Origin: Pirellulales bacterium
Lineage (GTDB): Bacteria > Planctomycetota > Planctomycetia > Pirellulales > Thermoguttaceae
NCBI GenBank assembly: GCA_016935315.1
Contig: JAFGRD010000099.1
Span: forward strand, 1-64,000
Reading direction: 5' to 3'
Length of the DNA: 64,000 nucleotides
The notes under the pieces were generated by a model, which searched no databases, was not told the origin of the DNA, and was given only the letters and a program-made list of their open reading frames with translations. The translations under genes and the position numbers were made by a program. Below, one piece after another: positions 1 through 64,000 of this stretch. Within the stretch, counting starts at the first letter, position 1; the number at the start of each line of letters is the position of its first letter.

Positions 1-106
1 AACTGCACCCGACCAGCGACCCCGTTTGGGCCCAAAACATTTCAAGAAAAACGAATTCCTGGTTCGAGCTGGCGAAGTTGGGTTAGCCACCGGGGCAGTG
101 AGTCCT

Positions 107-2326
107 CTACTTCTCGACGATCAGCATTAGCCCGACATCAATCCCCTGGCCACCTTCGGTTTGATGGCAATGAACGGCGAGTGTGTTCTTCCCGGGTTTC
201 AGCAGGGCTTTGGCCGAGGGGCTCAGCGGGGTCAGGACGTAGCTGGTCACATAGCGGCTGAACTTGTCCACGAGTTGGCCGTTGAGGTACACTTCAGCGT
301 CCTCGTCATGGTAGACGGCCAAGCAGACCTCTCCGGTGCGGGGAATCTCATCCAGGTTGAAGCTGCGGCGGATCCAGATATCTGAGCCGTTCCATACGGT
401 CCCGACCGCCGCTCCCGGCGTATCTTTGGTGCCAAAACCGCCGGGGCCCAACTTCCACGCGGCGTCGTCGAAACTGGCCTGGAACCAATCGTCGGCGGGT
501 CGCTGGATCGTGTACCTCCACAACTGCGGCCGCTCTTGCGACGTGGGGACCAGCGTCTTGATGATCGGCGGCGGCAGATACAGCTTGCCGGCGGCGTCCG
601 CGATACGTTTCAAGTCCATCTTGACCACCTGGCGGTCGTACGTCAGCAGGCCGTTGACCTCGACTTCCACGTCCGAGGTCTGCGTATAGACCGCAGCCGC
701 CAGGCCGCGTGCGATCAGCGGCCGCATCTGGGTCAGCAGACGCACGTAGGCGTCGGTCAGCTCCTCAGACGTCTTGTACGAGACGTAGCCCCAGTTCTTT
801 TCGGCCTGCCAGGTGTGCCCCGCCACTGGCATCCCCAAGCCGCCGAACTCGCCCAGCACGCCTACGCGATTGTCCTCGACAGGTCGCATCCCGGGGCCGG
901 GGTAGCTGTGCATGTCCGAGACGTTGCCGCTGCCCTTGTCGTGCCAGCCGCTGGCCTCGTTGACCGGACGCGTGGAATCGTATTGTTGAGTCCAAGCAAC
1001 GATCTCGGGCGTGTCGTATTGCCCCCAGCCTTCGTTGAAGGGCACCCACATCACGATGCTGGGAGAGTTGTGCAGCGTGTCGATCATGGCCTTCAATTCG
1101 CGGCGGAAATTCGCCTTGCTTTGGTCGCTGCGAGGCGAATCGCCCGCTGGCATGTCCTGCCAGACCAGCAGCCCCAGCTTGTCGCACCAGTAGTACCAGC
1201 GAGCGGATTCGTACTTCACGTGCTTGCGGGCCATGTTCATGCCGAACTTCTTAGTCATGACGATGTCATACTTCATCGCTTCGTCGCTCGCGGGAGTGTA
1301 CAGGCCGTCGGGCCACCATCCCTGATCCAGCGGGCCGTACTGGAAGACGACCTGATTGTTGAGCATCAGTCGCTGGATGCCTTCCGCATCCTTGCGAACC
1401 TCCGTCTTCCGCATGCCGAAGTAGCTGTCGACCGCGTCGATGGTCTGTCCGTCTTCGATCAAGGCGACCTTTAGATCGTAGAGGTGCGGATCGTCTGGCG
1501 ACCACAGCCTGGCATTCTCAATGGGCAACTCGATCGCCTGGCCGGCGATGCCCGAGCGCTTCGCGACGAGAGTATCGCCGTCCGCCGCCGTCAGTTGAAC
1601 CTTGGCAGCCGCCGTGGCGCTGACCGTTACCGAGACGACGCCGCGATCGATGTCCGGCACGATCTTCAAGGATTGGATGTGCGTGGCGGGAACGGCTTCC
1701 AGCCAAACGGTCTGCCAGATGCCGGAGACGGCCGTGTACATGATGCCGCCCGGCTTGAGAACTTGCTTCCCGCGCGGCTGGTAGCCGGCGTCGGTCGGAT
1801 CCCACACCGACAGGACGACTTCGTTCGAGCCTTCCTGCAGGGCGTCCGTAATGTCGAAGCAGAAGGGATCGTAGCCGCCGGTGTGCCGGCCGACCTCCTT
1901 GCCGTTGATCCAGACGGTGCTTTGCCAATCGACCGCGCCGAAGTGCAGCAACAACCGGCCGCCATCGGCGGGCTTCTGTGCCTCGAAGCTGCACCGGTAC
2001 CAGAGTTGCTCTTCGGGTTTCAGGGGCTTCATCACGCCGCTCAGCGCCGATTCGACGGCAAACGGCACCAGGATCTCGCCGTCCCATCGGGCCGGCTGGT
2101 CGTCGCTTTTCGGCCGAATGGCATATTGCCACACCCCATTGAGATTGGTCCACTCGGGGCGCGCCATTTGCGGCCGGGGATATTCGGGCCACACGCGATC
2201 CGGCGAAACGTCCTTGGCCCATCGGGTCATCAGCGGGCCCGGGGCAGGTTGCCAGGCGAGCAGGCTCGGGACGCCTCCAAAAAGCATATACGCGGCGACC
2301 AGCATTACTAACGGTTTGCGGGGCAT
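107..2326 (-). CDS. Secreted glycoside hydrolase family 2 (beta-galactosidase/glucuronidase-like)
   Basis: Predicted exported GH2-type retaining glycosidase of about 739 residues; the substrate cannot be fixed from sequence. A hydrophobic signal segment opens the protein. A jelly-roll sugar-binding domain (about 60-215) and an Ig-like domain follow, then a TIM barrel with the acid/base motif FNEGWGQYD near residue 432 and the nucleophile-region motif GEFGG near 493. The last ~150 residues add an extra beta-sandwich (VYLNGQLVDK) absent from minimal GH2 enzymes. I start at 2326, not at the ATG 15 bases upstream, because AAAGGA sits just before 2326. A TATAAT lies about 43 bases upstream. The next three minus-strand genes are also carbohydrate-related, which suggests a polysaccharide-use locus. 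Confidence 0.88.
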   Translation of the reverse strand: MPRKPLVMLVAAYMLFGGVPSLLAWQPAPGPLMTRWAKDVSPDRVWPEYPRPQMARPEWTNLNGVWQYAIRPKSDDQPARWDGEILVPFAVESALSGVMKPLKPEEQLWYRCSFEAQKPADGGRLLLHFGAVDWQSTVWINGKEVGRHTGGYDPFCFDITDALQEGSNEVVLSVWDPTDAGYQPRGKQVLKPGGIMYTAVSGIWQTVWLEAVPATHIQSLKIVPDIDRGVVSVTVSATAAAKVQLTAADGDTLVAKRSGIAGQAIELPIENARLWSPDDPHLYDLKVALIEDGQTIDAVDSYFGMRKTEVRKDAEGIQRLMLNNQVVFQYGPLDQGWWPDGLYTPASDEAMKYDIVMTKKFGMNMARKHVKYESARWYYWCDKLGLLVWQDMPAGDSPRSDQSKANFRRELKAMIDTLHNSPSIVMWVPFNEGWGQYDTPEIVAWTQQYDSTRPVNEASGWHDKGSGNVSDMHSYPGPGMRPVEDNRVGVLGEFGGLGMPVAGHTWQAEKNWGYVSYKTSEELTDAYVRLLTQMRPLIARGLAAAVYTQTSDVEVEVNGLLTYDRQVVKMDLKRIADAAGKLYLPPPIIKTLVPTSQERPQLWRYTIQRPADDWFQASFDDAAWKLGPGGFGTKDTPGAAVGTVWNGSDIWIRRSFNLDEIPRTGEVCLAVYHDEDAEVYLNGQLVDKFSRYVTSYVLTPLSPSAKALLKPGKNTLAVHCHQTEGGQGIDVGLMLIVEK

Positions 2327-2368
2327 GGCTTGTCCTTTCAATCGCGGTCAACGGGATAGAGGTTCACT

Positions 2369-2374
2369 ATTATA
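2369..2374 (-). promoter_or_regulatory. Possible -10 element for the GH2 gene
   Basis: A perfect TATAAT reads on the minus strand in the 67-base gap before the GH2 start. I see no convincing -35 hexamer at 16-18 bases, so this is only a candidate. Confidence 0.3.
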
Positions 2375-2393
2375 CACTCTCGGGGCGGTTCCG

Positions 2394-2892
2394 CTACTTG
2401 CGCGTGGGGTCCACGCCGTTGGGAAGCTCGATCACCGTCTCCAGTTGCCGGAGATACGCCGGATGATTCGACGCAATACGGACAGCCAGCGTGGCGGGTT
2501 CGGCTCCCCGAAGACGGTTGGACACGATTCTAACGAGAAAATGGTTCCAGCCCTTCTTCAGCGGGAGACTGTCGAAGCGATAGCGTAGCCGATAGTCGGT
2601 CGGCTCGGTATCGGTGGGGGCCGACTCCCTTGACCAGCACGCCTTCGTCGTCGAAGGCCCGGCATATGCCCTCCCGCGCCGCCCGGAGCTTGCCCCCCAT
2701 GTTCGCCAGCAGTCTCCTCCAGAGGGCCCCTGCCGGACGCGTGGCCACCCGATAGTCGATCGAACACAAGACGACCTTGCCGAGGCCGTGGTCGTACTCG
2801 ACCAGCAACGCGGCCGCTGCGGCAAGTGTGCCTGCCGCGGCCACTGCAAGCCGGTGCGGAAGCAGTCGGACGGTGGACCACCGGCGCTTCAC
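2394..2892 (-). pseudogene. Frameshifted small exported protein, glycosidase C-terminus-like
   Basis: Two reading frames each carry half of a sensible protein. From a GTG at 2892 (SD GAGGAG just upstream) one frame gives a signal-like N-terminus and then LLVEYDHGLGKVVLCSIDYR and FDDEGVLVKGVG, like the C-terminal part of large bacterial glycosidases. It then loses sense. The continuation YRLRYRFDSLPLKKGWNHFL to ..PNGVDPTRK lies in the other frame and stops at 2394. The switch falls at a run of five G on the plus strand (2616-2620); removing one base joins the halves as VKGVGPTDTEPTDYR. It is either a real frameshift or a homopolymer error. The product may also be the cut-off end of the neighbouring 1136-residue enzyme's ancestor. 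Function unknown. Confidence 0.6.
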
Positions 2893-2912
2893 GGCTTGTC
2901 TCCTCGCGAGTC

Positions 2913-5900
2913 CTAATCGGCGAGAGCCACCGGTACCGGCACGGCCAATTCGCCGATGACACTTCCTGCCGAGAGGAGTTGGACGTAGATCCGCGCCTCG
3001 CGCGCAGGCGTGGCCGCCGGGGCGCCAACCGTGCACTCGACACGGTTGTCGCCGGCCCGTAGGAGCGTCGTTTTCCACAAGGGTGGGCCGTCCACGCGGA
3101 GCGACTCGGCATTCAAGCCAGGCCCCTCAAGCAGGAACTTCGATTCTCCGCCGGGGGCGACGGCCACCGGCGCCGCTGCCAGCGACAGTGAAGCAGTCCC
3201 CATCGCCTTGGCGAGCCCCTGCCGTGGATCGTGGTAGAGCAACAGGCTGGGCTCGGCCGATACGCAAAGGCTGATTCCGCCCTCGGAGGTCTTCAACGTT
3301 GCGAGGGAACCATCCAAACGGACAAGCTCCACGTCCTGATTCCCGGGCAGGGGAACCAGTACGTCCACCGGCTTGTCATCCCGCCATAACACCTGGAGGC
3401 AATCGCCGGCGCGGTCCCGGAACAGGTAGGCCTGGACGCCGTTGGGATAGTGTTGCTCTTCGACGAACTGCTTGTCGCAGATGCCGTTGACCATGTTGTA
3501 GTAGGCGATCGCATCCAGTCGCGGGTTGTACAGGTTGTACTTGCAGTCGAATACGCAATGCGAGTCGCCGAACTGGCCGCGGGCTTTGCCTTCGGCGTCG
3601 GGATACTGGATGGTGAACCAACTCACGGTAGCGCCACCCTCTGCAAAGAAGACCGTGAACTTCTTGATCATCTCCAGGGCCACCGCGTGTCGCGTCTGTC
3701 CCTGGCTGTTCAGCCCCAACTCGGTCGAGTGGATCGGTTTGACACAATGGTATTTCTCCATCAGCGCCCGATACTCCTGGATCGTCCGGCGAACGTGGCT
3801 GTAGTGCTCATAGACATGGAAATCGTAAGAGTCGAGGTAGTTCTGGTAGCCGGCCCGGAAGTACTCTTCGTTGGGCTCGACCGAAGTCCCGATGACGTGG
3901 ATCTTTGGATCGAACGCCTTGACGGCCTCGTAGATCGCCTTGTAGGCGCGGACGTTCTCCAGCACCTTCTTTCCGGTGCCGTGGGGTTCGTTGCCCATGG
4001 CGATCATCGCCATGCCGCGATCGGCGAACTCTTGGAGGAAGTTCTTCATGCCGACACGTAACGCCTCTTCGCTGTACTCGTCGAACCCCTGACGCTCGAC
4101 AGAGGCCGCCGGTGTGCCGGTGATCCATTTTGCCCCGAGCTGCTTGCAGCGATCGATGCCCGGGCAATGCGGCTCGTAAGGGGCCTTCGACGACCAGCCG
4201 CCCCAGACGCCCATCAAGCGCAGTCCGATCCGGTCCGCCAGATCGAAGTAGACGGGAATCCGGCTGTCCCAGTTGCGGATCGTAAAGGGCACCTGCTCGG
4301 CAACGCACCGCTTCGAGCGGGCCGGCGGCAGCACGGCCAGGCCGCAGTACTCTCGAACCGGCGCACCGGTCTCCTGCGGAATCTCCACGTGGAGTTCATG
4401 GTACTTGCGCACGGCAAGCCGATCCGGCGGGACGCTGAGCTGCGCGGAATAGACGAACCGCTTTTCTCTGCGAGGCGCCGTCTGCAAGACGGCTTCCCCC
4501 GGCGGAAGCTGCAGGGCGCCCCAGTAGTCGCGCATCGAATAGCGAACGACCCGCTCGGCTTCGTCCAAGGGCTTCGAGGCCTCGACGGATACGCGAAAAG
4601 TGATCTTGTCGCCGGGCATAAACAGGTTTCCCACGACGTCGTTGGCCAACAGTACGCGTTCGATCTTCTGCTCGACCGGCTGGACATTCAACGGCGAGGC
4701 GGACAGTTCGTCGAGCCAGAAGGAGCCGTACGTCTTCTTCAGCTCAATCCGGAATCTGGCCTGCGCCGCCGCGGGAGGAAGATCGACCGTCTTGGAGACC
4801 GACTGCCAATCCGCCTTGCCGAAGCCGATTCCGACGGGGATCGTCTCCAGCAGGGCATCGCCGTGATCGAGCACTTTCAGCGCGACACTGCCGTGGTACG
4901 AGTTGTCGGGCGAGTGCAAATCGGCCCTCCAGGCGTATTGCACCTGCCACGCTCCCGGACCGACATGGAAGGTCGGGCTTGTCGCCCAGGTGTCGCTGCG
5001 CAACTCCTCAAGCGGCCGCTTCAGAAGCAGGGACCCGGCCGGCCCAGCCTGGCCCGCGTCGTCGCTCTGCGCGGCGTCGTCACTCCGCAGGGTGTTGTCC
5101 ATTCGCACGGTGCCGGCAGTCCGCCAGCCGGCCGGCAACGCCCCTTTGCTGCTGAATCGTTCGGCGAAGGCTGACGCTCGGATACGAGCCTCGACGGCAA
5201 CTTCGGCCCGGATATCGGTGATCGTCAGGTCCGGCTTCTTCCCCTCGTCCGACCTGTCGTTGAGCATGAGTTCGATCAACTGGACTGAATCGTGCCATTT
5301 CCCGTCGTTCGCCCCGCCCCAATGCTCACCGCCGGCCATCTCGGTCGGGGCGATCTCAACGTCGTGCCACTTGCCGTCCGCGTTGAAAGGAATCTGTTTT
5401 CGCTGGTGACACTGCCCCGTCCCGTCGACCAAGCGAAGCGCATAGGACATGGTCGTCTCGCTGCGCATCTTCATGCGGATAACGTTCATGGCCTGTACGT
5501 CCAAGTGCGAGAATGACTTCCGCACGCCTACGTAGGCACCCCCGCCGGTGAAGTCGGCGTGCAGCCGCATGGCATTGCTGCCCGACGCCGGTTGATTGCG
5601 GACCAGGTCGAGGCCGCCCTGGGCGCCGGGAAACTCTTGTCCCAGGTTGAATCCCCAGTCGATCTCTCCGGCCTGAAGCATCTCGTCCAGTCGAACCACC
5701 TTGGCGATCGAGGTCCTTTTCTCGGTGCTGGGATACAACAACACGTCGCTAAGCAGCACGCTTGCCTTCGTTCCCGCAGGGCCCGTGGGTCCGAGGATGA
5801 TGACCAACAGCCGTCCGGGCTGGTGCCACTTGCCGTCGTTCGCGCCGCCCCATTTCTCGTACGCGGTGGCGATGTCCAACGCCGACGGCGTGCCCATCTT

Positions 5901-6323
5901 CCTGAAATACTCTTCGACGGGCAGCCGCACCTGCTGCCATCCGCCCCGATCGTTCAGCTTCAAACGTATCTGGTGGCACTGGTCGGACGAGTCGATCAAG
6001 CGGATCGGTAATTGGGTAGAGCCGGCCGGAACGTTCACCCAGAAAGAGATCGCTTCTACCTCGACTTCGGGCAATGCGATCGAGGCCTGCACGTACTTGC
6101 CCCCAGCGGCAAAATCGCCCTCCAGCCGCAGAACCGGCTGATCGCGGAAACGTTCCGCAGCCGTTTGCAGTTTTCCCCGAGCACCGGGGAACTCCGGGCC
6201 GTTGCCGAACTCCCAGCCACCGGCAGCCTTGTCGACGTCGATCAGCGACAGCGGTTGCTGGGCCGGCGGCGTCGCGGCCAGCGTCAAAACCATCCAAGCA
6301 GACACAAGCAATCCCGGCATCAT
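2913..6323 (-). CDS. Large secreted clan GH-A glycoside hydrolase with duplicated N-terminal beta-sandwich
   Basis: Predicted exported glycosidase of 1136 residues. After a signal peptide, two related beta-sandwich modules stand in tandem (GWEFGNGPEFPGARG near residue 36 and WGFNLGQEFPGAQGG near 220), probably carbohydrate-binding. A third sandwich and a linker (about 390-640) lead to a TIM barrel with MGNEPHGTG near residue 778 (acid/base Glu after Asn) and STELGLN near 867 (nucleophile Glu). This spacing fits clan GH-A families such as GH5 or GH39; I cannot choose the family. A beta-sandwich tail ends the protein. It lies upstream of the frameshifted gene and the GH2 gene on the same strand. 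A TATAAT sits about 90 bases upstream of the start. Confidence 0.8.
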   Translation of the reverse strand: MMPGLLVSAWMVLTLAATPPAQQPLSLIDVDKAAGGWEFGNGPEFPGARGKLQTAAERFRDQPVLRLEGDFAAGGKYVQASIALPEVEVEAISFWVNVPAGSTQLPIRLIDSSDQCHQIRLKLNDRGGWQQVRLPVEEYFRKMGTPSALDIATAYEKWGGANDGKWHQPGRLLVIILGPTGPAGTKASVLLSDVLLYPSTEKRTSIAKVVRLDEMLQAGEIDWGFNLGQEFPGAQGGLDLVRNQPASGSNAMRLHADFTGGGAYVGVRKSFSHLDVQAMNVIRMKMRSETTMSYALRLVDGTGQCHQRKQIPFNADGKWHDVEIAPTEMAGGEHWGGANDGKWHDSVQLIELMLNDRSDEGKKPDLTITDIRAEVAVEARIRASAFAERFSSKGALPAGWRTAGTVRMDNTLRSDDAAQSDDAGQAGPAGSLLLKRPLEELRSDTWATSPTFHVGPGAWQVQYAWRADLHSPDNSYHGSVALKVLDHGDALLETIPVGIGFGKADWQSVSKTVDLPPAAAQARFRIELKKTYGSFWLDELSASPLNVQPVEQKIERVLLANDVVGNLFMPGDKITFRVSVEASKPLDEAERVVRYSMRDYWGALQLPPGEAVLQTAPRREKRFVYSAQLSVPPDRLAVRKYHELHVEIPQETGAPVREYCGLAVLPPARSKRCVAEQVPFTIRNWDSRIPVYFDLADRIGLRLMGVWGGWSSKAPYEPHCPGIDRCKQLGAKWITGTPAASVERQGFDEYSEEALRVGMKNFLQEFADRGMAMIAMGNEPHGTGKKVLENVRAYKAIYEAVKAFDPKIHVIGTSVEPNEEYFRAGYQNYLDSYDFHVYEHYSHVRRTIQEYRALMEKYHCVKPIHSTELGLNSQGQTRHAVALEMIKKFTVFFAEGGATVSWFTIQYPDAEGKARGQFGDSHCVFDCKYNLYNPRLDAIAYYNMVNGICDKQFVEEQHYPNGVQAYLFRDRAGDCLQVLWRDDKPVDVLVPLPGNQDVELVRLDGSLATLKTSEGGISLCVSAEPSLLLYHDPRQGLAKAMGTASLSLAAAPVAVAPGGESKFLLEGPGLNAESLRVDGPPLWKTTLLRAGDNRVECTVGAPAATPAREARIYVQLLSAGSVIGELAVPVPVALAD

Positions 6324-6412
6324 CAGACAGGCTCCCTGTTCGTTGATCCTTCTCGCCCCACGTTCCCCATCTGCCGTCAGCCACGACGCAAGCCGGGCCG
6401 ACGGCAGCGAGC

Positions 6413-6418
6413 ATTATA
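6413..6418 (-). promoter_or_regulatory. Possible -10 element for the large GH-A gene
   Basis: TATAAT on the minus strand in the 166-base gap between the metallo-hydrolase gene and the GH-A gene start. No clear -35 box. Confidence 0.28.
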
Positions 6419-6489
6419 GCATGGCGGAGCCCTACCACGTCCAGGGCGCGGGGGACCAGCGTTCCCGCCGGGCAGCCGGTCACAGCGCC

Positions 6490-7221
6490 TCACTGCATCC
6501 GTCGAATCCGCACCTCGATGCCCCGGTCGTTTTTTAGCAGATCCACCAGTTCGGCCGGATTCGTTTTGCCATAGTGGTACGGGTAGACGATTTTCGGCAT
6601 GAACGCCCGCGCGGCCTTGGCGACCATCTCCGGCGTCATGGTGTACGGCAGATTCATGGGCAAGAAGGCAACGTCGATGCCGGTCAGCTTCGTCATCTCG
6701 GGGATGTCTTCCGTGTCGCCGGCCAGGTAGACTCGTTTGTCGCCGAACGTGATGACGTAGCCGTTGCCCACGCCCTTGGGATGAAACGGCTGGCCGGGTC
6801 CGCGCAGGTGGACCACGTTGTAGGCCGGAACGGCTTCGATCTTCAATCCCTTGACGGTTTTGATGTCGCCGTTTTTCATCACCAGCCCCCGGCCCAACTT
6901 CCGGGCACAAACGGCGGTCAGCACCAACGCCGTGTCTTGGGTGGTGATCTTCTCGATCGCCGCGGGATCCAGGTGGTCGCCGTGTTCGTGGGTCACGAGG
7001 ATCACGTCCGCCTTGGGCAGCCGGGAATAGTCGGCATAGCTACCCACCGGATCGACGTGAACGACCATACCGTCGAATCGGAACATCAGCGTGCCGTGGG
7101 CAATGAAGGTGATCTCCAGATCGCCCCGAGACGTCTTGATCGTGTCCCTTTCGAACTTCGCCGCCGGCGCGGCGGCGAGGCACTGCAGAGAGACGATTGC
7201 CGCAAGAACAGACGTACTCAT
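6490..7221 (-). CDS. Secreted metallo-beta-lactamase-fold hydrolase (UlaG-like)
   Basis: A 243-residue protein with a short signal peptide (cleavage near AAPAA) followed by one metallo-beta-lactamase domain. The metal-binding signature THEHGDHLD is intact; further elements include AGDTEDIPEM (Asp-containing strand) and a late YPYHYGKTNP with a candidate metal His. The order and length fit the UlaG-like/L-ascorbate lactonase-type branch widely annotated as MBL-fold metal-dependent hydrolase. The natural substrate is not evident. The start has a near-perfect SD (AAAGGAGG) seven bases upstream. The gene lies between the GH-A gene and a copy of the ~100 bp palindromic repeat. Confidence 0.85.
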   Translation of the reverse strand: MSTSVLAAIVSLQCLAAAPAAKFERDTIKTSRGDLEITFIAHGTLMFRFDGMVVHVDPVGSYADYSRLPKADVILVTHEHGDHLDPAAIEKITTQDTALVLTAVCARKLGRGLVMKNGDIKTVKGLKIEAVPAYNVVHLRGPGQPFHPKGVGNGYVITFGDKRVYLAGDTEDIPEMTKLTGIDVAFLPMNLPYTMTPEMVAKAARAFMPKIVYPYHYGKTNPAELVDLLKNDRGIEVRIRRMQ

Positions 7222-7295
7222 TTCAATCCTCCTTTGTACAGACGTTTTCCCGAAACTGTCCCGCTTCAGCTACAGTATTGTACCTTTCGGCTCAA

Positions 7296-7371
7296 GGGCG
7301 ACCAACGGGAGCCCGGAGAAAGCGGGCTCCCGTTGGTCGCCCTCGCGCATTGACTGTGCAAACGTCAATGA
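7296..7371. repeat. Palindromic repeat family 1, copy A
   Basis: A perfect 20-base inverted repeat (7296-7315 and 7323-7342; left arm GGGCGACCAACGGGAGCCCG) encloses a 7-base loop. A second stem-loop, CATTGAC (7348-7354) with GTCAATG (7364-7370), forms the right flank. The same architecture recurs near 11.1, 16.9 and 50.8 kb, always between genes. No coding capacity; MITE-like or REP-like. Confidence 0.85.
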
Positions 7372-7508
7372 CCTTCGGCTGCACGACTTCCCGGGAGGGA
7401 ATCCGCGGCAGCAGTTGCGGGGCGCGCCATGCCGTACTAAGATCTGGGAAGCGGAGTGATCTGACCGAGTTGGATAGCCCCCCAATCCCGTGTGAGAGGA
7501 TGAGAAGC

Positions 7509-8729
7509 ATGAAACGCTATTGTCACAACGCCCTCTGGTTGCCTGTCCTGCTGATGCTCCTGGTCGCGAGCGTGCCGCCGTGCACGGCCGGCGAGCCGAG
7601 TCAGGGAAGCCTTCCGCTTGCCGATCCGGCTTCGGTGGACATGGACGCCGCGAAGCTGGCACAGATTCCACAGCGGATCGAGCAGTACATCGCGCAGAAG
7701 CAGATCTCCGGGGCCGTCACACTGGTGGCCCGTCGCGGGCGAATCGTCCATCTCGAAGCCGTCGGCCACGCCGACCTGAAGAACGACTTGCCCATGCAGA
7801 AGGACTCCCTGTTCGCCATCGCCTCGATGACCAAGCCGATTACGGCCACCGCGGTGATGATGCTTCAGGACGAGGGAAAACTCTCGCTGGACGAGCCCGT
7901 CGCGAAGTATATCCCTTCGTTTCGGAACGTAGCGCTGGACAGCGGGCCGCCGACGCGAGCGATTACGCTGCGCGACCTGATCACGCACACGTCGGGCGTC
8001 GTGGGTAGCCAGCGGACCGAAGCCACGCTGCAAGAGACCGTGGAAGAAATCGCCAGGCGGCCACTGGGATTCGAGCCCGGATCACAGTGGCAATACAGCC
8101 CCGGGCTCAACGTGTGCGGGCGGGTCGTCGAAATCGTCTCGGGACAATCGTACGACGAATTCCTCCGCGAGCGGATTCTGCAGCCGCTGGACATGGCCGA
8201 CACCACGTTCAGCCCGGACGCGAGCCAACGGAAACGAATCGCCAGAATCTACCAGCCGACCACCGACAAAAGCGGCATCGAACCCGTGTCCCACTGGCTG
8301 ACCGACGACGCGGGACAAAGGGCTCCCAATCCCTCGGGCGGCCTGTTCTCGACCGCGTCCGACATCGCACGGTTCTACCAGATGATCCTCAACGGCGGGC
8401 AACTCGGCGGACGACGCATCCTCTCGAAGCAAGCCGTCAAGCAGATGACCAGCGTGCAGACCGGCGAGTTGACGACCGGCTTCACGCCCGGCAACGGGTG
8501 GGGGCTGGGCTGGTGTGTCGTGCGGCAGCCCCAGGGCGTGACGAAAATGCTCTCGCCGGGCAGTTGCGGCCACGGCGGCGCGTTCGGCACCCAAAGCTGG
8601 CTGGACCCGCAGCGCGAGATGATCTTCGTGCTGATGATCCAACGCACCAACTTCGGCAACAGCGACGCCTCGTCGATTCGCGGCGATTTTCAGCAACTGG
8701 CCGTCGAGGCGCTGGGCAGCGGGCGGTAG
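7509..8729 (+). CDS. Exported serine hydrolase, beta-lactamase (class C/esterase) family
   Basis: A 406-residue penicillin-binding-protein-like serine hydrolase with a signal peptide (MKRYCHNALWLPVLLMLLVA). The catalytic SxxK is SMTK; the second motif is Y-S-P in place of the class C Tyr-Ala-Asn; the third is HGG (GHGGAFGTQSW) in place of KTG. This combination is typical of EstB-like or peptidase-like members, so beta-lactam resistance should not be assumed. An in-frame ATG nine bases upstream (7500) exists, but AGAGGA is correctly spaced for 7509. Its stop codon directly abuts the convergent stop of the alpha-galactosidase gene. Confidence 0.87.
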   Translation: MKRYCHNALWLPVLLMLLVASVPPCTAGEPSQGSLPLADPASVDMDAAKLAQIPQRIEQYIAQKQISGAVTLVARRGRIVHLEAVGHADLKNDLPMQKDSLFAIASMTKPITATAVMMLQDEGKLSLDEPVAKYIPSFRNVALDSGPPTRAITLRDLITHTSGVVGSQRTEATLQETVEEIARRPLGFEPGSQWQYSPGLNVCGRVVEIVSGQSYDEFLRERILQPLDMADTTFSPDASQRKRIARIYQPTTDKSGIEPVSHWLTDDAGQRAPNPSGGLFSTASDIARFYQMILNGGQLGGRRILSKQAVKQMTSVQTGELTTGFTPGNGWGLGWCVVRQPQGVTKMLSPGSCGHGGAFGTQSWLDPQREMIFVLMIQRTNFGNSDASSIRGDFQQLAVEALGSGR

Positions 8730-11075
8730 CTACTCGAACCGCACACTCCAGGCGACTTCGCCACACTGGGGGCTCTCGATCACGACGCGGACCTGCGGTC
8801 CGGTCTGCTGCACGCTGACAGTGACGCCGGCCTGCTGTTGGTCGACCCCGGATACGTGGGCCTCAACGGCGTGGAGACCCTCGGCCTCTGCTTCCGGTGA
8901 CAAGAGACGCAATTCGTAGGGGTCTTCGCCGACCACCTGCGAGCGACCGCTGAGCGTACGGCGTTCGGGGTCCCATGCGACGGCCGCCACGTCGATGGGG
9001 CCTTGGGTCACGTGACGTGACGTGCCAACCAGCTGCGGGTGTCGCTGCAGACGCTGCACGGCGATCACCCGACAAGAGCTGGGCCGAAGATCGAAGCTGC
9101 ACTTGCCCGAAAAGGGCCCCACAAACGTGTCTTCCCAGTAGTCGAAGCCGACGTAGCGATCGTCCGGCAACGCGGGCAGCCCCAGCATGGCCGGGTCCAG
9201 TTCGAGCCTTGCAGGCTGGTTCTCGTCCCAGTTGAACAGCCCGACCAGGTCGATCCGCTCCTCCCCCAGCCTGGCCCGATAGTGCCAGACCGTTGGCAGA
9301 TCGTTTTCCAGCAGGTCGACCGGCCGGCCCAGGCCCCCGTGGTTGGGCATCGTCCGCTTGACCACATCGAGCCTATCCGGCGGCAAACCCGGCAGCCATT
9401 CGCTGACCACGTTCATTTGGCCGGACAGGGCCAGCAGAGATCCCCACGCCCGGGCCTGGTCGAGCGTCAACGGGTCGCGCAGCATCAGGCAGTCGGGATC
9501 ATTGAACCAGACCTTGTGGTGGAAGAAGTAGAAATGGCTGGTCGGCACGGCGCATCCGCGGACCGCGTCCCAGCGGGCGCCGATGTCGTGGCCGATCCGC
9601 ATGCCGTCGACCAGGCCGAACGAAGCCCCCAGCGTGCGGGCGTTCTGGGCGATGTTGCAGCCCAGGATGAACACGTCGTCCCCGGCCGCCTCGCGGACCA
9701 GTTGCAGCCCCGCGCGATAGGCCTCGACTTGCGTCTGGCTCGGATCGTGCAATACGGCCGAGCCGATTTCGTCGTCGCGGTAGGCGGGCGAGGGGTACAG
9801 GATCTTCACCGCCATGCCTGACCACAATCCGTCGATCTTGATGTACTTGTAGCCCCAGTCGCGGGTGATTCGCTGGACCACGTCGCGAAGGAACTTGCGG
9901 GCCTCCGGGTGTGTCATGTCGAGGCAGCTTCCCGCCCAATGCACACTATAGACCGAGCCGTCGGGCCGCTTGACGAGCCAATCGGAGTGGCCGGCCAAGG
10001 CGTCGCAATTCGGGTCCCAGCCGAAGGGGATGAACCAGATGCCGCCGACCAGCCCCGCGCCGGTGATCTTCTCCGAGGTGCGTTTTATACCGTCGGCGTA
10101 GCGGCCGCGGGGATTGTACGTCGTGAAGTCGCGACTACCGATCTGCCAGCCGTCGTCGATCTGGACGAAATCGAAGCCATATTTCTTCAATTCCTTGCCG
10201 GCGAAATCGGCCAATTCGGCCGTCTTCTCCTGGTCCGACGCCCCGGCGTGATACCAGGTGCAATAGCCGCTGGGCACTTTATCCGGCAGGAGGATCTGGT
10301 GGGCCTTGGCGCACCCGGCGGCGTAGGCTTCCAGGCCGTCCAAGGCATCGTCGAACCAGCCGATGGCCAGCGTTTCGCCCGGGGCAGTCGTATGCGGCGG
10401 CACGAGCAGTCGGCCGTATTCCGAACGTCCTTCGAAGACCAGCCGCCGGTCTTGGGCACGAACGCTCACCACGCCCGAGGCCCGATAGTGGCTCAGCCAA
10501 CCACAGACGACGCCGGCCCGCGTTTTCGGATCGGCCGCGGCGGCGAAACAGAAGTGGGTCTTGTCGGCCAGTTCGTGGGAACCTTCGGGCCCGAATCCCC
10601 GTAACTGCGACATCGGCGCACCCGCGTCGGCCACGGCCACCAGCGGCGTAACCTGCCTGACGGAGATCGGTTCCGTGCCCGTATTGCGGATCGCGGCCGT
10701 CACGCAGATAAACGGCAGCGACTCGTACAACGCCAATCGGCGGATCCGCCCGTCCGGCCAGGTGACCTCGATCGCCGTGCCCGAGCCGAGTGAATCGGCG
10801 ACGTCGATCAACCCGGCGTCGGCACCGTCGTTGGCCTCGACGCTGTCGGTAACCTTGGGCCCGACCAGGCGGCCGGTAGTGATGAAGAGCCGGTCGCCAC
10901 GACGGGCGGTGAACGTACCGGTTTGCGTGTCGTAGCGGACCTGCAAGGTCCCGTTGTCCAGGGTGAGCATTTGGCGCTCCGTTCTGGCCTCGACCGGCCC
11001 TGCCTCCCCGCTGCTGGGCTGCACGGCGGTCGCCAGCAGGAAAACGGCCGCGAGAGAGACTAGGATGCGTGCCAT
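8730..11075 (-). CDS. Secreted alpha-galactosidase-like glycoside hydrolase (GH36/melibiase clan)
   Basis: About 781 residues. A signal peptide is followed by an N-terminal beta-sandwich and a TIM barrel with clan GH-D signatures: FVQIDDGWQIG near residue 308, YIKIDGLW near 415 (nucleophile Asp) and RIGHDIGARW near 495 (acid/base Asp). A beta-sandwich C-terminus follows. The family includes alpha-galactosidase, alpha-N-acetylgalactosaminidase and raffinose synthase-like enzymes; export makes a degradative galactosidase likely. I start at 11075 (SD GGAG seven bases upstream); an upstream in-frame ATG lacks this support. Repeat copy B begins 30 bases before the start, so it probably lies in the 5' leader. 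Confidence 0.86.
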   Translation of the reverse strand: MARILVSLAAVFLLATAVQPSSGEAGPVEARTERQMLTLDNGTLQVRYDTQTGTFTARRGDRLFITTGRLVGPKVTDSVEANDGADAGLIDVADSLGSGTAIEVTWPDGRIRRLALYESLPFICVTAAIRNTGTEPISVRQVTPLVAVADAGAPMSQLRGFGPEGSHELADKTHFCFAAAADPKTRAGVVCGWLSHYRASGVVSVRAQDRRLVFEGRSEYGRLLVPPHTTAPGETLAIGWFDDALDGLEAYAAGCAKAHQILLPDKVPSGYCTWYHAGASDQEKTAELADFAGKELKKYGFDFVQIDDGWQIGSRDFTTYNPRGRYADGIKRTSEKITGAGLVGGIWFIPFGWDPNCDALAGHSDWLVKRPDGSVYSVHWAGSCLDMTHPEARKFLRDVVQRITRDWGYKYIKIDGLWSGMAVKILYPSPAYRDDEIGSAVLHDPSQTQVEAYRAGLQLVREAAGDDVFILGCNIAQNARTLGASFGLVDGMRIGHDIGARWDAVRGCAVPTSHFYFFHHKVWFNDPDCLMLRDPLTLDQARAWGSLLALSGQMNVVSEWLPGLPPDRLDVVKRTMPNHGGLGRPVDLLENDLPTVWHYRARLGEERIDLVGLFNWDENQPARLELDPAMLGLPALPDDRYVGFDYWEDTFVGPFSGKCSFDLRPSSCRVIAVQRLQRHPQLVGTSRHVTQGPIDVAAVAWDPERRTLSGRSQVVGEDPYELRLLSPEAEAEGLHAVEAHVSGVDQQQAGVTVSVQQTGPQVRVVIESPQCGEVAWSVRFE

Positions 11076-11104
11076 CGTTCGGCTCCGTTGCTGCATAACT
11101 CTGC

Positions 11105-11203
11105 TGACGCTTGCACACTCAATGCGCGAGGGTGACCAACGGGAGCCCGACCTGCCCGGTCCCCCGTCGGTCGCCCTGGATCATTCACAATGCAGACATC
11201 AAT
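11105..11203. repeat. Palindromic repeat family 1, copy B
   Basis: Nearly full-length element in the opposite orientation to copy A. Inner arms 11130-11149 and 11157-11176 flank a 7-base loop with a few mismatches. The left end (TGACGCTTGCACACTCAATG) is the reverse complement of copy A's right end. The right end (CATTCACAATGCAGACATCA) matches copy C. Confidence 0.85.
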
Positions 11204-11357
11204 AAAACAGTCCACTTTAAGATAGGACATGGCGTCCGAAGTCGCAACCATTGGCTCCCTGCCAAGACAGTCTCGATGCCGCCGCGGGCCCGGAGGGCTT
11301 GCATCATGGGACCGATTCAGGTATTCCCATAGAAAGAGATGGAAAGATCCGTTCGGT

Positions 11358-11410
11358 GGTGCAGGCAGGCGTTGCGGGTGAACCCGGCCTCCTTGGCTGC
11401 TGTCTGCACC
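11358..11410 (+). promoter_or_regulatory. Structured leader upstream of tdh
   Basis: An 11-bp stem with one G-U pair (11358-11368 with 11400-11410) encloses a smaller GGGT-ga-ACCC hairpin (11376-11385). It lies 77 bases before the tdh start. No T-run follows, so it is not an obvious terminator, and I recognise no known riboswitch class. Candidate cis-acting RNA or incidental GC-rich pairing. The rest of the gap 11204-11487 shows nothing else. Confidence 0.3.
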
Positions 11411-11487
11411 TTTCCGGGCGTTGTCGATCGCGAGCCTCCTCGCAACCGGCCTAACCGTAACCCGAGTTTTCCCGACAGGACCCCACC

Positions 11488-12531
11488 GTGAAGACCATGA
11501 AGGCGCTAGTCAAGAAAGAAGCCGGGCCCGGCCTGTGGCTCGAAGACGTTCCCGTGCCGGAAATCGACATCAACGACGTGCTGATCGAGGTGTTGCGGAC
11601 CGGTATCTGCGGCACCGACGTCCATATCTACAATTGGGACGCTTGGGCCCAGAAGAATGTGCCGGTGCCGCTGGTCATCGGCCACGAATTCGTGGGGCGG
11701 ATCGTCGAGGTCGGCAGCAACGTCAAGGACTTCCATCCAGGCGAGATCGTCAGCGGCGAGGGGCACGTGGTCTGCGGGCGGTGCCGCAACTGCCTGGCCG
11801 GGCGGCGCCATCTCTGTATGGAAACCGAGGGGATCGGTGTGAATCGGCCCGGGGCCTACGCCGAGTACCTGTCGCTGCCGATGACCAACGTTTGGCACCA
11901 CGATCCCGAAGTGCCTCGCGACGTGGCAGCAATCTTCGATCCGCTGGGCAACGCTGTTCACACGGCCTTGTCGTTCCCCGTCATGGGCGAAGACGTATTG
12001 ATTACCGGGGCCGGACCGATCGGGATCATGGCCGCTGCCGTGGCCAGGCATGCGGGCGCCCGCTACGTGGTGATCACCGACGTCAACCCCTACCGGCTCG
12101 AACTGGCCCGGAAGATGAAGCCCACCCTGGCCTTGGACGTCCGCAAGCGGAGCGTCGCCGAGGCTCAGAAGGAGCTTGGCATGCGGGAAGGGTTCGACGT
12201 GGGGCTGGAAATGTCGGGCAACCCGGATGCCTTTCGCGACATGCTGGCCAACATGTGCCACGGCGGCAAGATCGCCATGTTGGGCATTCCCGCCGAGCAC
12301 GTGGCCATCGACTGGACCACCGTCGTCTTCAACATGCTCACGATCAAAGGCGTCTACGGCCGCGAAATGTACGAGACCTGGTACAAGATGACGGTGATGA
12401 TTCAGAGCGGACTCGACGTCGATCCGGTCATCACCCACCGCTTCCACTACACGGACTTCGACAAAGGGTTCGAGGCCATGCGGTCGGGGAACTCGGGCAA
12501 AGTGGTCCTCACATGGAAGGAGGAGTGGTAG
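11488..12531 (+). CDS. tdh: L-threonine 3-dehydrogenase
   Basis: Zinc- and NAD-dependent medium-chain dehydrogenase that oxidises L-threonine to 2-amino-3-ketobutyrate in the cytoplasm. The 347 residues follow E. coli Tdh closely in layout: [12 protein letters not shown] (catalytic zinc Cys and His), GHEFVG, the structural-zinc loop [15 protein letters not shown], and the Rossmann segment [13 protein letters not shown]. The GTG start at 11488 has AGGA about nine bases upstream; an in-frame ATG at 11497 is the alternative and would match the E. coli MKAL start. kbl, the next enzyme of the pathway, follows after 48 bases, which supports an operon. Confidence 0.95.
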
Positions 12532-12579
12532 CGGCTCGACTCGCCATTCCGCAGAAGTCCAGCCAGCAAGGAGAACGCC

Positions 12580-13764
12580 ATGTTCAGTGCCATGAAGCAA
12601 CACCTCACCGACCAACTCCAACAGATCCGCCAGGCCGGTCTGTTCAAGAGCGAGCGCGTCATCACCAGCCCGCAGCGGGCACGCGTCGACGTGCTGGAGC
12701 ACGAGCCGGTGCTGAACCTGTGTGCCAACAACTATCTCGGGTTGGCCGACCACCCGGCGGTGATTGCCGCCGCCCGCGAGGCGCTGGACAACTGGGGTTA
12801 CGGCCTGGCAAGCGTCCGCTTCATCTGCGGCACGCAGCAGATCCACAAACAGCTCGAAGCGAAGATCAGCGGCTTCCTCGGTACCGAAGAGACAATTCTC
12901 TACTCGTCGTGCTTCGATGCCAACACGGGGCTATTCGAAACGCTCTTGGGGCCCGAGGACGCGATCCTCTCCGACGAGTTGAACCACGCCAGCATCATCG
13001 ACGGCGTGCGGCTCTGCAAGGCACGCCGGTTTCGCTACCGCAACGGCGACATGGCCGACCTCCGAGCGAAGCTGCAGGAAGCCGCCGACGCCCGCTTCCG
13101 CATGATCGCCACCGACGGCGTGTTCTCGATGGACGGTATCATCGCCGACCTGCCGGGCATCTGCGATCTGGCGGAGGAGTATGACGCCTTGGTGATGGTC
13201 GACGATTCGCACGCCGTCGGATTCCTGGGCCCCCGCGGTCGCGGCACGCCCGAGTATCACGCCGTCGCCGATCGCGTCGACGTGATTACCGGCACGCTGG
13301 GCAAAGCGTTGGGAGGTGCCAGCGGCGGCTACACCAGCGGCCGGAAGGAGATCATCGACATCCTGCGCCAGCGAAGTCGGCCGTATCTCTTCTCCAACAC
13401 GCTGGCGCCGCCGATCGTCGCTGCCTCGATGAAGACGCTCGATCTGCTTACCGAATCGACCGAGCTGCGCGATCGCCTGGAGGAGAACACGCGGTTGTTC
13501 CGCCGGGGAATGACCGACCGCGGTTTCCAAATCACCCCGGGCGAGCATCCCATCGTGCCCATCATGCTCGGCGATGCCGTGCTGGCCGGCAAGATGGCCG
13601 ACGCGTTGCTGCTGCGGGGGATCTACGTGGTCGGGTTCTCCTATCCGGTCGTGCCCGAGGGCCGAGCCCGCATCCGTGTCCAGGTTTCCGCCGCCCACAC
13701 GCGCGAGGACTTGGAGTTCGCCATGGACGCCTTCTACGCGGTGAAGCTGGACCTGGGTGTTTGA
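12580..13764 (+). CDS. kbl: Glycine C-acetyltransferase (2-amino-3-ketobutyrate CoA ligase)
   Basis: PLP-dependent alpha-oxoamine synthase that splits 2-amino-3-ketobutyrate with CoA into glycine and acetyl-CoA, completing threonine catabolism started by Tdh. The 394 residues match the usual Kbl length. Key features are [12 protein letters not shown] near the N-terminus, [12 protein letters not shown], the PLP phosphate/aspartate region [10 protein letters not shown] and the Schiff-base lysine in [19 protein letters not shown] stands before the ATG. A barrel-protein remnant begins two codons after the stop. Confidence 0.95.
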
Positions 13765-13766
13765 AG

Positions 13767-13880
13767 TCTTCCGCCGGAGTGCTGATCCGAGGCGTCGAGG
13801 TCTATACGGGCTACGAGTATTTCGACGTCGACCGGACACAAATCAACAGTCTGCTGGCGGGCCTGCGGATCGGATTCTAG
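13767..13880 (+). pseudogene. C-terminal remnant of an outer-membrane beta-barrel-like protein
   Basis: After the kbl stop, one frame without a start codon encodes 37 residues ending RTQINSLLAGLRIGF and then stops. The pattern GVEVYTGYEYFDVDRTQINS and the terminal Phe resemble the last strands of a porin-like barrel; terminal aromatic residues are a known outer-membrane assembly signal. Nothing upstream completes the protein, so I read it as a decayed end left by deletion. The stop overlaps the convergent stop of the membrane-protein gene by three bases. Confidence 0.4.
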
Positions 13881-15658
13881 CGATCTGTCGCGACCGCGCC
13901 GCCACCCGCGCCGTCACCCGCGCCCAAGGCCACGTCTAAATCGAAGACGATTGCCTTACCCAATGCGCGTCCGTCGCGTGAGGCGGCCGATCGCCAGACT
14001 TCGGCGGCACGCGGCAATCGGATCGGATCCGAGTGGTTCATGTAGCGGTACGAGTAGACGTAATACTCGGCCGCTTCGTAGTCGCCCGAAAACACGTCCG
14101 GCGTCACGCGGCACTCGTACATCGGTTCGTACGACAGCCCGTTCGCTTGAGGTCGGTCCCACGCAAGGAAAATCAGGTACCGCACGTTCTTTCGCTGCAA
14201 ATACCGGCCAAGACCCCGGTCCCGCAAGGCGTCCTGGTAGCGCAAATCGTTGACCAGACCGTCGAGGTTCACGACAGTGCCCCCGCTCCAAAAGGCGAGT
14301 TTTCCACAGTCGGTGCAGGCCCAGATGCGATCCTTCGGCTGCGTTTTCATGAAGTCGACGAGGTCGCCCGCATCCGTGCTGGCCACGGAGGGCTTGGTGC
14401 CGGAAGTTGCCTCCGACGGCAAGCCGCGGGACCATGCCCGCGTCAGCGATGCGGCGTTGACGACGACGACAAACGCCGCCGCCAACGAGGCCAAGACCCG
14501 CAGGCGGCGAAGACCGACCACGTTGGCCGCGCCGACGGCCAAGGCAAATCCCGCCATCCACACCGCGGGCCCCACGTACCAGGCGGGAATCGGCTTCGAC
14601 CACTTCTGGAACAGTACGAACGCCGCCAGTTGGATCAGACTCAGTGCCGAGCAGGTCAGTCCCGCCCCGCGACAGCCCTTGCCGATTTGCGCGTCGCGCG
14701 CCAGCAGCGTCGCCGCCACAACAGAGGTGAGAAGGGCAAATACCAACGGTACGGAGTCGGAGGATTCGCCGAAGACATGATGCCATTGGAAGTGGACGGC
14801 CGGAAAGCAGCTTTTCAAGACGCCGTGGATGGGAATTGGGTGTCCGAAATACCACTGGTTCCAGGCCATCAGGACCGCCGTGGCCAGTGCCGGCGGCCAA
14901 CTCACCCACAGGCCGCCGCGAATCGCCGGCCAGCCGCGGCCGCGATCGCGCCAGACACACACCAGCGCGACCGGAAAAACCACGTACGGAAGCGTGTCGA
15001 GCCGGGCCATCACCAGCAACGTCGCGGCTACGCCGGCCGCCGTCGCACGACCCTTCCATGCCAAGGCTAGGAAGAGAATCAACAACGGTAGCACGAGAAC
15101 AGACTCCATGCCGCCGAGATACGGCATCGTAAACTGCGGCACCAGGATCACGCACAGCGCCATGACCAAAGAAGTTTGGAGCACGGCGCCGTCCTGAGAT
15201 TTCTGCCGGCGACGGGCAGCCAAGAGGCATCCAACCACCGTCAACAGAAACGCCGCCGCGATGCCCGCCAGGATGCCCAGGTATTGGCTCTCGGGCGAGG
15301 CTGCCGTGCCGAAGATCGCGTAGCCGGCTACTTCGAGCCAGAACAGCAGTGGATGAAATCCGTTGGTCAGCGAGGTGCCGTCGAACGTGAAACGGCCGGT
15401 TTCGACGAAATTCCGGGCGATCACCGCGTAGTAGTACGCGTCGTCGGAGAAAAGATCGATGCCTCGCGTCGCCAGATACACCCGCCGGAATACGGCCACG
15501 CCGGCCACGGCCAGCAGGGCCAGTACCATGGGCCAACTGGCCGCCGGCGGCAGCCCGCGGTCGGCGGGGCCTGTCGCTGCGCAACAACATGCCGTACGGG
15601 CCCTGGCAGCCCGCATCGCGTGGTGCGCGTCTACTGAATGGAGCGTGGTGGACGGCAT
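13877..15658 (-). CDS. Polytopic membrane protein, GT-C glycosyltransferase-like
   Basis: About 593 residues with many hydrophobic helices and a short soluble C-terminus. The first predicted periplasmic loop carries FSDDAYYYAVIARNF, an acidic DD motif in the position typical of GT-C enzymes that use polyprenyl-linked sugars, and TNGFHPLLFWLEV follows. The C-terminal part (DLVDFMKTQPKDRIWACTD) resembles the soluble tail of mannosyltransferase-like membrane proteins. The start is uncertain: in-frame ATGs exist at 15844, 15706 and 15658, none with a good SD, and the first helix (WPMVLALLAVAGVAVF) begins some 40 residues after the last. The UDP-glucuronate decarboxylase-like gene lies upstream on the same strand, which suggests a role in surface glycans. 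Confidence 0.6.
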   Translation of the reverse strand: MPSTTLHSVDAHHAMRAARARTACCCAATGPADRGLPPAASWPMVLALLAVAGVAVFRRVYLATRGIDLFSDDAYYYAVIARNFVETGRFTFDGTSLTNGFHPLLFWLEVAGYAIFGTAASPESQYLGILAGIAAAFLLTVVGCLLAARRRQKSQDGAVLQTSLVMALCVILVPQFTMPYLGGMESVLVLPLLILFLALAWKGRATAAGVAATLLVMARLDTLPYVVFPVALVCVWRDRGRGWPAIRGGLWVSWPPALATAVLMAWNQWYFGHPIPIHGVLKSCFPAVHFQWHHVFGESSDSVPLVFALLTSVVAATLLARDAQIGKGCRGAGLTCSALSLIQLAAFVLFQKWSKPIPAWYVGPAVWMAGFALAVGAANVVGLRRLRVLASLAAAFVVVVNAASLTRAWSRGLPSEATSGTKPSVASTDAGDLVDFMKTQPKDRIWACTDCGKLAFWSGGTVVNLDGLVNDLRYQDALRDRGLGRYLQRKNVRYLIFLAWDRPQANGLSYEPMYECRVTPDVFSGDYEAAEYYVYSYRYMNHSDPIRLPRAAEVWRSAASRDGRALGKAIVFDLDVALGAGDGAGGGAVATDR

Positions 15659-15942
15659 CGCGTGCTGGAGGAGTGTTTCACGGGCGAGACGCGCCCCGAT
15701 ACGCATTCGGAAAAGCTTTCCCAGACTACCTGATCGGCACCCCGAACGTTCTAGTTGACTCGAAATGCCCGCCAACGAGTCACCGATGAGCGGTGCTACT
15801 CCGCCAGGGCAGGCAAACACGGAAAGCAAGGGAACATGGGGCAAGCAGAATGGCGGCCGTCAGTGGGCATCCTCCCTTCTCGACCGCACGTCGCCAATCG
15901 TATCACCGGTATGCGCGCCCCCGGACTTCTGCAGAAATCCGG

Positions 15943-16917
15943 CTAATAGTTGGGCGTCGGTGGGCGATAGTGGCTGATGTCGATCGACTTGAACCACTCG
16001 ATGGTGCGGATCAGGCCTTCGCGCAGTGGCACTGTCGGCGTCCAGTCGAGACGCTCGGTTGCCAGGCTGATGTCCGGCTGACGCTGGGTAGGATCGTCCG
16101 TGGGAAGCGGCTCATAGACGAGCTTTGAATTCGACCCCGTCAGCCCCAGGACGAGTTGGGCCAATTCCAGGATCGTGAATTCCCCGGGATTACCCAGATT
16201 GACCGGCCCCACGAAATCGTCGGGGCCGTTCATCATGCGGATGATGCCCTCGATCAGATCATCGCGGTAGCAGAACGAGCGAGATTGCGAACCATCGCCG
16301 AACACCGTGATGTCTTCGCCACATAGCGCCTGGCGAATGAAGTTGGAGATCACGCGCCCGTCGAACGGGTGCATGCGGGGCCCGTACGTGTTGAAGATCC
16401 GCGCCACCCGAATGTTCACGCCATTGCTGCGGCGGTAATCGAAAAACAGCGTCTCGGCGGCGCGCTTTCCTTCGTCGTAGCAGGCCCTCGGCCCAATCGG
16501 GTTGACCGATCCCCGATAGGTCTCGGGCTGCGGGTGGACTTCCGGCTCGCCGTAGATCTCGCTGGTGGACGCCTGCAGCGCCTTGGCCCCACACCGCTTC
16601 GCCATTCCCAAAACGTTGATGGCTCCGGACACCGACGTTTTCATCGTCTTGATCGGGTTATGTTGATAATGGCCCGGAGCGGCAGGGCAGGCGAGATTGA
16701 AAATCTCGTCCACTTCGAGGAAGATGGGCAAAGTGATGTCGTGACGGATCAGTTCAAAATTCGGCTCGGGCAGTAGATGCGCGATGTTGCTCTTCTGGCT
16801 GGTGAAGAAGTTGTCGAGGCAGATCACGTCGTGGCCTTGCTCGATCAGCCGCTCACAGAGATGGGAACCGAGGAAACCGGCTCCACCCGTGACCAGAATC
16901 CGCTTGAGTGACGACAC
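15943..16917 (-). CDS. UDP-glucuronate decarboxylase / NAD-dependent epimerase (UXS-like)
   Basis: Extended short-chain dehydrogenase of 324 residues, probably converting UDP-glucuronate to UDP-xylose for surface polysaccharide. The N-terminal Rossmann motif is [14 protein letters not shown]. Catalytic YDEGKR (Tyr-x3-Lys) is preceded by [15 protein letters not shown], and [20 protein letters not shown] is the UXS/dTDP-glucose dehydratase substrate-loop pattern. The length fits bacterial UXS (about 310-330). I start at GTG 16917 because AGGA lies nine bases upstream; reading farther upstream would translate repeat copy C. dTDP-glucose 4,6-dehydratase is a less likely alternative. Confidence 0.85.
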
Positions 16918-16944
16918 GTTCTTGAGTCCTGTTGCTGAGGGTTG

Positions 16945-17045
16945 TTGACGCTTGCACAGCCAATGCGCGAGGGCGACCAACGGGAGCCCGATTTTTCCGG
17001 CCTCCCGTTGGTTGGCCTGGACCATTCACAATGCAAACATCAATA
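16945..17045. repeat. Palindromic repeat family 1, copy C
   Basis: Full-length copy in the same orientation as copy B. The inner arms 16971-16990 and 16998-17017 flank a 7-base loop (ATTTTTC). The outer ends TTGACGCTTGCACAGCCAAT and CATTCACAATGCAAACATCA match copy B closely. It starts 27 bases before the epimerase GTG, as copy B starts 30 bases before the galactosidase ATG. Confidence 0.85.
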
Positions 17046-17491
17046 GATGTCGATTGAGGGCTTCTGGCAGCACGTTGAAGAGGTCGAGTTTGATCAGTCA
17101 ACGTGCTTCAGAAGTGGCCGAACCGGTGCAATTGCCGAATCTTTGTGCGCGGCGCGGCACGCCGCTGCAACCGTCCCACCCACAACCATACCACACGGTG
17201 TTGTGGGATCGACTCCGGCTGCGGCCTGGGCATGCAGTGTACGAGTGCCGGAACCAAGCCACAATAGAGAACCTGGATTCGGGTGTGGGGACGTGATAGG
17301 TTGTGAGTTTGGATGCGAGCTATCGCCACTGGGCATCATCGCAATGCGCACAACCGGCATGGACATTTTGTGGCATGCCACAAAATGCGGGGAAATCCGG
17401 GTTCCACGGATCGCGCCGATTTGGTAAGTGAGTACGTTTGGGTGGAGCTTCCACTGCTTTTGGGGGCGGTCTGTGGTTGAGGAGCTTGCCG
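17046..17491 (+). other. Intergenic region before the two-component genes
   Basis: No credible gene. It contains an 8-bp inverted repeat CCCACAAC/GTTGTGGG (17179-17186 and 17200-17207) and the 24-base palindrome described separately. No recognisable -10/-35 pair. Confidence 0.5.
17364..17387. promoter_or_regulatory. Perfect 24-base palindrome, operator-like
   Basis: Half-site CATTTTGTGGCA is followed directly by its exact reverse complement. It lies 104 bases upstream of the sensor kinase start and is AT-richer than its surroundings. With no spacer it suits binding of a dimeric regulator better than an RNA hairpin; no T-run follows. The adjacent response regulator is an obvious but untested candidate ligand. 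Confidence 0.5.
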
Positions 17492-19282
17492 ATGGGAGAA
17501 ACGGATAGGACCAAGTCGAACGATTCTCCGGACATCGATCCGCTGGGGCAAGCGTCTTGGTGGGCGCGTTTTTCCGATCCGACATCACCATCTTTCAACG
17601 AGATTCAGAATCTGGTTGACACGCTCCAAGATCAGCACCGCCGGGCGATCCACCTCTTGCGGGAAAGTGAAGCCCGGTTCCGGGTGCTGTACGAACAGGC
17701 CCCGCTTGGCTACCAGTCGCTCGACGCAACGGGATGCCTCCTCGATGTGAACCAGGCCTGGCTCGACCTGCTCGGGTACTCGGACAAGCGGGACGTAGTC
17801 GGACGATGGTTTGGCGACTTCCTGGCTCCCGGCCAACAAGCGCTCTTTCGGGAGCGGTTTCCCCGGTTCAAGGAGGTGGGTGAGGTCCGCGGCACCGAGT
17901 TCACCATGGTCTGCAAGAACTCAACCTCCCTCTTGGTGGCGATCGACGGCAAGATCGCTCGCGATGATACGGGGTGCTTTCAGCGGACGCACTGCATTCT
18001 CCATGATGTCACGGAATGCAGGCGGACCGAGGAGGAGCTTCGGCAGGCGCGCCACGCGCTGGAGGAGCGGGTCGAGCAGCGCACGGCGGAGCTAAGCAGC
18101 GCGAATCAGGAACTCCGCAAGGAGATCGACCGGCGAAACGCCGTCGAAGCGGAGTTGCGGGAAGAGAAGGAACGATACCGGACGCTGGTCGAGACAATTC
18201 CACATGGGATCCAAGAGGTCGACGCGGAAGGAACGGTGACGTTTGCCAACTCGGCATGCCGCCGGATTTCGGGGCGTTCCGCCCAGGAATTCCTCGGTGC
18301 CCGGATTTGGGAGGTCTTTGGCTCGGAAGATGACAGGGTAAAGCCCGCCGCGTATTTTCGAGCGGTCCTTGCCGACCAACCATGCCCGACTCCCTATTTC
18401 GGCTGCGTCTGCACGCAGCAGGGAGAGCAGAGCGTCGTCCGAGTGGACTGGGACTACAAGCGGGATCACTCGGGAAGGGTGGCGGGGCTGGTGGCTGTGG
18501 TCACCGACATCAGCCAGCAGCGGCATGCGGAGGAGCAGGCCCAGCGCCGGCTGGATCAACTCGCCCACGTCGACCGACTCGTGACGATGGGACAAGTGGT
18601 CAGTGGCCTGGCACACGAGCTGAATCAGCCGCTCAGCGCGATTGCCAACTACGCGCGGGCGTGCCGCCATATGCTCGCCGACCTGGAGCAAGCGAATTCT
18701 CGCGAAATGCTCGACGCCGCCGAACAAATTGCCGAACAGGCCCATCGGGCAGGGGCGATCGTCCAGCATCTACGGGGTTTCGTTCGGCGGGCCGATTCCC
18801 ATCGCCAAGCGATCAGCCTCGACGATCTGGCCCGCGAGGCAGCGTCCCTGCTCGAAGTGGAAATGCGGCTGCACGATGTAGAGCTCGAATTGGCCTTGCA
18901 CGGCTCGCTGCCGGAGGTGAAGGTCGACCGGATTCAGATCGAGCAGGTCTTCATCAACCTGATGCACAATGCCGTGGAGGCCACGCTGAGCGTGCCGAAA
19001 GGGCATCGCCGGGTGACCATCCGGACGTCGGCCCCGGATCCGAATGCCGTCGAGGTGGCCGTCGAGGATACCGGAAGAGGCATCGGAGATCAGAACTCAG
19101 AGCAATGGTTTCAGCCGTTCTACACGACCAGGGCGGAAGGGCTGGGGCTGGGTCTGGCGATCAGTCGTTCGATTGTCGAGTCGCACGGCGGCTGGCTGAA
19201 GGCCGTGCCGAACGCCGATCGCGGAACCACGTGCCGGTTTGCCTTGCCGGTGCAAGGTCACAGTACAGGAGGCCAAGCGTGA
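17492..19282 (+). CDS. PAS-domain sensor histidine kinase, FixL/NodV-type
   Basis: Soluble-looking 596-residue kinase. Two PAS domains (about 55-175 and 230-345) are separated by a coiled coil (ARHALEERVEQRTAELSSAN). The phosphoacceptor His is residue 375 in GLAHELNQPLSAIANYARA, followed by the N-box FINLMHNAVEA, G1 EDTGRGIG and G2 GLGLGLAISRSIVESHGG. The HELNQPL H-box is the type seen in FixL, NodV and TodS kinases. I see no transmembrane helix and no evident heme-binding His in the PAS domains, so oxygen sensing is not supported. Start 17492 has GAGGAG upstream. The stop overlaps the regulator's GTG start by four bases (GTGA). Confidence 0.9.
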   Translation: MGETDRTKSNDSPDIDPLGQASWWARFSDPTSPSFNEIQNLVDTLQDQHRRAIHLLRESEARFRVLYEQAPLGYQSLDATGCLLDVNQAWLDLLGYSDKRDVVGRWFGDFLAPGQQALFRERFPRFKEVGEVRGTEFTMVCKNSTSLLVAIDGKIARDDTGCFQRTHCILHDVTECRRTEEELRQARHALEERVEQRTAELSSANQELRKEIDRRNAVEAELREEKERYRTLVETIPHGIQEVDAEGTVTFANSACRRISGRSAQEFLGARIWEVFGSEDDRVKPAAYFRAVLADQPCPTPYFGCVCTQQGEQSVVRVDWDYKRDHSGRVAGLVAVVTDISQQRHAEEQAQRRLDQLAHVDRLVTMGQVVSGLAHELNQPLSAIANYARACRHMLADLEQANSREMLDAAEQIAEQAHRAGAIVQHLRGFVRRADSHRQAISLDDLAREAASLLEVEMRLHDVELELALHGSLPEVKVDRIQIEQVFINLMHNAVEATLSVPKGHRRVTIRTSAPDPNAVEVAVEDTGRGIGDQNSEQWFQPFYTTRAEGLGLGLAISRSIVESHGGWLKAVPNADRGTTCRFALPVQGHSTGGQA

Positions 19283-19881
19283 ACGAGGAACAGACGGTTT
19301 TCTTGGTGGACGACGATCCGGCCGTGCTCCGGTCGCTGAGCGCGCTGGTCAAAGTCGTGTTTCCCCGGGTGGAGAAGTACGAGTCGGCGGCCGCTTTTCT
19401 CCAAGCCTATACGCCCGGCCGGCCCGGGTGCCTGGTGCTCGACGTGGCGATGCCGGGAATGAGCGGCCTGGAGTTGCAGCGCAAGCTCGCCGACGACCAC
19501 GTCGACTTGCCGGTGATTTTCATCACCGGCCACGGCAACGTGCAGATGGCGGTCGGGGCGATGCGGGCCGGGGCCGTCAACTTCCTGGAAAAGCCGTTCC
19601 GCGAACAGGAGTTGTGGGACAACATCCGCACAGCTCTGGATTTGGACGCGCGGAATCGTGGCCGTCAATCCCGGCGCCGCCTGGCCGAACAGTGCATGGC
19701 CCAATTAACCTCCACCGAACGCCGTGTTCTCGACCTGATCCTGGAAGGCAAGATCAACAAGGAGATCGCGGCCGAGTTGCAGGTGAGCTTGCGCACCGTC
19801 GAAGACCGCCGGGCGAGGGTAATGAAGAAGATGGGAGCCGGCTCACTGGCCGAACTGATCCAACTCGCCCTGGCCCGCTGA
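19279..19881 (+). CDS. LuxR/FixJ-family response regulator
   Basis: A 200-residue transcription regulator paired with the upstream kinase. The receiver domain (1-120) has the acidic pocket VDDD (11-13), the phosphorylation site Asp55 in LDVAMPGMSG and Lys105 in LEKPF. The C-terminal LuxR-type helix-turn-helix reads LTSTERRVLDLILEGKINKE with recognition helix SLRTVEDRRARVMKKMGA. The TVEDRRARVMKK form is the FixJ/NodW/TtrR subgroup. The GTG start has GGAGG six bases upstream and lies inside the kinase stop, so the two are translationally coupled. Target genes are unknown. Confidence 0.92.
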   Translation: MNEEQTVFLVDDDPAVLRSLSALVKVVFPRVEKYESAAAFLQAYTPGRPGCLVLDVAMPGMSGLELQRKLADDHVDLPVIFITGHGNVQMAVGAMRAGAVNFLEKPFREQELWDNIRTALDLDARNRGRQSRRRLAEQCMAQLTSTERRVLDLILEGKINKEIAAELQVSLRTVEDRRARVMKKMGAGSLAELIQLALAR

Positions 19882-19922
19882 AACGTCTTACAATGCCCCC
19901 TCCTTGCGGCCCCCACTCGGGC

Positions 19923-20990
19923 TCAGCCGCCTTCTTGCGGCATTGAGAGCACTTGGGCGATCCGCTCCCGGGTCACCGGTTGGATGATCCCACGTTCGCA
20001 GATGATCGCCGCCATCCGGTCTGCCGGGGTCACGTCGAACGCCGGGTTGTAGACGTGGATACCCTCCGGCGCCGTGCGGCAACCGAAGCCGTGGGTGATT
20101 TCGCGGGGGTCACGCTGTTCGATCGGGATTCCCTCGCCGCTGGGAAGCGACAGATCGAACGTGCTGGTGGGAGCGGCCACGTAGAAAGGGATCTGGTGGG
20201 CGGCTGCCAGCAGGGCCACGCCGTACGTGCCGATCTTGTTGGCCACGTCACCGTTTGCGGCGATACGGTCGGCCCCGGTGACCACCGCCTGAATCCGACC
20301 CTCTCGCATGACCGCGGCGGCCATCGAATCGCAAATCAGCGTTACGTCAATTCCCCGCTGCTGCAGCTCCCAAGCGGTCAGCCGAGCACCTTGCAGGAGG
20401 GGGCGTGTCTCGTCGGCAAAGACATGCAGGTTCTTACCCGACTCGGCGGCGGCGAATATCACGGCCAGCGCCGTGCCGTAATCGGCCGTGGCTAACCCGC
20501 CGGCGTTACAGTGTGTGAGCACGCCCTGGCCGTCTGCCAGCAACCCGGCCCCATGGCGTCCGATGGCCCGGCAGATCTTGCGGTCTTCCTCGTGGATGGC
20601 TCGGGCTTCGGCCAAGAGCCGCTCGGCGAGATCAGTTGAGGCCTGGCCGCGAACCGCGGGCGCCGCGCGTTTCATCCGCTCCAATGCCCAGAAGAGGTTC
20701 ACGGCGGTGGGCCGGCTGGAGGCCAAATACTCGGTGACTTCGTCGAGTCGAGCGAATCGAGTCGCTTCGTCGGCGTCGCGAGCGGTTTGCAGTCCGACGC
20801 ACACCCCGTAGGCCGCGGCAATGCCGATGGCCGGCGCGCCCCGCACGCGAAGCATCTTGATCGCCTCCCAGACGCTTTCAACAGTCCGGCAATCGATTTC
20901 GGCGAACTCGACCGGCAATCGGGTCTGATCGATCAGTCGCAGGCACCCGTCGACATCCCCCACCCATCGGAGCGTTTCCACATGCTTCAT
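19923..20990 (-). CDS. mtnA: S-methyl-5-thioribose-1-phosphate isomerase
   Basis: Methionine salvage enzyme that isomerises 5-methylthioribose-1-phosphate to 5-methylthioribulose-1-phosphate. The 355 residues match MtnA: MLRVRGAPAIGIAAAYG near the N-terminus, the catalytic cysteine in LTHCNAGGLATADYGTAL, and the catalytic aspartate in VTGADRIAANGDVANKIGTY. It is homologous to eIF2B-alpha-type proteins, but these motifs favour MtnA. The ATG overlaps the purE stop (ATGA). No other methionine-salvage gene is in the window. Confidence 0.94.
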   Translation of the reverse strand: MKHVETLRWVGDVDGCLRLIDQTRLPVEFAEIDCRTVESVWEAIKMLRVRGAPAIGIAAAYGVCVGLQTARDADEATRFARLDEVTEYLASSRPTAVNLFWALERMKRAAPAVRGQASTDLAERLLAEARAIHEEDRKICRAIGRHGAGLLADGQGVLTHCNAGGLATADYGTALAVIFAAAESGKNLHVFADETRPLLQGARLTAWELQQRGIDVTLICDSMAAAVMREGRIQAVVTGADRIAANGDVANKIGTYGVALLAAAHQIPFYVAAPTSTFDLSLPSGEGIPIEQRDPREITHGFGCRTAPEGIHVYNPAFDVTPADRMAAIICERGIIQPVTRERIAQVLSMPQEGG

Positions 20991-21511
20991 GACTTATCTT
21001 GTGCCAGCATCTTCTGCAGCGCGGCGTCCTTTGCGATGACTTTCTCAACCAGTTCCTGCTTGAACACGACCAGCTTCTCCTGGAGGCCCTTGTCGGACAA
21101 CGCGAGGATCTTGACGGCGTGCAAACCGGCGTTTCGGGCGCCGCCGGAACCAAGCCCCACGGCAGCCACCGGGACGTCGCCGGGCATCTGGACGATGGAC
21201 AAGAGGGAATCGAGCCCGCCTTGGACATCGGTCGGCACGGGAATGCCAATCACGGGCAACGTCGTATGGGAAGCGACCACCCCGGCCAGGTGCGCAGCCC
21301 CGCCAGCGGCCGCAATGATCACCTTCAGGCCCCGGGCCGCAGCCATCGTGGCGTACTGACGGACATTTTCCGGTGTGCGATGGGCACTCATGACCCGGAT
21401 CTCGTACAGTACACCAAACTGATCCAGGGCCGCGGCCACGGCCTTGATTTTGGGCCAGTCGCTGTCGCTGCCCATCAGGACCCCCACCATGGGGGCGCTC
21501 TTTTCCGGCAT
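20987..21511 (-). CDS. purE: N5-carboxyaminoimidazole ribonucleotide mutase
   Basis: Class I PurE, which converts N5-CAIR to CAIR in purine synthesis. About 174 residues. Signature segments are GVLMGSDSDWP at the N-terminus, the catalytic His loop VMSAHRTPENV, the AAAGGAAHLAGVVASHT phosphate-binding region and PVPTDVQGGLDSLLSIVQMP. I start at 21511 with GGAGA eight bases upstream; an in-frame ATG 45 bases earlier is less likely. It lies 41 bases after ald and overlaps mtnA, so the three are probably co-transcribed. No purK is visible here. Confidence 0.95.
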   Translation of the reverse strand: MPEKSAPMVGVLMGSDSDWPKIKAVAAALDQFGVLYEIRVMSAHRTPENVRQYATMAAARGLKVIIAAAGGAAHLAGVVASHTTLPVIGIPVPTDVQGGLDSLLSIVQMPGDVPVAAVGLGSGGARNAGLHAVKILALSDKGLQEKLVVFKQELVEKVIAKDAALQKMLAQDKS

Positions 21512-21552
21512 GATTCGATCTCCGTGCAATGGCAGATGGTCTGCCGGGTCGG

Positions 21553-22662
21553 TCAAACGCGAAACCGACTGTTGTACGGCAATCCGAAGGTCTCTGCAAC
21601 CGCCCGGTTGGTCACTTCACCCCGGTGGATATTGACGGCCCGGGCGATCGGTGGCCGTGTTTCTGCGGCCGCCGTCAGGCCGCGATTGGCGATATCCAGC
21701 ACCCAGGGCAAGGTGACGTTGCACAGCGCAAAGGTGCTCGTGCGCCCCACCGCCCCCGGTATGTTCGCCACGCAGTAGTGGACCACGTGGTCGACGATAA
21801 AGGTGGGATTGCTGTGGGTGGTGGGCCGACTAGTGGCCACGCAGCCGCCCTGGTCGATGGCCACGTCGATGATGACACTGCCCGGCTTCATCAATCGCAG
21901 GTCGCTCTGTTCGATCAATCGCGGCGCCTTGGCGCCGGGAACCAACACGGCGCCAATCACCAGATCGGCATAGCGGAGGCAGTGGCGGATGGTGTGCCGG
22001 TCGCTGAACAGGGCGGTGACGTTTGCGGGCATGACGTCGTCGAGGTAGCGGAGGCGATCCATATCCACGTCGAGCACACTGACGTGGGCCCCGAAACCGG
22101 CGGCCACCCTGGCGGCATTGGCCCCAACCACGCCGCCGCCGAGGATCGTGATGTGGGCCGGTTCGACGCCCGGCACCCCACCGAGCAGAATGCCGCGACC
22201 CATTTGGGGGCGTTCGAGGTATTTGGCCCCCTCCTGGATGCTCATGCGCCCGGCAACTTCGCTCATGGGAGTCAACAGCGGAAGGCGTCCACGGTCGTCC
22301 TCGAGCGTTTCGTAGGCTACGGCGATGCACCCGCAGCCAACAACGTCTTCGGTGAGTTGCCGGTCGGCGGCGAAGTGGAAATAGGTGAACACGATCTGGC
22401 CTTCGCGGAGCCGAGACCGCTCGTCCGGCTGGGGCTCTTTTACCTTGACAATCATGTCGGCCCGGCCGTACAATTCCTCTGGTTCGTTCAGCAATTCGGC
22501 TCCGTGTTGCCGGTATTCGCGGTCGGGCAGCCCGGAACCGAGCCCCGCGCCTGCCTCGATGAGAACGTGGTGTCCGGCGCCCATCAGTTCTTCGACACCG
22601 ACCGGCAGTAGCCCCACGCGATACTCGTCCTGTTTGGTTTCCCTTGGCACTCCCACGATCAT
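21553..22662 (-). CDS. ald: Alanine dehydrogenase
   Basis: NAD-dependent L-alanine dehydrogenase (alanine + NAD+ + H2O to pyruvate + NH4+ + NADH). The 369 residues follow the AlaDH/PNT family: MIVGVPRETKQDEYRVGL at the start, substrate lysine in IVKVKEP, substrate histidine in TYFHFAAD, and the Rossmann turn ILGGGVVGANAARVAAGFGA followed by VLDVD. The ending resembles alanine dehydrogenases rather than transhydrogenase alpha subunits, and no pnt beta gene follows. It lies 109 bases downstream of der on the same strand. Confidence 0.94.
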   Translation of the reverse strand: MIVGVPRETKQDEYRVGLLPVGVEELMGAGHHVLIEAGAGLGSGLPDREYRQHGAELLNEPEELYGRADMIVKVKEPQPDERSRLREGQIVFTYFHFAADRQLTEDVVGCGCIAVAYETLEDDRGRLPLLTPMSEVAGRMSIQEGAKYLERPQMGRGILLGGVPGVEPAHITILGGGVVGANAARVAAGFGAHVSVLDVDMDRLRYLDDVMPANVTALFSDRHTIRHCLRYADLVIGAVLVPGAKAPRLIEQSDLRLMKPGSVIIDVAIDQGGCVATSRPTTHSNPTFIVDHVVHYCVANIPGAVGRTSTFALCNVTLPWVLDIANRGLTAAAETRPPIARAVNIHRGEVTNRAVAETFGLPYNSRFRV

Positions 22663-22771
22663 CGGCTGCTCCTTGTCGGGCTGCGCCCAGTCGACGGGAC
22701 AACAGGTTGGGGACCAATACTATCCGCACCGGGAGCAAACGGGAAGGGAAAAAACCGGCGACGTCACACCG

Positions 22772-24130
22772 CTACTTCTCCGGCTTCGTGTTGATTTCAT
22801 CGCGATGGTCGACGCTGGTGCGCTTGCGCAAGTAGAGCTTGATAGGCACCTCGCCGAAGTCCAGGCGATCGCGGAAGACACCCAGCAGGTATCGCTGGTA
22901 TTGGGTCGAAAGGGCCTGCGGGTTGTTGCAGAAGAGGACGATGGTCGGCGGCCGGTCGGCGACTTGGGCGGCGTAGTAGATTTTCGGGCGGCGATTGCGA
23001 TGCAGCGGGGGTGGGTTGTGGTCCAGCGCCGCCCGAACCAGCTTGTTCAACCGAGCCGTGGAAATCCGGCTCCGCGATTGCTTGTACAGCATTTGGGAGT
23101 GATTCAACAGCGCCTTGACGTTCTTGCCCGTTTGGCCGGTGATGAACGCGATCGGCACGTGCCACATCGTCCGGAACGTGTCGCGCAGATAGGCAACCCA
23201 CTTGTCCGTCGGCATGGAGCCCACCAAGAGGTCCCACTTGTTGACGACGAAGATGCAGGGCTTGTATTCTCGGGCGATGTAGTCGCACAACTGCTTCTCG
23301 ACCTTACTGATTCGCTGGGTGGCGTCGAAGAACAGCAGCACGACGTCGGCCCGGCGGATGCTCCGGTGAGCGCGGTGGGTGCTGTAGAAGTCGACGTCGG
23401 TCGAAACGCTTTTCGTGCGGCGGAAGCCGGGCGTGTCGATCGCGATGAACACCTGGCCATCGAGCTCAAAGCGGACGTCGATACTGTCGCGCGTGGTACC
23501 GGGCACTTCGCTGGTGATGATCCGTTCGGCCTGAACCAGCGTGTTGACCAGCGTGCTCTTGCCGGTATTCCGGCGTCCCACAATGGCCACTTTCATCTCC
23601 GGCTCTTCAAGCGCTCCCTCCTCCGCCTCCTCGATCTTCGGCAGACGCTCCTCGATGGCGTGGATCAACTCCTGCTTGCCGATGTTTTGCCTGGCACTGA
23701 CGGGGATCACCTTGCGACCGAAGCGATAGAACTCATCGGCTTCAGCAAGCAGGCCGTTGTGGTCCGTCTTGTTGGCCAGACACACCACCGGCACCGTGAC
23801 GTAGCGAAGCCGCTTGGCGACCTCCTGGTCCAAGGGCAAGACGCCTTCGCGCGTGTCGACGACGAAGAGGATCACGTGGGCCGAATCGATCGCCGTCTGA
23901 ATCTGTGTTTCGATGTGCTCGGTCAGATCGTCGCTGTCTTCGATGCCCATCCCGCCCGTGTCGACCAGCTCAGCAAAGCGATCGCCCAACTCGATCAGGT
24001 GCGTGACGCGATCGCGCGTGACCCCGGAGGTCGGATCCACGATGGCAATCCGCTTGCCGACGAGCCAGTTGAAGACGCTCGACTTGCCGACGTTTGGCCG
24101 GCCGACGATGACAACTTGTGGGACTCCCAT
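22772..24130 (-). CDS. der: Ribosome-associated GTPase Der (EngA)
   Basis: Essential 50S-assembly GTPase of 452 residues with two tandem G domains and a C-terminal KH-like domain. G domain 1 has GRPNVGKS, DTGGMG and NKTD; G domain 2 has GRRNTGKS, DTPGFR and NKWD. The KH-like end contains PPLHRNRRPKIYYAAQVADR, the usual Der signature. I start at 24130, where MGVPQVVIVG gives the canonical N-terminus; only a weak GAGAG stands upstream. A longer in-frame reading to 24337 would add 69 residues without similarity and is rejected. Confidence 0.95.
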   Translation of the reverse strand: MGVPQVVIVGRPNVGKSSVFNWLVGKRIAIVDPTSGVTRDRVTHLIELGDRFAELVDTGGMGIEDSDDLTEHIETQIQTAIDSAHVILFVVDTREGVLPLDQEVAKRLRYVTVPVVCLANKTDHNGLLAEADEFYRFGRKVIPVSARQNIGKQELIHAIEERLPKIEEAEEGALEEPEMKVAIVGRRNTGKSTLVNTLVQAERIITSEVPGTTRDSIDVRFELDGQVFIAIDTPGFRRTKSVSTDVDFYSTHRAHRSIRRADVVLLFFDATQRISKVEKQLCDYIAREYKPCIFVVNKWDLLVGSMPTDKWVAYLRDTFRTMWHVPIAFITGQTGKNVKALLNHSQMLYKQSRSRISTARLNKLVRAALDHNPPPLHRNRRPKIYYAAQVADRPPTIVLFCNNPQALSTQYQRYLLGVFRDRLDFGEVPIKLYLRKRTSVDHRDEINTKPEK

Positions 24131-24505
24131 CGATTCTCTCGCCCGAGTCAACTCATTGCCCCCTACCGGCCGACGGTTGCCGACTCGGGGACTTACTCTC
24201 CACTGTCCATGATAGCTCTCCACCGTCCATGATAGTTGGTTTGATACGCGGCGGCCAGTCGTCCCAAATCCTGCCGACAGGGGGGCACTGCCGGGGCTGG
24301 TCTTTCCCCCAGCGAAACACGCACGCTGGCACCTCATTACTTCGGCCGGTCGTCAACTCGTCTGGGCGGCGTTCCTGATGACCGAGAAAGCCCGACGCCC
24401 CCTTTTTCTTCAACCCCTGGACCCTATACTGGGTGTCGGAAACCGAAGGCAAGATGCCGCTCGTCAGGCCATCCCAATCCTCCAAGCAACACTTCAGGAG
24501 TGGTA
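24131..24505. other. Divergent intergenic region der / uracil-DNA glycosylase
   Basis: No credible gene in 375 bases. It holds a 2 x 20-base tandem repeat (24196-24235) and a TATACT (24425-24430) about 75 bases before the glycosylase start, without a good -35. Confidence 0.4.
24196..24235. repeat. Tandem repeat, 2 x 20 bases
   Basis: CTCTCCACTGTCCATGATAG is followed directly by a copy differing at one base. It lies in the der upstream region. Confidence 0.75.
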
Positions 24506-25282
24506 ATGGTTCAGAAAGGCCCGCAGTCCGAAGGGCGAATCGCGCGGACCGTCCTGCAGAAGCTTGAGAGTCTCCATCGGGCGGGGGTCAGCCACATGGG
24601 TAAGGTGCCCTTGCGGGCCGAAACGCCGCCGGCAGACATGGCGGCCGTGGCGCAGTCACCAGATGACGATCGGGCAGCGGCGTTGGCTGCCGGCACGCAT
24701 GCACCTGGCGACGATCAAGCAGCCGCCTTGGCTGCCGTGCAACGGGAGGTGGCGGCGTGTGTTCGATGTGCCGAGTTGGCCCGCACACGAAAACAAACCG
24801 TCTTTGGGGCCGGCAATCCCCTCGCACGGCTGGTTTTTCTCGGAGAAGCCCCGGGGGCCGACGAAGACCGCCAGGGAGAACCGTTTGTCGGTCGGGCCGG
24901 GAAGCTGTTGACCGACATGATCGAAAAGGGCATGAAGCTGAAGCGGCGGGACGTGTACATCATGAACATCCTCCGCTGCCGGCCGCCGGGCAACCGCAAC
25001 CCGTTGCCGGTCGAGGCCGCCGCCTGCCGCCAGTTCCTCGATCGCCAATTGGCTGTTATCCAACCGGAGTTCATCTGCTGTCTTGGGGCGGTGGCGGCCC
25101 AGAACCTCCTACAAACCACCACCTCGATCGGCCGGCTCCGCGGACATTTTCACGATTATCAGGGCATCAAGGTCCTTTGCACCTATCACCCGGCCTATCT
25201 GCTGAGGAACCCGTCGGCGAAACGGCCCACGTGGGACGACCTGCGACTGTTGATGGAAGAGATGGGCCTGAGAGTGCCGTGA
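24506..25282 (+). CDS. Uracil-DNA glycosylase, family 4 (Fe-S)
   Basis: Iron-sulfur uracil-DNA glycosylase that starts base-excision repair of deaminated cytosine. 258 residues. Motif A is [20 protein letters not shown] (about 113-132), motif B is [13 protein letters not shown] near the C-terminus, and four cysteines at 85, 88, 158 and 174 fit the [4Fe-4S] ligands. An N-terminal extension of about 75 residues has a small internal duplication ([10 protein letters not shown] / DDQAAALAA) and is probably disordered. Start 24506 has GGAG five bases upstream. The stop overlaps the next ATG by one base (TGATG), so translation is probably coupled. Confidence 0.92.
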
Positions 25283-26712
25283 TGACTGCAGAACGTTTCA
25301 AGTGCTATTTGGTCACCAGGGACCATTCCGGCAAGGTCTCCGCCGGAATCGCCGAGAAATCGCTGGACGATCTGCCCGAGGGCGAAGTGCTCGTCCGCGT
25401 GGCCTACTCGTCGCTGAACTACAAAGACGCCTTGGCGGCCGAGGGCCATCCGGGCGTGGCCCGGGTCTTTCCGCACGTCCCGGGCGTCGATCTGGCCGGT
25501 GTGGTGGCTTCCAGCGGTGTCTATGAATGGGTCGAAGGGGATCGGGTCCTGGCGACCGGCTTCGACTTGGGGGCGAGCCGCTGGGGCGGCTATGCCGAGT
25601 ACACGCGCGTGCCCCAGGATTGGATTGTGCCGCTGCCGGAAGGGCTCACGCTCCGCGAGAGCATGATCCTGGGGACCGCCGGCTTCACCGCCGGATTGTG
25701 CGTCGACGCCCTGCAGAAGCACGACGTCTCGCCCGAAAACGGCGAGATCGTCGTGACCGGGGCCAGCGGCGGCGTGGGCAGCATGGCCGTGGCGATCCTT
25801 GCCAAGCTGGGCTACCACGTGGCAGCCGTTACGGGAAAGGAAACTGCCCACGAGTATCTCCAAGGGCTGGGGGCCGAACGGATCCTCGACCGCGGAGAGG
25901 TCGACGACCGCAGCGGCCGTCCGATGTTGCACGGCCGATGGGCCGGCGCGGTCGATACGGTCGGTGGAAACATCCTCACCACGATCCTGAGATCCACGCG
26001 ACACGACGGATGTGTCGCGGCCTGCGGACTGACGGCCGGAGACGGTTTGACGATGACCGTCTACCCGTTCATCCTGCGCGGCCTTTCGCTGGCGGGCATC
26101 GACGCGGCCTGGGGCCCCGTGCCCTTGCGTCACGAGATTTGGAGGCGGCTGGCCGGCCCGTGGAAACCGCGCCGACTTGAGCGAATGGCCCAGCGGACCG
26201 ATCTCTCGGGCTTGCCCGAAAAAATCAGGGAGATTCGAGCCGGCAAGATCACCGGGCGCGTAGTTGTCGAGATTGGCGGGGAGCCTCACGGACGATCGCC
26301 GATGCACGAAATCTTCGAGCACACGGCCGACTTGGGGCTGCGTATCCGTGCGGACGACCTGGACGGGCTCTTTGCAGAGGCTGCCCGGGCGATGTTCTCG
26401 GCCATCGTCACTAACCTCGGCCAGGTGCACCCCCGTCAGACGGTCAGCCTCCAACTCGAAGGCGACCGGCACGACGAGTTGCTCCGCGACTGGCTGGGCG
26501 AGTTGCTCTACGCCTTCCACGCCGATCATATGCTCTTCTGCGAGTTTGAGGTTCGCCTGACCGACACCGGTCTGACGGCAACCGCCCGGGGCGAGTCGAT
26601 CGACACCGGCCGCCACGAAATCGACGCCGAATTGAAAGCCGTGACCTATCACGGTCTGAAGCTGCAGCGGGAGGGCGAGGGCTGGCTGGCGGAAGTGATT
26701 GTGGACATCTGA
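25282..26712 (+). CDS. YhdH/AcuI-type quinone oxidoreductase fused to archease
   Basis: A single 476-residue frame holds two whole families. Residues 1-335 are a zinc-free medium-chain reductase of the YhdH/YhfP (acrylyl-CoA reductase AcuI) group: SSLNYKDALAAEGHPGV, the nucleotide-binding VVTGASGGVGSMAVAILAKL, and LAGIDAAWGP. Residues 341-476 are a full archease: MHEIFEHTADLGLRIRADDL, DWLGELLYAFHADHMLFCEF, ELKAVTYHGLKLQ and the terminal acidic DI. Archease normally activates the RtcB RNA ligase. No stop separates the halves, and the archease Met (26302) has no strong SD, so a genuine fusion is likely; a lost stop by sequencing error is the alternative. I know of no functional link between the two activities. 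Confidence 0.85.
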   Translation: MTAERFKCYLVTRDHSGKVSAGIAEKSLDDLPEGEVLVRVAYSSLNYKDALAAEGHPGVARVFPHVPGVDLAGVVASSGVYEWVEGDRVLATGFDLGASRWGGYAEYTRVPQDWIVPLPEGLTLRESMILGTAGFTAGLCVDALQKHDVSPENGEIVVTGASGGVGSMAVAILAKLGYHVAAVTGKETAHEYLQGLGAERILDRGEVDDRSGRPMLHGRWAGAVDTVGGNILTTILRSTRHDGCVAACGLTAGDGLTMTVYPFILRGLSLAGIDAAWGPVPLRHEIWRRLAGPWKPRRLERMAQRTDLSGLPEKIREIRAGKITGRVVVEIGGEPHGRSPMHEIFEHTADLGLRIRADDLDGLFAEAARAMFSAIVTNLGQVHPRQTVSLQLEGDRHDELLRDWLGELLYAFHADHMLFCEFEVRLTDTGLTATARGESIDTGRHEIDAELKAVTYHGLKLQREGEGWLAEVIVDI

Positions 26713-26751
26713 CTCCGGATTCTTCAGACGAATTTCAAGTTGTCACCCCCA

Positions 26752-28167
26752 ATGCCATTTGAAGCCGCCGACATGCCGAGCGAGAATCGTGTTTCACCAA
26801 GGATCGCACGCCGGAGTTTCCTGCGACGTTCGGCCGCGATCGGAGCCGCCTGGGCAGCCGCGCCGGCGACGTTCGCCGCGGAAGCCGAGGACGACGGGCT
26901 GTTGTTCGACGTGGATGAAACGGGCGATCCGGGCGATCGTGCGCCGCGTATTGCGCCCTGGCGCCACGTAGCGCTCGATCCGGAATATGCCGGTGCGTGG
27001 GTGGTCGCGGGCGACGTTGACGGCGACGGTCAGGCCGAGATCGTCAGCGCGCGAAATGTCGATCAGAATGACGTTCACTACACCAGCGCCGTCGTCGCCC
27101 AGCGGCTCGACGGAAGCGTCGTGTGGCGATGGGGCGATCCGAAGATTGGACGCAAGAAGCTCCATCATGACGTGGCCTGTCAGATTCATGACTGGGATGG
27201 CGACGGTCGCAGCGAAGTCGTGCTTTGCACGAAAGGCTTCCTTGTGGCCTTGGACGGCGCCTCGGGCAGAGAGCGCCGCCGGGTCCCACTGCCCGACGAC
27301 GCGACCGATTGCCTCACCTTCGCCGACCTTTCTGGCCAAGGACGACCGACCGACGTGCTGGTGAAGACGCGATACGGCCAGATCTGGGCCTTCAACCGCG
27401 ACGGCAAGCTGTTGTGGACGGTTAAGAACCCCGGCGGCTTCCGCACGGCCCATCACCCCTTGCCGGTCGACGTCGACGGAGACGGTCGAGACGAGATCAT
27501 GGCCGGCTACACGCTATTGGGACCCGATGGTCGCATTCGTTGGACGTATCGAGCGGAAACGTTCGACGCCGGCCGCGGCCACCTCGATTGCTGTCGGGTG
27601 CTCCGCATGGCCGACCACCCGGAAGACGTCCGGCTCGTGCTCACCTGTTGCGGAGCCAACGGACTGGCGGTTGTCAACGGCCTGGGGAAAGTCCTCTGGG
27701 AAGCGACCGGCCATCACTTCGAGTCGGTCGACGTCGGAAAGATCTGCGCCGACGTGCCGGGAATGCAAATCGCTGTCGACATCGACCATCAACCTTGGGG
27801 CCGGGGGCCGATCTGGGTCTTCGACGAAAACGGTCGCCATCTCGGCCGGATCATGACCAACTATGCCCGACATCATGCGTTGGTCGATTGGACGGGCGAC
27901 GGAACCCAGGCCATCGTCGTCGCCGAAGGGCGCGGGGTGTACGACGGTCACGGCCGACGGATCGCCACGTTCGACATGGACGAAACCGGTGCAACTCGGT
28001 CGGCGGAGATGTTGGCGCTGGTCGGCGATATGACCGGCGACGGACGGGCCGACGTAATGCTGACCACCCGATCGTCTTCCGCCGTCTACATCTACCGCAA
28101 TGAACGCGGCCGCAGGCCCTCGACGCCCGTCGCCCAGGGCACGGGCCTGAACTTCACGCTCTATTGA
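26752..28167 (+). CDS. Tat-exported FG-GAP/VCBS repeat protein
   Basis: About 471 residues. A twin-arginine signal (ARRSFLRRSAAIGAAWAAAP) ends at an Ala-rich site. The body has at least five calcium-loop repeats of the FG-GAP type: DVDGDGQAEIV, DWDGDGRSEVV, DVDGDGRDEIM, DWTGDGTQAIV and DMTGDGRADVM. These suggest a seven-bladed, calcium-stabilised propeller outside the cytoplasm; no catalytic site is evident. The start is uncertain: ATG 26752 and ATG 26773 are both possible, and neither has a clear SD. It runs convergent to the SHD1 gene with 19 bases between stops. Confidence 0.8.
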   Translation: MPFEAADMPSENRVSPRIARRSFLRRSAAIGAAWAAAPATFAAEAEDDGLLFDVDETGDPGDRAPRIAPWRHVALDPEYAGAWVVAGDVDGDGQAEIVSARNVDQNDVHYTSAVVAQRLDGSVVWRWGDPKIGRKKLHHDVACQIHDWDGDGRSEVVLCTKGFLVALDGASGRERRRVPLPDDATDCLTFADLSGQGRPTDVLVKTRYGQIWAFNRDGKLLWTVKNPGGFRTAHHPLPVDVDGDGRDEIMAGYTLLGPDGRIRWTYRAETFDAGRGHLDCCRVLRMADHPEDVRLVLTCCGANGLAVVNGLGKVLWEATGHHFESVDVGKICADVPGMQIAVDIDHQPWGRGPIWVFDENGRHLGRIMTNYARHHALVDWTGDGTQAIVVAEGRGVYDGHGRRIATFDMDETGATRSAEMLALVGDMTGDGRADVMLTTRSSSAVYIYRNERGRRPSTPVAQGTGLNFTLY

Positions 28168-28186
28168 GCCGCCGCACTCCGATCGG

Positions 28187-29308
28187 CTACTCTCGGAGGG
28201 CCCGCCTTGTTCTTTCAGGAGTCCGCACCGGCACCTCCCACAAGGGAGCGGGCCGCTTCTCGCTCGTCAAATAGAGCGTCTTTCCGTCGGGGCCATAACA
28301 GATCGATTCACCCTGCAGACGCTGCGGCAGGATGATCTCGCACGGCCTTCGCCCGAAGGCGACCGACCAGTCCTCCTGCTCGCCGCGCGTGTATTCGTAG
28401 GCGTTGCCGTAGGTCAGCACCACCGTCCGCAGACCGTCGGGCGAGATGTCCATCGCCGTGGCCGACGGAATTCTCAGCACGGCGATCTTGCGAGCGAGGG
28501 CAACTTTCTCGGCCTCGTCTTTGGGCCACGCCAGGGCGTACACGTCGCATCGCGAAACCTTCTCTTTGGCAACCAGCAAGATCGTCTCGCTGGTCGGGTC
28601 GATCGCCACGGCCTCGCAGTCACGATGATCGTCTTCATACGCGTAGTAGATCGTCCGAGCCACCGGCACTTGCCCGACCGCCACCCCGCGTTTCGGATCC
28701 AGCCGCGGCTCCTCGATCAGGTAGAGAATCTGCACGGGCGAGGCCCGGCCGTTGTTGCCCGTATCGCCCACCAGCAGGTAGCTCTTCTGTCCGAGCCGAA
28801 ACGAGACGACGTCTTCGAAATCGAACGCCTGAACATCGGCCAGCAGACAGGAGCCCAGATCCGTGCCGTGGGCGTCGAACGCGTAGATCCGCGCAGAGTC
28901 GCCCGAATCGTTGTGTGTCCAGAACACGCCGGGAACGGCCCGGGAACAGGCCAATCCGCTGCTTTCGTCGATGGCCGGGTTGAGGAGCTTACACAACTCA
29001 CGGCCCGGGCCGTAGAGCACGGTTCCCGGCCTGTCCGACACTTCGGCCGTTTGCCCCGCCCGGCGCCGCCTGAGTTCCTCGCGGACGTACTGCTGGTCTG
29101 CCCGGCTGCAATCCTCGATGTCGATGGCAATGATTTGTCCGTCCGCCTGCTTCAGCAGGATCTTGCCGTCGCTGAAGTCGGCAAACTCGGCTTCGAACTG
29201 GTGCTCTCCGGTGCGGTCGGTCCAAGTTCTCGGCACGGCTGGCGATGCTCCCCACAAACACAGGAGCGTCGCGATGATCGAGGCTCGGGCTTTCAGCAGC
29301 CGCATCAT
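28187..29308 (-). CDS. Exported SHD1-domain protein with beta-propeller-like body
   Basis: A 373-residue planctomycete-type protein. The signal peptide is followed by an SHD1-like domain (about 28-80: RTWTDRTGEHQFEAEFADFS with IIAIDIEDCSRADQ), a module expanded in Planctomycetota. The rest reads as a phytase/esterase-like propeller (GLACSRAVPGVFWTHNDSGD, LLVGDTGNNGRAS, ATAMDISPDGLRTVV). The binding partner is unknown. The start is an ATGATG with no SD. The stem-loop repeat of family 2 begins 12 bases upstream, so the leader RNA would open with a hairpin. Confidence 0.8.
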   Translation of the reverse strand: MMRLLKARASIIATLLCLWGASPAVPRTWTDRTGEHQFEAEFADFSDGKILLKQADGQIIAIDIEDCSRADQQYVREELRRRRAGQTAEVSDRPGTVLYGPGRELCKLLNPAIDESSGLACSRAVPGVFWTHNDSGDSARIYAFDAHGTDLGSCLLADVQAFDFEDVVSFRLGQKSYLLVGDTGNNGRASPVQILYLIEEPRLDPKRGVAVGQVPVARTIYYAYEDDHRDCEAVAIDPTSETILLVAKEKVSRCDVYALAWPKDEAEKVALARKIAVLRIPSATAMDISPDGLRTVVLTYGNAYEYTRGEQEDWSVAFGRRPCEIILPQRLQGESICYGPDGKTLYLTSEKRPAPLWEVPVRTPERTRRALRE

Positions 29309-29320
29309 TTCAGTTAAGTC

Positions 29321-29354
29321 GTAGCTGAAGTCGCAAGACTTCGGACTTGGGACC
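29321..29354. repeat. Stem-loop repeat family 2, copy 1
   Basis: GTAGCTGAAGTCGCAAGACT and the following bases form the stem CTGAAGTC/GACTTCGG with loop GCAA. The ~35-base unit matches the reverse complement of 57344-57378 with only a few differences. It lies in the 5' region of the SHD1 gene. Confidence 0.75.
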
Positions 29355-29604
29355 TTTTCCTACTACATCAGCATTCTGCACGACTGGCCGCTCCCGGACA
29401 ACCAGGGGAGGGAACTGCCGCTGGGTGTCGGGGGCAGCAGCGATCCGCCGGGCGGTTGACTTCGGCCGCGTTCTCGAATATGAAGGAGGAAGCAGTGCGG
29501 ATTGCCTGCCCCCGCCCCAAGTGTCTGATCAGTCGCCCCCGCATTCGAGCGGCCGGCTGCTCCGTGTCGTTTCCACGTCGGGCCCCTGCGGATACACTGA
29601 ACGT

Positions 29605-31026
29605 ATGAGATCCTCGTTCGCGGAAACCATGGTTCCCGGCGTCTTGGCCATCGTGGGCATCGCCTCGCTGGTTTGGTGGACCGTCTTCGGGCTCGGCGCC
29701 CCCGTGGTTGCGCTGAAGATCCGCAGCCCCGGGCTGGATGGCGCGCCGGCGGAGGGCCTTGCCGTGTCGCAAGAGCCCCCAGTGGTGGGTAGGCCAATCC
29801 GGTCCGACCGCAAGCCGTCCGAGTTGCCCGGTTCGTGGCCCTGGTTCCGTGGGCCGAACCTCAACTCAATTTGCGACGACGAGATTCCCCTGGCCCGGCA
29901 ATGGCCCGAGGGAGGGCCCCCTCGGCTCTGGTCGGTCGAGTTGGGCCAAGGCTACGCGGCCGCCGCAATCGCAAACGGGTGCGTCTACGTGCTCGACTAC
30001 GACGAAGAGACGCTAGCCGACACCATGCGATGCCTGTCGCTGGATGACGGCCGCGAGATCTGGCGCAACAGCTATCCGGTCGAGGTGGCCTGGAACCACG
30101 GTATGTCGCGCACTGTTCCGGCGGTCGTGGGCGACTACGTCATCTCGCTGGGGCCTCGATGCCACGTCGCCTGCTGGAACGCCAAGACGGGAGAATCGCT
30201 CTGGCTGAAAGACCTCGTGCTGGAATATCAGGCCACGGTCCCCAAATGGTACGCGGGCCAATGCCCCCTGATCGACACGCAGAGCGACCGGCTGATCTTG
30301 GCGCCCGGGGGCGACCACTTGCTGATTGCCGTGAACTACAAGACGGGGGAGGTAATCTGGGAGAGCCAGAACCTCGGCCCGAAGCCGTGGGCCATGTCGT
30401 ATGCGTCGATCACGCCCATGGAGTTCGAAGGCCGCCGAGGGTACATCTACTGCGGCACCGGCGGCGTGGCCGGCGTGGCGGCCGACGACGGCAGCATCCT
30501 GTGGCACTACGACCGCTGGCGCAACAACGTGGCCATGAGCCCTTCGCCGGTGGTCGTCGGCGACGGGCAGATCTTCCTCTCCAGCGGATACAAGGTCGGC
30601 AGCATGATGCTGCAACTGAAGTCCGACGGCGGTCGCCTGGCAGCAGAGCCGTCGTTCGAGCTGAATCTGAAGCAGTTCGGCTCCGAACAGCAGACGCCCG
30701 TGTTTTTTGACGGCCATCTCTACGGTGTCCGCAAGCGGGACGAGAAGCTGGTCTGCTTGGACCTCGGGGGCAACGAGCTGTGGAACAGCGGGGAGGACAA
30801 GTTCGGTCTGGCCCCCTACATGATCGCCGACGGACTGATCCTGGCGCTGGACGACCACGGACTGTTGACCCTGGCCGAGGCGACGCCGAACGAGTATCGC
30901 CGGTTGGCGCAAGCCCAGGTGATCGAAGAGGGACACGACGCCTGGGGACCGATGGCCATGGCGGCCGGGCGGCTGATCCTCCGCGACATGACGCGCATGA
31001 TCTGTTTGGACGTGGCAAAGAAATGA
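29605..31026 (+). CDS. Membrane-anchored PQQ-type beta-propeller protein
   Basis: 473 residues. One N-terminal membrane helix (MVPGVLAIVGIASLVWWTVF) is followed by a quinoprotein-like propeller with WPWFRGPNLNS, CLSLDDGREIW, CWNAKTGESLW and AVNYKTGEVIWESQN blades. The W-x-x-FRGP entry and DGREIW/TGEVIW tryptophan-docking motifs are typical of PQQ-like propellers in Planctomycetota. Residues for PQQ and calcium binding of true alcohol dehydrogenases are not evident, so a scaffold or sensor role is as likely as catalysis. The SD is weak. It is first in the plus-strand redox cluster; its stop lies just before the NHL gene. Confidence 0.82.
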   Translation: MRSSFAETMVPGVLAIVGIASLVWWTVFGLGAPVVALKIRSPGLDGAPAEGLAVSQEPPVVGRPIRSDRKPSELPGSWPWFRGPNLNSICDDEIPLARQWPEGGPPRLWSVELGQGYAAAAIANGCVYVLDYDEETLADTMRCLSLDDGREIWRNSYPVEVAWNHGMSRTVPAVVGDYVISLGPRCHVACWNAKTGESLWLKDLVLEYQATVPKWYAGQCPLIDTQSDRLILAPGGDHLLIAVNYKTGEVIWESQNLGPKPWAMSYASITPMEFEGRRGYIYCGTGGVAGVAADDGSILWHYDRWRNNVAMSPSPVVVGDGQIFLSSGYKVGSMMLQLKSDGGRLAAEPSFELNLKQFGSEQQTPVFFDGHLYGVRKRDEKLVCLDLGGNELWNSGEDKFGLAPYMIADGLILALDDHGLLTLAEATPNEYRRLAQAQVIEEGHDAWGPMAMAAGRLILRDMTRMICLDVAKK

Positions 31027-31058
31027 CCCACAGTGGTCGAACCCCCAGGAGAGCCGAC

Positions 31059-32090
31059 GTGAAAACCCGAATGCCGGTCAGACCGACTGACCTCGTCATC
31101 GGCGTGGCGATCCTCCTGGCGGTGGTGGTCGCGACGGTCGCCCTGCTGCGGCCGGGCACATTCAACGACCGGGCCCCCGCTGCGCCGGAGGAATCGAGCG
31201 CAGCAGCGGCAGAACAGCAGATCGATCCGGCGTTGATCTGCTACGAGCAGGCACGGGAAATCCCGGTGGCCATGCGAAAGCTCCGCGCGCTGGCCGTGGG
31301 CCCCGACAACCGAATCTACGTCGGCGGCGATCAAGTGATTCACGTGCTGGACTCCAGCGGAGCGAAACAGTCGGAAATCACCCTGGACGCCCCGCCGAGG
31401 TGCCTGGCCGTCGGCCCAGCAGACCATGCCTTCCCCGGGCGCCTCTACGTCGGCATGGATGATCACGTCGAGGTCTACGGTGCGGACGGCTTGCGCGAGG
31501 CAACTTGGGACGCGCTGGGTGAGCAAGCCCTGCTGACCTGCATCGCGCTGGCCGAGGAAGACGTGTTTGTGGCCGACGCCGGCAACCGGATCGTGTTGCG
31601 ACATGACCCATCGGGCAAGCTGAAGAACCGGATCGGCGCCCCCGACGAGCGGCGACACATTCCCGGCTTTGCAATTACCAGCGCCTACTTCGATCTGGCC
31701 GTGTGTCCCGATCGCCTGCTTCGTGTGGTGAATCCGCGGGCGTTGCGCATTGAGGCCTACGCGTTCGACGGTGATCTTGAGTTGTACTGGGGCAAGCCGT
31801 CGGCGAAGCCGGACGGCTTCTTCGGCTGCTGCAACCCGGTCCATGTTGCCGTCTTCCCCGACGGCCGTTTTGTGACGGCGGAGAAGGGAATTCCGCGAGT
31901 CAAGATCTACAGCCCCGAGGGCGAGTTCAAATGTGTCGTGGCCGGGCCCGACCAGTTGGCCGTCGGCAGCGAGGACGTGATCGCCGACATGGCGATCGAC
32001 GGCCGCGGCCAGGTCCTGGTTCTCGCCGCCCGGGCCGGCGGCCTTCAGGTTTTTCGGCCGAAGCAGACTGGCAACGGAGCAAAGCCGTGA
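31059..32090 (+). CDS. Membrane-anchored NHL-repeat protein
   Basis: 343 residues from GTG 31059. One N-terminal helix (LVIGVAILLAVVVATVALL) anchors an extracytoplasmic NHL-type propeller with blades such as LRALAVGPDNRIYVGGDQVI, EDVFVADAGNRIVL, GFFGCCNPVHVAVFPDGRFV and VIADMAIDGRGQVLVL. The GFFGCCNP segment keeps two adjacent cysteines. I prefer GTG 31059 (SD AGGAG) to ATG 31023, which overlaps the previous stop as ATGA; both are plausible. The next start overlaps this stop (GTGA). Its place directly before Fe-S proteins suggests a structural or sensory subunit of an electron-transfer complex. Confidence 0.8.
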   Translation: MKTRMPVRPTDLVIGVAILLAVVVATVALLRPGTFNDRAPAAPEESSAAAAEQQIDPALICYEQAREIPVAMRKLRALAVGPDNRIYVGGDQVIHVLDSSGAKQSEITLDAPPRCLAVGPADHAFPGRLYVGMDDHVEVYGADGLREATWDALGEQALLTCIALAEEDVFVADAGNRIVLRHDPSGKLKNRIGAPDERRHIPGFAITSAYFDLAVCPDRLLRVVNPRALRIEAYAFDGDLELYWGKPSAKPDGFFGCCNPVHVAVFPDGRFVTAEKGIPRVKIYSPEGEFKCVVAGPDQLAVGSEDVIADMAIDGRGQVLVLAARAGGLQVFRPKQTGNGAKP

Positions 32091-32329
32091 AAGACGCCCC
32101 CGCCCACCAGCACCCATGCAACTGCAGCCGCCGCGAAGCGCTTCGTGCCTCGTTGCGATACGTGGCTCTGGGAGCGATTTCGCTGCTGTCCGCCGGTTTG
32201 ATTGCCGGCCGGCCCGCATCCTCGGGTGCAACCCGATGCCGGCAGTCTGCGTCTTGCCAGGGCTGCGTCGTGGCGGACCGTTGCCGGTTGCCCCAGGCCC
32301 GGGCAGCCCGGAAACAGAAGAAGAGGTAG
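32087..32329 (+). CDS. Small Cys-rich protein with Tat-like signal
   Basis: 80 residues from a GTG that overlaps the NHL stop by four bases; GGAG lies upstream. The N-terminus carries a twin-arginine-like SRREALR ahead of a hydrophobic segment (YVALGAISLLSAGLIAG). The short mature part has four cysteines spaced C-x5-C-x2-C-x5-C (CRQSASCQGCVVADRC) and a basic tail RKQKKR. The spacing could hold a metal or Fe-S cluster, and Tat export suits a protein folded with its cofactor. I recognise no named family. The position between the NHL and NapG-like genes makes it a likely component of the same complex. Confidence 0.7.
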   Translation: MKDAPAHQHPCNCSRREALRASLRYVALGAISLLSAGLIAGRPASSGATRCRQSASCQGCVVADRCRLPQARAARKQKKR

Positions 32330-32334
32330 CGACC

Positions 32335-32943
32335 ATGGCGGATCAACACGCACAGAAGATCGACCGGCGGAGGTTTGTCGGCAACGGCGTGCGTCTTGCG
32401 GGAGCCGTCGGCCTCGGTGGCGCGGCAGGGTTGCTGGCCGCCCAGCGGGGTGGGCCCGAACGAGACGTCTGGCAGATCGATCCCGACGTGTGCATCGCCT
32501 GCACGAATTGCGAGACGCACTGCGTGCTGGACGAGTCCGCCGTAAAGGCCGTACAGTGTTTCCTGATGTGTGGATACTGCGATGTCTGCACCGGCTACTT
32601 CCCCACGGCCGATTTCGAGCTGAACACGGCCGCGGAGAACCACCTTTGCCCGACGGGCGCGCTGAAACGCCGTTTCATCGAAGCCCGGGCCGGCGTCCGC
32701 TACTTCGAGTATACGATCGAGGAGTCGGAGTGCATCGGCTGCGGCAAGTGCGTCAAGGGATGTGCCTTGATGAACGGATCGCTCTACTTGCAGGTGCGTC
32801 ACGACCGCTGTGTCAACTGCAACGAGTGTGCGATTGCCGTGGCCTGTCCCTCGCAGGCATTTCGCCGGGTACCTGCCAGCGAGCCCAACCTGCTGAAGAA
32901 GACGGCCCGAGATCTCATGGCAAAGAGGGCGCAAGACGCATGA
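32335..32943 (+). CDS. Tat-exported polyferredoxin, NapG-like
   Basis: 202 residues. A Tat signal (DRRRFVGNGVRLAGAVGLGG) exports a ferredoxin folded around clusters. Cysteine sets at 53-56-59-63, 75-79-82-85, 133-136-139-143 and 159-162-165-171, plus C105, could hold up to four [4Fe-4S] clusters. NapG-type proteins pass electrons from a membrane NapH-like quinol oxidase to periplasmic partners. The next gene is NapH-like and overlaps by four bases (ATGA), which supports that pairing. No NapA nitrate reductase is in the window, so the acceptor is unknown. Confidence 0.85.
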   Translation: MADQHAQKIDRRRFVGNGVRLAGAVGLGGAAGLLAAQRGGPERDVWQIDPDVCIACTNCETHCVLDESAVKAVQCFLMCGYCDVCTGYFPTADFELNTAAENHLCPTGALKRRFIEARAGVRYFEYTIEESECIGCGKCVKGCALMNGSLYLQVRHDRCVNCNECAIAVACPSQAFRRVPASEPNLLKKTARDLMAKRAQDA

Positions 32944-34259
32944 TTCGGCTCCTTCGAGTTTTGACGCCCTGGATCATCCTGCTGATTCTGGCTTCTGCGG
33001 CGAATGCGCAGAACTTGATCCCGTTGCCGGAATTCACGGACCACGAAATCCGGGAGACGGAGAACCCGTCGGCCCGCGCCGCGTGGAGGGAGCACTTGGA
33101 TCTGGCCGCGTTGGCGGTCGGGTTGGTGCTGGCCTCGTACTTCGCCCTGGTGAAGCGTTCGCGGCGCGGGCTGTATCTGCTGGCGATTGCCTCATTGATC
33201 TGGCTGGGTTTCTGGCGGCAAGGCTGTGTCTGCCCGATCGGCTCGATCCAGAACGTCGTGCTGGCACTGGCGGACCCGGAATACGCCTTGCCGATCGGCG
33301 TGGTCGTGCTGTTTGCGCTGCCGTTGGTCTTCGCGCTGTTCGTCGGGCGAACGTTCTGTGCGGGCGTCTGTCCCCTGGGAGCACTCCAGGAGCTGGTCGC
33401 CGTCCGTCCGATCCAGGTGCCGGTCTGGTTGGATCAAACACTCGGCTTGTTGGCCTACGTCTACCTGGGCGCGGCTGTGCTGTTCGCGGCCATGGGAACG
33501 GCCGCCGACCCGATCTTCGTGATCTGCCGGTACGATCCGTTCGTCGGCTTTTTTCGGTTTGGCGGCAGCGCCAACATGCTGCTTGTGGGCGGCTGCTTTC
33601 TGGTCGTCGGCCTGTTCGTCGGCCGGCCGTACTGCCGATATCTCTGCCCGTACGGCGTGCTGCTGGGGTTGCTCTCAAAGCTCTCGAAGTGGCACGTGAG
33701 AATTCCGCCGCAGGAGTGTGTCCAATGCCGGCTGTGCGAGGATGCATGTCCCTATGGGGCCATCCGCGAGCCGACCGTCAATCAGACGGCGGAGGAACGT
33801 GTCCGAGGGCGGCGGCGACTGGCCCGGCTGATCGTGCTTCTGCCGGTGCTGGTCGGGGTGGGCGCCTGGCTGGGCCACGGCACGGGCGCGTCGCTCTCCC
33901 GTCTGGATCCGGTCGTGCGGCTGGCCGACCGCATCCTGCTGGAAGAGACCGGCAGGGCCGAAGGCACCAGCGACGCCAGCGACGCCTTCCGCAACACGGG
34001 CCGGCCGATCGAGGAGCTGTATCGCGAGGCCTTCGACAAGACGCGACGGTTCGGCGTCGCCGGCGCTTGGCTGGGCGCGTGGGTGGGGCTGGTGATCGGA
34101 GGCAAGCTGATCTACCTGTCCGTTCGCCGCCGCCGCGAAGACTATCAGCCCGACCGAAGCAATTGCGTTGCCTGCGGACGTTGCTTCTGGTATTGCCCGA
34201 ACGAGCAGGCACGACTAGGCTTGATCAAAGGCCTCACGCCGGCCGACACCGCCCCCTGA
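32940..34259 (+). CDS. Membrane polyferredoxin, NapH/CcoG/NosR-C-like
   Basis: 439 residues with an N-terminal signal-like segment and several membrane helices. The family cysteine motifs are present: GCVCPIGS, FCAGVCPLGALQE and YCRYLCPYG, then two ferredoxin-type sets CVQCRLCEDACP and CVACGRCFWYCP. NapH-like proteins take electrons from quinol and hand them to an exported ferredoxin, here the overlapping NapG-like protein. A long soluble loop between the last helices (about 285-370) is unusual for plain NapH. The last cluster lies at the C-terminus, where it could meet a cytoplasmic partner such as the downstream NuoEF-type protein. Confidence 0.87.
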   Translation: MIRLLRVLTPWIILLILASAANAQNLIPLPEFTDHEIRETENPSARAAWREHLDLAALAVGLVLASYFALVKRSRRGLYLLAIASLIWLGFWRQGCVCPIGSIQNVVLALADPEYALPIGVVVLFALPLVFALFVGRTFCAGVCPLGALQELVAVRPIQVPVWLDQTLGLLAYVYLGAAVLFAAMGTAADPIFVICRYDPFVGFFRFGGSANMLLVGGCFLVVGLFVGRPYCRYLCPYGVLLGLLSKLSKWHVRIPPQECVQCRLCEDACPYGAIREPTVNQTAEERVRGRRRLARLIVLLPVLVGVGAWLGHGTGASLSRLDPVVRLADRILLEETGRAEGTSDASDAFRNTGRPIEELYREAFDKTRRFGVAGAWLGAWVGLVIGGKLIYLSVRRRREDYQPDRSNCVACGRCFWYCPNEQARLGLIKGLTPADTAP

Positions 34260-34298
34260 CGCCAATCGTCGGGTGTCCTGTGCAAGGAGACCAAGACC

Positions 34299-34718
34299 AT
34301 GAAGGTAAGAGAGCTGATCGAAGTGTTGAATCGGTTTGAGCTGGATGCCGACGTGCGACTCGGCGTCGCCTGGCCCGACCGGGTCAACGAGACCTACGAG
34401 CGGCTGTGGGTCGGCGATTACGGCGACGGCCCACAGATCAACGCCGCCATTGACCTGAAGGGGTTGAGCATTTACGTGGGCTGCACTTTGCAGCGTCAGG
34501 CGAAGGACAAGGCCCCGCGGACGATCAAACTCGGCCAATACGACAGTGCCGACCAGGCGGCCAAGGTGCGCGACTTCTACATCGTCCACAAGAAGCTCGA
34601 CGAGCCGTTGAACTACCCCGACTTCGATTACGAGAACTGGATTCCGCCGCGCACCAGCTCGGGCGAATACAACGAGCACATCGCGGAGATCCTCAAACAG
34701 AAACTGCTGAGTGATTGA
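34299..34718 (+). CDS. Conserved hypothetical protein in the redox cluster
   Basis: 139 residues, soluble and acidic, with no signal peptide, helix or cysteine pattern. It begins MKVRELIEVLNRFELDADVR, and this opening resembles small proteins in which a short helix leads into a mixed alpha/beta domain. I do not recognise a functional family. The start is well supported by AAGGAG eight bases upstream. It lies 39 bases after the NapH-like gene, and its stop is six bases before the next ATG, so it is probably co-expressed with the electron-transfer proteins. Confidence 0.72.
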   Translation: MKVRELIEVLNRFELDADVRLGVAWPDRVNETYERLWVGDYGDGPQINAAIDLKGLSIYVGCTLQRQAKDKAPRTIKLGQYDSADQAAKVRDFYIVHKKLDEPLNYPDFDYENWIPPRTSSGEYNEHIAEILKQKLLSD

Positions 34719-34723
34719 GTCCG

Positions 34724-36613
34724 ATGAATCAGGATACGCCCACTGACCTCCTCGCCTCCAGCCCAGGCGGCACCGGCGCCGGGCATCGAATCGCTACCCG
34801 CATCGCGGCCGTTGCCGGGGTCTTTACGCTCGTTGTCGGCGCGCTGTTGTTGTACGACTACAGCCGCCGGGAAGCGGAAAAGCTCCTGGAGGACGCGCCG
34901 TATCTGGCCCTGAAGGCGGCCGCCGTCCAACAACCGGACAACGAGCAACTGAAGGCGGAGATTCGCAAGGCCGACTTGCACCGTCGGGCGGAGTACTTCC
35001 GGCAGCGGCGGTTCACCGCCGTGGGGGCCTGGCTGCTGATCGTCGGCGCGGGCGTCTTCCTGGTCGCGCAGAAGTCGGCCGCCACGCTGCGGCGCAGGCT
35101 GCCCGACCCCGGTCCGCAGACCACGCCCCAAGACTTCGAAACGCGGTGGACCCGCGTGGGGCGCTGGTCGGTGGCCGCCTTGGCCGTGGCCCTGCTTGGG
35201 GCGGCCGTGGGGCTGATTCTGTCCGCGCGGCCCGAGTTGCCACAGTCACCGCAGCAGCTCGCCGAGCTGGTCGAGAAACCCGGGTCGCAAGACAATTCCC
35301 AGCAGCCGGTCTTGCCCGCGATCCCGCAGTCGGACTCGCCCGGGACCCCACAGCCGATCTTGCCAACGGCGCCGCCCCCGTCGGCAGAAGAAATCCGCAA
35401 GATGTGGCCGAGTTTCCGTGGTCCAGGCGGAACAGGGATCTCGGCTTACGCGAACGTGCCGACCAGTTGGAACGGGAAATCCGGCGATGGCATCCGGTGG
35501 AAGGAGCCTGTGCCGTTGCCGGGCTTCAATTCGCCCGTGGTCTGGGCCGATCACGTTTTCCTTTCCGGGGCGACCGAGGAGCGTCGCGAAGTCTATTGCT
35601 TCGATGCCGAAACCGGAAAGCTGCTCTGGCGGAAGGACGTTCCCGGGGATCCGCGGCCGGCGGCCGACGTACGCGAGCCTGAATACGCCGGCTATGCGGC
35701 TCCCACCGTGGCCACCGACGGCCGCTACGTGTTCGCCATTTTTGCCGGCGGCGATCTGGCCGCCTTCACGGTCGCCGGCGAGCGCGTCTGGACGAAACAC
35801 CTGGGTGCTCCGGCCAACTCATACGGCCACGCCTCCTCGCTGGTTACCTACGGCAACGTCGTCCTGGTCCAGTTGGACCAGGGAACGAAGAAGGCCCAGA
35901 AATCGCGGTTGTTCGCGTTCGACATGGCCACGGGCGAAATTACCTGGCAGGCCGCCCGCGACGTGTCCGTCTCGTGGGCCAGCCCGATTCTCATCCACCA
36001 CGCCGAACGCGATCAGTTGATCACCTGCTCTGACCCGTGGGTGATCGCTTACAATCCGGCGGACGGAACCGAGTTGTGGCGTGCCAACGTCATCTCGGGC
36101 GAGAGTGGCCCCTCGCCGGTGTTCGCCGACGGAATCGTCTGCGTCGGCAACGAGTATTGCGTGCTTTCGGCGATTCGTGTCGACGGCGAAGGCGACGTGA
36201 CGGACACGCACGTGGTCTGGAGTTCCGAAGAGGGTCTGCCCGACACGTGCAGCCCGCTGGTCACCGGGGAGTTCGTGTTCGAGATGCCCTCGTCCCCTTA
36301 CTTCACTTGTCTGGACGTAAAAACGGGCGAGTTGCTTTGGGATCATGAGTTCGAAGGCACATTCACCTCCTCGCCCGGCCTGGTCGGCAACCGCATCTAC
36401 CTGTTTGGCGAGGTGGACAGCGAAGACGAAGTGGATGAAGAAGGCTTCCCGGTGGAGACCGCCAAGACCTGGATTGTGGAGCCCAGCCGGGAAGGATGCC
36501 AGATCGTCGGCGAGTGTGAGTTGGGTGAGGGTTGCGTCACTTGCCCGGCGTTCCAGGACGGACGCATTTACATCCGCGGAAAGACGCACCTGTTTTGCAT
36601 CGGCCAGAAGTAG
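34724..36613 (+). CDS. PQQ-type beta-propeller with N-terminal membrane segments
   Basis: About 629 residues. Three hydrophobic helices (around 27-50, 95-115 and 145-165) precede a Pro/Gln-rich linker and a large extracytoplasmic propeller. The propeller opens with MWPSFRGPGGTG and has blades CFDAETGKLLWRKDVPG, AFDMATGEITWQ, AYNPADGTELWRA and CLDVKTGELLWDHEFEG. Outer-membrane BamB and PQQ alcohol dehydrogenases share this fold, but I see no catalytic residues. ATG 34724 is used; a TTG at 34715 overlapping the previous stop is possible. It ends 11 bases before the NuoE-NuoF fusion. Two such propellers flank the Fe-S genes. Confidence 0.82.
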   Translation: MNQDTPTDLLASSPGGTGAGHRIATRIAAVAGVFTLVVGALLLYDYSRREAEKLLEDAPYLALKAAAVQQPDNEQLKAEIRKADLHRRAEYFRQRRFTAVGAWLLIVGAGVFLVAQKSAATLRRRLPDPGPQTTPQDFETRWTRVGRWSVAALAVALLGAAVGLILSARPELPQSPQQLAELVEKPGSQDNSQQPVLPAIPQSDSPGTPQPILPTAPPPSAEEIRKMWPSFRGPGGTGISAYANVPTSWNGKSGDGIRWKEPVPLPGFNSPVVWADHVFLSGATEERREVYCFDAETGKLLWRKDVPGDPRPAADVREPEYAGYAAPTVATDGRYVFAIFAGGDLAAFTVAGERVWTKHLGAPANSYGHASSLVTYGNVVLVQLDQGTKKAQKSRLFAFDMATGEITWQAARDVSVSWASPILIHHAERDQLITCSDPWVIAYNPADGTELWRANVISGESGPSPVFADGIVCVGNEYCVLSAIRVDGEGDVTDTHVVWSSEEGLPDTCSPLVTGEFVFEMPSSPYFTCLDVKTGELLWDHEFEGTFTSSPGLVGNRIYLFGEVDSEDEVDEEGFPVETAKTWIVEPSREGCQIVGECELGEGCVTCPAFQDGRIYIRGKTHLFCIGQK

Positions 36614-36624
36614 CTGCCGCAGCC

Positions 36625-38973
36625 ATGAGCGAACTCGATCTCAGCTTTGTTGACCAAGCGGTCGAACAGTGGGGCCGTCGCCCGGAAGCGGTGATCCCAA
36701 TTCTCCAGGCGATCCAAACCCATTACCGCTACCTGCCGCGGGAAGCCCTGCGGCGGGTGTGCGAGAGAACCGACATCACGCCCGCTGTGATTACCGGCGT
36801 GTCGACGTTCTACACCCAGTTCCGCCATCGCCCGGTCGGCCGCCACATGATCAGCGTCTGTCACGGGACCGCGTGCCACGTCAAGGGGGCGGGGCTGGTC
36901 CAGGACGCGCTGGAACGCCATTTGCGCCTCGATGGCGGCGAAGACACCGACGCCAAGGGGTTGTTCACCATCGAGAAGGTCGCCTGCCTGGGGTGTTGCA
37001 CGCTGGCTCCAGTCGTGCAGATCGACGGCGTGACCTACGGCCATGTCACGCCGGGTATGGTCGGCGACGTGCTGGACGACTTCCTGCACCACCAGAAACA
37101 GGGGCCTCCGAAACACCACGACGCCCGCGCGGTGCCAACCGGCGAGGTGGGCGAGATCCGCGTTGGTTTGGGGTCCTGTTGCGTGGCCAACGGCAGCGGA
37201 AAGGTCCACCATGCCATTTGGGAAACCTTGACCGAAGCCGGGGCGCCCGCCGTAGTCAAGCGGGTGGGCTGCGTCGGCATGTGTCACCAGACGCCGTTGG
37301 TCGAGCTGGTGGCGCCGAACGGATCCTCGAAGCTCTTCGCCAAGGTCACTGCCGAAGACGTTCCGGGCATCGTGCTGAAGCATTTCAAGCCCAAGGGAAT
37401 GGCGCGACGCGTCGGCTACTCGATCTCCCGATGGCTGAACCGCATGCTGACCGACGAGACCGGCGACCCGACCGTCCGGCGAGGGATCGACGTCCGTGAC
37501 GGACCGGTGTGCGCGTTTCTCGGAAAGCAGCAACACCTGGCCACCGAGGCATGCGGCCAGATCGATCCGACGGACCTTGACGAGTATCTCCGCCACGGGG
37601 GATTCGAATCGCTGCGTCGCTGCATCGAAGAGCTTTCGCCGGAAGCAATGATCGAAGAAGTTCGAGCCAGCGGACTGCGAGGCCGTGGCGGGGCCGGCTT
37701 TCCCACCGGCGTGAAATGGGCCAAGGTCCGTGCCGCGGCGGGTGACAAGAAGTACATCATCTGCAACGGCGACGAGGGCGACCCCGGCGCGTTCATGGAC
37801 CGGATGCTGCTGGAATCCTTCCCCTACCGGATCATCGAGGGCCTGGCCATCGCGGCCCGGGCCGTCGGCGCCGACGAAGGCGTCTTTTACATCCGGGCCG
37901 AGTACCCCCTGGCCGTGAAACGCATCGCCGAAGCGCTGGCGGTCTGCGAGGATCGCGGCCTGCTCGGCCAAAACGTGATGGGCAGCGAATTCGGGCTGCG
38001 GCTTTCGATCATGGAAGGGGCCGGGGCGTTCGTCTGCGGAGAAGAGACCGCCCTGTTGGCCTCGATCGAAGGCCGCCGCGGAATGCCGCGATTGCGTCCA
38101 CCCTATCCGGCCGAGCAGGGGCTGTGGGGGAAGCCGACCTCGGTTAACAACGTGGAGACCTATGCCCTGGTGCCGTGGATCTTCCGCCACGGCGCCGAGG
38201 CCTTTGCCCGGCTGGGCACCGAAAAGAGCAAGGGAACCAAGGTCTTCGCCCTGGCCGGCAAGATCCGCCGCGGTGGTCTGATTGAGGTACCGATGGGGAT
38301 CACGATCGGGCAGATCGTCGAGGACATCGGCGGCGGAATCGCCGGCGACAAGCGTTTCAAGGCGGTTCAGGTGGGAGGACCGTCCGGCGGATGCGTGCCC
38401 GCCGAAATGGCCGACACCCGCGTCGACTACGAGGCCCTGGCCGAGGTCGGCGCGATCATGGGTTCCGGCGGCCTGGTCGTGCTCGACGAATCCGACTGCA
38501 TGGTTGATATCGCCAGGTACTTCCTCCGCTTTACCCAAGACCAGTCGTGCGGCAAGTGTACCTTCTGCCGCATCGGCACCCGGCGGATGCTCGACATCCT
38601 CGACCGCATTTGCACCGGTGAAGGCAAGTCGGGCGACCTGGAGCAGCTTGAGCGTCTGGCCCACGAGATCAAGGCGGGCAGCATCTGCGGGCTCGGTGGA
38701 ACGGCCCCGAACCCCGTGCTGTCCACACTACACTATTTTCGTGAGGAATACGAGGCCCACCTTCAGGGGCGCTGCCCGGCGGGCAAGTGTGCGGCGCTGA
38801 TCGACTACCGCGTCACGGACGACTGCATCGGCTGCACGCTCTGTGCGCAACACTGTCCGGCCGAGGCCATCCGGATCACACCCTACGTAAAACACACCAT
38901 CGATCTCGACAAGTGCACCCGTTGCGACACCTGCCGCCAGGTTTGTCCGACCCAGGCGATCCTCGTCGAGTAG
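36625..38973 (+). CDS. NuoE-NuoF fusion with extra [2Fe-2S] and 2x[4Fe-4S] domains (HndA/HndC-like)
   Basis: 782-residue NADH-oxidising flavoprotein. Residues 1-155 are a NuoE-type thioredoxin-like [2Fe-2S] domain (C79, C84, C121, C125). Residues 175-255 are a second thioredoxin-like [2Fe-2S] domain (C185/C186, C216, C220). Residues 330-700 are NuoF: FMN/NADH segments LRGRGGAGFPTGVKWAK and NGDEGDPGAFMDR, and the [4Fe-4S] motif CGKCTFCRIGT near 642. The C-terminus adds two ferredoxin [4Fe-4S] clusters (CIGCTLCAQHCP near 734, CTRCDTCRQVCP near 764). Separate HndA/HndC or HydC/HydB subunits of NAD(P)-linked, partly electron-bifurcating hydrogenases have these parts; here they form one chain. The cytoplasmic role is NADH oxidation or NAD+ reduction. 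SD absent. Confidence 0.9.
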   Translation: MSELDLSFVDQAVEQWGRRPEAVIPILQAIQTHYRYLPREALRRVCERTDITPAVITGVSTFYTQFRHRPVGRHMISVCHGTACHVKGAGLVQDALERHLRLDGGEDTDAKGLFTIEKVACLGCCTLAPVVQIDGVTYGHVTPGMVGDVLDDFLHHQKQGPPKHHDARAVPTGEVGEIRVGLGSCCVANGSGKVHHAIWETLTEAGAPAVVKRVGCVGMCHQTPLVELVAPNGSSKLFAKVTAEDVPGIVLKHFKPKGMARRVGYSISRWLNRMLTDETGDPTVRRGIDVRDGPVCAFLGKQQHLATEACGQIDPTDLDEYLRHGGFESLRRCIEELSPEAMIEEVRASGLRGRGGAGFPTGVKWAKVRAAAGDKKYIICNGDEGDPGAFMDRMLLESFPYRIIEGLAIAARAVGADEGVFYIRAEYPLAVKRIAEALAVCEDRGLLGQNVMGSEFGLRLSIMEGAGAFVCGEETALLASIEGRRGMPRLRPPYPAEQGLWGKPTSVNNVETYALVPWIFRHGAEAFARLGTEKSKGTKVFALAGKIRRGGLIEVPMGITIGQIVEDIGGGIAGDKRFKAVQVGGPSGGCVPAEMADTRVDYEALAEVGAIMGSGGLVVLDESDCMVDIARYFLRFTQDQSCGKCTFCRIGTRRMLDILDRICTGEGKSGDLEQLERLAHEIKAGSICGLGGTAPNPVLSTLHYFREEYEAHLQGRCPAGKCAALIDYRVTDDCIGCTLCAQHCPAEAIRITPYVKHTIDLDKCTRCDTCRQVCPTQAILVE

Positions 38974-39008
38974 CAACCGCTTTCGCCGCCGACGGCTCCA
39001 CACCCACC

Positions 39009-40610
39009 ATGCCGAAGCTCACGATCGACCAACGCGAAGTGGAAGTTCCCCCGGGCACGACGATCCTGGAGGCCGCCCGCAAGCTGCACATCGAGATTCC
39101 CACGCTCTGTCACCGCGAGGGCGTCGCGCCGTCGACCTCGTGTCTGGTGTGTATGGTGAAGATCTCCGGCGTCAATCGCCTGGTGCCCTCGTGTGCCACG
39201 ATGGCTGTCGACGGCATGAAGATCGAAAGCGAGACCGAGGAAGTGCACCAGGTCCGGCGATCGGCGCTGGAACTGCTGCTGAGCGACCACCTGGGCGACT
39301 GTCTTGCGCCTTGCTACATCGCCTGCCCGGCGCGGATGGACATCCCATTGATGCTTCGCCAGATTGCTGCCGAGGACCTAGGAGCCGCCGTCGCCACAGT
39401 GAAGAACGACATCGCGCTTCCGGCCGTCTTGGGGCGGATCTGCCCGGCGCCGTGCGAGAAGGCCTGCCGCCGCCGGCCGGCCGACGGGGCCGTGGCCATC
39501 TGCCGATTGAAGCGTTTCGTGGCCGACGTGGACCTTGCCGGCGCCGATCCCTACTTGCCGGAGTGCCGGTCGGACTCGGGCAGGCGCGTGGCAATCGTCG
39601 GCGCGGGGCCCACGGGCCTAGCCGCCACCTATTACCTGCGGCGTCAAGGCCACGCTTGCACCATCTTCGACGAAAACCAACAGCCCGGCGGTCGTTTGCG
39701 GCGCGAGACCACCGAGGACCAACTCCCTCGTCAGGTGCTCGACGCAGAAATCGAGCAGATCCTCCGGCTCGGCGTTGAGCTGTGTCTGGACATCCGCGTC
39801 GACGGCAAGGAGGCGAGCGACGATTTGCAGAACGAGTTCGACGCGATCCTGATCGCCTGCGGAAGATCGGCCGCCGACCAGGCCGAGGCCTGGGGGCTGG
39901 ATTTGTCATCGCGTGGAATCGCGGTCGAGAAGGCGAGCTATCAGACGGGTATGCGGCGCGTCTTTGCCGCGGGCGGTGCGATCCGCGCCAGCGGGCTGGT
40001 GGTCCGCAGCGTGGCCGACGGAAAAGAGGCGGCTGTTTCCATCGACCAGTTGCTCCGCGGCCAACCGGTCACCGGGCCCAAGCAGCCGTTTAACACGAAG
40101 ATCGGACGCCTGGAGGCGGAGGAGCTTCTGCAATTGACGGCCGCTGCGGGCGAGTCGCCGCTGCGCGATCCGGCCGACGGACCCGACGCCGGTTACGCCT
40201 GGGGCGAAGCGATCGAGCAGGCGGCCCGATGCCTGCACTGCGACTGCCGTAAGCTGGAATCTTGTAAGTTGCGCAAGTATGCCGCCCTCTATGGGGCCGA
40301 CCCCCGGCGCTATCCGGCCCCGCGCCGCGCCTTCCACCTGGATCGGCAGCACGCCGAGATCATCTACGAGCCGGGCAAGTGCATCGCCTGTGGTCTCTGC
40401 GTGGAGATTGCCGCAGTCGCCAGCGAGCCGCTGGGGCTTACGTTTATTGGCCGGGGCTTCGACGTTCGCGTGGGCGTGCCGCTCGACGGGTCGCTTCGTG
40501 ACGCGCTGGCCAAGGTGGCCGCCGAATGTGTGGAGGCCTGTCCCACCGCGGCGCTATCGCGTGGCGAAAACACGTCGAAAGAAGCTGCGCTTCGCGAGCC
40601 CGCCGTTTGA
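39009..40610 (+). CDS. NuoG-type [2Fe-2S] / GltD-like flavoprotein, NAD(P)H domain not seen
   Basis: 533 residues, 35 bases after the NuoE-NuoF fusion and probably its partner. An N-terminal [2Fe-2S] domain (C34, C45, C48, C62) leads to a GltD-like Fe-S region (C98, C102, C106 and CPAPCEKACRR) and an FAD site VAIVGAGPTGLAATYYLRRQ near residue 195. In GltD a second Rossmann domain for NADPH interrupts the FAD domain. Here the chain runs from EFDAILIACGRS directly to the closing FAD strand RRVFAAGGA, so that domain seems missing. The C-terminus has cysteine motifs CLHCDCRKLESCKL, CIACGLC and CVEACPTAAL, the first ferredoxin set being incomplete. No hydrogenase H-cluster is present. It may relay electrons between NuoF and the membrane polyferredoxin. 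Confidence 0.85.
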   Translation: MPKLTIDQREVEVPPGTTILEAARKLHIEIPTLCHREGVAPSTSCLVCMVKISGVNRLVPSCATMAVDGMKIESETEEVHQVRRSALELLLSDHLGDCLAPCYIACPARMDIPLMLRQIAAEDLGAAVATVKNDIALPAVLGRICPAPCEKACRRRPADGAVAICRLKRFVADVDLAGADPYLPECRSDSGRRVAIVGAGPTGLAATYYLRRQGHACTIFDENQQPGGRLRRETTEDQLPRQVLDAEIEQILRLGVELCLDIRVDGKEASDDLQNEFDAILIACGRSAADQAEAWGLDLSSRGIAVEKASYQTGMRRVFAAGGAIRASGLVVRSVADGKEAAVSIDQLLRGQPVTGPKQPFNTKIGRLEAEELLQLTAAAGESPLRDPADGPDAGYAWGEAIEQAARCLHCDCRKLESCKLRKYAALYGADPRRYPAPRRAFHLDRQHAEIIYEPGKCIACGLCVEIAAVASEPLGLTFIGRGFDVRVGVPLDGSLRDALAKVAAECVEACPTAALSRGENTSKEAALREPAV

Positions 40611-40708
40611 GCGGGATGGAAGAGGCATGTACGGTGTTGGGAGGGTGTGTGTAAGCATTGTCTCGTTCCGCTTGGTCCGTTCGGCACGCTCTGGCACGCG
40701 GCGGCGCG

Positions 40709-43700
40709 CTACGCCTTCTCCGGCTTGCCGTAAAGCAGCCAGTACACGACCGGGATCACCAGCAGCGTAAACAGGGTCGACGTGAGGATGCCGAAGATGA
40801 TCGCCCAGGCGAGCCCCGAGAAAATCGGGTCCAGCGTGATCACCCAGTTGCCCAGCAACGTCGTGCCCGCGGTCAGCAAAATGGGCCGCGTGCGAACCGC
40901 CACGCTCTGGATGACCGCCTCGCGCATCGACAGCCCGTTCGCCTGGCCGTGGTAGATGAAGTCGATCAGGACGACCGAGTTGCGGACGACGATTCCCGCC
41001 AGGGCGATCATGCCGATCATGGCCGTGGCCGTGAGGAAGACCGGATTGGGGTAGCCGCTCTCACTCGGTCCGATTGGTCGATCCAGAAGGACGTTCAGCA
41101 GCCAGAAGCCCGGCATGATTCCGATCATCGTCAACGGGATGGCCAGCATGATCACGATCGGGAGCATTCGGGAGCCGGTCTGGAACATCAGGACGACGAA
41201 GATGCCCACCAGAGCCGCTCCAAAAGCCAGCCCCAGATCACGGAACACGTCGAGTGTAATCTTCCACTCTCCTTCGCCCGCCCAGTTGACGGTGTAGCCC
41301 ACCGGCATCGCCCAGGGATCGCCGCCGCCGGGCGAAAGCCACGTGCGTTCGGCGAGCGGTCGCGGATGGGCGGCCGGCTTCGGCCGCCTGCCGTCCGGTT
41401 GGCGGTCGAACTGCATGTCGATGATCGCATCGGCCGGCGGGCGTCCGGCCACTTCACCGTAGACGTAGACCACGCGGCGCAGGTTCTTGTGGTAGATCGT
41501 CTTGTCCTCCGGCGCTTGGACGAACTGGCCCAATGCGCCAACCTGCACGAGTTGCCCTTGTTGCCCCACCACGTACAGCTCCTCCAGATCGTCGGCCGCC
41601 GAGCGGACGGCCCGTTTCACGCGCAGATCCACCCAGAGCGGATCGACTTCGCCGGGCACTTGCAGAATCGTGGTCGGCAAGCCGCTGAGAGCGAGTTGCA
41701 GCGTCTTGGCGAGGTTCTCCGTCGACACGCCCGAAAGGGCCGCCTTGGGCTTATCCGTCTCGAAAATCAGTCGCGGCTGATCGGCCTCGGCGCTAATGTC
41801 TACATCGACGATGTGCTCTTCCCGGCTCATGCGGGCCTCGACGCGTCGCGCGGCCGCGATCAACTCGTCGTAGCCGGCCTCGGGCGGGCCGTAGACTTCG
41901 GCCGTGATGCTGGCGATCACCGGCGGACCGGGCGGAACCTCGACCAGCTTGATGTTGGCCCCGGCCTGCTCGGCGATCCGTGTAAGGTCGTCGCGGATCC
42001 GCAGCAGCATCACGTGCGACTGCTGGGCCCGTTGTTCCTTGGGCGCCAGGTTCACACGAATGTCGGCCAAGTTGGGGCTACGGCGGAGGAAATAATGGCG
42101 CACCATGCCGTTGAAGTCCATCGGCGAGGCCAGCCCGACGTAAAGCTGGTAATCGCGGACCTCGGCCACGCCGGCCAGGTATGCGCCGAGTTGCCGCGTC
42201 ACGGCGTCAGTCGCCTGCAGCGTCGTGCCTTCCGGCATGTCGACGACGATCTGGAACTCGTTCTTGTTGTCGTAGGGAAGCATTTTCAGCGGCACCACCC
42301 GGAACGCCGGTAAGGCCATGGCAGCCGCCAACAGCACCGCCACGCCGGCCAACGTGGCCCAAGCCAGCCAGCGGCGGTCGAGAATCGGGTTGAGCACCGC
42401 TCGGCTGATCCGATAGACGGGCCGGGTGGTCAGATCGAACGCCTTTTCGCCGCTGGGGCGCTCGATGAGCTTGCGCAACGCCACCATGGCCGACCAGGGC
42501 GTGATCACGAACGCCACGAGCGTGGACACCGTCACGGTCAGCGGCACGTTCAGCGCCATCGGCGCCATGTACGGCCCCATCATGCCGGTGATGAACGTCA
42601 ACGGCAGGAAGCTGACGATGATCGCCAGCGTCGAGAGGATCAACGCCGGTCGCACCTCCTGAATCGCCTTGAGAACCGACTGACGCGGCCCCAGGACTCG
42701 CATGGCAAAGTATCGGGCGATATTCTCCACGTCGGTAATCGGGTCGTCGACCAGCAGCCCCAACGAGAGGATCAGGGCAAACAGCGTGACCCGGTTGATC
42801 GAGTAGCCGGCCAACAAGTTGATAAACAGCGTCAGGCTGTAGCAGACGGGGATGGCCAGCGCAACCACCAGCGCCGCCCGCCAGCCGATCACCAGGCCGA
42901 TCAGCCCGACCACTGTCAACACGGCGATGAACAGGCTTTCGACCAGCTCGTTGACCTTTTCGTTGGCCGTTTCGCCGTAGTCGCGGGTGATGCGGAAGTA
43001 GACGCCGTCGGGCAGGTGCGTTTCGGCCAGTTCGTGCATGCGGTGCTCGACCGCGTCGGCCACCCAAACCGCATTTTCCCCTTTCTTCTTGGCCACCGCG
43101 ATATGGACGGCCGGATAGACGCGCCCGTCCGGCGACGACGGGCCCTTCAACGCGGGTGTGTCCCGGGGAGTTCGGGGATTCTCGGCGGCCGGCCCGAATC
43201 CGATCCAACCGTAGCTGTCCGTCTCGGCCGGACCGTCCAGCACGGTGGCCACGTCCTTCAGGTACACGGGCCGGTTGCCCGAGAGCCCGATCACCAGGTT
43301 CTGCAAATCTCGCGCGTCGCCGACGAACGTCCCCGCGTCGACGACGAACTCGGTGTCCTGTTGCTCAAACTGCCCGGCACGCACCTGGACGTTGCTCGCC
43401 CGCAGGGCATCGGCGACCTGCAGCGCGGAGGTGCGCCGGGCGGCCAGCCGCACGGGATCCAGCTCGACGCGGATCCGCCGCGGGCGTCCGCCGATGACCC
43501 ACACCTGGTTCGTGTTGGGAATGGCCTGCAACTCGTTTTGCAGTTGCTCGGCCATGCGGCGCAACTGGTAATCGCCGTAGAGTTCCGTCCGGTCACTCCA
43601 AAGTGTGACGTTGACGATCGGCACGTCGTCGACTTCGATCGGCTTGACTACCCAGCCGGCCACTTCCGGCGGCACGCGGTCGGCGTTGGAGTGGATCTTA

Positions 43701-44074
43701 TTGTAGAGCTTGACGATCGAGTCCTCGCGGTCTTCGCCCACGTAGAAGCGAACCGTGACAATGCACTGTTCCGGGCGAGACATCGAATAGACGTATTCGA
43801 CGCCGTCGATCTGGGTGAGCAGTTTCTCCACCCGGGCGGTGATTTTCTCCTCCACCAGGCGGGCCGACAGGCCGGGGGCCGAAACGAAGACATCGGCCAT
43901 GGGCACGACAATCTGGGGCTCTTCCTCGCGCGGCGTCAGATAGAGCGACACCGCCCCCAGCACGACCGACACAACGACCAGCAAGAGGGCCACGTCGCCG
44001 CGCAGGAAGACCTCGACCAATCGAGTCATCCAGGGAGTCTTTTCATCCGTGTTGCTCATGGCTTCGTTGCTCAT
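40709..44074 (-). CDS. RND-family efflux transporter, inner-membrane pump
   Basis: 1121-residue AcrB-type proton-driven pump. The N-terminal helix (VALLLVVVSVVLGAVSLYLT), two large periplasmic loops and twelve expected helices fit the family. The paired TM4 aspartates for proton relay are in LGLLVDDPITDVENIARYFA. The class resembles HAE-type rather than metal CusA pumps; the substrate is not evident. I start at 44074 (SD GAGGAA six bases upstream); a 15-base duplication provides a second ATG at 44059. It lies 10 bases after the HlyD-type adaptor. No TolC-like outer-membrane partner is in the window. Confidence 0.92.
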   Translation of the reverse strand: MSNEAMSNTDEKTPWMTRLVEVFLRGDVALLLVVVSVVLGAVSLYLTPREEEPQIVVPMADVFVSAPGLSARLVEEKITARVEKLLTQIDGVEYVYSMSRPEQCIVTVRFYVGEDREDSIVKLYNKIHSNADRVPPEVAGWVVKPIEVDDVPIVNVTLWSDRTELYGDYQLRRMAEQLQNELQAIPNTNQVWVIGGRPRRIRVELDPVRLAARRTSALQVADALRASNVQVRAGQFEQQDTEFVVDAGTFVGDARDLQNLVIGLSGNRPVYLKDVATVLDGPAETDSYGWIGFGPAAENPRTPRDTPALKGPSSPDGRVYPAVHIAVAKKKGENAVWVADAVEHRMHELAETHLPDGVYFRITRDYGETANEKVNELVESLFIAVLTVVGLIGLVIGWRAALVVALAIPVCYSLTLFINLLAGYSINRVTLFALILSLGLLVDDPITDVENIARYFAMRVLGPRQSVLKAIQEVRPALILSTLAIIVSFLPLTFITGMMGPYMAPMALNVPLTVTVSTLVAFVITPWSAMVALRKLIERPSGEKAFDLTTRPVYRISRAVLNPILDRRWLAWATLAGVAVLLAAAMALPAFRVVPLKMLPYDNKNEFQIVVDMPEGTTLQATDAVTRQLGAYLAGVAEVRDYQLYVGLASPMDFNGMVRHYFLRRSPNLADIRVNLAPKEQRAQQSHVMLLRIRDDLTRIAEQAGANIKLVEVPPGPPVIASITAEVYGPPEAGYDELIAAARRVEARMSREEHIVDVDISAEADQPRLIFETDKPKAALSGVSTENLAKTLQLALSGLPTTILQVPGEVDPLWVDLRVKRAVRSAADDLEELYVVGQQGQLVQVGALGQFVQAPEDKTIYHKNLRRVVYVYGEVAGRPPADAIIDMQFDRQPDGRRPKPAAHPRPLAERTWLSPGGGDPWAMPVGYTVNWAGEGEWKITLDVFRDLGLAFGAALVGIFVVLMFQTGSRMLPIVIMLAIPLTMIGIMPGFWLLNVLLDRPIGPSESGYPNPVFLTATAMIGMIALAGIVVRNSVVLIDFIYHGQANGLSMREAVIQSVAVRTRPILLTAGTTLLGNWVITLDPIFSGLAWAIIFGILTSTLFTLLVIPVVYWLLYGKPEKA

Positions 44075-44084
44075 GGCTTCCTCG

Positions 44085-45317
44085 CTACGCCCCTTTCTGC
44101 CCAATCGGCTCTCCGACCGCGTCGGATTCCATCGGCGGCCCGGCGGGCGCTTCGTCGACCGACGGTGCAACGGGCGGATCTTCGGCCGATGGCCCGAGGG
44201 ACTGATTCTCGGGCGGGGGATCCACCAGCACGTTCTCGCCGGCCTTCAACCCACTGAGCACTTCCACACGGCCGGGCATGCCCAACCGGCCGGTCGTGAT
44301 CATGCGGCGCTGCTTCGTGTGCTGTTCAAGATCGACCACCTCGACGAACTGCAGTTGGCCGATGGTGTCGATGGCATCCGTGGCCAGGCACAGGTGACGT
44401 CGGGTGCCGGCGGGAATCAGCAGTCGGCCGGCCATCCCCTCGAACATCCCTTCAGAGCGAGGTAAGGCCACTTTCACCAGGAACGATCGGCTGGCCACCT
44501 CGGCCTGGGGCACGATCTCGTCGACCGTGGCCTCGACGTTTCGCTGCAGGGCGTCGATACGAACGGCCAGCGTGTCGCCCACCTTGAGCTTCACCGCCAG
44601 GTTTTCCATTACCGGCACCTCCAGACGTAGCGAGGCCGGATCATAGAGGACCAACAGCGGCACGCCGGGTTGAGCCATGTCGCCCTCCTCGGCCAGCCGC
44701 TCGACGATCATGCCTGCCTTGGGCGCATTGATCGTCGTGTACGAGATCAGCACGTCCGACTCGGCCAGCGCTTGCTGTGCGTGGTTCAAGTTGGCCCGGG
44801 CCACCTGGAGATTGGCGGTTGCCTGGTCCATGACCTCGGCACTAACCGCCCTTTTTTCAAAGGCCTGCGCGGCGCGCCGATAGTCATTCTCCGCCTGAGT
44901 CAGCGCCGCTTGGGCCCCCACTAGCGCGGCCTGCGCCTGACTTCGCTGGGTTTCCAGCGCCCGCCGATCCAACTCGACCAGCACATCACCCGCCTGCACC
45001 AGCTTTCCGCTGGTGACCAGGATTTTGTTGATCGGGGCCAGGATGCGCGAGGCGATGTCGGTGCGGCTGGCTGCCTTGAGCGTACCGAGGGCCTCTTCAT
45101 AGTAATCCTTGGTCACCTCATGCACCTGGTCGATGTGGTTTTCCTCCTCGGACGTAAGCTTGCGCAGCGTGACCTCCATCTCCTCCGGCTGAATCTTCTT
45201 CTCGAATACGCCCGCCATCCAGGCGATTACCGCCACCAGACACACGAGAAAGATCAGCCCCGCAGCCAGGGGAACGAAGGTCTTCAGCACACCCGTAACG
45301 GTTGATTTCAGTCTCAT
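44085..45317 (-). CDS. RND periplasmic adaptor subunit (HlyD/membrane fusion protein)
   Basis: 410 residues. One N-terminal membrane helix (LAAGLIFLVCLVAVIAWMAG), a lipoyl-like half (ILAPINKILVTSGKLVQAGD), a coiled-coil hairpin (about 120-185), the second lipoyl half (TINAPKAGMIVERLAEEGD) and a beta-barrel domain occur in the usual order. The C-terminal tail is long, Pro- and Glu-rich, and probably disordered. GGGAGA is well placed before 45317. It lies 13 bases downstream of the bd-like partner subunit and 10 bases upstream of the pump gene, so one mRNA is likely. Confidence 0.9.
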   Translation of the reverse strand: MRLKSTVTGVLKTFVPLAAGLIFLVCLVAVIAWMAGVFEKKIQPEEMEVTLRKLTSEEENHIDQVHEVTKDYYEEALGTLKAASRTDIASRILAPINKILVTSGKLVQAGDVLVELDRRALETQRSQAQAALVGAQAALTQAENDYRRAAQAFEKRAVSAEVMDQATANLQVARANLNHAQQALAESDVLISYTTINAPKAGMIVERLAEEGDMAQPGVPLLVLYDPASLRLEVPVMENLAVKLKVGDTLAVRIDALQRNVEATVDEIVPQAEVASRSFLVKVALPRSEGMFEGMAGRLLIPAGTRRHLCLATDAIDTIGQLQFVEVVDLEQHTKQRRMITTGRLGMPGRVEVLSGLKAGENVLVDPPPENQSLGPSAEDPPVAPSVDEAPAGPPMESDAVGEPIGQKGA

Positions 45318-45330
45318 TGGAGATCTCCCT

Positions 45331-46470
45331 TCAGACACCGCTCTGCCCCGGCTCAGTCGCCGACGCCTTGACTGCCTGAGCAATCACCCAGCCGATCACG
45401 CCCAGGCCCGCCACGAATACGGCCAAGAACAGGATCAACGGGCTGACCTGGACTTCTTCTCGGATTGCGGCCACGTCGAGGTACGCCTTGAGCTCCAGGT
45501 TCTGGACGACCTGTCGGCTGGTCGCGTTGACCGCCAAAACACCCAACTGGGCCAAGGCGATCCCCAGGGCCGTCGCACGCCTCGGCGCCTGCTTACGGCC
45601 CAACGCCATCAAGATCCACGGCAATCCGGGAGCCAGGGCGGTGGCGATCATCAGCACGTGCAGCCACCCTGTCGACATCGACGCTCGCAATCCCGCCTGC
45701 CAAGCCCCGAATACATACCAGCTCCCGGCAGCCGCAAACCAGATCGCGCCCGCGGTGTGCAGCTTCCAGGCGAAGCTCGAAGCCCACTGCCGGTAGGTTT
45801 CGTTCTCTTTGCGGGCAAACCAGGCGGCATCGACCACCAGCCAGGCGGCGGTGGTCATCAGCGCCAGCCCGAACATCAGCAGCCAACGGGGCCAGAACGT
45901 GCGATCGGCCACGTTCAGCGCCGTTCCCAAGGTCGCACCGCCAACGCTGTGGTTCTCCCACAGTCGCGACCAGGCACCGACGTTGGTCATCAGGCTCCAC
46001 CCGTTCGCAAACAAGAAGCCGATCAGGATGAAGAGCATCGCCGCCCCCCACCCGGCAGCCTTCCGCCAAGAAGCCAAGCCGGCTTGCTCGTTGCGCAGCC
46101 CCAAGGCATAGGCGTACACGCCGTAGTAAGCCGGAATCAGAAGCCCGACGATGGCCAGCCAGAACCAGGCCGTCAGAATCGTGGCCGAATAGAAGGCCTT
46201 ATAGTAGGCGACCTGGACGAACAACAACGGCACGATGCCGAAGTTAATGCCCAACGCGACCAGCACGGGCATCTGCGTCATCAGCCGCCCGGAAAAACGT
46301 CTGCCGTGCTCGCTGCCGCACAGGTGCAAGACCATCGCCAACAGCAGCCCGGCGTACCAGAGATTCATCGGCACCATGTGGAGCGTGAAGCCCAATGCCT
46401 TGAAGAACTGGACGAACCAGTACGGGGCCGGCATGGCGGACAGGCCGTGGGGATCGATCGGTGGCATCAT
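45331..46470 (-). CDS. Polytopic membrane partner of the bd-like cytochrome
   Basis: 379 residues with about nine hydrophobic helices. Histidines stand in membrane-proximal positions near the N-terminus (H31 in GFTLHMVPMN, H49 in LAMVLHLCG), which could be heme ligands. Its place directly after the cytochrome bd-like gene, with ATGA overlap, suggests a two-subunit complex as in CydAB, though sequence similarity to CydB is not obvious to me. It might be a second subunit of the divergent bd superfamily. AGGAGG precedes the tandem ATGATG start; 46467 is an alternative. Confidence 0.7.
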   Translation of the reverse strand: MMPPIDPHGLSAMPAPYWFVQFFKALGFTLHMVPMNLWYAGLLLAMVLHLCGSEHGRRFSGRLMTQMPVLVALGINFGIVPLLFVQVAYYKAFYSATILTAWFWLAIVGLLIPAYYGVYAYALGLRNEQAGLASWRKAAGWGAAMLFILIGFLFANGWSLMTNVGAWSRLWENHSVGGATLGTALNVADRTFWPRWLLMFGLALMTTAAWLVVDAAWFARKENETYRQWASSFAWKLHTAGAIWFAAAGSWYVFGAWQAGLRASMSTGWLHVLMIATALAPGLPWILMALGRKQAPRRATALGIALAQLGVLAVNATSRQVVQNLELKAYLDVAAIREEVQVSPLILFLAVFVAGLGVIGWVIAQAVKASATEPGQSGV

Positions 46471-47873
46471 GGGGCCTCCTGCACGGCGGGCAACGGGAAC
46501 ATGCCTTCCGGTCGCGGCGGAGCGATCTCCGCCAGGTAGTTGGTTATCAACTCGGCTTCTTCGGGGGTTCCAGCCCACGGCGGCATGAAGAAATGGGCCC
46601 CGTGCAGGTCGTCGATCACCGCCCGGATCATGGCCGGCGACCGGCCCCGGATCAGCGGTCCCACGGCTGAGTAGCCCTGGTGGATCGCGTGGCAGTCGTT
46701 GCAGTGATACTGGAAGAGCACCTCGCCCAAGGCAATCCGGTCGCTGTGGGGCAGTGCCAACAGGCGTTTCTCATCGATTCGGTCGCCGTCCAGCGCGCCG
46801 GGATAGTGCTGCTTGACGTACTCCCGCGTCCAGATTCCCCCTTCCAAATACCCCGTTTTTTGCAGGCCGGGGACTGCTTCCGAACCGAAGACATCGCCCG
46901 GCAGAACCTGGTTGCCCAGTACGACGTTGTAGATGATGTACGGCTTGCGGACGGCCTCGCGGACGAACTCGCCGATGCTGAACACGGCGATCCCGAACAG
47001 AAACAGCGCCAGGGCAAAGCCCGGAGAAAGCCAGCCTGGATTGCGGTATGGCCCCAGGTACAGCAGCACAAACACGGCCGCCGTCAGCGCGAAGATCAGC
47101 CCCATGAAGACGTTCAGCGCCGCGGCTCGCACGAGAACCGCCTGGGCCAGTTCGGGCAGGAATCCGTACCAGGACAGCCCGCCGGCGGTGACCAAGGCCG
47201 CGCCGAGCAATGCCGGTCTGGCGGAACGCTGTTCGATCAGGTCGCGCAGGCGGCCGTCGCGGATCGTCAGCGAGGCGTGCAAGTAGACGTAAAGCGAGCT
47301 GAGCAACAACGCGCCGCCCGTTCGAGCGATGGTCTGAGGGATAAACTGGGGATTGAGGAACGCCTTCCAGAAACTGTCGCCGGGACGCCAGTCACCAGGA
47401 TTGAGCATGAACGCCGTGATGCCGGTAATCAACACCAGGCTGATCCAAGCCGCCATGGCATAGATCCAGCCGATCGCCACGTGCGTCTTTTCGGCGAGCC
47501 GGCCCCAGTAGTAGTAGAAAACGAAAGCCGCCGTGATCTCGACGAAGAAGAAGACCCATTCAATGGCCCAACCGAAGACGAACGTGCGGATGAGCACTTC
47601 GGTTGCCAACGGGGAAGCCAGGCCGATCGTCCACCAGATGCCCACCCCGGTAATCGCGCCGAAGACCACGGTCAGCAGAATGAAGAAACGCCCGTGGCGT
47701 TTCAAGTAGGCAAGGTACTCGCGATCCCCGCTGCGATAGGCCTTGCCGGTCTCGACCGCCAGGAAGAGACCGCCTCCCACCGCATAGTGGGACACCAGAA
47801 CGTGAACCACCGAAATAACGGCGATCAGCATCGGCGCGGTCACGTATGGAACGTACCACCATGGATAGTGCAT
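46467..47873 (-). CDS. Cytochrome bd-like subunit I with C-terminal heme c domain
   Basis: 468 residues. The helical part matches the CydA superfamily: HVLVSHYAVGGGLFLAVETG (H24, H29) at the position of the first heme ligand and AIEWVFFFVEITA with E105 and E112, like the paired glutamates of CydA helix 3. The quinol-binding Q-loop typical of CydA is not recognisable. A c-type domain follows with CNDCH at 391-395 and a candidate Met ligand at 430 (FFMPPW). Divergent bd-superfamily members with fused cytochrome c are known from genomes but poorly characterised. The electron donor may be a cytochrome rather than quinol. AAAGGA stands 12 bases upstream of the start. Confidence 0.82.
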   Translation of the reverse strand: MHYPWWYVPYVTAPMLIAVISVVHVLVSHYAVGGGLFLAVETGKAYRSGDREYLAYLKRHGRFFILLTVVFGAITGVGIWWTIGLASPLATEVLIRTFVFGWAIEWVFFFVEITAAFVFYYYWGRLAEKTHVAIGWIYAMAAWISLVLITGITAFMLNPGDWRPGDSFWKAFLNPQFIPQTIARTGGALLLSSLYVYLHASLTIRDGRLRDLIEQRSARPALLGAALVTAGGLSWYGFLPELAQAVLVRAAALNVFMGLIFALTAAVFVLLYLGPYRNPGWLSPGFALALFLFGIAVFSIGEFVREAVRKPYIIYNVVLGNQVLPGDVFGSEAVPGLQKTGYLEGGIWTREYVKQHYPGALDGDRIDEKRLLALPHSDRIALGEVLFQYHCNDCHAIHQGYSAVGPLIRGRSPAMIRAVIDDLHGAHFFMPPWAGTPEEAELITNYLAEIAPPRPEGMFPLPAVQEAP

Positions 47874-47993
47874 CGCAGGTTGAGTCCTTTCTGCGGAGTA
47901 CTACCCCCTCGGGGGAAAAACCGATCTGGAGCACGAATCTCGCTGCCCGCGGGCATGTGACCCGACCCTGCGACATGGGCGTCTCGACGGGAG

Positions 47994-48227
47994 CTATGGG
48001 CGGACACCTCCGGATGTCGTCCCGCCAGGTGACGCCACGCACGGCCGCAGGCCGAGCCAGCCCAACAACCATACCATCGGACACCAATTCGTGAAAGCCG
48101 ACTGAAAGAGGTTCAGACCGGCGAAGGCCGTCAAGAACAGCCAGAAGGGGCTCTGGAAAGCGGCCAGTAAGACGCTTGCCGTGACTACGATCCCGGCAAC
48201 CATGCGCAATCCCTGTTCGATTGTCAT
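47994..48227 (-). CDS. DUF2892 (YgaP-type) inner-membrane protein
   Basis: 77 residues. Two helices (GIVVTASVLLAAFQSPFWLFL and a second) are followed by SAFTNWCPMVWLLGWLGLRP, the CP-containing signature of the DUF2892 family, which also forms the membrane part of the YgaP rhodanese. No rhodanese domain is attached here. GAGGAAA lies upstream of the ATG. It sits between the 31-residue membrane peptide and the bd-like gene. The conserved Cys could take part in sulfur or thiol chemistry, but that is inference. Confidence 0.82.
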   Translation of the reverse strand: MTIEQGLRMVAGIVVTASVLLAAFQSPFWLFLTAFAGLNLFQSAFTNWCPMVWLLGWLGLRPCVASPGGTTSGGVRP

Positions 48228-48310
48228 TGTATTTCCTCTATCTCCTCCATTTCCACGGGGGCTTTTTCACTAACGGTCGGGCGCGGATCCACCGCGCAAG
48301 AGTTCGACAT

Positions 48311-48406
48311 TCACGTGGCCACGCCGAACCGGGGCAACACCCAGCGGTTCAGCACAAACCACAAAACCAGCACGGCGATCAGGAAGCCGATTTCTTTCAG
48401 ACCCAT
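48311..48406 (-). CDS. 31-residue single-helix membrane protein
   Basis: A short gene from ATG 48406 with a strong SD (GAGGAG) at correct spacing. The peptide is almost one hydrophobic helix (IGFLIAVLVLWFVLNRWVLP) with a short polar N-terminus, and it stops at 48311. Size and topology recall CcoQ- or CydX-type small subunits that stabilise heme-copper or bd oxidases. Its place in the bd-like operon makes that role plausible; similarity cannot be shown at this length. Confidence 0.6.
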   Translation of the reverse strand: MGLKEIGFLIAVLVLWFVLNRWVLPRFGVAT

Positions 48407-48477
48407 GCAGCGCTCCTCTCTTGTTCGTTCACCTGAGGCGTTTTTGTCTGTGTGGTTGGGCTTGTCTGCCACAACTT

Positions 48478-48729
48478 TCAAGCCTCCTGCGAGGGAAACA
48501 TCGCTTCCCATCGCTCTCGCAGCAAGTGGCGAAGGTGTTGGTGCAACTCGCAGGGCAGTTCCACAGTCTGCCCGCACTTGTACAGGGTGATCGTCTGACG
48601 GATGTTGTCGATCACCACCTCACAGGGGCAGCATCCCTCCAAATGTTCTCGAAAGCTCTCGTAGACCTCAGGATCGAGGCTGCCGTCGAGGTAGTCGCCC
48701 AGTGCGGCCAGCAGCTCTTCGCACTTCAT
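48478..48729 (-). CDS. Anti-sigma factor-like zinc protein (zf-HC2 type)
   Basis: 83 residues. It begins MKCEELLAALGDYLDGSLDP and has the HxxxCxxC zinc signature (HLEGCCPC), as in ZAS-type anti-sigma factors. No membrane helix and no adjacent sigma factor are present. A second cysteine region (LYKCGQTVELPCELH) could complete another metal site. It may be a redox-responsive regulator of the downstream genes. AGGAA stands six bases before the ATG. It is the first gene of the minus-strand set that runs down to the RND pump. Confidence 0.72.
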   Translation of the reverse strand: MKCEELLAALGDYLDGSLDPEVYESFREHLEGCCPCEVVIDNIRQTITLYKCGQTVELPCELHQHLRHLLRERWEAMFPSQEA

Positions 48730-49047
48730 AAATCGTTCCTGTTCAAGGGGTTCTGCTATTACTGATGCGCGGGGTGCCCCGTTGGTTACAGCCGAGCCGC
48801 GCGTTGCGGGAAATCACCGGCGGGTGCGTTCCCACAACGTGACCGCCCTATTCCTCAACAGCAACGGCCGCCGCTCCGCCTCGGTCGCGGAGGGGAACCG
48901 GCACACGTCGTCCTTAAGTGCCTTGTTGGCAAGATCTTATGGCTACGATTGCTCGCCATCCCGATTCGTGGCGCCCCTTGGCATGCCGCTTGCGATGTCT
49001 GGGGCTCGTTGCGAGTGAACCCCGCACAAGCCCCCAAGGTCCAAATC
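48730..49047. other. Divergent intergenic region
   Basis: 318 bases between the Zn-protein gene (minus) and the glycosyltransferase (plus). I see no gene, repeat copy or clear promoter pair. A short GGGGTGCCCC inverted repeat occurs near 48774. Confidence 0.35.
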
Positions 49048-50244
49048 ATGGCATCTCTCGCCCTGGTCGAATACCCCGGATCGTCGAAAGCCGGCCACCC
49101 CCAACGCCCACAAGAGGTTCGGCCTCAGTCGATTCGTGTATTGCATGTGATCAATGGGGAACACTACGCCGGGGCCGAGCGAGTCCAGGATCTGCTGGCC
49201 CAAGAGCTTCCGCAGTTCGGATTCCAGGTGGGGCTGGCCTGTATCAAGCCGGGACGCTTCCCCGAAATGCGACAGACTCAGGACGTGCCGCTGTACGAGT
49301 TGCCCATGCGGCATCGGTTCGACTTGCGGGCTGTCTGGCGGCTGGTGCAGGTCATCCGTCGTGAGGGGTACCAATTGGTTCACGCCCACACCGCTCGATC
49401 CGCACTGATCGCCGCCCTGGCCTCGATCATCACCGGCGTTCCCATGGTCCACCATGTCCACAGCCCCACCGCTCACGACACGACCCACCGGTGGCGAAGC
49501 CGGATCAATGCCCTGGTCGAGCGCCTGAGCCTTGCCCGGGCGTCTGCCCTGATCGCCGTGTCTGCCAGCTTGGGGCGACACACGCGGCGGCGCGGGTTTC
49601 GCAGCGAGAAGGTCTCGGTGGTGCCCAACGGCGTGCCTTCGCGACGTCCGGTAGCTCGACGCTTGCCGCCGCGAGCCCAATGGACCTTGGGAACGGTTGC
49701 CCTATTTCGCCCCCGCAAGGGTCTCGAAGTTCTGCTGCAGGCCCTGGCGACATTGCGGTCGCAAGGCCTGGCCGTGCGACTACGGGCGGTGGGCGACTTC
49801 GAGACGCCTGAATACCAGCGGCGGATCCAGGATCTGGTCGAAGAACTCTCGCTCGCCGACGCGATCGACTGGACGGGCTTCCGGCAGGACATCGACGCGG
49901 AATTGGCGCAGATGGACCTGTTCGTCTTGCCGAGCTTGTTCGGCGAGGGTTTGCCGATGGTCGTGCTGGAGGCCATGGCGGCGGGCGTACCGGTGGTGGC
50001 CACGCGCGTCGAAGGGGTCCCGGAGGCCGTTCGCGACGGCCGCGACGGCGTAATCGTCGAGCCGAACGACCCGGACGCCTTGGCGGCCGGACTGCAAAGC
50101 GTCGTCACCGGCCGCGTCGATTGGCAATCGTTGCGAGAGAGTGCGGCCCGGCGGCACGCCTCGAGATTCTCGGAAAAAAGCATGGCTGCCGGCGTGGCGG
50201 AAGTCTATCGCCGCCTGACTTCCGCCTTTGCCCTCGCGCATTGA
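49048..50244 (+). CDS. GT4-type glycosyltransferase (GT-B fold)
   Basis: 398 residues. The N-terminal half starts with VLHVINGEHYAGAERVQDLL, a donor/acceptor glycine loop typical of the GT4 family. The C-terminal half has VALFRPRKGLEVLLQAL and the nucleotide-sugar E-x7-E motif in FGEGLPMVVLEAMAAGVPVVAT. It probably transfers a sugar to a surface glycan precursor in the cytoplasm. ATG 49048 has AAGG eight bases upstream; a longer start is possible. The last codons (..FALAH-stop) are made of a partial copy of repeat family 1, so the natural C-terminus has been altered by the repeat. Confidence 0.86.
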   Translation: MASLALVEYPGSSKAGHPQRPQEVRPQSIRVLHVINGEHYAGAERVQDLLAQELPQFGFQVGLACIKPGRFPEMRQTQDVPLYELPMRHRFDLRAVWRLVQVIRREGYQLVHAHTARSALIAALASIITGVPMVHHVHSPTAHDTTHRWRSRINALVERLSLARASALIAVSASLGRHTRRRGFRSEKVSVVPNGVPSRRPVARRLPPRAQWTLGTVALFRPRKGLEVLLQALATLRSQGLAVRLRAVGDFETPEYQRRIQDLVEELSLADAIDWTGFRQDIDAELAQMDLFVLPSLFGEGLPMVVLEAMAAGVPVVATRVEGVPEAVRDGRDGVIVEPNDPDALAAGLQSVVTGRVDWQSLRESAARRHASRFSEKSMAAGVAEVYRRLTSAFALAH

Positions 50245-50262
50245 ATGTGGAAGCGTCAATGA
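50231..50262. repeat. Palindromic repeat family 1, partial copy E (right end)
   Basis: CCCTCGCGCATTGAATGTGG and the next bases match the right flank of copy A (7341-7371) with a few changes. Inside it lies the TGA stop of the glycosyltransferase (50242-50244). The inner 20-base arms are missing. Confidence 0.65.
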
Positions 50263-50280
50263 AGACTCGCAGAAGAACAC

Positions 50281-50694
50281 TCACCGTGGGTCGCACAGTT
50301 CGCTGTTGAAGACGCGGATCTTCTGACAGTTCGGTTCATGCCTTGCGACGTATGCCGTGTGCATCGGATGCACCAAGTACTCTTGCAGCGCGGCCTTGTC
50401 CTGGAAGACGATGTGCAAGGAAACGTCGAAGTTGCGATCGTTGACATCCCGCTCCATGTCGGAACGCGTACCCGCGGCATACGACACGATGCCGGGAATC
50501 GAGCCCAGGTACTTCTGGCTGTCTGCGACCAGAGCGATCTTTGCTACTTCGCCGGCGTCCTTGAGTGAAAAGAACACATCGTGGGCCACCCCGGATACCG
50601 CCTCGACGCGTTTCCCGGCCGCCAGACGGCTGAAGTACTGAAGCCCGATGCAAGCCGATCCCAAGATGAACACGGTAAGGACGAATCGTCTCAT
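50281..50694 (-). CDS. Secreted Dabb (stress-responsive A/B barrel) domain protein
   Basis: 137 residues. An N-terminal hydrophobic segment (FVLTVFILGSACIGLQYFS) precedes one Dabb domain: HDVFFSLKDAGE, GIVSYAAGTRS, RNFDVSLHIVFQDKAALQEY and HPMHTAYV. Such proteins form dimeric alpha/beta barrels; most are cytoplasmic and of unknown function, so the export signal is notable. GAGG stands eight bases upstream of the start. The gene lies between a partial and a degenerate copy of repeat family 1. Confidence 0.85.
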   Translation of the reverse strand: MRRFVLTVFILGSACIGLQYFSRLAAGKRVEAVSGVAHDVFFSLKDAGEVAKIALVADSQKYLGSIPGIVSYAAGTRSDMERDVNDRNFDVSLHIVFQDKAALQEYLVHPMHTAYVARHEPNCQKIRVFNSELCDPR

Positions 50695-50782
50695 GGAAAG
50701 CCTCGCTGCAGGCAGTGGAAAGCCTTGTCAAAGACCCTAAGAATCCCCCAATGGGGTCGTATCGGGCAACGGCTCCGCCGCT

Positions 50783-50854
50783 ATTGATGTTGGCATTGCA
50801 GACGATCAAGGCCGACCAACGGGAGCCCGCGCGTACTTGCTGTGCAAACGTCAA
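50783..50854. repeat. Palindromic repeat family 1, degenerate copy D
   Basis: The left end (ATTGATGTTGGCATTGCAGA), one inner arm (GCCGACCAACGGGAGCCCG) and the right end (TGCTGTGCAAACGTCAAACG) are present. The second inner arm is lost. It ends five bases from the ftsH stop. Confidence 0.7.
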
Positions 50855-50858
50855 ACGG

Positions 50859-52802
50859 TCAACGTCGTTCGTCTCCCTCGGCCGGCGTGTAGGCGGCCGG
50901 GCCGATCAACGCCTCGATATTCTCCTCGTCGAGCGTCTCCTGTTCGGCTAGGGCTTTCGCCAGCGCGTTGAGCTTGTCGCGGTGTCGGACCAGCAACTCG
51001 TTGGCCCGCCCCGCCGCCTCGCGGAGGATACGCACAATCTCTTCGTCGATGACCTGTGCCGTGTGCTCGCTGAAGCGGCGGGGCTCGGTCATCTCCTTGC
51101 CCAAGAACGGATGCTCGTCGCCGTCGCGAAAGGCTACCGGCCCCAGCTTCTCGCTCATTCCCCAATGCGTGACCATGCGCCGGGCCAGTTGGGTCGCCTT
51201 GTTCAAATCGTCCTCCGCCCCGGCGCTGAACTCGTCGAACACGAGCTTCTCGGCCGAGTGACCGCCCAGCAAAAACAGGAGCCTCGTATGCAACTCTTTC
51301 TCGCCGATGTTCAAGCGGTCTTCCTCGGGCAGCAGTTGCGTAGCCCCCAACGACCGCCCGCGGGGAATGATCGATACCTTGTGCACGCGATCGCTGCTGG
51401 GCTTCAGCCAGGCCAACAGCACGTGGCCCGACTCGTGATAGGCCGTCATCAGCTTCTCTTTTTCGTTGAGCACCTCCTCGCGTTTGGCGCCCATCAGGAC
51501 CTTGTCGCGGGCGTACTCGAAGTCGACCATCTCGACGAAGTCCTTATCATGGCGACTGGCCCAGAGCGCGGCCTCGTTGACCATGTTGCGGATGTCGGCG
51601 CCGGTCAGGCCCACCGTTCCGGCCGCCAGCTTCTCCAGATCGACGTCGTCGGCCAACGGGACCTCTCGCGAGTGCACTTCGAAGATCGCGACGCGCCCCT
51701 TGTAGTTCGGGCGGTCGACGATGATGTGCCGATCGAACCGGCCGGGACGCAGCAACGCCGGGTCGAGGACGTCGGGGCGGTTGGTGGCCGCCAGCACGAT
51801 GACCGATTCGGTCTGCGTGAAGCCGTCCATTTCGCCGAGGATCTGATTAAGCGTCTGTTCGCGCTCGTCGTGCCCGCCGCCCAGGCCGGCCCCACGATGA
51901 CGCCCCACCGCGTCGATCTCGTCGATGAACAGGATCGAAGGGGCGTTGTCCTTAGCCGTGGAGAACATGTCGCGTACGCGGCTGGCCCCCACACCCACGA
52001 ACATCTGAATGAACTCCGAGCCGTTGATCGAGAAAAACGGCACGTTGGCCTCGCCGGCGATGGCCCGGCCCAATAGCGTCTTGCCGGCCCCCGGCGGGCC
52101 CATCAGCAGAATCCCCTTGGGCACCCGACCGCCGAGCCGCTGGAACTTCTTCGGGTTCTTCAGAAACTCGACGATCTCCTCCAACTCGTGTTTCACGCCC
52201 TCCAGACCCGCCACGTCTTCAAACGTGATTCGCTTCTCACCCAGTTCGTAGCGCTTCGCCGGGCTCTTGCTGAAACCGGCCAGCATTCCTCCGCCCAAAA
52301 ACTGGTCGCGGGCGCGGCGAAACATGAACCACACCACCGCAAACAGCCCCACTGTCACGAGCAAATACACCGCCAACAGCATGCCCGTGTTGTCGGTCTC
52401 AGGCGTGGCCCCGTAATCCTTCTGGAGTTTCTCAAGAAGCAACGTATCGAGATTGCTGTCGGCCATCGCCGTGTCGGGCAGGGTCGCGGAGAACTTCTCT
52501 TTGAGCTTGGCGACCTTTCCGTCAGGCCCCTTCTTGCCATCCGGGTCATCCGGAGGGGAGTTAAACTCCCCGGAAATGGTGTTTCCCTGGAGACTTGCCT
52601 TGGCGATGTTCCCCTTGTCAAGCTGATCGCGCAGAAAGCCGTAGGTGATCGAGGAACGATTGCCCCTACCACCGCTGAACCACAAGAAAAGTACCGCCAG
52701 GGCCAAAACCAACAGCAGCCACAGCGTCGGGGTGTTTCGGCGCCGATGTGGCAGCGGGGGTCTCTCGGGCGATGGTGATGGCTTCTCGGGTTGACTGTCC
52801 AT
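50859..52802 (-). CDS. ftsH: ATP-dependent zinc metalloprotease FtsH
   Basis: Membrane AAA+ protease that degrades misfolded and regulatory proteins. 647 residues. Two N-terminal helices (around 34-50 and 150-172) flank a periplasmic domain with a charged [12 protein letters not shown] insert. Walker A is GPPGAGKT, Walker [12 protein letters not shown], the second region of homology contains [20 protein letters not shown], and the zinc site is HESGH with a downstream Asp. I start at 52802 with AAAGGA upstream; the longer reading is not supported. FtsH paralogues are common in Planctomycetota, so this may not be the only copy. Confidence 0.95.
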
Positions 52803-52945
52803 GAACATTCCTTTGCGTACACACCCCCCAGAGGGGCTCCGCGACCATATCCTGACTCCACAACGAATTCTACTCCATGGGCCGCGTGCGTTCGACCGGG
52901 AGTCTCCGCAAAACCGAGGAATCGTGCCCGATTCTCCAGCATTTA

Positions 52946-55501
52946 TCAGCCGAGGGTCTTCTCGCGACACCTCAGATACAACTGGACTTCCTCATATCGG
53001 GCGCCCGGAGGCAGTTGGTCGAGAAGTGGGCGGATCTGCTCGGGGTGGTTACCGCCGATCGAGGTCTCCAGCGCGGAGAGCAATTCCCGCCTCAAGCACC
53101 ACTCGGGTCGGACCTCCCAGCCGCTTTCCACCGCCTGCAGCGCGTGATCCAGAACCGCCTCGTGTTCGATGCCCCGAATCGCCGCGCACTGTTCCACGGT
53201 GAATCCGGCCGCCAGCAGCCGCCATGTCCAATAGTGGGACGGCTGGAGCTCGGCGGGAGCGGAGACTGGTGGGGTCTGTCCTGGCGCAGGTTCGCGCCGG
53301 GATGAACCCGGCGGCTCGCTCGCAGACTGCGGCGGCTTGCTTGTAGGCTGCGACAGCTCGCGCGGAGGTTTCGATGGTTCTCCGCCACGCAGTCTCTTCA
53401 GCAGCTCGATCGGAATTGGCAATTCGGCCTTCAATTCGGACTTATCGCGCATCAGGTCGCCGCCGAAATCGGTGAGCTCCACCACAGGCCGGAATCGATT
53501 CTGACCGAGATCCGTCTGCCGCAGACATCCGACCGCAATCAGGATGTCGATCAGCGTAACGACCTCCGGCTGCTTCAGGTGTCCCAAGAGCCCGAAGGTG
53601 CTCAACTGGTTCAGTCCCAACTTCTGCATTCTGGAGCTGGACGATCCGCAGAGCATCTGGGCGATCAGGTTCTTGCCGCAAGGAAATCGGGTCCCGATGC
53701 GTGCCACGCCGGAAAGCACTATGCGGATCGCCTCGACGGCTTTTTCGTCGTTGGCGACCTTCGATTCGGGCTGGCCGTCGGCGGGCTGAGGCGGGCGCCG
53801 CCCGCAATTGTCGCAATGGCCGCACGGCTCGGGGTTCGGCTCGCCGAAGTAGCGGAGAATCTCCTGCTGCCGGCATTTGCCGCTCAGCGCGAAGCGGATG
53901 ACTCGATTGAGCTTCTCATATTCCGTCTCCTTGCGTCGCTGGTGGGCCTCGAAGTCGATCTCCAACTCGTCGAACGGCTTATCCCGCTGGAGCATGCGAA
54001 CGGCCCGACCCCGAAACGGCGGCAGGTAGGTGAACGCTGCGAGACGGTTCAACTGCCGCAACGCACCGGCAATCGAGGTGGGGTCCAACTCCGCGTTGAC
54101 CGAGAGCTCCCGTGGGTGGAAATGGACCAGTTCGTTGCGGCGCGTGCCCACCAGCCGCTCGACCGCCTGCAACACCCGACGCTGCATCTTGGCCTGTTTG
54201 GGCAGCAAGTCGACCAGCGTGGGCAGATCGCTGTCCAGCCGCACGATCGCCGCGTTCTGCGAGGCCACCAGCCGCTCCAGCACGCCGGCGTTCTCCAGGA
54301 GCTGCTCACAGTTGCCCACCCCGTCGTTGCCGATCGGCAAACCCAATTGCTCCTTGACTTCCGCCTGCGTCAGCTCGATCGGATCGTCGTCAAGACCACG
54401 CAGGAAGTCGTAGACCTGCTCGACGTTTTCCGGAGCGGGATAAGCGCTCTCGATGAAATACTCCTGGATGTAGCGGTCCGAGGCGTGATACAGCAACAGA
54501 CAGCGCGAGGGCTTGCCATCGCGGCCGGCACGGCCCGCCTCCTGGTAGTAGGCCTCGAGCGTGCCCGGCAGGTTGTAGTGGACCACGAACCGCACGTCAG
54601 CCTTGTCGATGCCCATGCCGAAGGCGTTGGTCGCCACCACAATCTCGTGGCGATCCTCCATGAACGCCTCTTGCGTCGCGTGCCGTTGGTCAGGCATAAG
54701 GCCCGCATGATACACGCCGACCTTCCGCTTCGTCTGCCGGGCGACGACTTCCGCCACCTCCTCGGTGCGGCGGCGGGTCGAGGCATAGATGATCCCCGCT
54801 CCAGGCGTCTGACCGAGGAATTCGATTAACGCATCGGCCTTCTGACGTTCGGTCCGAATGTTCTGCACTTCGTAGAACAGGTTCGGCCGCGCGAACCCGG
54901 TGATGAATGTCCTCGGCTCGTGCAAATCGAGCTGCTCGACGATGTCTCGGCGGACCCGATCGGTGGCCGTAGCGGTCAGGGCGATCGTGGTCGGGTTGCC
55001 CAGCATCCGGCGGAAGTAACCCAATCGGGCGTAGTCGGGGCGGAAATCGTGGCCCCATTCGCTGATGCAATGGGCCTCGTCGACCGCCAACAACTTCAAC
55101 CCCACGCTGCGGACCGCATCGAGGAACCGCCCGCTGCGGAACCGCTCGGGAACGACATACACCAGGCGATACTCGCCCGCCGCCATCCGTTCCAACCGGG
55201 CGTGCTGCTCGGCCATCGGCAAGGTGCTGTTGATGAACGAAACCGGCAGCCCCAGCACCTGGAGTTGATCGACCTGGTCTTTCATCAGCGCGATCAGCGG
55301 CGAGACAACCAGCGTCAGCCCGTTGAGAATCACCGCCGGCAACTGGTAGCAGAGACTCTTACCTCCTCCGGTGGGCATGACGCAAAGACAGTCCTGACCG
55401 CCCAACACGGTCGAAATCACCTCCCGCTGTCCGTCGCGAAACGACGTCAGCCCGAATCGCGGAAGGTGAGACTCCGGATTGAGTTGGGCGGCGGGGGCCA
55501 T
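52946..55501 (-). CDS. recQ: RecQ-family ATP-dependent DNA helicase
   Basis: 3'-5' DNA helicase for recombination and fork repair, 851 residues. Motifs: FRDGQREVISTVLGGQDCLC (motif 0), Walker A MPTGGGKS, DEAH box VDEAHCISEWGHDFRPDY, motif VI YYQEAGRAGRDG, and the zinc-binding RQC cysteines (CRQQEI.., CGHCDNC). A winged-helix region follows. The end is not the usual HRDC domain; a Pro/Ser-rich linker leads to a helix-turn-helix-like module (WTWRLLAAGFTVEQCAAIRG). This makes it longer than E. coli RecQ (about 610). GAGGG precedes 55501, and a TATAAT stands about 52 bases upstream. Confidence 0.92.
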   Translation of the reverse strand: MAPAAQLNPESHLPRFGLTSFRDGQREVISTVLGGQDCLCVMPTGGGKSLCYQLPAVILNGLTLVVSPLIALMKDQVDQLQVLGLPVSFINSTLPMAEQHARLERMAAGEYRLVYVVPERFRSGRFLDAVRSVGLKLLAVDEAHCISEWGHDFRPDYARLGYFRRMLGNPTTIALTATATDRVRRDIVEQLDLHEPRTFITGFARPNLFYEVQNIRTERQKADALIEFLGQTPGAGIIYASTRRRTEEVAEVVARQTKRKVGVYHAGLMPDQRHATQEAFMEDRHEIVVATNAFGMGIDKADVRFVVHYNLPGTLEAYYQEAGRAGRDGKPSRCLLLYHASDRYIQEYFIESAYPAPENVEQVYDFLRGLDDDPIELTQAEVKEQLGLPIGNDGVGNCEQLLENAGVLERLVASQNAAIVRLDSDLPTLVDLLPKQAKMQRRVLQAVERLVGTRRNELVHFHPRELSVNAELDPTSIAGALRQLNRLAAFTYLPPFRGRAVRMLQRDKPFDELEIDFEAHQRRKETEYEKLNRVIRFALSGKCRQQEILRYFGEPNPEPCGHCDNCGRRPPQPADGQPESKVANDEKAVEAIRIVLSGVARIGTRFPCGKNLIAQMLCGSSSSRMQKLGLNQLSTFGLLGHLKQPEVVTLIDILIAVGCLRQTDLGQNRFRPVVELTDFGGDLMRDKSELKAELPIPIELLKRLRGGEPSKPPRELSQPTSKPPQSASEPPGSSRREPAPGQTPPVSAPAELQPSHYWTWRLLAAGFTVEQCAAIRGIEHEAVLDHALQAVESGWEVRPEWCLRRELLSALETSIGGNHPEQIRPLLDQLPPGARYEEVQLYLRCREKTLG

Positions 55502-55552
55502 GGGCACAATACCCTCAAGGGCAGGCTTGCGTGTGTGCGTGTAAGCGACCTT

Positions 55553-55558
55553 ATTATA
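55553..55558 (-). promoter_or_regulatory. Possible -10 element of recQ
   Basis: Perfect TATAAT on the minus strand, giving a leader of about 45 bases to the recQ ATG. No consensus -35 is visible. Confidence 0.35.
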
Positions 55559-55619
55559 GACCAGGTGGTGGCAGCAGGCCACGTGCAGTGGGGTTGAGCC
55601 GCCGGTCCACCCCGATAAT

Positions 55620-56054
55620 ATGGTGTCTATGCTAGATATTCCCGATGATCCCGGTCGGCGCGGTGCGGTGGCCATTGTCGTGCGCGACGGTCGGATGCTG
55701 GTCATTCGGCGAGCACGAACCGTCGTGGCCCCCCTGACCTATTGCTTTCCCGGCGGCGGTATCGAGGCCGACGAGTCGGAAGAAGCAGCCTTGATCCGGG
55801 AGTTCCGTGAGGAAATCGGCGTGACCGTTCGGCCACTGCGACGGATCTGGCGATGTGTCACGGCCTGGAAAGTGCAGCTAAGCTGGTGGCTCGCCGATCT
55901 GGCGACCGACGCCGTGCCGGTGGCCAACCCCGCCGAAGTCGAGTCGATCCATTGGTGCGCGCCCGCCGAAATGCTCCGACTGTCCGCTCTCCTGCCGAGC
56001 AACCGAGAGTTTCTGGAACTCGTGCAACGAGGCGAAATCGAAATCGGCATCTGA
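55620..56054 (+). CDS. Nudix hydrolase
   Basis: 144 residues with the complete Nudix box GGGIEADESEEAALIREFRE followed by EIGV, which coordinates Mg2+ for pyrophosphohydrolysis. The domain covers nearly the whole protein, so a MutT-like nucleotide-sanitising or nucleotide-sugar hydrolase role is possible; the substrate cannot be told. The start is unclear: ATG 55620 and ATG 55629 lie close together with no SD. It is divergent from recQ. Confidence 0.88.
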   Translation: MVSMLDIPDDPGRRGAVAIVVRDGRMLVIRRARTVVAPLTYCFPGGGIEADESEEAALIREFREEIGVTVRPLRRIWRCVTAWKVQLSWWLADLATDAVPVANPAEVESIHWCAPAEMLRLSALLPSNREFLELVQRGEIEIGI

Positions 56055-56149
56055 GCACCCGCCGAAGAACAGGTTGGGCCCACGCGGAAGGCGGCAGCGG
56101 GCTGCGGCAGTCGGCTGTGGAACAGCAACACAGGGCTGCGGGCGCGAAA

Positions 56150-57250
56150 TCACCGCGCGGGAAAGAACTGCCGATTGAAGATCTCCGGGTCGAACGGGTC
56201 GAGCGGGACGAAATCCGAGCCGGGCGCGTCGGCATGCACGGGAAACGTCTTGCCGAACGGGTCCTTCACACTCGGCTTCAAACGGCCCTGGGGCTCTGCC
56301 ATGGGCCGCGCAGCCCGATCGGGAATCAGCGAACCGGGCTTGTCCGACGTCATGGCTCGCACGGGCGGCTTCTCCCGTGTCGAAACCGTCGCCGGCACAT
56401 CCGCCGCCGGCTGCGCCGCCACCTGAGCGACCCACTGGGCGATCCGGCGATACTGATCAGTTTGTTGGCTGGTGAAGATGGGCGCCTTCGAGGTCCCGTG
56501 CGGGTGAAGTGCCGCCTCCAGCAACCGGTTGGCGGCCGGCCGGTCCCGATCGATCCATTGCAGCGTCGCGTGCAGGTTCCGCTGCGTCAGCAGGCGACTG
56601 GGCGGGTGGCCGACGGGCATGCGCAGGAGCTTGTATTCTGCCGTGGTTCCCGGTCCGTGGCAGGCGGCCGCCGCACAATGGTTCACCAACAGCGGTTGGA
56701 TTGTCTGCGTAAACTCCTCGACCGAACCGGGAGGCATGCCCCGCGTCATCCGCTCCAGGTCTTCCGGCTGGGGTGTGGGGTCGGGAGGACGAGTCTCCTT
56801 CGGCCGGTCGACCGGCTTCTGTACGGCCAGCGTCAACCGCCGCTCGAGAATCGGGATCATGGGATGATTCGGATCGGCCTGAAACGCGTCGGCCAATTCG
56901 CGGGCCGCGTGGCCGGGCAAATCGTGCTGGAGGCACCAGCGGGCCAGACGAAGGTGGTCGTGGGCGCTGCCCGACGGAACGGCCGCTCGCTTCCGACGAT
57001 AGCCCTCCTCGATATCTCGGCAACTGAACTCGACGTCGGCCGTCTTGACGCGGATTTCGCCGTTGGGAAGCGCCACGTAGTAAAGATCGCCGGCCCGGGC
57101 AATTTGCCCCTCGATTGTCTGGCCGTTGCGCAATAACAACACGCCCTTCTGAGGGATTGGGCTGAGGCAGAGTTCGGCCGTTCTGGCAACGGCTGCCACG
57201 GCAACGAGCACCACAACCCCAGCGATCAGTCTACGCATTTTCGCGACCAT
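56150..57250 (-). CDS. Secreted planctomycete-type protein with CX4CH motif
   Basis: 366 residues. Signal peptide (LIAGVVVLVAVAAVARTAEL), then a small beta domain (GVLLLRNGQTIEGQIARAGD with YYVALPNGEIRVKTADVEF), a helical repeat-like part and a central NHCAAAACHGPG. CX4CH differs from the common CXXCH heme c motif, but wider spacings are known in planctomycete cytochrome-like domains, so heme binding is uncertain. The C-terminus is Pro-rich and ends FDPEIFNRQFFPAR. I recognise no enzyme family. ATG 57238 is an alternative start; neither has an SD. Confidence 0.72.
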   Translation of the reverse strand: MVAKMRRLIAGVVVLVAVAAVARTAELCLSPIPQKGVLLLRNGQTIEGQIARAGDLYYVALPNGEIRVKTADVEFSCRDIEEGYRRKRAAVPSGSAHDHLRLARWCLQHDLPGHAARELADAFQADPNHPMIPILERRLTLAVQKPVDRPKETRPPDPTPQPEDLERMTRGMPPGSVEEFTQTIQPLLVNHCAAAACHGPGTTAEYKLLRMPVGHPPSRLLTQRNLHATLQWIDRDRPAANRLLEAALHPHGTSKAPIFTSQQTDQYRRIAQWVAQVAAQPAADVPATVSTREKPPVRAMTSDKPGSLIPDRAARPMAEPQGRLKPSVKDPFGKTFPVHADAPGSDFVPLDPFDPEIFNRQFFPAR

Positions 57251-57299
57251 AGCGGCCGGGGAAGGTAGAGGATTGGGCTTTGGGCGTCAAGAGAGAATC

Positions 57300-57378
57300 G
57301 ACCCCACACTCCAGTGGGGTCCGCCCGGTCGGCGGACTCGAAAGGTCCCCAATCTGAAGTCTTGCGACTTCAGCTACC
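57300..57378. repeat. Three consecutive stem-loops including repeat family 2, copy 2
   Basis: A perfect 8-bp hairpin (GACCCCAC/GTGGGGTC, 57300-57321) overlaps a perfect 7-bp hairpin (GTCCGCC/GGCGGAC, 57319-57337). A third, CTGAAGTC-TTGC-GACTTCAG (57354-57373), follows. The unit 57344-57378 is the reverse complement of the family 2 copy at 29321-29354. It separates two minus-strand genes and may end or process their transcript. Confidence 0.75.
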
Positions 57379-57393
57379 ATTTGGCGACCGCCG

Positions 57394-58200
57394 TCAGGCA
57401 ACGGCGTTGCGTCCGATCGCCCCTTGGCTGGGGGCCGCCTCGTGCCAGGGTGTCAGCGACCCGACCGGCATTGGGACCGTGGGGGAAATCTGCTCCGCGT
57501 AACGGGGTCGTATTGGAAATTGTCCCGTCTTCCGTGTCCTCGACTCGGCCCAGGCCTCGGCCTCGTCGGTCAGGCGATTCATCAGCCTCTGGATCCGTCC
57601 GCGGAAGTGCTCCAGCCCCAAACGGTCCAGCCGCGGCGGGATGTACACCTCGGGACTGATCACACATCGGGCGCGCGTGCAAGGACGCGGGATGGCGAAC
57701 TGATCCCACGCCTTCTTCACGCGCCAGGGATGGTCGTATCCGAACCCCATGACCACCAGCGGCAGGCCCAGCTTCGACGCCAGATAGATCGACCCCGGGG
57801 CCAGCCGCCGCCGCGGCCCGCGGGGGCCGTCAGGAGTTATAGCCAGATGCATTCTGCGGCTCTTGCGCAACAGCTCGCGCACCGCCGCCACGCCGCCGCG
57901 ATTGGTGGAACCGCGCACGAAATCGAAGCCCAGATGGTAGGCGGCGTGCGAAAGCGTCTCGGCGTCGCGGTGTCGGCTCAGCAGCATCGACAGATTGCAG
58001 TGTCCGCGCAGATAGATCGGAAAGAGTATGTACTCGTGCCAGAAAATGTAGATTCTCTGCGTCCCGCGGCCAACAACAGCGGGGTCGACCGAGCGATCGT
58101 AGAAGGCGGCCTGGTAGTCCAACGTGCTCATCCATACGCGGATGGCCGTGGCGCCGAGCAGGCCGCCGAACTTGTGCGCCAATGGACTATCGAGTCTCAA
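57394..58200 (-). CDS. DUF374-like lysophospholipid/lipid A acyltransferase
   Basis: 268 residues. The conserved blocks of the DUF374 family are present: IYIFWHEYILFP (His as part of the acyltransferase site), RGSTNRGGVAAVRELLRKSR and AITPDGPRGPRRRLAPGSIY. Members are thought to acylate lipid A or related lipids at the inner membrane. The TTG start is supported by GGAGG eight or nine bases upstream. dapF lies 45 bases upstream on the same strand. The C-terminal ~40 residues are not conserved with the family as I know it. Confidence 0.84.
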   Translation of the reverse strand: MRLDSPLAHKFGGLLGATAIRVWMSTLDYQAAFYDRSVDPAVVGRGTQRIYIFWHEYILFPIYLRGHCNLSMLLSRHRDAETLSHAAYHLGFDFVRGSTNRGGVAAVRELLRKSRRMHLAITPDGPRGPRRRLAPGSIYLASKLGLPLVVMGFGYDHPWRVKKAWDQFAIPRPCTRARCVISPEVYIPPRLDRLGLEHFRGRIQRLMNRLTDEAEAWAESRTRKTGQFPIRPRYAEQISPTVPMPVGSLTPWHEAAPSQGAIGRNAVA

Positions 58201-58245
58201 AGCTGCTGGCCTCCGTGCCGCTGTGAGAAGTTCAAGACAGAGTCG

Positions 58246-59100
58246 TTAGCCCCCGTGCCACTCGCCGCTGAATACCTCCACGGCCGGACCGGTCATATAT
58301 ACATGGTTGTCGTCTGCCCAATGCAGCCGCAGATCGCCGCCGGGTAGATGGGCGAGGATCTCGCGCTCGGTTCGGTTGGCCAGCACGCCGGCGACACACA
58401 CGGCGCACGCCCCGGTGCCGCAGGCCAGCGTCTCGCCCGAACCTCGCTCCCACACCCGCACGCGGACTTCCCTCGGCGAGAGCACTTCGACGAACTCGGC
58501 ATTGACCCGATTGGGAAAAGCCGGATCCACCTCCACCCGCGGACCGATCAGCAGCACCCAACGGTCGGTGATCTCGTCGACGAACGTCACACAGTGTGGG
58601 TTGCCCATGGAAACGCATGTTGCTCGCAAGGTCTGGCCGTCGACGTTCAAAGCAGCGTCGACAACCGGACTGCCGTCGATCTGCGGATTGCCCGACAACG
58701 TGGTGGGAATCCGCTCCGGTTGAAGGATCGGCTCTCCCATGTCGACCCGCACCTGTTGTACCAGTTCGCCGGATGTCTCCAAGGTCAACGCCAACACACC
58801 GGCTCCCGTTTCAATGTGCATCGACTCCTTCCGGGCCAGCCCGTGATCGAAAACGTATTTGGCCACGCAACGGACCCCGTTGCCACACATTTCCGCCTCG
58901 GACCCGTCGGCGTTGAACATCCGCATCCGGGCATCGGCGTTCCGAGACGGGCAAATCAGAATCAGCCCATCGCTGCCAATGCCGAAGTGGCGATCGGAGA
59001 CCCGCCTGGCCAATTCGGCCGGATTCTCAGGCACAGGCTCTTCGAAGCAGTTGACGTAGACATAGTCGTTTCCGGCTCCGTGCATCTTGGTGAATCGCAT
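58246..59100 (-). CDS. dapF: Diaminopimelate epimerase
   Basis: Converts LL- to meso-diaminopimelate for lysine and peptidoglycan synthesis. 284 residues. The N-terminus [18 protein letters not shown] and the two catalytic cysteines, in [14 protein letters not shown] and [12 protein letters not shown], are intact; [13 protein letters not shown] is also diagnostic. GGAA lies eight bases upstream. It sits in a minus-strand row with the LDLSG protein upstream and the acyltransferase downstream. Its presence fits a peptidoglycan-containing planctomycete. Confidence 0.96.
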
Positions 59101-59157
59101 GATCGCAGTTCCATTTGCGTGCGGAATAGTCTTCGAGGAGCGAGCGGCTTCCGGGGT

Positions 59158-59496
59158 TCAGCCGCTCAGGTCGAGCAGATTGCCGCTCTGGCCAGTGGTA
59201 TCTTTGCTGAGTCGCTGTGGCTCGGCGCCGGCGTCTTCCGCCTGAGTGTCGGCTTCACCGCCTTCCGGGGGGTTCTCCCAGAGGCGGCGTCCGTCGGCGT
59301 CACGTTCGTCACTCTCGTGGTCTTCGCCATCGGTTTCGCCGACCCCGGCAGCCGCATCGGCTTTCTCATTGCTGAGAATGCGGCGCTGCAGGGACGCCGA
59401 ATCCTGCGAGGCCCGCTCCGGCTCCGACCCTTGAGTCTGCGCCAATGGCGAGCCGGCCACGCTGCCGGCAATCCCCCCTAATGGACCGACACTCAT
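59158..59496 (-). CDS. Small acidic planctomycete-conserved protein (ends LDLSG)
   Basis: 112 residues, low complexity and very acidic, with no cysteine pattern or helix. It starts MSVGPLGGIAGSVAGSPLAQ, has ADAAAGVGETDGEDHESDER and DADGRRLW in the middle and ends GQSGNLLDLSG. I recall this start, core and tail as a conserved hypothetical family of Planctomycetota, but cannot verify it here. Function unknown; probably largely disordered. GGAGA precedes the ATG with good spacing, which supports translation. Confidence 0.72.
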   Translation of the reverse strand: MSVGPLGGIAGSVAGSPLAQTQGSEPERASQDSASLQRRILSNEKADAAAGVGETDGEDHESDERDADGRRLWENPPEGGEADTQAEDAGAEPQRLSKDTTGQSGNLLDLSG

Positions 59497-59678
59497 GAGA
59501 GATTCTCCGTCTGGCTGAGACCGCCGGCGGCGCCGGTCAGTCGGTCAACAGTTGCCAGGTAATCCTCACGTCGCGCAAGTGTGGACAGTCAACGATCGCA
59601 GGAGTTCGCGCGGCGAGCGTTCCTTCCCGTAAGTATAGCTTTCCCTGCCTAGGCAGGGCATGTCACTGGGTGTCTCGT

Positions 59679-62600
59679 TTACCGGCGCTGGCCGGCACCG
59701 CGGCCGATGTTGGGCATCCATTGTCGCGCCTGAGGAAACAGCGGCTGTGCGTTGGGGCCGATCTGCAGGTCGCGCTGCAACTGTTCCCACACCTCCTTCA
59801 CGAACGGCAAGGCCACCTTCTCGGTTTGAGGGTTGTGCAAATCGCCGCGCACCTGAATCTGCATGATCTGCCGGCTGGCGCCTCCCATGACTTCGTGCAA
59901 CACCGGCACGCGCATCTCGTCTCGCCCCACCACGGCGTGGAACGTCAGTCCGATCTTCTTGTCGAAATCCATCCAACCCTTGCCCAACAGGCTGACGGCG
60001 TCGCCGTTGAAATTGATCTTGTTGAAGTTGATGTAGTTGCCGCGGATATCGAATTCGATGTCGCTCTTGCTGAAGGCGGTTCGGTCGGGCTCACGGATGC
60101 TGAGAATCTTCAGCAACGCAATCATCACGGGCAGCTCGTAGATGTCGGCGTCGCGCAGTCGCACGATGCCACGGCCGCCCAGGTTGTTGATGCTCCGGCC
60201 GATTCCCCAGAGATCCACGGCGGCTATCATGCTGCCCTTGAGGTTCTGGCGCCCGGCCATCACTTCCTGCGCGCATCGGCTCAGGTCGGCGTTGGCGAGT
60301 GTGGCGTGCATGCGGTAACGCGGCTGGGCGCCCAATGCGACCGAGCCGTCGCCATAGACGGTTCCGCCGAAGACCTTGGCCGTAATCGGCCGCGGTTTTC
60401 GCTGGGCGCTCTGCGCCGTATTGCGATTCTGCCAATGGCCCACGTGCGAACCCAGCAGCACCTGCTCATCGTCGATCCAGATCGGACCCATCACCTGCGT
60501 GAATTGGCAATCCTTGTACGTCAGCGAATCGATCGCCAGTTCCCCCAGCGAATGAAACCGCCGGCCGTCGAATCCGCCCGCCACCGTCATGCTGCCGTAG
60601 AGATTCTCCAGCTTCACGCCGTAGTCGATCTCGCCGCTCGTGAAGAAGACGGTCTGGTTCCATCGCGATCGGATCGGTTCGTCTCCCCGGGCGTTGCCCT
60701 CCAGTTCGAACGTGCCGCGGAGATAGAGCGGACCGGTGGGCTTGAGTTCCACGATCGCCTGTTTCAACCTGTCGGGAAGCGCGGGAATCAGGTCGCGGTC
60801 GACCCGGAGCCGGTCTACGTAGAGTGGTTCGAGATGGAGATTCCACTGCCCATCGGGCAGAAAGTCGCAGTGACCTGAAGCGGCCATCTTCACGCTGCCG
60901 TGTTCCCCCCGGAAATCCGTCAACGTCACGTGCCCGTCGCGGTACTTCAACTCTCCGCGCAGACGCTCCACGCGATAGGGAAACTGCACGGGCTCGATCG
61001 ACGTGTGTTCCGGCTGCGTGCGTGCGGCGACGCTGACGCTGATCTGCTTCTCGGCGTACTGATAGTACACGTCGGCCTGAAGATCCACGATGCCCCGCGG
61101 ACGCAGCCGATTCCACACTTGCTGTATACTCGGCTGCAGCGCGCCGCGCAGCTCCGCGTCTAGGGGGACGTTGACGCCGGTGAAGTGCAAGACCAGTTGC
61201 TGGTCCTCGGCCGGCGGCGTCATCTGCCCGCTGCAGAGGATCCGCCCCGTGTCGTTTTCCCCGGTCAGGTCCTGAAACGTCCAGCGATCGTCGAGCATGT
61301 CGATGGTGCCGAGGATATTGCTCACGGGGTACTTGAATTTCTCGTAGGAAATCGAGCAGCCGTTCAGACCGATCACCAAGTGCTTGTGCAGCGGCTGGCC
61401 GGCTGCTTCGCGCCAGGTGCGGGCGTAGAAGTCGAGTGTGCCGCGGGGATCCAGCGAGCGCACGAACAATTGCGGCCGCGGCGGCATGGCGCGCAGCAGC
61501 TTGTCGTCGATCGGCAAACGGCTGCCCCGGACCTCGAACCAGCCGTGCGGACCGGTCATCGCGTCGAGCACTTCGGCCTTGACGTGAATCGGCTGGCCCC
61601 GGCTGGACGCGGTCAGATCGGCCGACAGTCGATTGTCCTTTAACGTCATCAGTCCCTTACCCTCGTCAAGACGGTAAGGAAACTTCTCGTGCCAGAACGA
61701 GACGTCCAGACACTGAACTACCAGGTCCGGATACCACGTTTGCCCGTCGTAGGCCAGTGTCAGATCGGCGTCAATGCTGCCGGCCGGAAGGTACTTGTCC
61801 CACTGCTGCTCCAACCGTGCCCGCAACGGCCCGGGAATATGCGCCAACAACTGATGGTCGAGCTCCAGTTGCCGCACCTTCGCTTCCAGGCGCAACGGAC
61901 TGTCCGCGGCGAGCCCCTCCTGGCTGGCCTTCATCCACAGCGTGGCCTGGCCGTTGCTGGCGGTCAACTCGTCGATCGAGAATCCCGTGTGGCTCAATTG
62001 CACTCGGGCACGGATGTTGTTCAGAGGACGGGGTAGCCGTGGGTCGTCGATCCGACCGTTCTCGAGTTCGCCCGAAAGGGCATACTGCCAGGACGGTTCG
62101 CTCGCCGGGTCGTAGACCATGCGGAACGCCAGCGACGCCCGCCCCCGCAGATCTCCCAGCGCAGCCAGTTTCGCTGTCAGTGGTTGCGGAATCGCATCGC
62201 GGAGTTCCGGTGAGAGGTCCATCCCCTGAACCGTTCCGCCGATCGCGCAGACTTGTCGCTGTGGATCGAAGATCCCTTCGACCTCGACGTGTCCGAAGTC
62301 GCCGGCGCCGAGCGTGCCCTTCAGCGCGCGGGCGTCGGGCTGGGAACTCCCCGGGTCGGGGGCGTCCAGCGTCAAATCCACAGTGAGTGCGATCTTCCGG
62401 GGGGAGTCGCCGCTGGCGTCGAGGATCTCGACCGTGCCGTCTTCAATCGTCAGCGGCGCGGGGCGCTCGCAGAACCTTGGCGGCGGCAGCAACCGGGCTG
62501 CGTCGATGGTTCCGTCGGCCAGACGAGTAACCCGCAGCGTGGGTCGCCGGATCGTGATCCGGGCAACCTGGACATCGCCGCGTATCAACCGTTGGACGTC

Positions 62601-62849
62601 GGCGGCACAGTGGAGCACGACCCGGTCGAGATACACCAGTTCGCCACGCGGTTTGTCCACCGCCGGATCGGCAACGGCCAGGCCGCGAATCTCGATCCCC
62701 TCGCCGACCAACCCGGCAGATCGGACCGTGACCTTCAAGCCGCTGTAGTGTTGACCGACCCGCCGGAGCACTTCACGGCGGATCTCTTCGTCCACCCGCC
62801 CGGGCAGATAGAAAACCGCCAGCGCCACGCCGATCGCGCCGAGCACCAA
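59679..62849 (-). CDS. AsmA/TamB-like large membrane-anchored protein (start uncertain)
   Basis: At least 1056 residues, one N-terminal helix and a long beta-rich body with many short strands, as in AsmA/YhdP/TamB proteins that bridge the envelope and move lipids. The end has the AsmA_2-like pattern RLRDADIYELPVMIALLKIL, TAFSKSDIEFDIRG and GDAVSLLGKGWMDFDKKIGL. The first usable start codon in frame is TTG 62849, but that cuts the membrane helix: the same frame upstream reads VVNFCWFCFKWG. A GGAGGG stands nine bases before an in-frame ATC at 62897, so the true start may be a non-standard or mutated codon there. Last of the minus-strand genes on this side of the window. Confidence 0.8.
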   Translation of the reverse strand: MVLGAIGVALAVFYLPGRVDEEIRREVLRRVGQHYSGLKVTVRSAGLVGEGIEIRGLAVADPAVDKPRGELVYLDRVVLHCAADVQRLIRGDVQVARITIRRPTLRVTRLADGTIDAARLLPPPRFCERPAPLTIEDGTVEILDASGDSPRKIALTVDLTLDAPDPGSSQPDARALKGTLGAGDFGHVEVEGIFDPQRQVCAIGGTVQGMDLSPELRDAIPQPLTAKLAALGDLRGRASLAFRMVYDPASEPSWQYALSGELENGRIDDPRLPRPLNNIRARVQLSHTGFSIDELTASNGQATLWMKASQEGLAADSPLRLEAKVRQLELDHQLLAHIPGPLRARLEQQWDKYLPAGSIDADLTLAYDGQTWYPDLVVQCLDVSFWHEKFPYRLDEGKGLMTLKDNRLSADLTASSRGQPIHVKAEVLDAMTGPHGWFEVRGSRLPIDDKLLRAMPPRPQLFVRSLDPRGTLDFYARTWREAAGQPLHKHLVIGLNGCSISYEKFKYPVSNILGTIDMLDDRWTFQDLTGENDTGRILCSGQMTPPAEDQQLVLHFTGVNVPLDAELRGALQPSIQQVWNRLRPRGIVDLQADVYYQYAEKQISVSVAARTQPEHTSIEPVQFPYRVERLRGELKYRDGHVTLTDFRGEHGSVKMAASGHCDFLPDGQWNLHLEPLYVDRLRVDRDLIPALPDRLKQAIVELKPTGPLYLRGTFELEGNARGDEPIRSRWNQTVFFTSGEIDYGVKLENLYGSMTVAGGFDGRRFHSLGELAIDSLTYKDCQFTQVMGPIWIDDEQVLLGSHVGHWQNRNTAQSAQRKPRPITAKVFGGTVYGDGSVALGAQPRYRMHATLANADLSRCAQEVMAGRQNLKGSMIAAVDLWGIGRSINNLGGRGIVRLRDADIYELPVMIALLKILSIREPDRTAFSKSDIEFDIRGNYINFNKINFNGDAVSLLGKGWMDFDKKIGLTFHAVVGRDEMRVPVLHEVMGGASRQIMQIQVRGDLHNPQTEKVALPFVKEVWEQLQRDLQIGPNAQPLFPQARQWMPNIGRGAGQRR

Positions 62850-63319
62850 GCCCCACTTGAAGCAGAACCAACAGAAGTTGACTACACGCGAGAAGATGAG
62901 TCGTAACCCTCCATGGCCATCGGCATCAACTCGCCCACCGTGAAACGCCGAGCAGTGGAGCCGCCCGAACGCTATCGGCAGCGTGTTTGCCTACCTCATC
63001 TACGGCTTGCCAGATCGGATCGTTCCCCGAATCGGCAAACCTCCCACGCCCCAAACCACGGCAAGTCCTTGGCGGGCGAGAACATAGGGGCGTCATGGTA
63101 CTCTGGGGCGCCCCGACCGGTCAAGGCAAATCTGCTCGCCCCATGGGCCGCGGTCCACCTGGATTCGGGCGATTTGCCGTGTCGGCTGCCAGTGAACGAC
63201 CGCACGTTTTCTCTCGGGAGGAGAAAACAGGCGGAATAGGAGAAAAGGGAAGAGCGAGCTAGATGCGCAACCCATTCCTCCTCGTCTTCGATTGTTGCCT
63301 AAAATCGCGCCCCTCGACA

Positions 63320-63347
63320 TTTTACATGCGATTGATAGCTTGTATAC
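63320..63347 (+). promoter_or_regulatory. Candidate promoter P1 for the permease
   Basis: TTTACA (63320-63325), 16 bases, TATACT (63342-63347), close to sigma70 consensus. It lies in an AT-rich stretch unlike the surrounding DNA. Confidence 0.45.
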
Positions 63348-63365
63348 TTCAAACTGCAATCTGAG

Positions 63366-63393
63366 TTTACTTTCGCACCGTGCCCTGTATACT
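63366..63393 (+). promoter_or_regulatory. Candidate promoter P2 for the permease
   Basis: TTTACT (63366-63371), 16 bases, TATACT (63388-63393). Same spacing and nearly the same boxes as P1, 46 bases downstream of it and about 78 bases before the ATG. Confidence 0.45.
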
Positions 63394-63470
63394 GCGATCG
63401 CGATCAGGACTTCGCGATGTCGGCGAGGGGCACCCGACGGATTCACACTTTCATCGACAGGAGTTAGCTC

Positions 63471-64000
63471 ATGGCCTCGTTACCTTCGTACCTTGCGGCG
63501 GCCAAGCCCATGCCGCAGGAAAACCGCGCCGCCTGGTACAAGAACACCGCCCAAACCTATGCCGGCATCATGCTCTGGTTCGTCTTCTGGCAGGATGTCG
63601 TTTCGGGCAGCCCCACGCCCGGCGGCAGCCTGGCGGCCGGTTTGGGCGTCGCATTGCTGGGCCTGTTGATCGCGGCGCTCTTCTGCCATTTTCTAACCTA
63701 TCTGGTGCCCGGCCTGTTGGGGATGAAGACCGGCCTGCCGTTGTATGTGGTGGGAACGTCGACCTACGGCGTCCGCGGCGGGTTCATCATGCCCGGATTC
63801 TTGATGGGGGCGCTGCAATTCGGCTGGTTGGCCGTCAACGCCTTCTTCTCCTGTTGGGCGATCTGCACGTGTTTCGAAATCGGTTTGGATTCGGCGGGTG
63901 ACGTGATCGTCCCTGGCCCGGTCCATGGAACGATGACGATTGCCTTCATCCTGTTGGCGGTCTTTGTCGGGCTGAAAGGAATTCAGTACGTCGCCCGAGT
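63471..64000 (+). CDS. NCS1-type permease (partial, runs off the window)
   Basis: The first 176 residues of a polytopic membrane protein; the gene continues past base 64000. It starts MASLPSYLAAAKPMPQENRA with AGGAG eight bases upstream. Helices are visible around 30-50, 54-78, 100-130 and 150-170. The pattern AAWYKNTAQTYAGIMLWFVF near the first helix and TGLPLYVVGTSTYGVRGGFI resemble the nucleobase:cation symporter-1 family (cytosine, purine or hydroxymethylpyrimidine transport). The substrate cannot be inferred from the fragment. Confidence 0.65.
   Translation, partial: MASLPSYLAAAKPMPQENRAAWYKNTAQTYAGIMLWFVFWQDVVSGSPTPGGSLAAGLGVALLGLLIAALFCHFLTYLVPGLLGMKTGLPLYVVGTSTYGVRGGFIMPGFLMGALQFGWLAVNAFFSCWAICTCFEIGLDSAGDVIVPGPVHGTMTIAFILLAVFVGLKGIQYVAR

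Follow-up and report, generated by a model that had tools for sequence, protein, structure and literature searches.

Seven minus-strand genes between positions 48729 and 40709 of the window (the whole stretch of 64,000 nucleotides that was analyzed) form a predicted single transcription unit, and we think it fairly probable that this operon is an output of an RsrA-like circuit, in which an ECF sigma factor and a zinc anti-sigma protein respond to thiol/sulfur redox stress and an OR-C-like oxidase and an HAE-type pump act as effectors. We read the operon as a thiol/sulfur-stress output because it shares its promoter with thioredoxin and sulfur genes and because its RsrA-like anti-sigma protein is paired with an ECF sigma factor. 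From 5' to 3', its features are the following.

48764..48790, minus strand: predicted ECF-sigma promoter TGTAACC-N13-GCGCATC, a conserved motif lying 35 nt 5' of the zf-HC2 start codon.
48478..48729, minus strand: zf-HC2 protein, RsrA-like zinc anti-sigma (PF13490, E 1.1e-7).
48311..48406, minus strand: pep31, a 31-aa single-helix membrane peptide, recognized from its sequence and homologues.
47994..48227, minus strand: DUF2892 / YgaP-like_TM transmembrane protein (PF11127, E 3.3e-12).
46467..47873, minus strand: bdA, CydA-like subunit with a C-terminal cytochrome c (PF01654, E 2.3e-19, and CxxCH).
45331..46470, minus strand: bdB, second CydA-fold (A'-like) subunit, assigned by fold, without a Pfam match.
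44085..45317, minus strand: HlyD-type periplasmic adaptor of the RND pump (TIGR01730 RND_mfp, above cut-off).
40709..44074, minus strand: RND permease, HAE type by score (PF00873, E 1.7e-144).

From the first gene to the last, the spacing is 71, 83 and 120 bases, an ATGA overlap between bdA and bdB, and then 13 and 10 bases. The genes of the preliminary description are thus all present in the order it gave, with every gap at most 120 bases. It had also named a separate promoter between the cytochrome pair and the HlyD gene as an argument against a single unit; the 13-base gap at that place holds no sigma-70-like match. Across the operon, a scan for sigma-70 promoters returned 2 matches (chance mean, 1.4), and terminator-like matches numbered 13 versus 6.8 expected, nearly all within coding sequence. 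Internal sigma-70 promoters and intrinsic terminators were set aside on these grounds. An Rfam search for a riboswitch or other element gave no matches.

The promoter carries much of the argument. The motif is conserved 5' of zf-HC2 genes at about 20 distinct loci, and in 62 genomes of the family the pattern has 40 matches, versus 4 for a reversed control. In the window, the profile scores 26.5 bits at 48790-48764, and the runner-up scores 12.6. Among 25 retrieved sites that do not precede zf-HC2, 21 lie 5' of thiol, sulfur, cytochrome, pep31/DUF2892 or efflux genes: thioredoxin (8), DsbD (3), multiheme cytochrome c (3), pep31/DUF2892 (3), YeeE/YedE (2) and MacA-type efflux (2). The genome under study has just two or three convincing sites, one of them a second copy with a single mismatch (25.5 bits) 5' of an exported thioredoxin gene; at two mismatches, the count in this genome does not exceed the control. 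In an Acidobacteriota genome where the gene set is arranged differently (locus L036), a -35-like box precedes zf-HC2, a TolC-HlyD-RND-DUF2892 run and a divergent bdA-bdB pair, 3 occurrences where 0.01 was expected. The predicted co-regulation of the operon with thiol and sulfur genes is therefore well supported computationally. The gene content had earlier prompted the suggestion that the genes answer one signal, such as a redox-active or thiol compound, or act on one substrate; a substrate common to cytochrome and pump would be conjectural. The ECF-type promoter common to the operon and to thioredoxin, DsbD and YeeE/YedE genes is the new result that points to such a signal, and the zinc anti-sigma protein with its cognate ECF sigma factor points the same way.

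The 83-aa zf-HC2 protein scores above the cut-off of PF13490, and C3, H29, C33 and C36 are invariant in 11 homologues. Its top NCBIfam model is TIGR03988 (RsrA), at 31.4 bits against a cut-off of 62.5; since this score lies below the cut-off, we call the protein RsrA-like and not RsrA proper. One particular ECF sigma factor directly adjoins zf-HC2 in four loci (L036 among them), and in two others the two form a single fusion protein. The orthologue in the genome under study lies on another contig (C25, positions 7232-7846), unlinked to the anti-sigma gene, and is 52-67% identical to the zf-HC2-linked sigma factors; paralogues are mostly below 40%. Across 61 genomes, the ECF sigma factor and zf-HC2 co-occur (24/2/2/33; Fisher p 1.6e-12, in a test that ignores genome relatedness). 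The candidate was reached through neighbors and fusions instead of through the upstream motif, a screen of the genome's own ECF genes by that motif having yielded no candidates. Autoregulation of the sigma factor through the same promoter was rejected, as its gene lacks such a promoter.

In the circuit that we propose, the zf-HC2 protein would hold the ECF sigma factor encoded on the other contig until, by analogy with known redox-sensing anti-sigma proteins, its zinc-cysteine site is oxidized or sulfurated and the sigma factor is released. Free sigma factor would then transcribe from TGTAACC-N13-GCGCATC promoters, here those of the present operon and of the exported thioredoxin; in relatives, its targets would also include DsbD, YeeE/YedE sulfur transport, multiheme cytochromes and other pumps. 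The position of the anti-sigma gene inside the operon that it regulates would provide negative feedback.

A bd-type cytochrome with heme c had been recognized at the outset; bdA matches this description, and its partner is CydA-like by predicted fold and, by sequence, not a CydB. The fold of bdA aligns to E. coli CydA with Z 33 over 311 residues. Ten positions are invariant in 42 sequences (H24, E105, E112, R184, E306, R309, C391, C394, H395 and M430), of which H24, E105, E112, E306 and R309 are the equivalents of E. coli H19, E99, E107, E445 and R448 in an alignment to 5doq whose C-terminal part aligns weakly. R184 occupies the position of the heme-b558 histidine, and the predicted model has no Q-loop, its interhelix loops all being short. 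Thus, as judged from the sequence, bdA keeps the heme d/b595 site and lacks the heme-b558 and quinol features. Residues 376-453 match the cytochrome c6 fold and carry C391-x2-C394-H395 together with M430. The partner bdB has no Pfam match; its predicted fold (pLDDT 90) aligns to CydA chains with Z 29, and it keeps H32; counterparts of the active-site glutamates of CydA were not found. An attached C-terminal heme c is a feature of the OR-C family, for which, as for other bd-superfamily enzymes with fused cytochrome c, we know of no established function. With its CydA-type fold, active-site residues, attached heme c and lack of a quinol site and Q-loop, the bdA-bdB pair appears to resemble the OR-C family of the cytochrome bd superfamily (Murali, Gennis, Hemp 2021, as cited in PMC10839748 and PMC13189123).

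These features suggest that a periplasmic cytochrome c, and not quinol, would supply bdA-bdB with electrons by way of the heme c domain of the complex, and that O2 would be reduced at the conserved heme d/b595 site. The complex might instead act mainly on NO, peroxide or reactive sulfur species, heme c being the point where electrons enter or leave. The regulon, with YeeE/YedE accompanied by rhodanese and with multiheme cytochromes among its members, leans that way, as do the lost quinol/b558 entry, the divergent second subunit and the unsettled function of the OR-C family; the residues around the O2-reducing heme pair of CydA are nevertheless all kept and invariant, and we regard this alternative as quite unlikely. 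A broader proposal is that the complex is not a respiratory terminal oxidase at all and is a dedicated effector against thiol/reactive-sulfur stress, balancing periplasmic thiols together with the pump and thioredoxin/DsbD and possibly acting on sulfur/nitrogen species instead of or besides O2; we put it forward as a tentative suggestion that is more probably wrong.

The last two genes encode the efflux pair of the preliminary description, which left its drug or metal nature undecided. The permease is an ACR_tran protein with an RND_mfp adaptor and two aspartates in TM4 (VDD, within LLVDDP), as expected of HAE-type RND pumps, and it has an Arg in TM10 where AcrB has Lys940. It scores 418 bits with RND_permease_2 versus 219 bits with the CusA/CzcA model, which favors the multidrug (HAE) over the metal type; the cut-offs curated for the named families lie far above these scores. 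No TolC-type outer-membrane channel gene lies within 40709-48729; the L036 operon has one. In the proposed circuit, the pump would export the offending, probably redox-active, compound. If zf-HC2 zinc were lost to competing metals, the circuit could instead sense metal or envelope stress and the pump export metals. The sensor is indeed a zinc protein, and in Azospira suillum PS, as described in PMC5358917, H2S induces a DUF2892 gene and RND pumps, one adaptor of which is encoded next to SQR, and the authors suggest metal-sulfide export. Against this stand the much better fit of the permease to multidrug models and the preponderance of thiol-disulfide or sulfur genes among the other predicted targets, and we find a metal or envelope signal improbable.

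The gene set recurs. Other genera of the family have the identical gene order at 50-80% protein identity, a recurrence that we take to exceed chance; together with the rearranged Acidobacteriota locus, this answers the concern that the set might be peculiar to one genome. The module is loose: bdA and zf-HC2 are uncorrelated across genomes (11/11/6/9, by a Fisher test that ignores genome relatedness), so that the idea of the two as constant partners was rejected, and two loci have the pump module but no bd genes. A single origin of the bd-RND linkage was not adopted: a quick-search bdA tree requires 7 changes of the linked label, 1 of 500 label shuffles was as low, and the tree is therefore compatible both with ancestral presence and repeated loss and with repeated gain.

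This looseness gives some weight to the view that the bd-like enzyme serves ordinary low-oxygen respiration or O2 scavenging and that its link to a stress-pump operon is historical, not functional. The bdA-bdB pair is widespread outside the gene set, its presence is independent of zf-HC2, and in Acidobacteriota and a planctomycete it lies directly 3' of genes for pyruvate:ferredoxin oxidoreductase and DHOD-like proteins, a position that would fit O2 protection. Yet at least eight separate loci, whose proteins have diverged, retain the bd-RND linkage, among them loci of two genomes in which neither zf-HC2 nor the ECF sigma factor was found, and in L036 bdA, too, has the -35-like box before it. 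A merely historical link thus seems unlikely to us, and we favor the stress-circuit reading.

The small peptide was considered as a CydX-type accessory subunit of the cytochrome and rejected, since pep31 accompanies the regulon: it stands behind the same promoter without bd genes in three loci and is present in two genomes where bdA was not found. The copy here is without the Cys-rich tail (TCMSGAC) of several homologues. In the homologue alignment, the DUF2892 protein carries an NWCP motif.

Enzymes of the bd superfamily that carry a fused cytochrome c occur commonly among uncultured members of the Planctomycetota, Acidobacteriota, Chloroflexota and Bacteroidota. For this little-understood group of oxidases, the promoter link to thioredoxin, DsbD and sulfur transport, with the sigma/anti-sigma pair, would provide a role that can be tested. 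The circuit would, in addition, be an RsrA-like response to disulfide stress in Planctomycetota, and two genomes have natural anti-sigma-sigma fusions.

Several known systems are reminiscent of parts of this operon. The Azospira suillum PS SQR/RND operon, likened here by description, shares an RND permease with adaptor and DUF2892; the bd cytochrome, zf-HC2 and ECF promoter are features of the present operon that do not figure in that description (PMC5358917). HAE pumps of the AcrAB/MdtABC kind have the same adaptor-permease pair and TM4 Asp-Asp, whereas here the operon has no outer-membrane channel gene and TM10 has Arg for Lys. Canonical CydAB of the qOR family shares the CydA fold and the five active-site equivalents listed above, and differs from bdA-bdB in its Q-loop, its b558 His (here Arg184), its CydB partner and the lack of an added cytochrome c domain. 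As in the disulfide-stress pairs SigR-RsrA of Streptomyces and SigH-RshA of Corynebacterium, an ECF sigma factor is partnered by a small zf-HC2 anti-sigma of cytoplasmic type whose Cys/His zinc residues are conserved, and thioredoxin and thiol-disulfide genes dominate the predicted targets. The SigR promoter consensus is GGAAT/GTT; here it is TGTAACC...GCGCATC, sigma and anti-sigma are unlinked (fused in two relatives), the RsrA model stays below cut-off, and the targets include an oxidase and an RND pump. Finally, bdA-bdB is like the OR-C family in combining a C-terminal heme c with a CydA core that has the heme d/b595 residues and lacks a quinol site, and stands apart in its tie to an RND pump and to a predicted thiol-stress regulon under an ECF sigma factor.

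The seven-gene set claimed in the preliminary description is present in full and as described. In transcription order, its genes are as follows:

48729-48478, minus strand, zf-HC2, zinc anti-sigma-like protein (PF13490), first gene transcribed
48406-48311, minus strand, pep31, 31-aa membrane peptide, second gene
48227-47994, minus strand, DUF2892 protein (PF11127), third gene
47873-46467, minus strand, bdA, PF01654 plus a cytochrome c domain, fourth gene
46470-45331, minus strand, bdB, fifth gene
45317-44085, minus strand, HlyD (RND_mfp), sixth gene
44074-40709, minus strand, RND permease (ACR_tran), seventh gene

The intergenic gaps are, successively, 71, 83 and 120 bases, an ATGA overlap between bdA and bdB, then 13 and 10 bases. 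The genome (7.1 Mb, 172 contigs) encodes a single PF01654 protein and a single heme-copper oxidase. Its closest named relatives belong to the Planctomycetota, chiefly Pirellulales/Thermoguttaceae, and the host therefore probably does as well. The pep31 peptide terminates in GVAT; several of its homologues extend further, into a Cys-rich tail (TCMSGAC...) that it lacks. On the plus strand (36628-40607), genes for a NuoE/NuoF-type flavoprotein and a GltD-like Fe-S/NAD(P) oxidoreductase converge on the operon, and the same pair also adjoins the bd operon of locus L186 (genome G353). A family-4 glycosyltransferase gene (48949-50241, plus strand) is divergent from it; this gene also neighbors zf-HC2 in L173, L174, L175 and L189.

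Recurrence was assessed by gene-level comparison of 80 genomic-contig loci and further stretches of family genomes. The complete set occurs in G027 (L113) and G354 (L052/L180), and partial sets occur as follows:

zf-HC2-bdA-bdB-HlyD-RND: L033, L041
zf-HC2-pep31-bdA-bdB-HlyD-RND: L056/L117
bdA-bdB-HlyD-RND: G035
bdA-bdB-DUF2892-HlyD-RND: G013
bdA-bdB-HlyD-RND, at a contig end: G004
zf-HC2-pep31-DUF2892-bdA-bdB, without the pump: G371, G352, G023, G353

G001 and G014 carry a bd-free pump module (zf-HC2-pep31-DUF2892-HlyD-RND), and bdA-bdB without the other genes is common elsewhere. In a Blastocatellia genome (L036), bdA-bdB is divergent from zf-HC2-TolC-HlyD-RND-DUF2892. In a quick bdA tree, rows with the linked set are scattered across the Planctomycetota clade. 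These mixed arrangements mark the operon as a loose yet recurrent pairing of a regulator/pump module with an oxidase module. In Bacteroidota and Ignavibacteriota, bdA is duplicated in tandem before bdB (L102:5378-9087, L111:8950-12719).

Aligning the regions upstream of zf-HC2 genes revealed a shared predicted ECF-type promoter, TGTAACC plus a GCGCATC box. GTAAC and GCATC are separated by 15-16 nt, and the start codon usually follows 50-120 nt downstream. The window's site (48790-48764) has a profile score of 26.5 bits, while the next best in the window reaches 12.6, and TGTAACYN{12,13}GCGCATC occurs 40 times in 62 family genomes versus 4 for the reversed control. We fetched 25 of the sites not at zf-HC2 and assigned Pfam families to the genes downstream: thioredoxin (8), DsbD (3), multiheme cytochrome clusters (3), pep31/DUF2892 (3), YeeE/YedE sulfur transport (2), MacA-type efflux (2, one accompanied by an AhpD-like CMD gene) and unclear (4). 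The window's own genome has a one-mismatch site (25.5 bits) upstream of an exported thioredoxin; at two mismatches its count is no higher than the control, and it is therefore the cross-genome evidence that carries the promoter argument. In G002, this ECF-type promoter precedes a cluster (L182:648-7611) that encodes multiheme cytochromes, cytochrome b561, YeeE/YedE and rhodanese and adjoins thioredoxin and DUF2892 genes. L036 carries three copies of the box TTTGTAACYYTT within 19 kb (0.01 expected), one each before zf-HC2, TolC-HlyD-RND-DUF2892 and the divergent bdA-bdB. Since the pattern was chosen after the first copies were seen, this is support, not proof, that a second phylum also has anti-sigma, oxidase and pump answering to a single signal.

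The window's operon contains no sigma gene. An ECF gene directly adjoins zf-HC2 in L035/L036 (Acidobacteriota) and in L171 and L172 (other Planctomycetota), and the two are fused in single 282-289 aa proteins in L182 and L184. In these fusions, zf-HC2 lies N-terminal to the ECF in one open frame (L182:8802-9659, G002; L184:1450-2328, G006), an unusual built-in inhibitor in two genera of the family. Only L296 (contig C25:7232-7846; 52-67% identity) stands out as a clear orthologue of the zf-HC2-linked ECFs in the window's genome, nearly all remaining ECF alignments there being below 40%. With the ECF orthologue defined by E-values of 3e-69 or lower (the next tier lies at 1e-38), ECF and zf-HC2 coincide across 61 genomes (24/2/2/33, p 1.6e-12), and promoter sites away from zf-HC2 track its presence (13/2/13/33, p 1.4e-4), both tests ignoring relatedness. 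The zf-HC2 protein retains C3, H29, C33 and C36 and resembles RsrA, scoring below the RsrA model's cut-off. The anti-sigma thus heads an operon controlled by its own predicted sigma, a negative-feedback design.

In bdA, residues 12-324 form an eight-helix CydA fold (Z 33), and a cytochrome c domain that resembles cytochrome c6 takes up residues 376-453. Invariant across 42 homologues are H24, E105, E112, E306 and R309, equivalent to E. coli H19, E99, E107, E445 and R448, as well as C391, C394, H395 and M430. An invariant Arg184 occupies the position of the heme b558 His, the b558 Met is replaced (in a weak part of the alignment), and bdA has no Q-loop. The retained active-site residues and lost b558/Q-loop features lead us to predict that bdA keeps the O2-reducing heme pair, with heme c in place of quinol entry. 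Given eight helices, its C terminus would be periplasmic if the N terminus is, as in CydA. bdB has no Pfam match, is structurally nearest to CydA chains (Z 29) and retains H32; no conserved counterpart of the CydA glutamates was seen in it. The bdA layout resembles that of the OR-C family. Published work divides the bd superfamily into qOR, OR-C and OR-N, with quinol sites defining qOR only (PMC10839748, PMC13189123).

Co-regulation is well supported; the inducer, electron donor and pump cargo of the following mechanism, the reading we favor, are what we infer. Thiol oxidation or reactive sulfur would inactivate the zinc anti-sigma, and the sigma would fire. The cell would then make the pump, repair proteins of the thioredoxin type and a bd oxidase fed by cytochrome c, the last lowering O2 or draining periplasmic electrons. 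In the main rival reading, the oxidase scavenges O2 and sits in the operon only incidentally. In Acidobacteriota and one planctomycete, bdA-bdB is located behind genes for pyruvate:ferredoxin oxidoreductase, a position that suits O2 protection and suggests that role in those lineages; it is consistent with the regulon reading as well. In L042, L045, L083, L108 (Acidobacteriota and HR bins) and L050 (planctomycete), bdA-bdB lies directly 3' of these genes, in most with a DHOD-like gene between.

By model score, the pump permease is closer to multidrug than to metal pumps; it has an Asp pair in TM4 and, in TM10, Arg in place of the lysine. Possibly comparable genes respond to sulfide in Azospira suillum, in which H2S induces an operon that encodes SQR together with an RND permease and adaptor, as well as a separate DUF2892 gene (PMC5358917).
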